Positions 1-32,727 of a stretch of 32,727 nt of DNA are shown here, piece after piece (positions within the stretch are counted from its first letter, which is position 1; every line of letters starts with the position of its first letter). The notes beneath the pieces are model-generated. The model was not told where the DNA came from. It was given only the letters and a program-made list of their open reading frames with translations, and ran no database searches. The stretch is from the NCBI GenBank assembly GCA_000371745.1, contig AQUH01000010.1, forward strand, positions 1-32,727. The letters are read 5' to 3'. The DNA is from an alpha proteobacterium SCGC AAA280-B11 (GTDB taxonomy: Bacteria; Pseudomonadota; Alphaproteobacteria; Pelagibacterales; Pelagibacteraceae). The position numbers and the translations under genes are program-made.

Positions 1-575
1 ATACTTTTAACAAGAGCGTCGATAAAAAGTGGTTCGCTCTCATAATGTGGTATTACCTGTAAGCCCGGTTGCCATCTCATGTCCATCAAATTTCTGTAAA
101 CTTCATCGCAAACAGTTGCTGTAGTTGCGGAAGCATATTGTGGGTACAAAGGAAAAATAATAATTTTTTCACAACCCTCTTTTTTTAAAAAGTCTAGTTT
201 GCTTTTTAAACTTGGATTTCCATATCTCATCCCAAAATCAACAATGATATTATTACTTCCAATTTTGTTCTTTAATTTTTTTGCCTGACTATCCGTGTAA
301 TATCGAAGTGGTGACTGGTTAATATCATTCATCCAAATTTTTTTATAAGCGTGTGCTGTTTTTGAGGGCCTAAAGGTTAATATAAATAAGTTTAAAATTA
401 TTTGCCAAATAATGGGGTTAAGTTCTATGACCCTTCTGTCTGATAAAAACTCTTTTAAATATTTTCTAATGTCCCACCAGCCAGTCGTGTCTGGTGTGCC
501 AAGATTGACGAGCAACACTCCTGTTTTGCCAAATTTTATCTTGGGGTGATTAATTTTTTCCAAATCGAAACTCAT
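1..575 (-). CDS. hemH: Ferrochelatase, N-terminal part (cut by left edge)
   Basis: Ferrochelatase inserts ferrous iron into protoporphyrin IX, the last step of heme synthesis. About 191 residues are visible. After an ATG at 575-573 the protein reads LLVNLGTPDTTGWWDIRKYL, the family's N-terminal signature, followed by FLSDRRVIELNP and, further on, FGMRYGNPS and FPLYPQYASATT, all typical of HemH. The C-terminal half, with the catalytic His/Glu region, lies outside the window. The ATG overlaps the TGA of hemE (ATGA, 574-572), so the two are probably translationally coupled. The family assignment is firm. In related genomes hemJ and rho often lie near hemE/hemH, which bears on the chimera near 3380. 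Confidence 0.95.
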   Translation of the reverse strand, partial: MSFDLEKINHPKIKFGKTGVLLVNLGTPDTTGWWDIRKYLKEFLSDRRVIELNPIIWQIILNLFILTFRPSKTAHAYKKIWMNDINQSPLRYYTDSQAKKLKNKIGSNNIIVDFGMRYGNPSLKSKLDFLKKEGCEKIIIFPLYPQYASATTATVCDEVYRNLMDMRWQPGLQVIPHYESEPLFIDALVKS

Positions 576-1582
576 AAATTATAACTCCTTACAAAATCAA
601 CCAACTTCTTAACATTGCTGGGGTTGGTTTGTGGCAGTATTCCATGCCCCAAATTAAAAATATAGGGTTTGTCTTTAAAAAAATCTAAATATTTCTTTGC
701 CTCTTTGAACATTTTTTTATTACTTCCTAATAAAAATTTTGGGTTCAGCCCCCCTTGAAAAGTTATATTTTGAGTTAAATCTAATTTATTAAGATTAATA
801 TCGTGATCAAGGCTAATACCGCTCGGTTTTACCTTTTTTATAAAATAATTAATGTTTTTATTAATTCCTTTTGGAAAACAAATTACCGGATTATTCGGGT
901 ATTTTTTTTTTATTTTATTAACAATATTTTTGTTTGGGTTGATACAAAACTCATTTAAATCCTTTTCTTTTATTAAGCCTGCCCAACTATCGAATAGTTG
1001 TATAATATCTGCACCTGCTTGTATTTGTTTTTCGCAGTGTATAAAAACTAAATGTTCTAATCTTTTAATTATTTTTATTATTTCTTTTTTTTTTGTTTTT
1101 TTTAAAAAATTTATATTTTTTTTTGGCGACATTTTGTTGAGCATGTAAACTAAAAGTGTCCATGGTGCTCCTGCGAATCCTATTAAAGACTTTTCTTGTG
1201 GTATTTTGTTTTTTAATTTTTTTAATATTTTATAAACGTTGGTTAAATTATTAGTAAATTCTTTATCTGTTAAATTATAAAATTTATTTGAGTTATATTT
1301 GTTTAAAATTGGACCAACATTTTCTTTAAATTCTACCTTTTGTCCGACAGCACTTAATATTAGCAAAATATCGGAAAAGATAATAACTGCGTCTAAATCA
1401 AATTTATTTATTGGTTGTAGTGAAACGGTTGTAGCGTCGTTCACGTTTAAGCAAAATTTTACAAAATCTTTATTTTTTTTTCTTATTTTTTTATATTCTG
1501 GTAAATATCTACCTGCTTGGCGCATAAACCAAATAGGTAAATTTTTTTCTTTATGTAAAAGACAGTTAAGTAAACTACTCAT
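572..1582 (-). CDS. hemE: Uroporphyrinogen decarboxylase
   Basis: Decarboxylates the four acetate side chains of uroporphyrinogen III to give coproporphyrinogen III, a cytoplasmic heme-pathway step. The 336-residue length is normal. The WFMRQAGRYLPEY signature lies at residues 18-30, the FSDIL segment near residue 70 carries the conserved Asp, GFAGAPWTLLVYML follows in the middle, and the C-terminal NLGHGILPQTNP motif is present. The gene is the first of a hemE-hemH pair (ATGA overlap) and reads away from the AT-rich spacer interpreted as oriC. The hemE position beside the origin is conserved in Caulobacter and Rickettsia. Poly-T and poly-A runs in the middle are ordinary for this AT content. 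Confidence 0.97.
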   Translation of the reverse strand: MSSLLNCLLHKEKNLPIWFMRQAGRYLPEYKKIRKKNKDFVKFCLNVNDATTVSLQPINKFDLDAVIIFSDILLILSAVGQKVEFKENVGPILNKYNSNKFYNLTDKEFTNNLTNVYKILKKLKNKIPQEKSLIGFAGAPWTLLVYMLNKMSPKKNINFLKKTKKKEIIKIIKRLEHLVFIHCEKQIQAGADIIQLFDSWAGLIKEKDLNEFCINPNKNIVNKIKKKYPNNPVICFPKGINKNINYFIKKVKPSGISLDHDINLNKLDLTQNITFQGGLNPKFLLGSNKKMFKEAKKYLDFFKDKPYIFNLGHGILPQTNPSNVKKLVDFVRSYNL

Positions 1583-1640
1583 TAATAAATATTAGTTAAA
1601 ATAGTAGTATTATATGGTTCTGTTAGTAATGTGTTTATGT

Positions 1641-1662
1641 TTTTATTAACATTTTATTAACA
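1641..1662. repeat. Tandem 11-bp repeat in oriC spacer
   Basis: TTTTATTAACA occurs twice back to back (1641-1651, 1652-1662). The 11-bp period is about one helical turn, and related TTATTAA words recur at about 1719-1725, 1760-1767 and 1782-1788. This would suit an unwinding element or iteron-like protein sites within the origin, but low complexity alone could give such words. Confidence 0.6.
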
Positions 1663-1845
1663 CTCTTTTGTTAATTAATTTTATTTAATAACTTTGTGAT
1701 TTTAACAATTATCTAAAGTTATTAACGATATTAAAAATTAAAAATACCGAGTTACCAATGTTATTAATTTAATAACAATACTTTATTAAGTGTTAATGCT
1801 TGTTAATTTTAAAACTACAAGTGTATAAACTACATTAATAAACAT

Positions 1846-1854
1846 TTATCCACA
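1846..1854 (+). promoter_or_regulatory. DnaA box (perfect TTATCCACA)
   Basis: The nonamer is identical to the high-affinity DnaA-binding consensus and ends six bases before the PPSR start codon. Together with the hemE/PPSR flanks it supports the origin call. At this position bound DnaA could also affect PPSR expression, which is inference. Confidence 0.7.
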
Positions 1855-1859
1855 CATCT

Positions 1860-2675
1860 ATGAACAGAAAATATAATGTATTTTTAGTTTCAGATTCAAC
1901 CGGGGAAACGCTAGATCGGATATTTTTGGCTCTAAAAGCGCAATTTGAAAATTTTAACAACACTCTGCACCATTTTTCTTTTGTTAGGACTGAAACTCAA
2001 ATTAAAACATTGCTGGAAAAGTGTAACAAATTAGGAAATCCAATAATTTTGTATACGTTAGTGGAGACCTCTATCACCTCTGTTTTGATAGAAGAGACAA
2101 AAAAAAATAAAATCCCCTGTTTTGGAGTATTAGATTATTTAATTCCAAAGTTTGAAGAGGTTTTAAATAGAAAAGCAAATCATAAGCCCAGCGGCCAACA
2201 TGCTTTAAATAAAGAATATTATAAAAAAATATCAGCAATGCAGTTTAGCATCGAGCATGATGACGGGCAGAAATTAGAAACTATTTTGGAATCAGATATA
2301 ATTATTTTAGGAATTAGCAGAACAAGCAAAACGCCAACCACCATCTATCTTGCAAATAAAGGTTTTAAATCCTCAAATATTCCAATGGTTCCTAATCAAA
2401 AAATACCGGAAGAAGTTTTAAAAAATAAAAAAGTAACAATAGTTGGACTTGTGGCCGACCCAGAGAGGCTTGTTGATATAAGAAAAAATAGGCTTAGCAC
2501 TTTAAGTGAAGACAAGCACACTTCTTATGTTGATTTAGATAAAATTAAAGATGAGCTTGAGGAAAGTAAAAAAATTTTTAAAACAAATAATATTCCAACA
2601 ATTGATGTTACAAGAAAATCAGTTGAAGAAATAGCGGCCTCAATCATAAAGATACACGAAATAAAAAATAGTTAA
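1860..2675 (+). CDS. Pyruvate, phosphate dikinase/PEP synthase regulatory protein (DUF299, RP001 homologue)
   Basis: Members are bifunctional ADP-dependent kinases and Pi-dependent phosphorylases that switch pyruvate phosphate dikinase or PEP synthase off and on. The 271-residue length is typical. The N-terminal VFLVSDSTGET motif (residues 8-16) and the P-loop GISRTSKT (151-158), followed by PTTIYLA, are diagnostic, and the C-terminal LSTLSEDKHTSYVD and IDVTRKSVEEIAASI also match. It is the first gene of the rightward run with maf and the aroE fragment, and it abuts the putative oriC as its homologue does in Rickettsia. Which of the two target enzymes it regulates cannot be told from this window. 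Confidence 0.93.
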   Translation: MNRKYNVFLVSDSTGETLDRIFLALKAQFENFNNTLHHFSFVRTETQIKTLLEKCNKLGNPIILYTLVETSITSVLIEETKKNKIPCFGVLDYLIPKFEEVLNRKANHKPSGQHALNKEYYKKISAMQFSIEHDDGQKLETILESDIIILGISRTSKTPTTIYLANKGFKSSNIPMVPNQKIPEEVLKNKKVTIVGLVADPERLVDIRKNRLSTLSEDKHTSYVDLDKIKDELEESKKIFKTNNIPTIDVTRKSVEEIAASIIKIHEIKNS

Positions 2676-3262
2676 TGAAAGATATAATTTTAGCATCCGC
2701 AAGTGGGATAAGGCTAAAAATATTAAAAGATTATGGTTTTAATGTTAGGGCTATTCCGGCGGGCATAGATGAAGATGAAATAAAAAACTCATTGTTAAAT
2801 GATAGATTTACGTCTTTTGATATTTCACGAGCTCTCGCAGAAACAAAAGCAAAAAAAATAAGCAGCAAATTTATGAATGAAATGGTTTTGGGTGCTGATC
2901 AAGTTTTAGATTTTCAGGGCAAGATATTTAACAAACCAGAGAATATGGAATCAGCTCTTAACTTAATGAAAAAGTTAAATGGAAATATTCATTTTATATT
3001 TAGCTCTATTTGTTTAAGTAAAAATAATGCTGTTATTTGGATGCACACCGAAAAAGTCATTTTAAAAATGAAAAAATTGTCAGATGAATTTATTAAAAAT
3101 TATTTAGATAAAGTGGGTTTGGAAATAATAAAACAATACGGGGTTTACCAAATCGAGGGCCAGGGTAAAGAATTATTTGAACAAATCCAAGGAGACGAAT
3201 ATTCTGTTATGGGAATGCCAATTAAGCAATTAATGAATTATTATAAAATAAATGAAAAATAA
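2675..3262 (+). CDS. maf: Maf family nucleotide pyrophosphatase
   Basis: Maf proteins hydrolyse non-canonical or standard nucleoside triphosphates to monophosphates and have been linked to septum inhibition. The 195-residue sequence opens with DIILASASGIRLKIL, the Maf signature, then has a GIDEDEIK acidic segment, VLGADQVLDFQGKIFNKP in the middle and QIQGDEYSVMGMP near the end. The ATG overlaps the PPSR stop by one base (TAATG), and its own 3' end overlaps the aroE fragment by 11 bases, so translation is probably coupled. The PPSR-maf-aroE order is common in alphaproteobacteria. Confidence 0.93.
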   Translation: MKDIILASASGIRLKILKDYGFNVRAIPAGIDEDEIKNSLLNDRFTSFDISRALAETKAKKISSKFMNEMVLGADQVLDFQGKIFNKPENMESALNLMKKLNGNIHFIFSSICLSKNNAVIWMHTEKVILKMKKLSDEFIKNYLDKVGLEIIKQYGVYQIEGQGKELFEQIQGDEYSVMGMPIKQLMNYYKINEK

Positions 3263-3644
3263 AAAAAAATTTGTGGTTATTGGTAACCCAATAAAACATT
3301 CTTTATCTCCCTTTTTGCATAATTATTGGTTTAAAAAACTTAAATTAAATTGTGAGTATAAAAAATTAAAAATAATTATGAACCCGGCGATGATTGTTAC
3401 TTGGTTAACAGGCTTATCAATCTTATGGGTTCTAGGATTTAATACTATCTTTTCTTTGTGGTTATCGATTAAATTTTTATTTGTAATTATTCTATCCGGC
3501 TATCATGGTTTTTTATCCAAATGTTTGAAGGATTTTGCGCTAGATAGAAATACTAGAAGCTCAAAATTTTTTAGGTTTATAAATGAAATACCAACTATAA
3601 TATTGATAATCATTGTTTTTTTAGTTATTTTTAAACCCGCTTGA
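3252..3644 (+). pseudogene. In-frame chimera: aroE 5' end joined to hemJ 3' end
   Basis: The 130-residue frame has two unrelated halves. Residues 1 to about 38 are the start of shikimate dehydrogenase (VVIGNPIKHSLSPFLHNYW, with the shikimate-binding Ser17 and Ser19). From about residue 42 it is the C-terminal half of HemJ, a membrane protoporphyrinogen oxidase (NPAMIVTWLTGL, SGYHGFLSK, FALDRNTRSSKFFRFINEIPT, then a terminal membrane helix). The NADP domain of AroE and the first part of HemJ, with its N-terminal helix and conserved His, are missing. The join falls near 3366-3380 in an A/T-rich stretch, so the exact point is ambiguous. Neither activity is expected from the product. It may be a real deletion/inversion scar or an amplification or assembly chimera. 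Confidence 0.9.
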
Positions 3645-3711
3645 AATGTAAGTTAATAGCTGTTATATTCTTTTCCACACCTTAAGTTTCACAAGACAAT
3701 CCCAAATTATA

Positions 3712-4983
3712 ATGAATTTACAAGAATTAAAAAATAAAACCCCAGCAGATTTAATTTTAGAAGCTGAAAAACTTGGCATAGAAAACCCAAGCACAATGCG
3801 TAAGCAAGAAATCTTGTTTGCCATTCTTAAAAAATTTGCAGAAAAAAATGAAAAAATTACTGGAAGCGGAGTTCTAGAAACTTTGCAAGATGGCTTTGGT
3901 TTTTTAAGAGCTACGGAGTCAAATTATTTGCCAGGTCCAGACGATATTTATGTAAGCCCAAGTCAAATTAGAAGATTTGGTCTTCGAAAAGGAGACACGG
4001 TTGAGGGTGAGATTAGAGCGCCAAAAGATTCAGAAAGATATTTTGCTCTTCTGCAGGTTAGTAAAATAAATTTTGAAGATCCTGAAAAATCTAGAAATAA
4101 AATAAACTTTGATAACCTAACACCTTTATATCCAGATGAACGTATTAAGTTGGAAGTAGAATCTAATAAAGCGGAAAAGAAACCAGATTTAACAGCAAGA
4201 CTAATAGACCTTGTGACCCCAATTGGAAAAGGACAAAGAGCTTTAATTGTATCGCCTCCAAGAGCAGGAAAGACAGTAATACTTCAAAACATTGCCCATT
4301 CAATCACGGCAAATCATCCGGAAATTTATTTAATAGTTTTGCTTATAGATGAAAGACCAGAGGAAGTTACGGACATGCAACGTTCTGTGAAAGGCGAAGT
4401 AGTAAGCTCAACGTTTGATGAACCGGCAATGAGGCACGTTCAAGTAGCCGAGATGGTTATTGAAAAAGCAAAAAGGTTAGCAGAGCACAAAAAAGATGTT
4501 GTTATTTTATTAGATTCAATCACTCGATTAGGTAGAGCTTATAACGCCGTTGTCCCAAGTTCAGGAAAAGTATTAACGGGCGGTGTGGATGCCAATGCTT
4601 TACAAAGACCAAAAAGATTTTTTGGAGCAGCTAGAAATATCGAAGAGGGCGGATCACTTACAATTATTTCAACGGCATTAATTGAAACAGGTTCAAGAAT
4701 GGACGAAGTTATTTTTGAAGAATTTAAAGGAACAGGTAATGCCGAAGTTATCCTAGATAGAAAAATTGCTGATAAGAGAATTTTCCCAGCAATTGATATT
4801 ACTAAATCTGGCACTCGAAAAGAGGATTTATTATTTAAGAAAGAAGATCTCCAAAAGATGAATGTTTTGAGAAGATTAATAGCTCCTATGGGTAACATGG
4901 AAGCAATAGAATTTTTAATTGGAAAATTAAGAGAGACAAAAAATAACGCTGAATTTTTTGACTCTATGAATAAGTCTTCTTAA
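3712..4983 (+). CDS. rho: Transcription termination factor Rho
   Basis: Rho is the hexameric RNA-dependent ATPase that ends transcription at C-rich untranslated RNA. The 423 residues have the complete layout: the N-terminal helical Rho_N segment (about 1-45), the cold-shock-like RNA-binding domain with GFGFLR at 61-66, the P-loop SPPRAGKT at 181-188, Walker [17 protein letters not shown], and the R-loop/Q-loop region through [20 protein letters not shown]. It follows the hemJ fragment by 67 bases, the hemJ-rho neighbourhood known from other alphaproteobacteria, although here that block sits on the PPSR side of the origin. Its stop directly abuts the stop of the convergent Lon-domain gene. Confidence 0.97.
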
Positions 4984-5637
4984 TTAGTGAATTCTTCTTT
5001 CAGAATCTGGATTATTCCCAAGGATATAAAAATTTATTATTTGGTTTATTAATAGATTTCTCTCAAGTACCGTTTTTGCCTCAAGCAAACCTTGTTTTTC
5101 ACTAACAGAAAAAGGACATATCATTGATAAGGAATTTATTAACTGATCGGCCTCAACCTTTTCTACAATTTTCCAATCTGTAGATAGATGATGGATTTTA
5201 AATAGCTTTCTAGCTTTATCTATTAATTGAAGTACATCAATTTTATCATTAAATTTTATTTTTTCTAAATCATCTAAAAATTCATCATAGGTCACTCTAA
5301 ATTTTCTATAAGGAAGATCTGTCTCTGCTTCGTCCAAAACTCTAAATCTAATTAAACCTTTTAAATTTATTAAATATCTACCATCAGCTGTTTTGGTGTG
5401 ACTGTCTATTTTCCCAAGACAACCAACGCTAAATACTTCTGGCTTTTTTGGATTATTACTTTGTTTAGTTTGGATCATGCCAATCATTTTATTTGATGCT
5501 AGAGCATCTTCGATCATTTTTTTATATCTTGGCTCAAATATATTTAATGGCAAAATTGTATTTGGAAAGAACACCGCATTTGCAAGTGGAAAAATAGATA
5601 TCTCTTGAGGAATTTCTTTTTTATTTAGAGTTGTCAT
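4984..5637 (-). CDS. Lon protease N-terminal (substrate-binding) domain protein
   Basis: This 217-residue protein contains only the PUA-like LON N-terminal domain, without AAA+ or protease domains. ISIFPLANAVFFPNTILPLNIFEPRY near the start is the domain hallmark, followed by IGMIQTKQ, VGCLGKI, DGRYLINLKGLIRFRV and a helical C-terminal part. Stand-alone LON-domain proteins are common in alphaproteobacteria, often near thioredoxin and Trm112-like genes, and their role is not settled. It is convergent with rho, stop to stop with no bases between, and is read away from the tRNA-Gly upstream. Confidence 0.88.
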   Translation of the reverse strand: MTTLNKKEIPQEISIFPLANAVFFPNTILPLNIFEPRYKKMIEDALASNKMIGMIQTKQSNNPKKPEVFSVGCLGKIDSHTKTADGRYLINLKGLIRFRVLDEAETDLPYRKFRVTYDEFLDDLEKIKFNDKIDVLQLIDKARKLFKIHHLSTDWKIVEKVEADQLINSLSMICPFSVSEKQGLLEAKTVLERNLLINQIINFYILGNNPDSERRIH

Positions 5638-5728
5638 TATGAATGAATATAGTGTTTAATTTGATTTATTCAATTTCACTTTTCAATTGATTAAAATTTA
5701 TTTTTGTTTAATTTCACTGAATTATTAA

Positions 5729-5803
5729 GCGGGTGTAGCTCAGTGGTAGAGCGAATCGTTGCCAACGATTAGGTCGTGGGTTCAATTCCCTTCACCCGCT
5801 CCA
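5729..5803 (+). tRNA. tRNA-Gly (anticodon GCC), CCA encoded
   Basis: A full cloverleaf can be folded by eye. The acceptor GCGGGTG pairs with CACCCGC, the D arm contains AGTGGTA, the anticodon stem AATCG/CGATT encloses loop TTGCCAA with anticodon GCC, and the T arm is GTGGG/TTCAATT/CCCTT-like, with the 3' CCA encoded. Length is 75 bases including CCA. Its last 23 bases plus two following A residues are repeated at 7024-7048, marking it as an integration target whose coding function has been kept. Confidence 0.96.
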
Positions 5804-5805
5804 AA
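5781..5805 (+). repeat. Putative attachment site, tRNA-proximal copy (25 bp)
   Basis: The 3' part of tRNA-Gly, from the T-loop TTCAATT through CCA and two more A residues, is identical to 7024-7048. With the intact tRNA on this side, this is the layout left when a tyrosine recombinase integrates an element into a tRNA 3' end. The repeat-to-repeat distance is 1243 bp. Confidence 0.8.
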
Positions 5806-5806
5806 T

Positions 5807-6805
5807 CTATAAAGTTAGCAATAATTTATATAATCTTATATTTTCAATATATAATTTAACACATTTACAGAAATTAATTATGGTATTGCTGTATTTTTTT
5901 TCTAATAATACTTTATTTGTTAGGTCTTCATTAATAGATTTTTCACAAGAATCCATAATTCCAAGAATAACTTTTTGAGTTTGGTTGCCAGGGAATATTT
6001 TTAAAAAATTGTTAATATTTTTTGGTATTTCTTGTTTTTTAAAGATTAAGTCTTCATTAAAATAATAACGATTATCTTTTTTTATAAAATTGAAATTAAC
6101 GTTATTATTATTTAATCCTTCAACAAATAAAGACTGATTTGGAATATTAAAAGATTTGTATTCTTCAGGAAAAAATCCCCAAGTGATAAAAAACTCAATA
6201 GGATCCATATCCGATGTGTATTCACAACATATTTCTTCATCTTTTTCCATTAATTGGTTATTGGCAATAGATACAGATTTATCATCTACTAGATATTTTT
6301 TTCCATGATAATGAAAATTAATTATATCTAATATAGGCATTAAAACTTTTTCATTATTTTTGTTTGTAGTAGATCTTGTTAAAAAAGTAACAAAAACAAA
6401 TTGTTCATTATTATTTAAATGTTCAAAGTGTTTTAAATGATTTAGCAAAATTTTTTTTAAAAACGAATTTTTTTCTACAATTTGAATCATTAAGTCCTTT
6501 TCTAAAGGATCACAAAAGCAGGGATGGTGTTCTTTATAAAATTCTATACTAGGAAGTGTTTTTATATACGCATTTAGAAAATCAATATGAGGATATTCAA
6601 TTTTTTTACCATCTAAAAAATCAAGAAAATCTTTTGCATTAATTGTTAAAATAAATGGCACTTTAATTAATGTCTCTTCTTGTTTTAATTGTTTTTTAGC
6701 AAAGAAACCCCAACCCGAATCTTTATTATATTTTGTATATAAGTCATCATGTATGTAGCCGTCATATTTTTTAAATAATTCTATTAAATAATTGACCTGT
6801 GACAT
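5807..6805 (-). CDS. SET-domain protein, Rubisco LSMT-like protein lysine methyltransferase family
   Basis: SET proteins of this type transfer methyl groups from S-adenosylmethionine to protein lysines. The 332 residues show GWGFFAKKQLKQEETLIKVP at 31-50, matching the N-terminal SET strand. At 155-163 LMPILDIIN leads into the D-x-x-N-H position, but here it reads N163-F164-H165, so the usual His directly after Asn is Phe. Y196 with FFITWGF fits the catalytic-Tyr region. A Lys/Asn-rich C-terminal segment follows, where LSMT proteins have a substrate-binding domain. The stop lies one base past the att repeat, convergent with tRNA-Gly. It is the only cargo of the insertion. The fold assignment is good; activity and substrate are unknown. 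Confidence 0.8.
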   Translation of the reverse strand: MSQVNYLIELFKKYDGYIHDDLYTKYNKDSGWGFFAKKQLKQEETLIKVPFILTINAKDFLDFLDGKKIEYPHIDFLNAYIKTLPSIEFYKEHHPCFCDPLEKDLMIQIVEKNSFLKKILLNHLKHFEHLNNNEQFVFVTFLTRSTTNKNNEKVLMPILDIINFHYHGKKYLVDDKSVSIANNQLMEKDEEICCEYTSDMDPIEFFITWGFFPEEYKSFNIPNQSLFVEGLNNNNVNFNFIKKDNRYYFNEDLIFKKQEIPKNINNFLKIFPGNQTQKVILGIMDSCEKSINEDLTNKVLLEKKYSNTIINFCKCVKLYIENIRLYKLLLTL

Positions 6806-6952
6806 TATTATTTTTTAAATGTCTGTAATTATTTTTTAAGAATAAATTTTATATAAAGAATCTATATGTAATTTTTATTTGCTGATTAATTAAACTATAA
6901 AGATAATTTTAAAAAACTTACGCACTTGTCACACACTTTGGTCCAGAATCTC

Positions 6953-6986
6953 AGGCAGACAACTTTCTAAAATAGGCAGACAACTT
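6953..6986. repeat. Paired 13-bp direct repeat near the distal att copy
   Basis: AGGCAGACAACTT occurs at 6953-6965 and again at 6974-6986, start to start 21 bp, or two helical turns. It lies 38 bp before the distal tRNA-derived repeat, a suitable place for recombinase arm sites, and is richer in G/C than its surroundings. It could instead be an operator of the SET gene. Function is inferred from position only. Confidence 0.5.
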
Positions 6987-7023
6987 CTTCTGGAAGCATT
7001 GATTTTACTAGCATAGCGAGGTC

Positions 7024-7048
7024 TTCAATTCCCTTCACCCGCTCCAAA
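7024..7048 (+). repeat. Putative attachment site, distal copy (25 bp of tRNA-Gly 3' end)
   Basis: It is identical to 5781-5805. The bases just before it (AGGTC) also match the variable-region AGGTC of the tRNA if the five bases GTGGG are skipped, so the copy may carry a slightly longer, decayed tRNA remnant. No cloverleaf can be formed here. Confidence 0.8.
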
Positions 7049-7090
7049 ACAGCAAACAAAATAACTTTAATCTGATATAAGAAAGTAATT

Positions 7091-7429
7091 ATGGAGCTTC
7101 ATAAAAAAAAATGCATCCCTTGTCGAGGTGATATTCCTCCTTTTACCAAGGAACAGATTGATGAATATTTAAAATATTTAGCAGATTGGAAAGTTCAGAT
7201 TAACGATACAAAAGCTTTTTATTTAACAAGAGTTTATAAATTTTCTAACTTTGAAAAAAGCTTAAGTTTTATAAATAAAGTTTCAAATATTGCTGAAGAA
7301 GAGGCTCATCATCCAGATTTAAAATTTGGATGGGGTTATGCTGAGATTATTATATTCACCCATGCAATTAATGGACTTTCGTTAAGTGATTTTATCTTAG
7401 CCTCTAAGATAGATATGATTAGTGTCTAA
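7091..7429 (+). CDS. phhB: 4a-hydroxytetrahydrobiopterin dehydratase (pterin-4a-carbinolamine dehydratase)
   Basis: Recycles the 4a-hydroxy pterin made by aromatic amino acid hydroxylases. The 112-residue length fits the family. The active-site pattern is clear: E70-E71-A-H73-H74-P75-D, then GWGYAEIIIFTH with His91 and NGLSLSDF. The N-terminal 14 residues, containing CIPCRGD, are also typical of PhhB proteins. It starts 42 bases after the distal att copy and its 3' end overlaps convergent purH by 11 bases. No phenylalanine hydroxylase gene is in the window, so the pterin role here may differ, for example in molybdopterin or general pterin metabolism. Confidence 0.92.
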   Translation: MELHKKKCIPCRGDIPPFTKEQIDEYLKYLADWKVQINDTKAFYLTRVYKFSNFEKSLSFINKVSNIAEEEAHHPDLKFGWGYAEIIIFTHAINGLSLSDFILASKIDMISV

Positions 7430-8978
7430 AGTTTCTAATTCCAGTAAATACCATAGCAATCCCAGCTTTATCAGCCGCTGAAATTACTTCGTCATCCTTA
7501 ATAGATCCGCCTGGTTGGATAACAGCTTTAATTCCAATTTTTATAAGTTCGCTCAATCCATCGGCAAAGGGGAAAAAAGCATCAGATGCCGCAACACTTC
7601 CTTTTATTTCATTTGCAAAAAATTGATTAGCATTTTCACAGGCAATTTTGCTTGAAGCTAATCTGTTAGTTTGTCCAGCTCCAATACCAAGAGTTTTATT
7701 GTTTTTGGCTATAACAATAGCGTTTGATTTTACAAATTTACAAACTTTAAATGCAAAAATTAAATCGTCCAATTCTTTATCTGTTGGTTTATTTTTAGTT
7801 ACAAACTTTAATTCTTTTTTATTAATTTCAATTTGATCTTTGTCTTGGATTAAGAAATTATCGCCTAAAAATGTGTAAGATAATTTGTCTTGCTCTTTAA
7901 TATTTTCTAAAGAAATTAATCTTAAGTTTTTCTTTTTCTCAAAAATTTCTAAGCTTTTTTTAGTAAAACTTCGTGCAATAATAACTTCATAGAATGTTTT
8001 GGTAATCTCAGTTGCCAGTTTTTCATCGATTTCGCCATTAAAGCTTACAATACCTCCAAAAGCACTAATAGGATCACTGCTAAGGGCCAATTCGTAAGCT
8101 TTTGAGGCATTTTCTGCGGTAGCACAGCCAGAAGGGTTGTTATGTTTAACAATGACGCATGAACTGCCACTTTCGCCAAGTTCTTTAGATATAGATACTG
8201 CTGAATACATATCTAAGTAGTTATTATAACTAAGCTCTTTTCCTTGAAGTTGTTTTATTTTGGATAAAAAATCATTCTTATAATTAATTTTGTAAACGGA
8301 TGCTTGTTGGTGAGGATTTTCACCATATCTTAACTTGTCTTTAAGTTGGCCTGCAATTGTAATTTTTTTTGGAAATTTATTATCTGTGAATCCATTCATC
8401 CAATTAGATATTACAGAGTCATAATAAGCTGTTTCAAGAAAGGCATCAGTTGCAAGTTTTTTTCTAAAATCAAATGACGTTGATCCTTTGTTATTATTTA
8501 ACTCTTTGATTAAATCTGAATATTGATCTGTGCTTGAGATAACGGTAGTAAATTTAAAATTTTTAGCAGAGGATCTAACCAATGCTGGTCCGCCGATATC
8601 AATATTCTCAATCATAGTGTCGAAATCTGCTTTTTCTAAAAGTTTTTTTTCAAACGGGTAAAGATTAACGATGAGTAGATTTATAAGCTCTATATTTTCT
8701 TTTTTAATTTGATTTAAATGTTCAACATCATCACCTTTCGCAAGAAGACCACCGTGAATTTTTGGGTGCAATGTTTTAAGTCTGCCATCTAATATTTCAG
8801 GAGACTTCGTGTATTCTGAGATTTCAGTACATTGAAACCCAAGATCTTTAATAAATTTATAGCTTCCGCCTGTACTAATAATTTCTACATTATTTTTTTT
8901 TAAACATTCTAGTACTTCTTTTAAATTCGTCTTATCTGAAACAGAAATTAAGGCTTTTTTAATTTTGATAAGTTGCAT
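7419..8978 (-). CDS. purH: Bifunctional AICAR transformylase/IMP cyclohydrolase
   Basis: Carries out the last two steps of IMP synthesis, formylating AICAR with 10-formyl-THF and closing the ring. The 519 residues contain the cyclohydrolase domain (KKALISVSDKTNL, IISTGGSYKFIKDLG, EILDGRLKTLHPKIHGGLLA) and then the transformylase domain, with RYGENPHQQA, the catalytic KHNNPSGCATA and FPFADGLSELIKIGIKAVIQPGGSIKDDEVI near the end. It is last in the minus-strand series rpe - heparinase-like - purH, a gene order found in many alphaproteobacteria, and is 24 bases downstream of the heparinase-like gene. Its 10-formyl-THF supply connects it to folD in this window. Confidence 0.97.
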   Translation of the reverse strand: MQLIKIKKALISVSDKTNLKEVLECLKKNNVEIISTGGSYKFIKDLGFQCTEISEYTKSPEILDGRLKTLHPKIHGGLLAKGDDVEHLNQIKKENIELINLLIVNLYPFEKKLLEKADFDTMIENIDIGGPALVRSSAKNFKFTTVISSTDQYSDLIKELNNNKGSTSFDFRKKLATDAFLETAYYDSVISNWMNGFTDNKFPKKITIAGQLKDKLRYGENPHQQASVYKINYKNDFLSKIKQLQGKELSYNNYLDMYSAVSISKELGESGSSCVIVKHNNPSGCATAENASKAYELALSSDPISAFGGIVSFNGEIDEKLATEITKTFYEVIIARSFTKKSLEIFEKKKNLRLISLENIKEQDKLSYTFLGDNFLIQDKDQIEINKKELKFVTKNKPTDKELDDLIFAFKVCKFVKSNAIVIAKNNKTLGIGAGQTNRLASSKIACENANQFFANEIKGSVAASDAFFPFADGLSELIKIGIKAVIQPGGSIKDDEVISAADKAGIAMVFTGIRNFRH

Positions 8979-9002
8979 GAAGAAGTATTTGGTATACGAT
9001 TT

Positions 9003-10655
9003 TTATTTGGCTTTTTCTAGATGCCAAATAATATTTGTGATCTCATTTTCTATATTTCCTTCAAGAAGAATAAATGAAGACTCCTTAATATTGCTTGAAT
9101 CGCCGAAATAAAGATTTTTTTCAATTTTAGTTGGTATTTGAGGGCTCCTAAAGATCCAGCCATCGCCTTCAGGTGAACTTAGTAGAATGTCATTACCCAT
9201 AGTTTTTGTTATACGAATATCTGGGTGAATATGAAATCTCACACTAAAGCTTAAATTATTATTCTCCAAGTCTTTGCAACGCAATGTATCAATTCCCTCA
9301 ATATGATTTTTAGTTTTGAATAAAGTTATTTGACGTTCGTGCAATGTTTTAAATTTTTTTTCATACCCGTTATGACCAACAATACATTGAAGGTATTCTT
9401 TTTCATTTTTAAATTCTTTTTTGTAAACTGAATGTTTTTCAATGAGAGAATTTCCAAAGTATTTTCTAATTTGAGTATTTTTTTGAAAGATACAAGAAGA
9501 GGTATCGTTAACCGTCAATGTTGATTGAGCGGCTGTGGATGAGCTTAAATAAGACAATTCTTCACCAAGATTTTTGCCAGACCCAGAATTACAAATAAAT
9601 TTTATTCCATTTGAGCAAAGTTCAAATGATAAAGCTCCAGCTTGATAATTTTTTGAATACAGAGTTGATGCTGGATTGTTAGCATCAATGAATAATTCAA
9701 TTTTTTTTGATTTAATTTTTGCATACCCGCAAAAAATATTATCCATATCACTAAATTCATATCCTCTAGATTCTAAAAACTCATAAAATTTTTCCGTATT
9801 CATATGGTTTGCTCCATTAAACAAAGGAATGTCTCCATTTGAAAATCTCAAGAACTTAAAACAGATGCCAAGAGCATTAATATAACTATTAATAAAAGCA
9901 GGTGTTTGTTTTTGAGACAAAATTAGCCATTCTTTAATCAAAACAAGAAAATATAAAGCCCAATACAAATCTTCTGGATTTTTACTTTTTACAAAACCAT
10001 CTTTGTTTATAAAATTATTAAGTTCACTCTCTAGATTATTAAGACCAGATCTAGTGTAGTCTTCATATTGTTCAAAAGAATTTCCAACCAATATTATTGC
10101 AGCTAAAGATTTTATTTTCTCAACACCGGGGTCAACAAGATTTATATTTTGATATAAGTGTTTTGTTTGTTTAACAATATTGTTTATGACTTTGCTTCTA
10201 AAGATAAGATCACTATTTTTAAAAATGATTTCATAACTTGATATCCAAAATATTAAGCGCATAGTTAATGTTTCAAGCGACCAATATTTATAATTGTAAT
10301 TTGCAAAATTATTGATCCATTGATCAACAATTAAGCAGGCTAATTCTTTCTCAGTTTTAATATTAAGGGCGGGTAGCCATGAAAAATTATGAAGTTTGTT
10401 TATTTTATTGTCTTCAAGATTAGTAATTTTCCAGATGTTTGTTGTAAATTTTCTGACAGTATTAAGGATAACGGCATCGTTATTAATAAGATCTTGAATT
10501 AGAAAAATATTTGAAGATTCAAAAATACGGTGAGGTTGAATACCTCCAAGCGATATATTGTAACTTGAACTACTAAATTTTTTTTCTCGCGATCGTTCTT
10601 GAAATCGTTTTTTTAAAGATAAAAGATAAAGATTAAATGTATTAAAGTTTGACAC
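9003..10655 (-). CDS. Heparinase II/III-like family protein
   Basis: This 550-residue protein matches the heparinase II/III-like group conserved between rpe and purH in alphaproteobacteria. It has an alpha-helical N-terminal half (WLPALNIKTEKELACLIVDQWI, RLIFWISSYE, FLRFSNGDIPLFNGANH) and a beta-rich C-terminal half (GALSFELCSNGIKFICNSGSG, SSSTAAQSTLTVNDTSSC, VGHNGYEKKFKTLHERQITL, FSVRFHIHPDI). These recall polysaccharide lyases, but the substrate of this conserved group is not known; a role in envelope glycans is speculation. The GTG start follows the rpe stop directly with no gap, which favours coupled translation. No signal peptide is visible at this start. Confidence 0.82.
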   Translation of the reverse strand: MSNFNTFNLYLLSLKKRFQERSREKKFSSSSYNISLGGIQPHRIFESSNIFLIQDLINNDAVILNTVRKFTTNIWKITNLEDNKINKLHNFSWLPALNIKTEKELACLIVDQWINNFANYNYKYWSLETLTMRLIFWISSYEIIFKNSDLIFRSKVINNIVKQTKHLYQNINLVDPGVEKIKSLAAIILVGNSFEQYEDYTRSGLNNLESELNNFINKDGFVKSKNPEDLYWALYFLVLIKEWLILSQKQTPAFINSYINALGICFKFLRFSNGDIPLFNGANHMNTEKFYEFLESRGYEFSDMDNIFCGYAKIKSKKIELFIDANNPASTLYSKNYQAGALSFELCSNGIKFICNSGSGKNLGEELSYLSSSTAAQSTLTVNDTSSCIFQKNTQIRKYFGNSLIEKHSVYKKEFKNEKEYLQCIVGHNGYEKKFKTLHERQITLFKTKNHIEGIDTLRCKDLENNNLSFSVRFHIHPDIRITKTMGNDILLSSPEGDGWIFRSPQIPTKIEKNLYFGDSSNIKESSFILLEGNIENEITNIIWHLEKAK

Positions 10656-11315
10656 TTAAGCACAATTTCTTAATTTAAGAATATTTTCTTCCAAGGAACC
10701 ACCTGTAAAAATAGTCGTTCCTGACACTAGAATATTAGCGCCTGCTTTTACAGCAAGAGGTGCTGTTTCGAAGTTTATGCCACCATCAATTTCAATATCA
10801 ATCTTTAATTTTTTCTCATTAACTATCTGTCTTAACTCTTTAACTTTTGGAAGAACTTCGCTCATAAAACTTTGACCTGCAAATCCGGGGTTAACGCTCA
10901 TAATTAAAATAAGATCAATTTCATTAATCACATCCATAAGAACACTAATAGGTGTTTTTGGATTAAGAGAAACTCCAGCTTTTTTTCCTAAAGATTTGAT
11001 TGTTTTTACTGCTCTTTTAAGATTATCCGTTGCCTCGGGATGAATAGTAATTATGTCAGAACCTGCCTCTGCAAAATCTTTAATATATTTTTCAACAGGA
11101 GAGATCATCAAATGCACATCAAATGGAAGTTTTGTGCATTTTCTAATCATCTTTATAATAGGAGGACCCATAGTAATATTAGGGACAAAGTGGCCATCCA
11201 TAACATCAACGTGAATTAAATCTGCACCAGCTTTTTCTAAACTTTTAATTTCTTCACCTAGAATACTAAAATCAGCAGATAAGATAGAAGGCGATATTTT
11301 TATATTTTGTGTCAC
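10656..11315 (-). CDS. rpe: Ribulose-phosphate 3-epimerase
   Basis: Interconverts ribulose 5-phosphate and xylulose 5-phosphate in the pentose phosphate pathway. The 219-residue TIM-barrel protein shows ISPSILSADFSILG at the start, HVDVMDGHFVPNITMGP (metal and catalytic Asp), PFDVHLMI, LIMSVNPGFAGQSF and IDGGINFETAPLAVKAGANILVSGTTIF, all standard. It heads the rpe - heparinase-like - purH operon. The Rho-independent terminator of the upstream MFS gene lies between them, so this operon needs its own promoter within 11316-11365. Confidence 0.97.
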   Translation of the reverse strand: MTQNIKISPSILSADFSILGEEIKSLEKAGADLIHVDVMDGHFVPNITMGPPIIKMIRKCTKLPFDVHLMISPVEKYIKDFAEAGSDIITIHPEATDNLKRAVKTIKSLGKKAGVSLNPKTPISVLMDVINEIDLILIMSVNPGFAGQSFMSEVLPKVKELRQIVNEKKLKIDIEIDGGINFETAPLAVKAGANILVSGTTIFTGGSLEENILKLRNCA

Positions 11316-11365
11316 TTGAACACAATTAAATGAATTTAAGAAATTTGAAATGTTTTTTTTGATGT

Positions 11366-11404
11366 AAAAAAAAGGCCCCTAAGTATTTAAACTAGGGGCC
11401 TTTT
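11366..11404 (-). terminator. Rho-independent terminator of the MFS gene
   Basis: An 11-bp stem AAAGGCCCCTA/TAGGGGCCTTT (11371-11381 with 11393-11403) encloses an 11-base loop. Read on the minus strand it is followed by a run of T (complement of the A run at 11366-11373), a classic intrinsic terminator just after the MFS stop codon. A smaller hairpin AAACGAT/ATCGTTT lies at 11408-11424 between stop and stem. Confidence 0.9.
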
Positions 11405-11432
11405 ATTAAACGATTAAATCGTTTTTAAATGC

Positions 11433-13067
11433 TTATTTTTCTAAGTTAACGTTTCTTTCTTCTGTTATAAAGAAAGTTCCAATTACAAATGTTCCAAGTG
11501 CAACAATGATTGGATACCATAGACCGTAGTAAACATCGCCTTTTAATGCCACCATAGCAAACGCTGTGGTTGGTAGTAATCCACCAAACCATCCGTTTCC
11601 AATGTGATAAGGTAATGACATTGATGTGTAACGAATTCTAGTTGGGAACATCTCAACTAACATCGCAGCAATCGGTCCATAAACCATAGTCACATAGATA
11701 ACTAGAATAACTAGTATTGCTAAAACCATCGGCTTGTTTATTTCCTCAGGGTCAGCTTTTGCTGGGTAACCTGCGGCATTAACAGCCTCAGTGAACTTAG
11801 CAGTAAAGTCAGCAGCAGCAGCTTTTGGATCAGCTACTTTCTTCGCATCATATGATTGGATCACTTTGTCACCAATTTTGATTGAAGCAGTAGTTCCAGC
11901 AGGAGCATCTGCGTTAGTATAGTTAACTGATCTTCTAGCTAAACTTGCTTTTGCTATATCGCACGAACTTGTGAACGACTTTGTTCCTGTCGGGTTAAAC
12001 TGGAACTGACAATCATTAGGATCAGCAGTTACAACAACCGGAGCAGAATTAATAGCAGCTTCAAGTTTTGGATTAGCATAGTGAGTCAAACCTTTAAACA
12101 GCGGGAAGTAAGTAATAGCCGCAAGCAGACATCCTGCCATGATTATTTTCTTTCTTCCGATGTTGTCAGACATGATACCAAAAACGATAAAGAACGGAGT
12201 TCCAATCACTAATGATATGGCAATCAAAATGTTAGCTGTAGCACTGTCAACTTTTAAAGTTTGAGTTAAGAAAAACAGAGCGTAGAATTGTCCAGTATAC
12301 CAGACAACTGCTTGACCCGCTGTTAATCCTAAAAGAGCTAAGATAACTATTTTAGCATTTTTCCACTCAGCAAAAGATTCTGTAAGTGGTGCTTTTGATC
12401 CTTTACCTTGCTTCTTCATTCTCGCGAATACTGGAGACTCATTCATCGCTAAACGAATCCAAACAGAAATTCCAAGAAGAATTGCAGATAATAAGAATGG
12501 TATTCTCCATCCCCAATCAGCAAACTGTTCTTCACCAAGATATGTTCTTATTCCAAGAATAACTAATAGAGATAAGAATAATCCTAATGTTGCAGTTGTT
12601 TGAATGAAAGATGTGAAGTAACCACGTCTATCAGCTGGAGCATGTTCAGCCACATAAGTTGCCGCGCCACCGTATTCACCGCCCAGAGCAAGACCCTGAA
12701 GAATTCGAAGTGAAATTAATGCTATTGGAGCTATCACTCCAACTTGAGCATAAGTAGGTAGAACACCAACCAAGAATGTTGCAAAACCCATGATGACAAT
12801 TGTTACTAAGAAAGTATGCTTTCTTCCTACCAAGTCACCTAAACGTCCGAATAAAATCGCTCCAAATGGACGAACGATAAAACCAGCAGCAAAAGCTAAC
12901 AAAGCAAAAATGAATGCTGTGTTAGGATCTGTACCAGCGAAGAACTGTTTAGCAATAATTGCCGCAAGTGAGCCGTATAAATAAAAATCATACCACTCAA
13001 ATACAGTCCCTAGAGAAGAGCCTACAACAACTAGGCGTTCTTCTTTCGTGAAACCACGTGAACTCAT
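11433..13067 (-). CDS. MFS transporter, metabolite:H+ symporter (MHS) type, with long periplasmic insertion
   Basis: A 544-residue, 12-helix major facilitator of the MHS type, which includes ProP-like and dicarboxylate/shikimate carriers. The N-terminal GTVFEWYDFYLYGSLA is the family hallmark, motif A reads GRLGDLVGRKHTF, LRILQGLALGGEYGGAATYVAEHAP follows helix 4, and a second motif-A copy is GIMSDNIGRKK. Between two late helices lies an insertion of about 110 residues (roughly 325-440), Ala/Lys/Asp-rich with two cysteines (NDCQF and SSCD) that could form a disulfide outside the membrane. The leader has AAGGGGG four bases before the ATG, nearly the same as the acs leader. Codon use is less AT-rich than its neighbours, suggesting high expression. 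The substrate is unknown; a carboxylate linked to acs is a guess. Confidence 0.87.
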   Translation of the reverse strand: MSSRGFTKEERLVVVGSSLGTVFEWYDFYLYGSLAAIIAKQFFAGTDPNTAFIFALLAFAAGFIVRPFGAILFGRLGDLVGRKHTFLVTIVIMGFATFLVGVLPTYAQVGVIAPIALISLRILQGLALGGEYGGAATYVAEHAPADRRGYFTSFIQTTATLGLFLSLLVILGIRTYLGEEQFADWGWRIPFLLSAILLGISVWIRLAMNESPVFARMKKQGKGSKAPLTESFAEWKNAKIVILALLGLTAGQAVVWYTGQFYALFFLTQTLKVDSATANILIAISLVIGTPFFIVFGIMSDNIGRKKIIMAGCLLAAITYFPLFKGLTHYANPKLEAAINSAPVVVTADPNDCQFQFNPTGTKSFTSSCDIAKASLARRSVNYTNADAPAGTTASIKIGDKVIQSYDAKKVADPKAAAADFTAKFTEAVNAAGYPAKADPEEINKPMVLAILVILVIYVTMVYGPIAAMLVEMFPTRIRYTSMSLPYHIGNGWFGGLLPTTAFAMVALKGDVYYGLWYPIIVALGTFVIGTFFITEERNVNLEK

Positions 13068-13216
13068 TAAACCCCCTTATTTTTTATTAGTGCGCAACCC
13101 TAACTGAAATAATTATTTATATAAAGCCATTTTTTTTCTTTGAAATTCATTGTTTTCTTCATTAACAGATGAATTTATTATAAGTAAAAACAACTAGGAG
13201 TTGCTATCAAGATTCT

Positions 13217-13384
13217 ATGAAAAAAAATTTTCAACAACAGGCAGAACAGGCATTAAAGGAAGTGGAGTTAAGAAAAAAAAATAATTCAGGAGAAAAAAAA
13301 CCAAAAGAAGTTAATGGTCCAAAAGGTTTAGAACCAACTCGTTATGGAGATTGGGAGACTAAAGGAATTACTTACGATTTTTAA
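13217..13384 (+). CDS. DUF1674 protein, succinate dehydrogenase assembly factor 4-like
   Basis: A 55-residue gene between divergently placed neighbours. The N-terminal two thirds is Lys/Glu/Gln-rich and probably disordered. The C-terminus GPKGLEPTRYGDWETKGITYDF carries the family motif (E-P-T-R-Y-G-D-W-E, then K-G and a terminal D-F). Eukaryotic members are SDHAF4, which binds flavinylated SdhA before complex assembly and limits oxidant production; the bacterial role is inferred by homology. Its stop is one base from the convergent acs stop. A GGAG-like stretch (13196-13200) lies 16 bases before the ATG, too far for a standard site, but no better in-frame start is seen. Confidence 0.85.
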   Translation: MKKNFQQQAEQALKEVELRKKNNSGEKKPKEVNGPKGLEPTRYGDWETKGITYDF

Positions 13385-13385
13385 T

Positions 13386-15323
13386 TTACTTATTTAATCT
13401 ATTGTCGATTAAACTTTGCACCACACTTGGATCCGCAAGTGTAGAAGTGTCGCCTAAATTTTCAAATTGATTTTCAGCAACCTTTCTTAAAATTCTTCTC
13501 ATAATTTTTCCAGATCTAGTTTTAGGTAGTCCTGATGTATAATGAATAAGATCTGGAGTTGCTAAAGGCCCAATAATTTTTCTAACTAAATCTTTTAATT
13601 CTTTTGTTAGAGCATCGGACGCTAGTTCGCCTACTTTTAAAGTTACATAACAATACAAACCTTGGCCTTTAATATTATGTGGGTATCCTACAACCGCAGC
13701 TTCAGCAACTTTTGGATGAGCGACAAATGCACTTTCAATTTCAGCTGTTCCAAGATTGTGACCCGATACAATGATCACATCATCTACTCGACCTGTAATC
13801 CAATAATATCCATCTTCATCTCTCCTGCAGCCATCACCGGTAAAATATTTTCCATCGTGTTGTGAAAAATAGGTATCAATAAATCTTTGATGATCCCCGT
13901 ATACAGTTCGCATTTGTCCAGGCCATGAGTCCCCAATACATAATCTACCTTCGCATGCACCACTAAGTTCATTTCCTTTTTCATCAACTATTATAGGAAG
14001 TATTCCATAGAAAGGTTTTGTTGCTGAACCAGGTTTCATATCAATCGCACCGGGCTGAGGTGATATAAGAGCCGCTCCAGTTTCCGTTTGCCACCAAGTA
14101 TCAACTATTGGACAACGAGAATCTCCAACAACTCTATGGTACCAAAGCCAAGCCTCAGGATTAATAGGCTCTCCAACCGAACCTAAAAGTTTAAGTGATT
14201 TTCTACTTGTTTTTTTTACCATCTCATCACCTTCTCGCATTAAAGCTCGAAGTGCTGTTGGCGCTGTGTAGAAAATATTTACTTTATGCTTATCTATAAC
14301 CTGCCAAAAACGACTTGCATCGGGATAGCTCGGAACGCCTTCAAATACTAAAGTTGTTGCCCCATTAGATAGAGGGCCGTAGACGATATAACTATGACCC
14401 GTCACCCAACCAATGTCTGCAGTACACCAATAAATATCTCCATCCTTATAATTAAAAATATATTGGAATGTCATTGAAGCATAAACTAAATATCCACCCG
14501 TTGTATGCAATACTCCCTTCGGCTTTCCGGTTGATCCAGATGTGTAAAGAATAAACAAAGGATCTTCTGCATTCATTTCTTCAGGTTTGCATGTGGTAGA
14601 CATTTTATTAGTTAATTCGTGATACCAGACATCGCGCTTTTTATCGAAAGATACATTGCCCCCCGTTCTTTTAAGAACAATACATTTTTTAACATTAGGA
14701 CATTTCTTCAACGCTTCATCAATATTCTTTTTTAATGGAATAACTTTTTGTCCTCTTAATCCTTCATCAGCAGTAATTACGAATTCTGATTTACAATCTA
14801 ATATTCTATTAACAATAGAGTCTGGCGAGAAACCTCCAAATATTACAGAATGAATTGCTCCAATTCGAGTACAAGCGAGCATCGCATAGATACCCTCAGG
14901 AACCATCGGCATGTAAATAGTAACCCGATCTCCTTTTTTAATTCCAATTTCTTTTAGTCCGTTTGCAAGTTTACAAACTTCATCACTTAATTCTTGGTAA
15001 GTAATATTCTTAGATTCTTTTGGATCGTCGCCTTCAAAGATGATTGCAGTTTGTTTTGCTCTTTTTGGGAGATGCCTATCAATACAATTGTAGGAAACAT
15101 TTGTGACTCCATCATAGAACCATTTAATAGAAACTTTTTTTGTACTGTAAATTACGTCTTTGATTTTTGAATAAGGTTTAAACCAGTGAATTCTTTTGCC
15201 TTCTTTTGCCCAGAAGTTTTCGTTATCCGTAATAGACTCTTTATATTTAGTTTCGTACTGTTCTTTGTTAACGTAGGAATTTTTTGCCCAATCAACTGGT
15301 ACTTTAAAAAGTTTATCGCTCAA
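13386..15323 (-). CDS. acs: Acetyl-coenzyme A synthetase
   Basis: Activates acetate to acetyl-CoA through acetyl-AMP. The 645-residue length is typical. [28 protein letters not shown] marks the AMP-binding start, [17 protein letters not shown] is the P-loop-like motif, WWQTETGAA and [34 protein letters not shown] follow, and the C-terminal [16 protein letters not shown] contains the Lys normally acetylated by Pat-type enzymes. The chosen start is TTG at 15323-15321, three bases after a strong AAGGGGGG sequence, and the resulting N-terminus fits. It lies 18 bases after the EVE-domain gene, probably cotranscribed. Confidence 0.97.
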
Positions 15324-15341
15324 CGTCCCCCCTTATTTTTA

Positions 15342-15755
15342 TTAAATTCTACCCATCTTACATATTATTTTCCAGCTTTTTGAATCTATAGGCATTACCG
15401 ATAATCTGCTTTGTTTTATAAGGGGTAAATGAGAAATTTGCTTATTTCCCTTTATATCAGCAAGGGACACTGGCTCATTTAAGTCTTGAGAATAGCTTAA
15501 TTGAACTGCTACGAATTTTTTCTCTTTATCTGTTGGATCAGGAAATGCTGATTTAATAATTTTAACTATACCTATAATTTTTTTATCTTCATTAGAGTGA
15601 TAAAAAAAACAAAGATCACCTATTTTCATTTGCTTTAAGTAATTAGCAGCTTGATAATTTCTAACCCCATTCCAAACGGTTCCTTTAGAACCCGCTTTTT
15701 TTTGATTATCAAAAGACCATACTGACGGTTCTGATTTTACTAACCAATAGTTCAT
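15342..15755 (-). CDS. EVE domain protein
   Basis: A 137-residue single-domain protein of the PUA-like EVE family, thought to bind modified bases in DNA or RNA. It shows MNYWLVKSEPSVWSFD, then GTVWNGVRNYQAANYLKQMKIGDLCFFYHS and GIVKIIKSAFPDPT, which are the characteristic conserved blocks. Small stand-alone EVE proteins are widespread in alphaproteobacteria near acs and tsaD-type genes. It reads into acs with an 18-base gap. Confidence 0.92.
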   Translation of the reverse strand: MNYWLVKSEPSVWSFDNQKKAGSKGTVWNGVRNYQAANYLKQMKIGDLCFFYHSNEDKKIIGIVKIIKSAFPDPTDKEKKFVAVQLSYSQDLNEPVSLADIKGNKQISHLPLIKQSRLSVMPIDSKSWKIICKMGRI

Positions 15756-15850
15756 AAGATTTTTTTTGTATTTTTAAGTAGTGTCTGTGTCAAAACAAAG
15801 CCAAATTTAATTAAGTAAATCAATGATTTTTTAAAATGAATAATTTGATT

Positions 15851-16924
15851 TTAGTATTTAACCCCAGCTCCTTTTAAAAAAGGTGCCTCAGGATCCAAAG
15901 GCCATCTTGGTTTTGCAAGTACTTCAAGGTTATCTTCAATTCCACTTTTAAATCTTTCAATACCGGCCCAAGCAATCATCGCTCCATTATCGCTACATAA
16001 TTCTGCTGGTGGAAATAAATTTTCAAAATCCATTTCTTTACTTAGTTTTTCTAAATTTTTTCTAATGCTATGGTTTGCCGCAACGCCACCAGAAATTACG
16101 AAAACTTTTTTAGCTTTTTTGTATTTAGAACTAAATTCATTCATCGCGACTTTGCATTTAGAATATAAAATTTCATTGACTGTTTTTTGAAAAGAAGCTG
16201 CAAGATTTTCTTTGTCTTTGTCTGTTTTGATTTTTGGTAATAAATTTAAAATTGAAGTTTTAAGTCCAGCAAAAGACAAATTACATCCCGGATGATTTAA
16301 AATTGGTTTAGGCAAAACATAAGTTCTTTCATCACCATGCTTTGAAAGCTTTTCAAGTTTCGGCCCACCTGGAAATTCAAGTCCAATCATTTTTGCTGTT
16401 TTGTCAAAAGTTTCTCCAAGAGCATCATCAATGGTTGTTCCTATTCTTTTGTATTTTCCAATATCTTCAACTATTAAAAATTGGGTATGTCCTCCAGATA
16501 CTAGAAGCAAAAGATAAGGAAAATTTATTTTATTAAAAATTCTTGCTGTGAGAGCATGACCCTCCAGATGGTTAATTGCTAAAAATGGTTTTTTTAAAAT
16601 TCCTGCAATACTTTTTCCAGCGCTCAAACCAACCATTAAACAAACTAAAAGACCGGGCCCTGCTGTTGCTGCGACACCATCTAATTCTTCAAATTTATAT
16701 TTACTATCGTCTATTGCTTTTTTAATAATAAGATCAATTTTTTCAGCATGGGATCTTGCTGCATTTTCAGGAACTACCCCTCCGAATTTTAAGTGCTCAT
16801 CGACTTGGCTTGAGACAACATTGGATAGTATTTTAACGCTTCCATCTTTCTCTTCTCTAACAATAGAAGCTGCAGTTTCGTCACAACTAGTCTCGATTCC
16901 AAGAAACGTTAAATCTTTTTTCAT
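15851..16924 (-). CDS. tsaD: tRNA N6-threonylcarbamoyladenosine transferase
   Basis: TsaD transfers the threonylcarbamoyl group to A37 of ANN-reading tRNAs, working with TsaB and TsaE. With the ATG at 16924-16922 the protein has 357 residues and begins MKKDLTFLGIETSCDET, matching the family start. An upstream in-frame GTG at 16945 would add seven residues without support. The metal-binding HLEGHALTA motif, LLLVSGGHTQ, GETFDKTAKMIGLEFPGGPKLEKL and SGGVAANHSIRKNL are present. It is divergent from hemC with a spacer of about 76 bases, an arrangement known in alphaproteobacteria. Confidence 0.95.
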   Translation of the reverse strand: MKKDLTFLGIETSCDETAASIVREEKDGSVKILSNVVSSQVDEHLKFGGVVPENAARSHAEKIDLIIKKAIDDSKYKFEELDGVAATAGPGLLVCLMVGLSAGKSIAGILKKPFLAINHLEGHALTARIFNKINFPYLLLLVSGGHTQFLIVEDIGKYKRIGTTIDDALGETFDKTAKMIGLEFPGGPKLEKLSKHGDERTYVLPKPILNHPGCNLSFAGLKTSILNLLPKIKTDKDKENLAASFQKTVNEILYSKCKVAMNEFSSKYKKAKKVFVISGGVAANHSIRKNLEKLSKEMDFENLFPPAELCSDNGAMIAWAGIERFKSGIEDNLEVLAKPRWPLDPEAPFLKGAGVKY

Positions 16925-17000
16925 AGATGTATTGAGTGTGATCACCTGTCGCTATAAAAAGTAGCAATAATATATAACAAAATGTTATTAAATCAGCAAA

Positions 17001-17972
17001 ATGTTAAGAAATAAAAAAATTATTATCGGTACTAGAGGCAGCAGATTGTCCCTTGCTCAAACCGAACACTTCAGAGACGAGTTACTGCTTGCTTATCCAG
17101 GAATTAAATCAGATCAACTAGTTATCAAAATCATAAAAACATCTGGAGATAAATTTAAAACAGAAAACTTAGGCATGATGGGGGGCAAAGGCCTATTTGT
17201 TAAAGAACTAGAGGAGTGTTTGCTTGAAAAAACAATCGATGTTGCCGTTCATTCTCTTAAAGACGTACCAACTTTTTCATCAAACAAATTATCACTCGCT
17301 TGTTTTTTAAAGAGAACAGATGAACGTGATGCTTTTTTATCTCCTGTAGCAAACTCATTCTTAAATTTAAAGCCAGGCTCTACTATTGGAACTTCCTCAG
17401 TAAGACGATTTGCTCAATTAAAAAGATTAAGAGATGATCTAAAAATTATTCCAATGAGAGGAAATATCGACACCAGAATAAACAAAATGAAAGAGGGAAT
17501 TTTTGATTCAATCGTACTTGCAGCGTCAGGATTAAAAAGACTTGGGTTTCATTCGGAAGTAAAACAATATTTTGAAAAAGATGTGATAATCCCATCTGCT
17601 GGACAAGGAATCATAACTGTTCAATGTAGAGATGAAGATTCAGACATTAAGGAAATTTTAAAAGCAATAAACGATAAAGAAACGCAAATCTTAGCAGAGG
17701 CAGAACGTTCATTGCTAGAAGTGCTAAATGGTGCATGCGATACTCCAGTTGGAGCCAATGCTATTATTAATGATGAAGGAGAATTATTTTTGCAGGCAGA
17801 ATTATTATCTTTAGATGGTTCAAAATCTTTTAGAGCACATAAAACTGGAATTGCTGAAAAAGCAAAAAGCATAGGGATTGATGTAGCTGAAGAAATTTTA
17901 TCTAAGGCTGGAGACAATTTTATTATTTCGGAGACAAAACTTGCACATACTATTCACAAAAAGTCAGAATAG
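17001..17972 (+). CDS. hemC: Hydroxymethylbilane synthase (porphobilinogen deaminase)
   Basis: Polymerises four porphobilinogens into hydroxymethylbilane. The 323-residue protein begins KIIIGTRGSRLSLAQT, has HSLKDVPTF at 84-92 with the catalytic Asp, TSSVRRFAQL, and LNGACDTPVGANA, where Cys246 is the attachment point for the dipyrromethane cofactor. Its 3' end overlaps hemD by 32 bases. It is the first gene of a rightward operon hemC-hemD-folD-small membrane protein. Confidence 0.97.
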   Translation: MLRNKKIIIGTRGSRLSLAQTEHFRDELLLAYPGIKSDQLVIKIIKTSGDKFKTENLGMMGGKGLFVKELEECLLEKTIDVAVHSLKDVPTFSSNKLSLACFLKRTDERDAFLSPVANSFLNLKPGSTIGTSSVRRFAQLKRLRDDLKIIPMRGNIDTRINKMKEGIFDSIVLAASGLKRLGFHSEVKQYFEKDVIIPSAGQGIITVQCRDEDSDIKEILKAINDKETQILAEAERSLLEVLNGACDTPVGANAIINDEGELFLQAELLSLDGSKSFRAHKTGIAEKAKSIGIDVAEEILSKAGDNFIISETKLAHTIHKKSE

Positions 17973-18633
17973 TTCTGAAATTTTAATTAAAAAATTAGCC
18001 GACCAAGGCCATCGCGTTACTAATTTTTCAATACTAAACATAAAACCAATAATAATTCCTGATATTAATTTTAAAGATTTTACCATAGTTATTTTTACGA
18101 GCTCTAACGCTGTTCAGAATTTAAAAAATATAAAAAATGTAAGTCATCTTAAATGTTTTTGCGTTGGAGAAGAAACGGCGGCAGCTGCAAAAAAAATTGG
18201 ATTCTTGAATATTCAAGTTGCGGGAGGAAACTATATTGAACTTCGTGATCTTATTTTTAAAAATTGTGACAAAGCTAAAGAAAACTTTATCTATGTTAGA
18301 GGAGAATTTATATCCAATGATTTAGAGGGAGATTTTAAAAAGCAGGGTTATAATTTAAAAAGTATTATCAATTATACTGCAGAACCCAATTTAAATATTG
18401 ACCATCAGTTAATTGAGGATTTAAAGAATAAACTTATAGATGTTATTTTTGTCTACTCAAAAAGAGCAGCAGACCAATTGCTAAAAATAATTTTGAATCA
18501 TAAAATTATGGATGATTTAGACAATTGTAGTTTGAATTGTATTAGCATTAATGTTGCAAATACTTTAAAAAGACTAAAGTGGAAAAGAATTAAGATTTTT
18601 TCACCAGGCGAAGAAGAATTATCTTTATTATAA
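17941..18633 (+). CDS. hemD: Uroporphyrinogen-III synthase
   Basis: Closes and inverts ring D of hydroxymethylbilane to give uroporphyrinogen III, the substrate of HemE. The 230-residue sequence is poorly conserved, as is usual for HemD, but MHILFTKSQNSSEILIKKLADQGHRV, FTSSNAVQNL, CVGEETAAAAKKIGF and VYSKRAADQLL fit the two-domain fold. The start is a TTG lying 32 bases inside hemC; no later start would keep the first beta strand. This long overlap implies coupling to hemC translation. Confidence 0.9.
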   Translation: MHILFTKSQNSSEILIKKLADQGHRVTNFSILNIKPIIIPDINFKDFTIVIFTSSNAVQNLKNIKNVSHLKCFCVGEETAAAAKKIGFLNIQVAGGNYIELRDLIFKNCDKAKENFIYVRGEFISNDLEGDFKKQGYNLKSIINYTAEPNLNIDHQLIEDLKNKLIDVIFVYSKRAADQLLKIILNHKIMDDLDNCSLNCISINVANTLKRLKWKRIKIFSPGEEELSLL

Positions 18634-18648
18634 TTGAAGGATTTTTTA

Positions 18649-19512
18649 GTGATTATAGACGGAAAAAAATTTGCTCAAAAACTAAGAAATAAAGTTAAAC
18701 AAGAAATACAATCCGTAAAAAGAAAGACTGGGTTAACACCGGGTCTAACGGTTATTTTAGTTGGCAATAACACCCCAAGTGAAATTTATGTTAAAAATAA
18801 AGAGCTTTCAGCACAAGAGGTTGGCATTAATTCAAAGGTTTTAAGATTTAAAAGTACTATTTCAGAGGCAAAACTAACTTCAGTTATTCATAAATTAAAC
18901 AAAGATAAAAAAGTACACGGTATACTCGTTCAGCTTCCTCTGCCTAATCATATTAACGGTTCTAAAATTATAGAAGAAATAGATCCAAATAAAGACGTAG
19001 ATGGTTTCCATGCAATCAATGTTGGAAATTTGTCCTCAGGAAAAGATGCCTTAGTTCCGTGCACTCCACTTGGATGTTATTTAATGATTAAAAATGTTCG
19101 TAAAAATCTTTCTGGATTAAATGCGTTTATTATTGGCAGATCTAATTTAAATGGCAAACCGATGGCTCAATTATTATTAAAAGAAGATTGTACAGTTACT
19201 ATCGGTCATTCAAAAACAAAAAATTTAAAAGAATTATGTAAAAAAGCTGACATTGTTGTTGCAGCAGTCGGAAGAGCAAATTTAGTTAAAGGGGATTGGA
19301 TTAAAAAAGGAGCTATTGTTATTGATGTTGGAATTAATAGAGTTGAGAAAAAGGGCGGTTATAAAATAGTAGGGGATGTTGATTTCAAATCTGTTGTAAA
19401 AAAAGTAAAAGCTATTACTCCAGTGCCAGGAGGAGTAGGTCCCGTTACTATCGCCTGTCTTTTAAGTAATACTTTAAAAGCTTTTAAAACAATTCATCAT
19501 TTTAAAAAATAG
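18649..19512 (+). CDS. folD: Methylenetetrahydrofolate dehydrogenase/cyclohydrolase
   Basis: Oxidises 5,10-methylene-THF and hydrolyses the product to 10-formyl-THF, the formyl donor for PurH. The 287-residue protein contains GLTVILVGNNTPSEIYVKNK (catalytic Lys in YVKNK), HGILVQLPLPNHI, DPNKDVDGFHAINVG, the nucleotide-binding IIGRSNLNGKPMAQLL, and ITPVPGGVGPVTIACLL. The GTG at 18649 is preceded by GAAGGA at 18636-18641 with a 7-base gap, so I prefer it to the TTG at 18634 that directly follows the hemD stop and would add five residues. Confidence 0.95.
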   Translation: MIIDGKKFAQKLRNKVKQEIQSVKRKTGLTPGLTVILVGNNTPSEIYVKNKELSAQEVGINSKVLRFKSTISEAKLTSVIHKLNKDKKVHGILVQLPLPNHINGSKIIEEIDPNKDVDGFHAINVGNLSSGKDALVPCTPLGCYLMIKNVRKNLSGLNAFIIGRSNLNGKPMAQLLLKEDCTVTIGHSKTKNLKELCKKADIVVAAVGRANLVKGDWIKKGAIVIDVGINRVEKKGGYKIVGDVDFKSVVKKVKAITPVPGGVGPVTIACLLSNTLKAFKTIHHFKK

Positions 19513-19515
19513 ATT

Positions 19516-19770
19516 ATGAAATTGAAAAAAATTTATATTGTTGTTTCTGTAGTTTGGGTTTTAATGATCACATCGTTACTTTCAGTTCGTTTTTTTGGAT
19601 GTTTTAATGAACCAGAAAAAATTAATGACAGCTTGAGTCATTGTTATAATTACTCTTTTACCAATGAAATTATAACTTTAATTATTTTAATTGTATTTTT
19701 ATTTCCCTTATATGCTTTGGTGCAAAAATTAAGAAAGTATGTGGAGAAAAAATTACTTTCTAAGAAGTAG
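19516..19770 (+). CDS. Small two-helix membrane protein, unknown function
   Basis: An 84-residue protein with predicted membrane helices at about 7-27 and 50-70, a loop between them holding Cys29 and Cys43, and a Lys/Arg-rich tail. By charge the loop is likely periplasmic, where the two cysteines could pair. It begins three bases after the folD stop and ends 18 bases inside the convergent argG gene. I do not recognise a family; operon position is the main support that it is real. Confidence 0.65.
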
Positions 19771-20943
19771 TGCGTTTTTTCTAATAAAATTTTCTACTCT
19801 TTTTTTATTAAAACTTTTGTTTTCTTCGAAAGAAACATTTTTCATAGAGTAAATACTTTTATCAGAAACTCTTGAAACAACACTTACGTTACCTTTATAT
19901 ATTTTTAATTTAATTTTTCCTTGAACCCTAGATCTTTTTTGGTCAATAATTTTCTGTAATTTTAATCTTTCTTTCGAATACCAGAAACCATTGTAAATTA
20001 ATTCTGCAAATCTTGACATTACGGCATCCTTTTTATGAGCCGTTTCCTTGTCTAGCGTAAGAGATTCAATTGCTCTATGTGCGAATAAAAGAATAGTTCC
20101 ACCTGGTGTTTCATAAACTCCTCGAGACTTAATTCCAATAAACCTATTCTCAACAAGATCCACTCTACCCACGCCATTTTTTCCACCAATGTTATTTAAA
20201 ATAGAGAGTAATTTACTTGGAGAATATTTTTTATTGTTAATACTAATAGGATCTCCATTTTTAAAACCAATCGTAATATAAGAAGCTTTGTTAGGAGCTT
20301 TTTCAGGAGAAATAGTTCTTTGGAATATGAATTCAGGAGCTGGTTTTGAAGGATCTTCTAAAACTTTTCCCTCAGTAGAAGTATGAAATAAATTATCATC
20401 AACCGAGAATGGTGGTGCACCTTTTTTATCACTTGGCACAGGAATATTATTTTTTTTAGCATATTTAATCAGATCGCTTCTTGATGCAAAATCCCAATCA
20501 CGCCATGGAGCAATGATTTTAATTTTTGGATTAAAATAATAGTACGCAAGCTCAAATCTCACCTGATCATTACCTTTGCCTGTTGATCCATGAGATACAG
20601 CATCTGCTTTAAATTTTTTTGCAATTTGAATTTGGCGTTTTGCAATAAGTGGGCGCGCAATAGAGGTCCCAAGTAAATAAATTCCTTCATACAGGGCGTT
20701 TCCTCTGATCATTGGAAAAATGTAATCTTTTACAAAAACATCTTTTAAGTCTTCAATAACTATATTTTTAACGCCAAGATTTGTTGCGTTTCTGATTATT
20801 TTTTTTCTGTCAATTTCCTGACCAAGGTCAGCAGTGTAAGCGATAATTTCTGCATGATAGTTTTCTTGTAACCAACGTAAAATGACTGAAGTATCAAGGC
20901 CTCCAGAATAAGCTAAAACAATTTTTTTAACTTTTTTTTTCAT
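19753..20943 (-). CDS. argG: Argininosuccinate synthase
   Basis: Joins citrulline and aspartate using ATP in arginine biosynthesis. The 396-residue length is standard. The PP-loop AYSGGLDTS lies at residues 11-19. [16 protein letters not shown] and [18 protein letters not shown] follow, then [17 protein letters not shown] and [27 protein letters not shown] near the C-terminal part. It is 2 bases downstream of the IalB-like gene, which itself overlaps the aldo/keto reductase gene, so these three probably share a transcript although their functions appear unrelated. Confidence 0.97.
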
Positions 20944-20945
20944 TG

Positions 20946-21455
20946 TTAAATGAAATTACATTTTTTTTTAGCGGCTTCATAAGCATCGTTAAAACCACTT
21001 AACGAAAAAGTGTCAGTAGTTTTGGAACCTTTAGCTGATGTTGCCATAACTTTTGCTTGTGAAGATTTTTTCATTGTTTCTATCATTGAAACTTCCTCTT
21101 CATATTTTGTAAGCCAAGCAAAATTTTCTTCAGTTTCAAATTTAAATTCTTTTTTATCAACTGCGACGCTTACTTTAGAAGATGGTTTGTAATTGTATCC
21201 ACTTGTAACACTTACTTCATTTTGAATTTTGTCATTAGGTCTAAAAGTTACAAAAATTCTAGATTCTGCACGGTTAAGACTTTTTGGCTCCGAGGCTACA
21301 GGGCTTGATACGGCGTAACAAACTGTTTGGCCATTAACGTTAGTATTTTGTGCTGTCCAGTTTTTAAATTGTCCATCTTGCTTAATTTGAGCAAATATTT
21401 TTTGCTCAAAAGATAAAAGACAAATTATAGAAAAAAATAAAACTCTTAAGGACAT
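20946..21455 (-). CDS. Invasion-associated locus B (IalB)-like periplasmic protein
   Basis: A 169-residue secreted protein. The first 22 residues form a signal peptide (hydrophobic [12 protein letters not shown], probable cleavage after FAQ or IFA). The rest follows the IalB pattern: [56 protein letters not shown], and a final [17 protein letters not shown]. The family was named from Bartonella, but free-living alphaproteobacteria also carry it, so invasion is not implied; its role here is unknown. It overlaps the upstream reductase gene by 10 bases and directly precedes argG. Confidence 0.85.
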
Positions 21456-22495
21456 GGGTTTGAATATATTAATTGAACATTGTTAATGTCTTTTATTATC
21501 TCATTAGTTAGCACGAGATCAATACTATCAATGTCCTTTTTTAACTGCTCCATTGAAGTTGCCCCAATAATTGTTGAGGTTACAAATTTTTGTATAGTGC
21601 AGAATTGAATAGCCATTTGTGCCAAATCCAGATCATATTTTTTTGCAACGTCATAGTAGGCTTGTACCGCTGGTTGCGTATTAGGAGTTCTATATCTATC
21701 AAATCTATTTCCCCACAAAACCTCTCTAGTGCCAGCAGGTTTTTTCCCACCTAAGTATTTCCCGCTTAAATGTCCGCCACCCAAAGGAGAGTAAGCAAGT
21801 AGTCCAATCTTTTCTCTAATAGAGATTTCTGCAAGACCAACCTCATAACTTCTATTAATAAGACTATAGGCATTTTGGATTGTTATCGGTTTTGGAATAT
21901 TATGTTTTTCAGCAAGCTTTAAATACTGACTTGTGCCCCAAGGAGTCTCATTAGATAGACCGTAGTATCTTATCTTTCCTGCCTTAATTAAAGAAGCCAT
22001 TGTTTCCATAGTTTCAAGTATAGGAACTATGTCAGCTGTTTCAGTATGTTCATATTCAAGTCCGCTAAAAATATTTAAAGGTCTGTCAGGCCAGTGCAGT
22101 TGATAAATATCAACGTGATCAGTTTGTAAATTTCTTAAACTATTATCGATTGCAATATTAATTTGTTTTTTATTAAGACGAGTTTCTGTTTCGCCTGGTC
22201 TAATCCAGTTCATCCCTGATCTGCCAGTCACCTTGTCAGCGATAATAAGGCTGTCTCTCTTTTTTGTTTTTTTTAACCAATTGCCAATAATTCTACTTGT
22301 TGTTCCGCATGTTTCTTTAGTAGGTGGTATTGAATATAATTCAGCGGTATCAAAAAAATTAATTCCTTTCGACACAGCGTAGTCCATTTGTTCAAAACCA
22401 TCTTGCTCAGTGTTTTGCGTTGAGCCCCAAGTCATCGTGCCAAGGCAAATTTGACTAATATTTAAATCGGTGTTTGGTATTTTATTGAATTTCAT
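21446..22495 (-). CDS. Aldo/keto reductase, Tas-like
   Basis: An NADPH-dependent TIM-barrel oxidoreductase of 349 residues. The catalytic tetrad can be traced: Asp in INFFDTAELY, Tyr in the same segment, Lys in IIADKVTG, His in IYQLHWPDRP. The C-terminal cofactor region contains FVTSTIIGATSMEQLKKDI. Overall layout and the extended CGTTSRIIGNWLKK segment resemble E. coli Tas and related proteins. The substrate is unknown. It is the first gene of the run reductase - IalB-like - argG. Confidence 0.9.
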   Translation of the reverse strand: MKFNKIPNTDLNISQICLGTMTWGSTQNTEQDGFEQMDYAVSKGINFFDTAELYSIPPTKETCGTTSRIIGNWLKKTKKRDSLIIADKVTGRSGMNWIRPGETETRLNKKQINIAIDNSLRNLQTDHVDIYQLHWPDRPLNIFSGLEYEHTETADIVPILETMETMASLIKAGKIRYYGLSNETPWGTSQYLKLAEKHNIPKPITIQNAYSLINRSYEVGLAEISIREKIGLLAYSPLGGGHLSGKYLGGKKPAGTREVLWGNRFDRYRTPNTQPAVQAYYDVAKKYDLDLAQMAIQFCTIQKFVTSTIIGATSMEQLKKDIDSIDLVLTNEIIKDINNVQLIYSNPCP

Positions 22496-22545
22496 ATTTT
22501 AGTATTTTTTAAAAAACACAATGAGATAGCCTTTTTTTAAGCTTC

Positions 22546-22574
22546 TTGAAATAAACATATTTTAACATTATGTA
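22546..22574 (+). promoter_or_regulatory. Possible sigma-70 promoter of the BI-1 gene
   Basis: TTGAAA (22546-22551) and TATGTA (22569-22574) are separated by 17 bases and lie 30 bases before the start codon. The -10 is only a partial match and the region is AT-rich, so chance is possible. A Shine-Dalgarno AGGGA at 22594-22598 precedes the ATG by 6 bases. Confidence 0.35.
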
Positions 22575-22604
22575 TTAGGTCAAACAAACATATAGGGAAA
22601 AGAC

Positions 22605-23360
22605 ATGAACTTAAAATACGGTCAAACAAGAGCTACGACACGTGCGGACTCAGGTGCCATAGATCAGGGCCTAAGATCCTACATGTTGAAAGTCTACAAT
22701 TACATGGCAACTGGTATTCTAGTTACAGGTTTTGTAGCGTTATTATTATTTAAATTTTCTGTAACAACAAATGAAGTTGGAACCATTAATGGTTTAACTC
22801 CACTTGGAAATGCGATTTATCATTCTGCATTAATGTGGGTAATTGCTCTAGCTCCCTTGGGAATTGTGATGTGGATGAGCTTTGGACTTGCAAAAATGTC
22901 TGCATCGAAAGCACAAACTTTGTTCTGGGTATTTGCAGCATTAATGGGCGCATCGCTCTCTTCAATATTTATGGTTTATGTTGGAACAAGTATCGCTCGT
23001 GTATTCTTTATTACAGCAGGAACGTTTGCTGCAATGAGTCTTTACGGTTACACGACAAAATCTGACTTAACTAAACTTGGCTCATTTTTAATGATGGGTT
23101 TAATTGGAATAGTTATCGCATCAATCGTAAATATTTTTCTTAAATCTTCTCAACTTGACTTTATCGTTTCAATACTTGGAGTTATAATTTTTGTTGGTCT
23201 GACTGCTTATGACACACAAAAAATTAAAGACATGTATTTTGATGGTGGAGATTCAGAAGTTATGGCAAAAAAATCTATTATGGGCGCCTTAACTTTATAC
23301 TTAGATTTCATTAACCTTTTTGTAATGTTACTAAGAATCTTCGGAGACAGAAGAGACTGA
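22605..23360 (+). CDS. BAX inhibitor-1/YccA family membrane protein
   Basis: A 251-residue protein with about seven membrane helices. The N-terminal RSYMLKVYNYMATGILVTGFVALL and the later FFITAGTFAAMSLYGYTTKSDLTKLGSFLMMGLIGIVI match the bacterial YbhL/YccA branch, and TAYDTQKIKDMY near the C-terminus is the family's conserved Asp-containing motif. Bacterial BI-1 proteins can act as pH-sensitive calcium leak channels or modulate FtsH; which applies here is unknown. It is monocistronic by appearance, with its own promoter-like region and a strong downstream hairpin. Confidence 0.94.
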   Translation: MNLKYGQTRATTRADSGAIDQGLRSYMLKVYNYMATGILVTGFVALLLFKFSVTTNEVGTINGLTPLGNAIYHSALMWVIALAPLGIVMWMSFGLAKMSASKAQTLFWVFAALMGASLSSIFMVYVGTSIARVFFITAGTFAAMSLYGYTTKSDLTKLGSFLMMGLIGIVIASIVNIFLKSSQLDFIVSILGVIIFVGLTAYDTQKIKDMYFDGGDSEVMAKKSIMGALTLYLDFINLFVMLLRIFGDRRD

Positions 23361-23371
23361 TAATAAATTTC

Positions 23372-23396
23372 ATAGCCCCAGAAAAACTGGGGCTAT
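23372..23396 (+). terminator. Hairpin terminator after the BI-1 gene
   Basis: A perfect 10-bp stem ATAGCCCCAG/CTGGGGCTAT with an AAAAA loop begins 11 bases after the stop. It is not followed at once by a T run (T-rich sequence starts 16 bases later), so it may terminate imperfectly or mainly stabilise the 3' end. Confidence 0.75.
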
Positions 23397-23419
23397 AACA
23401 TCAACAAAAATAATTTTTT

Positions 23420-24247
23420 TTGAATATAAAATTCTTAACTAATTTATTAAGAAGTATATTTTTTATTTTATTCTTAAGTTCTTATTCTTATTCTGGCGAA
23501 ATAATTAAATTTGTCTCTTTAGACAAAGACAAACCTCAGAATATTTCTGGAGAATTGTTTTTGCCACAAGAGATCAAAGGAAGAGTTCCAGCAATGGTAG
23601 TTGTGCATGGAACAGGAGGTATTGATGATAGAACTAAATATTTTGCTGAGAATTTACCAAAGTTTGGTATTGCAGTTTTTATAGTTGATTTCAAAAGTGG
23701 TATTTTTTCCTCACCAAGTGATCGTCCACCGGTAGATACTTTTTTACCAATGAGTTTTGCTGCTTTAAATATACTTAGAAACAATCCTAATATTGACCCT
23801 AAAAAGATTGGTATTATGGGATTTTCTTTAGGCGGAGCATTAACAACAATTTCATCCTTGCAAGAAAACAAAAATAAATGGATAGGAAAAGACAAGGAAG
23901 GGTTTAAAGTTCATGTGGCCTATTATCCAGTTTGCAGATATTTTTTATCAAAATTAGAATCTTCTTCGCAAATTAAATCGCCAATGAAAGTTTATTGGGG
24001 AACAAAAGATTCTTATGGTGATGGAGAGCACTGTCCGAAATTAAAAGATAGATTAACAACCATAAGCAAAAGTGAAGTTGAGCTAGAGTCATTTGAAGAC
24101 GGCTATCACGGCTTTGATGGAACTGTTAATGTATCTTTTAACGATCCAGCGGCAATCGGAGGAAGAGCCACTGTGATGGGTAATAATGTTTTTGCCGAGA
24201 AAGCTAGAAAAAGTTCAATTGACTTTATTATTAAACATCTAAAATAA
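23420..24247 (+). CDS. Dienelactone hydrolase-like alpha/beta hydrolase, exported
   Basis: A 275-residue alpha/beta hydrolase with an N-terminal signal peptide (residues about 1-25, hydrophobic IFFILFLSSYSYS). AMVVVHGTGGIDD supplies the oxyanion region, GFSLGG at 134-139 the nucleophile elbow with Ser136, Asp197 in GTKDSYGDGEHC is the likely acid, and His230 in GYHGF completes the triad. The start is TTG at 23420; no ATG is available that would keep the signal peptide. The substrate is unknown; export suggests an environmental ester or lactone, which is inference. The next gene begins 13 bases after its stop. Confidence 0.85.
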   Translation: MNIKFLTNLLRSIFFILFLSSYSYSGEIIKFVSLDKDKPQNISGELFLPQEIKGRVPAMVVVHGTGGIDDRTKYFAENLPKFGIAVFIVDFKSGIFSSPSDRPPVDTFLPMSFAALNILRNNPNIDPKKIGIMGFSLGGALTTISSLQENKNKWIGKDKEGFKVHVAYYPVCRYFLSKLESSSQIKSPMKVYWGTKDSYGDGEHCPKLKDRLTTISKSEVELESFEDGYHGFDGTVNVSFNDPAAIGGRATVMGNNVFAEKARKSSIDFIIKHLK

Positions 24248-24260
24248 TATTATTTAATTT

Positions 24261-24833
24261 ATGAATCAGCAAAATTTAATAAAAGTAGACTGGTCAAAAA
24301 TACCAGTGCCCAAAGCAGATGTTTCTTTAGATCACCTTAATAATTATCAGATTCCAGAAATAAAACTTAAAAGCACTAAAGAAGAATTCGTTAATATAGG
24401 AAAACTGTCTGGTTTAAGTGTTATTTATATTTATCCTATGACGGGTCAGCCCAATGTAGCTTTGCCAAAAGACTGGGATGAAATACCGGGTGCTAGAGGA
24501 TGCACACCTCAATCCTGCAGTTTTAGAGATAATTTTTCTGAATTAACAAAACTTAATATTAAAAATATTTTTGGGCTTTCTAGTCAAACAACAGATTACC
24601 AAAAAGAATTAGCAACAAGACTACATCTTCCTTATGCAATCTTATCAGATGAAAAACTTGCATTTGCAAACGCTCTTAAGCTTCCAACGTTTAAAGTTGA
24701 TAATATGAACTTAATTAAGAGAATAACTTTAATTCTAGACGACAATAAAATTATTAAATATTTTTATCCTGTGTTCCCGCCCGATGAGAACGTTAATCAG
24801 GTAATAGCTTGGCTAAAGAATAGAAAATCTTAA
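24261..24833 (+). CDS. Peroxiredoxin (AhpC/TSA, BCP-like)
   Basis: A 190-residue thioredoxin-fold protein that probably reduces peroxides with thiols. After a roughly 50-residue N-terminal extension, VIYIYPMTGQ leads into GCTPQSCSFRD, where Cys81 is the expected peroxidatic residue and Cys86, five residues on, matches the resolving Cys of BCP/PrxQ enzymes. LPYAILSDEKLAFANALKLPTF and KRITLILDDNKIIKYFYPVFPP continue the fold. It is 13 bases downstream of the hydrolase and converges on the DUF2256 gene. Confidence 0.88.
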   Translation: MNQQNLIKVDWSKIPVPKADVSLDHLNNYQIPEIKLKSTKEEFVNIGKLSGLSVIYIYPMTGQPNVALPKDWDEIPGARGCTPQSCSFRDNFSELTKLNIKNIFGLSSQTTDYQKELATRLHLPYAILSDEKLAFANALKLPTFKVDNMNLIKRITLILDDNKIIKYFYPVFPPDENVNQVIAWLKNRKS

Positions 24834-24837
24834 TAAT

Positions 24838-24966
24838 CTAATTTCCTGAACATTTTTTAGAGCAGAATTTTACAGAATTCCAATTCTTTTCCCATTTTTT
24901 TCGCCAAAAAAAAACTCTATTACACGCTGGGCATATCTTTTGCGGTAATTCACTTTTCTTTCTCAA
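24838..24966 (-). CDS. DUF2256 protein, small Cys4 protein
   Basis: A 42-residue gene starting at a TTG two bases beyond the DUF2794 stop. It reads ICPACNRVFFWRKKWEKNWNSVKFCSKKCSGN. Two Cys pairs (C-x-x-C near residue 12 and C-x3-C near residue 35) could bind zinc, and the W-R-K-K-W-E-x-x-W core is the DUF2256 signature. Function is not known. It is probably the last gene of yciB - DUF2794 - DUF2256. Confidence 0.82.
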   Translation of the reverse strand: MRKKSELPQKICPACNRVFFWRKKWEKNWNSVKFCSKKCSGN

Positions 24967-24967
24967 G

Positions 24968-25315
24968 TTATTTAATGACTTTTAAATATTTTGCAGAATG
25001 CTTTTTTGAAATAATCTTTAAAATAGAGTTTAAATTATCAGAGCTTTTAATCACGGAACCATTTGTTTCTTTTAATTGATATTTGTTTTTATCTTTATTA
25101 TTTAATTTTTTTAATATTTGAAAAAGAGGAGTTTCTGTAGCTTTTCTATAGATTTCAAAACTCACCATATTTTTACTCATATAAATTCCATAATCTTTCC
25201 ATTCACCAACGGAAACCATTGAGCCGTAAAGATTTAATATTTCTTGGAGTTCTTTTTTATTAAAAAAATTTTCTTTATTAAGATTGTTATTCTGGATTAG
25301 GCGAAACTTCATCAA
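24968..25315 (-). CDS. DUF2794 family protein
   Basis: A 115-residue protein that matches the alphaproteobacterial DUF2794 pattern: FNKKELQEILNLYGSMVSVGEWKDYGIYMSKNMVSFEIYRKATETPLFQILK, with the G-x-W-x-D-Y segment and basic R-x-A-x-E-x-P-L block. The role is uncharacterised. Its ATG overlaps the yciB stop (25312-25315), so the two are likely coupled. Confidence 0.82.
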   Translation of the reverse strand: MMKFRLIQNNNLNKENFFNKKELQEILNLYGSMVSVGEWKDYGIYMSKNMVSFEIYRKATETPLFQILKKLNNKDKNKYQLKETNGSVIKSSDNLNSILKIISKKHSAKYLKVIK

Positions 25316-25851
25316 TCGTATTTATGTTTTCGAATCATGTACACCTGTAAAGCAGTAAATACTAAACTTATTGGCACAATTCCAAATACTTTAAAGCTTA
25401 CCCAAAAAGCCTCAGTTTGTGTTCTCCAAATAATTTCATTTAAGATTCCTAAAAAAATAAAAAAATATATCCAGTGGTTAGTCACTTTGCTCCAGCCATC
25501 GTCAGAAATTTTTACGGTTTCAAATATATTCTTTAGTACAAGTTTTTTTTGAAAAAATTTTGTATAAACTAAAGCAGCTGCAAAAATGCCGTTAATAAAA
25601 GTCGGTTTCATAAAAAAAAATATTTTATTATTAAAGTAGATTGCAAGCCCGCCAAATACTGCAATGAAAGTAGCGCCAACAACTGCAATGACAGGGATTC
25701 TTTTTTCTATCATATAACTAATGATGACAGACAGTATTGTCGTCATTATTAACACAATGATTCCATTGTTCATTCCACTCTTTCTGTAAGTTAAAAAGAA
25801 TAGTAATAATGGACCTAGTTCTAGAAGAAATTTTATGAGACTTTTATTCAT
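25312..25851 (-). CDS. yciB: Septation protein A family inner-membrane protein
   Basis: A 179-residue polytopic protein with about five to six helices. LLELGPLLLFFLTYRKSGMNNGI at the start, AVFGGLAIYFNNKIFFFMKPTFINGIFAAALVY, and GWSKVTNHWIYFFIFLGILNEIIWRTQTEAFWVSFKVFGIVPISLVFTALQVYMIRKH near the end match YciB/IspZ, which contributes to envelope integrity and intracellular septation. Its start region overlaps that of the divergent DUF3108 gene by 17 bases, and its 3' end overlaps DUF2794 by 4. Confidence 0.92.
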   Translation of the reverse strand: MNKSLIKFLLELGPLLLFFLTYRKSGMNNGIIVLIMTTILSVIISYMIEKRIPVIAVVGATFIAVFGGLAIYFNNKIFFFMKPTFINGIFAAALVYTKFFQKKLVLKNIFETVKISDDGWSKVTNHWIYFFIFLGILNEIIWRTQTEAFWVSFKVFGIVPISLVFTALQVYMIRKHKYD

Positions 25852-26602
25852 TCACTTTTTATATATTGTTAATATATTTACTTTAAATTCAGGTTTATCG
25901 CTAGCAAAAGAATTCAAATATGATGTACGCGCTTACAATTTAAAAGTAATGGAGATTAACTTCAACATTGATGATGAAAAAAATAACAAAATAACTTTTA
26001 ACGCTGAAGCTGTAGGAATTGTAGGATTCTTTGTTAAAGTTTTAGCAAGTTCGACTGTTGAATTTGACAGTAAGGATAAAAACTTTTGGAAATACGAATA
26101 TCGTTATGACAAACCTACAACTAATAAATTCAGGTTAAATAAGATAAATTTTTCTAAAGAAAAAGTTTTGAGTTTTGAAACAGATCCACCTCGAACTGAA
26201 GATTTAACAAAAAAGGTTCCTTATCAAAAAGAAGACTATTTTGGCGTAATTGATCCTATATTTGCAGTTAAAAAGTTATTTTTAATCGATAAAAATAATT
26301 TTGATTGTAATAAAAAAATTAAAGTTTTCGACGGTAATATTTTTTATTATTTAGTTATGAAAAAAGAGAATAATCAAATGGAGCTTGATACAATTTTCTC
26401 TGATTACAAAGGAAAATTACAAAAATGTACTTTAGTCTATGAGCCAATTTCTGGTTACATTCCTGGAGATCCAAACACACCGGAGCAGTTCAAAGTTGAT
26501 CTTTATTTTGGAATTGTTGGGGATAACTATTTTCCAATTTATGCAACAACCAAAGGAAAAAAAGGTATTAGACTCAAGATGTATTTAAATATGATTAACT
26601 GA
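25835..26602 (+). CDS. DUF3108 domain protein, exported
   Basis: A 255-residue protein with a signal peptide (residues 1 to about 24, IHFLYIVNIFTLNSGLSLA then K). The mature part is beta-rich: YDVRAYNLKVMEINFNI, YRYDKPTTNKFRLNKINF, KVFDGNIFYYLVMKKEN, KCTLVYEPISGYIP and a C-terminal IYATTKGKKGIRLKMYLNMI. This layout matches DUF3108, whose members are envelope proteins of unknown role. A later start would remove the signal peptide, so the 17-base overlap with divergent yciB appears real. HspQ follows 39 bases downstream. Confidence 0.8.
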   Translation: MRLLFIHFLYIVNIFTLNSGLSLAKEFKYDVRAYNLKVMEINFNIDDEKNNKITFNAEAVGIVGFFVKVLASSTVEFDSKDKNFWKYEYRYDKPTTNKFRLNKINFSKEKVLSFETDPPRTEDLTKKVPYQKEDYFGVIDPIFAVKKLFLIDKNNFDCNKKIKVFDGNIFYYLVMKKENNQMELDTIFSDYKGKLQKCTLVYEPISGYIPGDPNTPEQFKVDLYFGIVGDNYFPIYATTKGKKGIRLKMYLNMIN

Positions 26603-26641
26603 TCTATTGAATTTTTTATAAGAATCACTAATTTATTTTTA

Positions 26642-26971
26642 ATGCTTGAAAAAAAATTAAACAAAGCCAAGTTCTCAATCGGAGAAGTAGTGAGGCATCG
26701 TTTGTTTGATTTTAGAGGAGTCATTTACGATGTAGATTTTCAATTTAGTAATTCTGAAGAATGGTATCAATCAATTCCAAAAGCATCACGCCCTAGAAAA
26801 GATCAACCCTTTTATCATTTGTTAGCAGAGAATGATGAGATTACTTATGAAGCCTATGTTTCAGAACAAAATCTTTTAGCAGACGATCCAAATGAACCTG
26901 TTCGTCATCCTTTAGTAGATCAAATCTTTAAAGGTAAAAAAGGTGATCTTTATTTTAAACCTTGTAACTAA
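26642..26971 (+). CDS. hspQ: HspQ/YccV family protein (hemimethylated DNA-binding domain)
   Basis: A 109-residue single-domain protein. AKFSIGEVVRHRLFDFRGVIYDVDFQFSN, QPFYHLLAENDEITYEAYVSEQNLLAD and RHPLVDQIF are the conserved blocks. In enterobacteria HspQ binds and specifically enhances Lon protease and affects DnaA stability; whether that holds in this organism is not shown. It lies between the DUF3108 gene and, convergently, the dehydrogenase gene (3-base gap between stops). Confidence 0.92.
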   Translation: MLEKKLNKAKFSIGEVVRHRLFDFRGVIYDVDFQFSNSEEWYQSIPKASRPRKDQPFYHLLAENDEITYEAYVSEQNLLADDPNEPVRHPLVDQIFKGKKGDLYFKPCN

Positions 26972-26974
26972 AAT

Positions 26975-27871
26975 TTAAGAATTATTTTTATCAATTAATT
27001 TAATAATTGCTGAAAAATCAAGAGCACCATCTCCTTGGGAACTTAGATCTTTATATAATTTTAGTGCTGTTCTTGCCATTGTGGCAGATTGATTAATTTG
27101 TGTAGCAGCTTCTGTGGCCAAACCTAAATCTTTAATCATAAGATCAGTTCCAAAGCCGCCAGTATAATTTCTAGAGGCTGGAGCATTAGCGACAACTCCT
27201 GGATAGGGATTGTAAACCTCACTACTCCAACAACGACCACTAGAGGAGTTAATTATTCCAGCTAGAATATTAGGATCCATTCCCATGGAAACACCAAGAG
27301 ACATGGCTTCAGCAACGCCTATCATTGATATGCCAAGCAACATATTATTAGCTACTTTTGCTACCTGACCGTTGCCTGAGGGACCACAATGAACAATATT
27401 TTTTCCCATATTAGTAAGAATTGGTTTTGCCATATTAAAAATTCTTTCATCGCCACCCACCATGAATGTTAGAGTTCCAGATTGAGCGCCTCCAGTTCCT
27501 CCAGATACAGGAGCATCAAGCATGGGATTACCTTGAGACTCAGATTTCTTTGCAACATCTCTTGCGGTTTGAGGATCAATGGTTGATGAATCAATAACAC
27601 AAATTCCTTTTGGTATATTTTTTAAAATTCCATTTTCTCCTAAATAAACTTCTTTTACATGTGTTGAGGCAGGGAGCATTGTAATTACAATTTCGATACC
27701 TGAGCTTTTTACAACTTCAGCAGGTGAGTTTTTAGCTTCAGCACCAAGCGCAACTAATGGTTCGGCTAAGGATTTTACGATGTCATTTATTATTAGCTTA
27801 TGTCCGTTCTTAATTAGGTTTTTAACCATAGGCCCGCCCATATTGCCAAGTCCAATAAATCCAATTTTCAT
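26975..27871 (-). CDS. 3-hydroxyisobutyrate dehydrogenase or related beta-hydroxyacid dehydrogenase
   Basis: A 298-residue NAD(P)-dependent enzyme. KIGFIGLGNMGGPMVKNL is the Rossmann motif, DAPVSGGTGGAQSGTLTFMVGG the substrate-binding signature, and GNGQVAKVANNMLLG contains the catalytic Lys172. The CWSSEVYNPYPGV and RNYTGGFGTDLMIKDLGLA segments favour MmsB, which works in valine breakdown. No mmsA or acyl-CoA genes are nearby, so a related acid (such as tartronate semialdehyde) is possible. Confidence 0.88.
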   Translation of the reverse strand: MKIGFIGLGNMGGPMVKNLIKNGHKLIINDIVKSLAEPLVALGAEAKNSPAEVVKSSGIEIVITMLPASTHVKEVYLGENGILKNIPKGICVIDSSTIDPQTARDVAKKSESQGNPMLDAPVSGGTGGAQSGTLTFMVGGDERIFNMAKPILTNMGKNIVHCGPSGNGQVAKVANNMLLGISMIGVAEAMSLGVSMGMDPNILAGIINSSSGRCWSSEVYNPYPGVVANAPASRNYTGGFGTDLMIKDLGLATEAATQINQSATMARTALKLYKDLSSQGDGALDFSAIIKLIDKNNS

Positions 27872-27936
27872 ATAATTATTGCTATCATATTATTTGTTTT
27901 GTAACTTTAAATAAAAGTTAAATAATAGGGTATCTA

Positions 27937-28956
27937 ATGAAAATTTTAAAACAGCTTTTAATATCAATTTATTTTTTAGTATTTTTATCAACGCAGATTT
28001 CAGCCGCTGAAAAAATTAGTATTGTTGTTGGTGGAATAGGTAAACAAATTTATCTTCCAGCAAAACTTACAGAGGCGCTAGGTTATTTTAAAGAACAGGG
28101 TTTAAATGTCGAATTGATAGGAGAACAATCGCAAGCCGGAGTAAATGCAGCAAATGAAATGATAGCTGGAGTTGTTCAAGGCGTTGTAGGTTTTTATGAT
28201 CATACAATTGATCTGCAAGCAAAAGGAAAAGAAGTGATGTCGGTTGTGCAATTTAGCCAGGCACCAGGAGAAGTTGTTTTAGTATCCTCAAAATTAGCAG
28301 ATGTAATCAAATCGCCAAAAGATTTTAAAGGCAGAACTTTAGGAGTAACAGGACTTGGCTCTTCAACAAATTTTATCATGATGTATCTTTCGGTGAAGGC
28401 TGGACTTAAGCCATCAGACGTCACACCTTTAGCTGTTGGTGCTGGACACACTTTTATTGCAGCAATGAAACAAGGAAAGATAGATGTCGGCATAACGACA
28501 GAGCCAACAATTTCTACAATGTTAGCAAGTGGGGACGCTAAAATTTTAATTGATCAGAGACATCCAGAGGGAACTATAAAATCACTTGGAGGATTATATC
28601 CTGCCGCATGTTTATATATGTCTACAAAATGGATTAATTCACATCCAGACGAAGTTCAAAAACTTGCAAATGCATTTTATAAAACTATGAGGTTTATCGA
28701 CACTCACTCAGCTGCAGAAATAGCAGCATTGCTTCCGCCCGATTTTTATGGAGATTCTAAAGAACAGTACATAAAATCTTTAGCTGAAAGTAAACGTATG
28801 TTCACAAAAGATGGAGTAATGCCACAAGGTGGACCAGAGTCTGTTCTGAGAGTCCTGCAGGTTTTCAATGAGGCAGTTACAGGAAAGAAGATCGACCTTT
28901 CTAAAACTTATACAACTAAATACGTTAAAGCAGCAGCAGCTAAATATAAATTGTAA
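27937..28956 (+). CDS. NitT/TauT-type ABC transporter substrate-binding protein
   Basis: A 339-residue periplasmic binding protein. The N-terminus is a signal peptide (LLISIYFLVFLSTQISA, cleavage near AAEK). The mature part follows the NMT1/SsuA-like fold: GYFKEQGLNVELIGEQSQAGVNAANEMIAG, DFKGRTLGVTGLGSSTNFIMMYLSVKAGLKPSDV, MKQGKIDVGITTEPTISTMLASGDAKILID. Related proteins bind nitrate, taurine, alkanesulfonates or thiamine precursors; I cannot assign the ligand. It leads a complete importer operon (binding protein, ATPase, permease). Its less AT-biased codon use fits a highly made protein. Confidence 0.9.
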   Translation: MKILKQLLISIYFLVFLSTQISAAEKISIVVGGIGKQIYLPAKLTEALGYFKEQGLNVELIGEQSQAGVNAANEMIAGVVQGVVGFYDHTIDLQAKGKEVMSVVQFSQAPGEVVLVSSKLADVIKSPKDFKGRTLGVTGLGSSTNFIMMYLSVKAGLKPSDVTPLAVGAGHTFIAAMKQGKIDVGITTEPTISTMLASGDAKILIDQRHPEGTIKSLGGLYPAACLYMSTKWINSHPDEVQKLANAFYKTMRFIDTHSAAEIAALLPPDFYGDSKEQYIKSLAESKRMFTKDGVMPQGGPESVLRVLQVFNEAVTGKKIDLSKTYTTKYVKAAAAKYKL

Positions 28957-28975
28957 ATATATTTTAAAACCAGTT

Positions 28976-29755
28976 ATGAATTCAAATTTTTTGATCGAAC
29001 TGGAAAATGTTGACAGGCGTTTTACAAGCCCTGAAGGAAAAATTATTCAAGTTTTAGATAATTTTTCAATGACCGTTAAGCCAGGTGAATTCTGTGCTGT
29101 CGTTGGACCTACTGGATGTGGAAAATCAACTACTTTAAGTTTAATTTCTGGTTTAGCAAAAGCAAACGCTGGAAAAGTTCTAATCGAAGGAAAAGAGTTT
29201 GAAGGAATAGATTCTAGAGTTGGATATGTTTTTCAAACCGATGCAGTTTTTCCATGGAAAAATGTTTTGGATAATGTTGCTGTAGGACCTTTGTTTAGGG
29301 GTGTAGACAAAAAAGAAGCAATAGAGAAGTCTTTGGATTGGATAAAAAGAGTAGGCCTACAAGGATTTGAGCATCATTACCCTCATCAACTTAGCGGCGG
29401 CATGCGAAAAAGAGTTGCGTTAGCACAAACATTTATAAATTCTCCGGATATTTTACTTATGGATGAACCATTCTCTTCTTTAGATGTTCAAACTAAATTG
29501 TTAATGCAGCAAGAGCTTTTACAATTATGGTCTAAACATAAGGCTGCAGTTGTTTTCGTTACTCACGATATTGAAGAAGCAACTATACTTGCAGATAAAG
29601 TGTACGTTCTAAGCAAAAGACCCACAAAAGTTAAAAAAATTTATAATGTGGATATTGAAAGACCTAGAATAGTAACTGAGACTAGATACACAAAAAAATT
29701 TATTGAGATTTCAAAAAGCATATGGAACGATTTAAGCGAGGAAGTGAATATTTAA
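28976..29755 (+). CDS. NitT/TauT-type ABC transporter ATP-binding protein
   Basis: A 259-residue ATPase subunit. Walker A GPTGCGKST is at 44-52, the Q-loop region reads YVFQTDAVFPWKNVLDNVAVGP, the signature is LSGGMRKRVALAQTF, and Walker B is ILLMDEPFSSLD followed by VFVTHDIEEA. The ATG at 28976 is chosen because the frame upstream (from 28868) overlaps the binding-protein gene and encodes unrelated sequence. The binding-protein stop is 19 bases before. Family: SsuB/TauB-like. Confidence 0.94.
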   Translation: MNSNFLIELENVDRRFTSPEGKIIQVLDNFSMTVKPGEFCAVVGPTGCGKSTTLSLISGLAKANAGKVLIEGKEFEGIDSRVGYVFQTDAVFPWKNVLDNVAVGPLFRGVDKKEAIEKSLDWIKRVGLQGFEHHYPHQLSGGMRKRVALAQTFINSPDILLMDEPFSSLDVQTKLLMQQELLQLWSKHKAAVVFVTHDIEEATILADKVYVLSKRPTKVKKIYNVDIERPRIVTETRYTKKFIEISKSIWNDLSEEVNI

Positions 29756-29756
29756 T

Positions 29757-30605
29757 ATGAGTGACCAAAATAATATAAATAGAGAAGAAGAAATTAAAAA
29801 GTTAGAAAAAATTTCTGTTGAAAAAGTAAAAGAACGTTGGAGATTTGTTATTTTTTATAGATTTATGTTTTTATTTGTTACATTGGGTGGTTGGGAAGTT
29901 TTAGGGCGCACCGGGACCATCGATCCATTTTTCTTTTCTATGCCATCATCAATTGCTTATCAGCTTTATATTTGGATTATTAAAGGAACATCACAAGGAC
30001 CTCTTTGGCTGCAGGTATTGGTTACTTTAGAAGAGACTGTTCTTGGATTTTTAATTGGAGCAGTAATGGGAATTATTTGTGGGATTGCACTTGGAAGAAA
30101 TAAGATGCTCGCAGATATTTTTAGTATTTACATTAAGATTGCAAATGCAATTCCAAGAATTGTTTTAGGATCAATTTTTATTATTGCTCTTGGACTTGGA
30201 ATGGCTTCAAAAGTTGCATTAGCAGTTGTAATGGTTTTCTTTGTTGTTTTTGGGAATGCATTTCAAGGAGTTCGAGAAGCAGATACCAATCTTATTGCAA
30301 ACGCTAGAGTATTAGGCGCAAGCGATCGTCAGGTTACTTTTAAAGTAGTCCTGCCTTCTGCTTTAAGTTGGATACTTGCCAGCTTACATATTAGTTTTGG
30401 TTTTGCATTAGTTGGAGCTGTGGTTGGAGAATTCTTAGGCTCCAAACAAGGAATAGGTTTGTTGATAGCGACCGCTCAAGGAGCATTTAATGCCGCTGGT
30501 GTTTTTGCAGCAATGATCGTTTTAGCTGTTGTAGCGCTTTTAGCTGATTATTTGATTACAAGGCTAGAAAATCGCCTTTTAAAATGGCGTCCCACCGTTC
30601 AATAG
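29757..30605 (+). CDS. NitT/TauT-type ABC transporter permease
   Basis: A 282-residue inner-membrane subunit with a charged N-terminal extension of about 30 residues (rich in Glu/Lys) before the first helix. It has around six helices. The EAA-loop region EADTNLIANARVLGASDRQVTFKVVLPSALSWILASLHISFGFALVGAVVGEFLGSKQGIGLLI is the SsuC/TauC-type motif that contacts the ATPase. It begins one base after the ATPase stop. It completes the three-gene importer. Confidence 0.93.
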   Translation: MSDQNNINREEEIKKLEKISVEKVKERWRFVIFYRFMFLFVTLGGWEVLGRTGTIDPFFFSMPSSIAYQLYIWIIKGTSQGPLWLQVLVTLEETVLGFLIGAVMGIICGIALGRNKMLADIFSIYIKIANAIPRIVLGSIFIIALGLGMASKVALAVVMVFFVVFGNAFQGVREADTNLIANARVLGASDRQVTFKVVLPSALSWILASLHISFGFALVGAVVGEFLGSKQGIGLLIATAQGAFNAAGVFAAMIVLAVVALLADYLITRLENRLLKWRPTVQ

Positions 30606-30670
30606 TCGCCTTAATTAAAACATTATTAACTCAAAAGTTAGACAGAATATTTTATTAAAGTATAGACAAT

Positions 30671-30719
30671 GCTTAACTGAGTTATCTTTGATCCCCAATC
30701 TCCCTTATCTCAGTTAAGC
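30671..30719. repeat. 11-bp perfect inverted repeat between the ABC operon and ccmC
   Basis: GCTTAACTGAG (30671-30681) and CTCAGTTAAGC (30709-30719) can form a stem around a 27-base loop. It lies 65 bases after the permease stop and 45 before ccmC. No T run follows, so a standard terminator is unlikely; a ccm leader structure or a protein-binding site is possible. The loop is pyrimidine-rich (ATCCCCAATCTCCC). Confidence 0.55.
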
Positions 30720-30764
30720 AAACTTTCAATAACTCGAAACTTATAGTAAAAAAATTCCAATAAA

Positions 30765-31463
30765 ATGTTTGGAATATTTAAACCTAGAACCTTTTTTAAT
30801 TTAGCAAGTACTAGTATTTTTTGGCTAAAAATAATTTTTATTTTTTCTATAATTATTGGTTTAGGTTTGGCTCTAGTTTTTTCTCCAATTGATTATCTTC
30901 AAAAAGATACGGTGAGAATTATGTATGTTCATGTCCCATCGTCATGGATTTCGTTATTAATTTTTTTAATTATTGGAATATGTTCATTTATAAGTTTAAT
31001 TTTTAGAGTTAAAGTTTTTTCAGTTTATGCAAAAAGTGTAGCTCCTATAGGATTGGTTTTCTCTCTAATTTCCGTTGTGACGGGTTCATTATGGGGTTTT
31101 CCAACCTGGGGAACTTTTTGGAGTTGGGATGGTAGATTAACCTCGATGTTTATTTTAGTCTTAACTTATATTCTTTATGTTTTGTTATGGTCTTTTATAA
31201 AAGATTATAATTCTGCTGAAAAAATTACTAATATTGTTGGCGTAGTAGGATTGATAAATATACCAATTATTAAATTTTCAGTAGCATGGTGGAATTCGCT
31301 TCATCAACCATCAAGCATTACCCTGACAGCCGCACCCACAATACATAGCTCGATGTTAGCGCCATTGCTTATTATGTTCTTTAGTTTTTCCATTTTGTCG
31401 CTGATTATTTTCTTGATTAGATATAAATATGAAATTATAAATTTTAGAGTTAATAAAAAATGA
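30765..31463 (+). CDS. ccmC: Heme exporter/handling protein CcmC
   Basis: CcmC presents heme for covalent attachment to CcmE in System I cytochrome c maturation. The 232-residue, six-helix protein contains the tryptophan-rich WGFPTWGTFWSWDGRLTSMFILVLTYILY, with MYVHVPSSW before it and LHQPSSI after it supplying the axial His ligands. The ATG of ccmD overlaps its stop (ATGA, 31460-31463). CcmA and CcmB, usually upstream, are not here; the preceding operon is an unrelated importer. Confidence 0.96.
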   Translation: MFGIFKPRTFFNLASTSIFWLKIIFIFSIIIGLGLALVFSPIDYLQKDTVRIMYVHVPSSWISLLIFLIIGICSFISLIFRVKVFSVYAKSVAPIGLVFSLISVVTGSLWGFPTWGTFWSWDGRLTSMFILVLTYILYVLLWSFIKDYNSAEKITNIVGVVGLINIPIIKFSVAWWNSLHQPSSITLTAAPTIHSSMLAPLLIMFFSFSILSLIIFLIRYKYEIINFRVNKK

Positions 31464-31654
31464 TTTCAGAATTCTTAAATATGGGTGGTTACGGTTTGTA
31501 CATATGGTTATCATATGTATTCGCTGCACTGTCTTTAGTTTCTCTGTACTATTCTTCTGTTAAGAAATTAGCTTCTATCAAGAGTGCAGAACATCTTTAT
31601 CAAACTGAAAAAAACGAAGAAGCTTCAATTTCAGTACAAGCTAATAGATTTTGA
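31460..31654 (+). CDS. ccmD: Heme exporter protein CcmD
   Basis: A 64-residue, single-helix protein. MGGYGLYIWLSYVFAALSLV is the CcmD signature; CcmD helps release holo-CcmE from CcmABC. It sits between ccmC (4-base overlap) and ccmE, as usual. The C-terminal half is charged and longer than minimal family members. Confidence 0.88.
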   Translation: MISEFLNMGGYGLYIWLSYVFAALSLVSLYYSSVKKLASIKSAEHLYQTEKNEEASISVQANRF

Positions 31655-31685
31655 TCTAATATCTAGTTAGAACTACTCTATTTTT

Positions 31686-32117
31686 ATGATGTTTAGTAAA
31701 TCTGCAAAGAACAGATTAAAATTTTTTATTCTCCTATTAATTTCTGCATCTATAATAATTTTTTTTATCTATAATAATTTAAAAAAAAATACGGTGTATT
31801 TTTATGCGCCACAAGAAATAAAAAATTTATCAGGGGTGCCTGCCAATAAAGTTAGACTTGGAGGTCTCGTTAAAGAAGGTTCATTAAAAAAAAATAATAA
31901 TACTTATATTTTTGTCATAACCGATTTAAAAAATGAAATTTTAGTTGAATATAATGGTTTATTGCCAAATTTATTTGCTGAGGGAAAAAGTGCTGTTGTA
32001 GAGGGATTCTTAAGGGATAAAAAATATTTTATAGCAAGCACTATACTTGCAAAACATGATGAAAATTATATGCCCCCAGAAGTTGCTAATGCCTTAAAGC
32101 AGAAAAAATCAAAATGA
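31686..32117 (+). CDS. ccmE: Cytochrome c maturation heme chaperone CcmE
   Basis: A membrane-anchored periplasmic protein of 143 residues that carries heme to CcmF/H. Helix about 12-30 anchors it; VRLGGLVKEGSLKK and FVITDLKNEILVEYNGLLPNLFAEGKSAVVEGF form the OB-fold; LAKHDENYMPPEV has the covalent heme ligand His124 and Tyr128. ATGA overlap with ccmF at 32114-32117. Confidence 0.97.
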   Translation: MMFSKSAKNRLKFFILLLISASIIIFFIYNNLKKNTVYFYAPQEIKNLSGVPANKVRLGGLVKEGSLKKNNNTYIFVITDLKNEILVEYNGLLPNLFAEGKSAVVEGFLRDKKYFIASTILAKHDENYMPPEVANALKQKKSK

Positions 32118-32640
32118 CCGCAGGCAGCATAGGTAACTTAGCTTTAATAGTTTGTATTATACTTAACATTTATTTAATTTTTTCTTTAACAACAAAAATA
32201 AGAAAAAAAAATTTTAAAGATTTAAAGAAAATAAAATTTATTAATAATAGTATTTTTATTTTATTATTGGTTTCATTTCTAACTTTGATTTATTGTTTTG
32301 TTATTTCTGATTTTGCAAACGTTGCGGTTTATCAAAACTCCCACACAACAAAACCTTTGCTTTATAAAATATCAGGCGCCTGGGGTAATCACGAAGGCAG
32401 TATGGTTTTATTTGTTCTTATTTTATCTTTGTTTTCTTTTTTATTCTCAAATAGCAAAGTAAATGAGGAATTAAAGATTTACACGATTTTTTTTTCAATC
32501 AATATTAATCCTTATTTTTTTAATTTTTTTAATTTTTACCTCTAATCCTTTTGATCAAATTGATCCAAAGCCATTACAAGGACTCGGTTTGAACCCAATT
32601 TTGCAAGATCCATTGTTAGTAATACATCCCCCATTTTTGT
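32114..32640 (+). pseudogene. ccmF: ccmF, 5' part, frameshifted and then lost at a junction
   Basis: CcmF is the heme lyase core subunit. The first frame gives an N-terminus with helices and KPLLYKISGAWGNHEGSMVLFVLIL, a strongly conserved CcmF block. The frame then shifts at nine T's (32487-32495). Dropping one T restores IYTIFFQSILILIFLIFLIFTSNPFDQIDPKPLQGLGLNPILQDPLLVIHPPFLY, all matching CcmF, so a one-base excess is the simplest explanation. After HPPFLY the expected LGYVG is absent and the sequence turns into an inverted livF start. Whether the gene is truly broken or this is an error at a sequence end cannot be decided here. Confidence 0.88.
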
Positions 32641-32721
32641 ATTTTTGGGTACTTCGATATTAATTTTCTTTAGAACATTTACTTTGCCGTAACCAGATTC
32701 TAAATCTTTTATAATTAACAT
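32638..32721 (-). CDS. LivF-like ABC ATPase, first 28 codons only (inverted, truncated)
   Basis: Read on the minus strand from ATG 32721-32719, the sequence is MLIIKDLESGYGKVNVLKKI followed by NIEVPKNT, the start of a branched-chain amino acid (HAAT-type) ABC ATPase, where SGYGK-VNVL precedes the Walker A loop. The Walker A that should follow is missing because the frame runs into ccmF sequence. The match is short but specific to the LivF/LivG start. No other liv gene is present. Confidence 0.65.
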
Positions 32722-32727
32722 AATTTT

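Follow-up and report, generated by a model that had tools for sequence, protein, structure and literature searches.

Does the 130-residue open reading frame at 3252..3644 (plus strand) of contig C10, in which the beginning of aroE runs directly into the end of hemJ, correspond to a gene of the organism? Contig C10 is the window, that is, the whole stretch of DNA that was analysed (32,727 nucleotides), and it belongs to the assembly G000 (672,291 bases in 47 contigs, 55% complete), from the freshwater SAR11 genus Fonsibacter. The join is truly in the sequence, but very probably not in the organism: the 130-residue frame is almost certainly a chimera made in vitro by multiple-displacement amplification (MDA) and not a real gene. 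The features that bear on this answer are listed below, with the two arms of the join placed on G004, a relative assembled in one contig.

3..575, minus strand: hemH, 5' part only, truncated where the contig begins; 191 residues with an open end (open reading frame and relatives)
572..1582, minus strand: hemE (open reading frame and relatives)
1860..2675, plus strand: PPSR gene (Kinase-PPPase, PF03618; open reading frame and Pfam)
2675..3262, plus strand: maf (PF02545), intact, overlapping the aroE start (open reading frame and Pfam)
3252..3373, plus strand: 5' end of aroE, ~40 codons, closing the first arm; forward on G004:C1 up to 1,091,819
3369..3373, no strand: junction, with the 5-nt microhomology AAAAT (three-way comparison with G004)
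3369..3644, plus strand: 3' end of hemJ, ~90 codons, opening the inverted second arm; backward from G004:C1 1,087,850
3712..4983, plus strand: rho, intact, the native neighbour of hemJ (open reading frame and relatives)
32640..32727, plus strand: another false join, where the contig ends on the right; it truncates ccmF (our assignment)

The two halves of the frame were each recognised by a Pfam profile above its cut-off. Residues 9–62 matched positions 1–52 of the 83 in Shikimate_dh_N, and residues 34–129 matched positions 49–145 of the 146 in UPF0093/HemJ, the final two thirds of that profile. The frame is thus made of ~40 aroE codons followed by ~90 hemJ codons; the full-length genes of relatives have ~275 codons (aroE) and 144–150 codons (hemJ). 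DNA alignment to G004 gave the same division. Positions 1–3373 of the window ran forward along 1,088,445–1,091,819, and from 3369 onward the window ran backward from 1,087,850. The join is therefore inverted, and the two joined points lie 3,969 bp apart in G004 (1,091,819 versus 1,087,850). At 3369–3373 the letters AAAAT are common to the contig, the aroE side of G004 and its hemJ side, giving a 5-nt overlap; this is a three-way identity with G004, and the true length in the cell's own parental sequence may differ slightly. Open reading frame, Pfam and DNA alignment all agree with the preliminary description, which had reported ~40 aroE codons joined in frame to the 3' end of hemJ. Its remark that the other heme genes here are intact needs correction for hemH, which is cut by the contig start.

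What is the native arrangement of these genes? We read the gene order in 20 stretches from 19 relatives. In every same-genus relative with a contig spanning the region, the order was rho-hemJ-hemH-hemE followed by the divergent PPSR-maf-aroE, and hemJ and aroE were both intact and full length. The same order was found in nearly all other members of the family and order that we examined. The expectation that hemJ and rho normally adjoin hemH and hemE, on the other side of the hemE/PPSR gap, is thus what relatives show. The locus had also been placed beside the origin, which is roughly right, as the hemE/PPSR gap of G004 lies ~18 kb from the minimum of cumulative GC skew; the origin has no role in explaining the join. 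None of 60 relatives carried hemJ and aroE in one frame, and where both genes were found they were separate matches in long open frames. A GTDB scan returned no other aroE-hemJ fusion; the closest named relatives in it were Candidatus Fonsibacter (LD12, the freshwater clade of SAR11), and SCGC single-cell genomes were among them.

Two variations in gene content were seen in passing. In G020 and G032, complete genomes of another genus, g9, no hemE, hemH or hemJ lies between PPSR and rho, and a hemJ-like match is far off (for example at G020:C1:721004); the heme genes appear to have been relocated in this genus. Within the window, positions 5638–7090 fill a slot between a LON-domain gene and a 4a-carbinolamine dehydratase-like gene, which varies from ~0.2 to 3.7 kb among same-genus relatives. 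Here it holds a 332-residue minus-strand protein with no Pfam match, SET-like by eye only.

We aligned 41 contigs of G000 to G004, limiting long contigs to their first 20 kb, for a total of 361 kb aligned; among those sampled, 16 small contigs (C26–C41) read only N and fall outside the scripted check. Besides C10, five sampled contigs carry abrupt inverted joins relative to G004:

C12, 14124/14134: inverted join
C15, 6661/6666: inverted join
C19, 456/462: inverted join
C22, 1439/1444: inverted join
C25, 3039/3046: inverted join

All six in-contig joins are inverted, and at the joins only 4–8 nt are identical three ways with the reference arms of G004. The same procedure applied to 20 sampled contigs of the same-genus metagenome-derived genome G008 (~210 kb aligned) gave no abrupt inverted join. 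This control is small: ~3.5 joins would be expected at the G000 rate, so that a zero is only moderately significant and the contrast between the two assemblies is supportive, not overwhelming. Another false join closes the window on the right. The final 88 bases of the window (32640–32727) are identical to the interior of C13 at 11696–11783, where the reverse strand, as we read the frame, codes for a LivF-like ABC ATPase; the window sequence before these bases, which we assign to ccmF, leaves the G004 match at 32644.

Exact overlaps of 86 or 95 bp between contig ends expose the assembly graph, and in it the native order could be read beside the inverted one. C12 begins with 95 bp that exactly reverse-complement the sequence immediately following its own join; C24 supplies the native loop that links the arms of C22 (overlaps of 95 and 86 bp); and C21 leads, in native order, into the second arm of C25 through an 86-bp overlap. 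Both orders are therefore present in the assembly at three of the five other joins (C12, C22 and C25), as expected of amplification chimeras and not of the chromosome of a haploid cell. The start of C2, the start of C9 and the end of C16 are likewise exact 95-bp reverse complements of sequence inside their own contigs, and are probably hairpin-type chimera branches in the graph. The positions of the contig starts follow a pattern as well. In G004 coordinates, the window starts 595 bp short of the point where its second arm begins, so that C10 starts 595 bp inside its own inverted arm; the corresponding distances are 427 bp for C15 and ~2 kb for C19, and C12 starts exactly at the second-arm start. 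A chimeric molecule of this geometry would be an inverted repeat with a loop, and a contig made by merging its arms should begin at or inside the start of the second arm; nothing of the kind is predicted by a real inversion.

If ~4 kb of the chromosome had truly been inverted, in this cell or its lineage, the breakpoints would lie inside aroE and hemJ, both genes would be destroyed, and the cell would need other enzymes or an external supply of heme and aromatic amino acids. In favour of such an inversion, the junction is clean and in frame, and when the rest of the assembly was searched with Pfam profiles and with the DNA of relatives, neither an intact aroE nor an intact hemJ was found, and the profiles gave no second member of either family. 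An in-frame join is expected in one third of cases, however, and the search, which the preliminary description had proposed as a check, does not separate the two readings, since each breakpoint runs into a gap in the assembly: ~0.6 kb on the hemJ side and ~2.7 kb on the aroE side, where C6 is the next contig. The assembly does not contain the native order here, as it lacks 3' hemH, 5' hemJ and 3' aroE sequence. Because the assembly is 55% complete and both breakpoints abut gaps, the missing intact copies are uninformative. The reciprocal junction that an inversion would leave (5' hemJ to 3' aroE, inverted) was not found in the assembly, a weak test at 55% completeness. Against an inversion stand also the intact copies of both genes in the same-genus relatives that hold the region, and the five other inverted joins, three of them beside the native order. 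We consider a real inversion very improbable. The preliminary description had preferred an MDA chimera over a real inversion, and its preference is supported by the synteny with relatives, the inverted orientation, the distance of ~4 kb, the 5-nt microhomology, and the five further joins, with native order beside three and none in the metagenome-derived control.

Could the assembler alone have produced the join, by mis-resolving its graph of short reads and without any chimeric DNA molecule? Such an error would fit the exact 86- or 95-bp overlaps between contigs, which resemble those of de Bruijn graph assemblies, and the contig ends that meet the interiors of other contigs. The 4–8 nt shared at the joins are, however, far below these overlaps, so the assembler probably needed reads crossing the joins, and a pure graph error is unlikely. 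The uniformly inverted orientation of the six in-contig joins is, moreover, that of MDA. Taken together, this leaves an assembly error on its own a highly improbable source of the join. A functional fusion gene conserved in the lineage can be dismissed with near certainty: the 130 residues do form an open frame, which overlaps maf in the way that native aroE does, but this frame lacks most of shikimate dehydrogenase and the N-terminal portion of HemJ, and the fusion was found neither in the 60 relatives searched nor elsewhere in the GTDB scan.

For the MDA chimera, a plausible order of events can be outlined. One Fonsibacter cell would have been amplified whole-genome by phi29 polymerase. A strand being copied through PPSR-maf-aroE would have lost its 3' end ~40 codons into aroE, and the freed end may have annealed, through ~5 nt (AAAAT), to a displaced single strand within hemJ, ~4 kb back. 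Synthesis from the paired end would then have gone on in the reverse direction, across hemJ and rho and further; alternatively, the mirror event would have happened on the other strand. The assembler would finally have merged the two inverted-repeat arms into a contig with its start near hemJ, which reaches aroE and from there passes into hemJ-rho. Both the MDA amplification of the sample and this order of events are what we infer from the sequence; the cell itself presumably had its genes in native order, with aroE and hemJ both intact.

The value of the finding is one of caution only. The 130-residue frame should not be annotated as a gene. Neither aroE nor hemJ can be used for claims of gene loss or auxotrophy from this assembly, and their truncated copies are no evidence of auxotrophy. 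Gene order in the assembly is unreliable, as the sampled sequence has about one false inverted join for every 60 kb aligned.

How does the locus compare with known systems? It has the same genes as the native SAR11/Fonsibacter locus, and each arm of the window is collinear with relatives. It differs in that the arm from hemH to aroE is inverted relative to hemJ-rho and in that both breakpoint genes are truncated. When DNA of a single E. coli cell was amplified by MDA, 85% of the chimeras were inverted, and the inverted ones mostly joined segments <10 kb apart; 93.5% of these <10-kb inverted chimeras showed complementarity, of up to 21 bases, where the segments meet (Lasken and Stockwell 2007, PMC1855051). 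For LD12, ten single-cell genomes obtained by MDA have been published (PMC4053759). The E. coli chimeras were seen in single reads, whereas the C10 join is seen in an assembled contig, with an amplification method that we infer. In the other respects the likeness is close: the second segment of C10 is inverted, the joined points are 3,969 bp apart and hence <10 kb, five complementary nucleotides lie at the join, and there are several joins per assembly. The C10 join thus has the marks of an MDA chimera, namely opposite orientation, segments <10 kb apart, short complementarity (within 2–21 nt), absence from the independent genomes searched, and similar joins elsewhere in its own assembly with none in the G008 sample.
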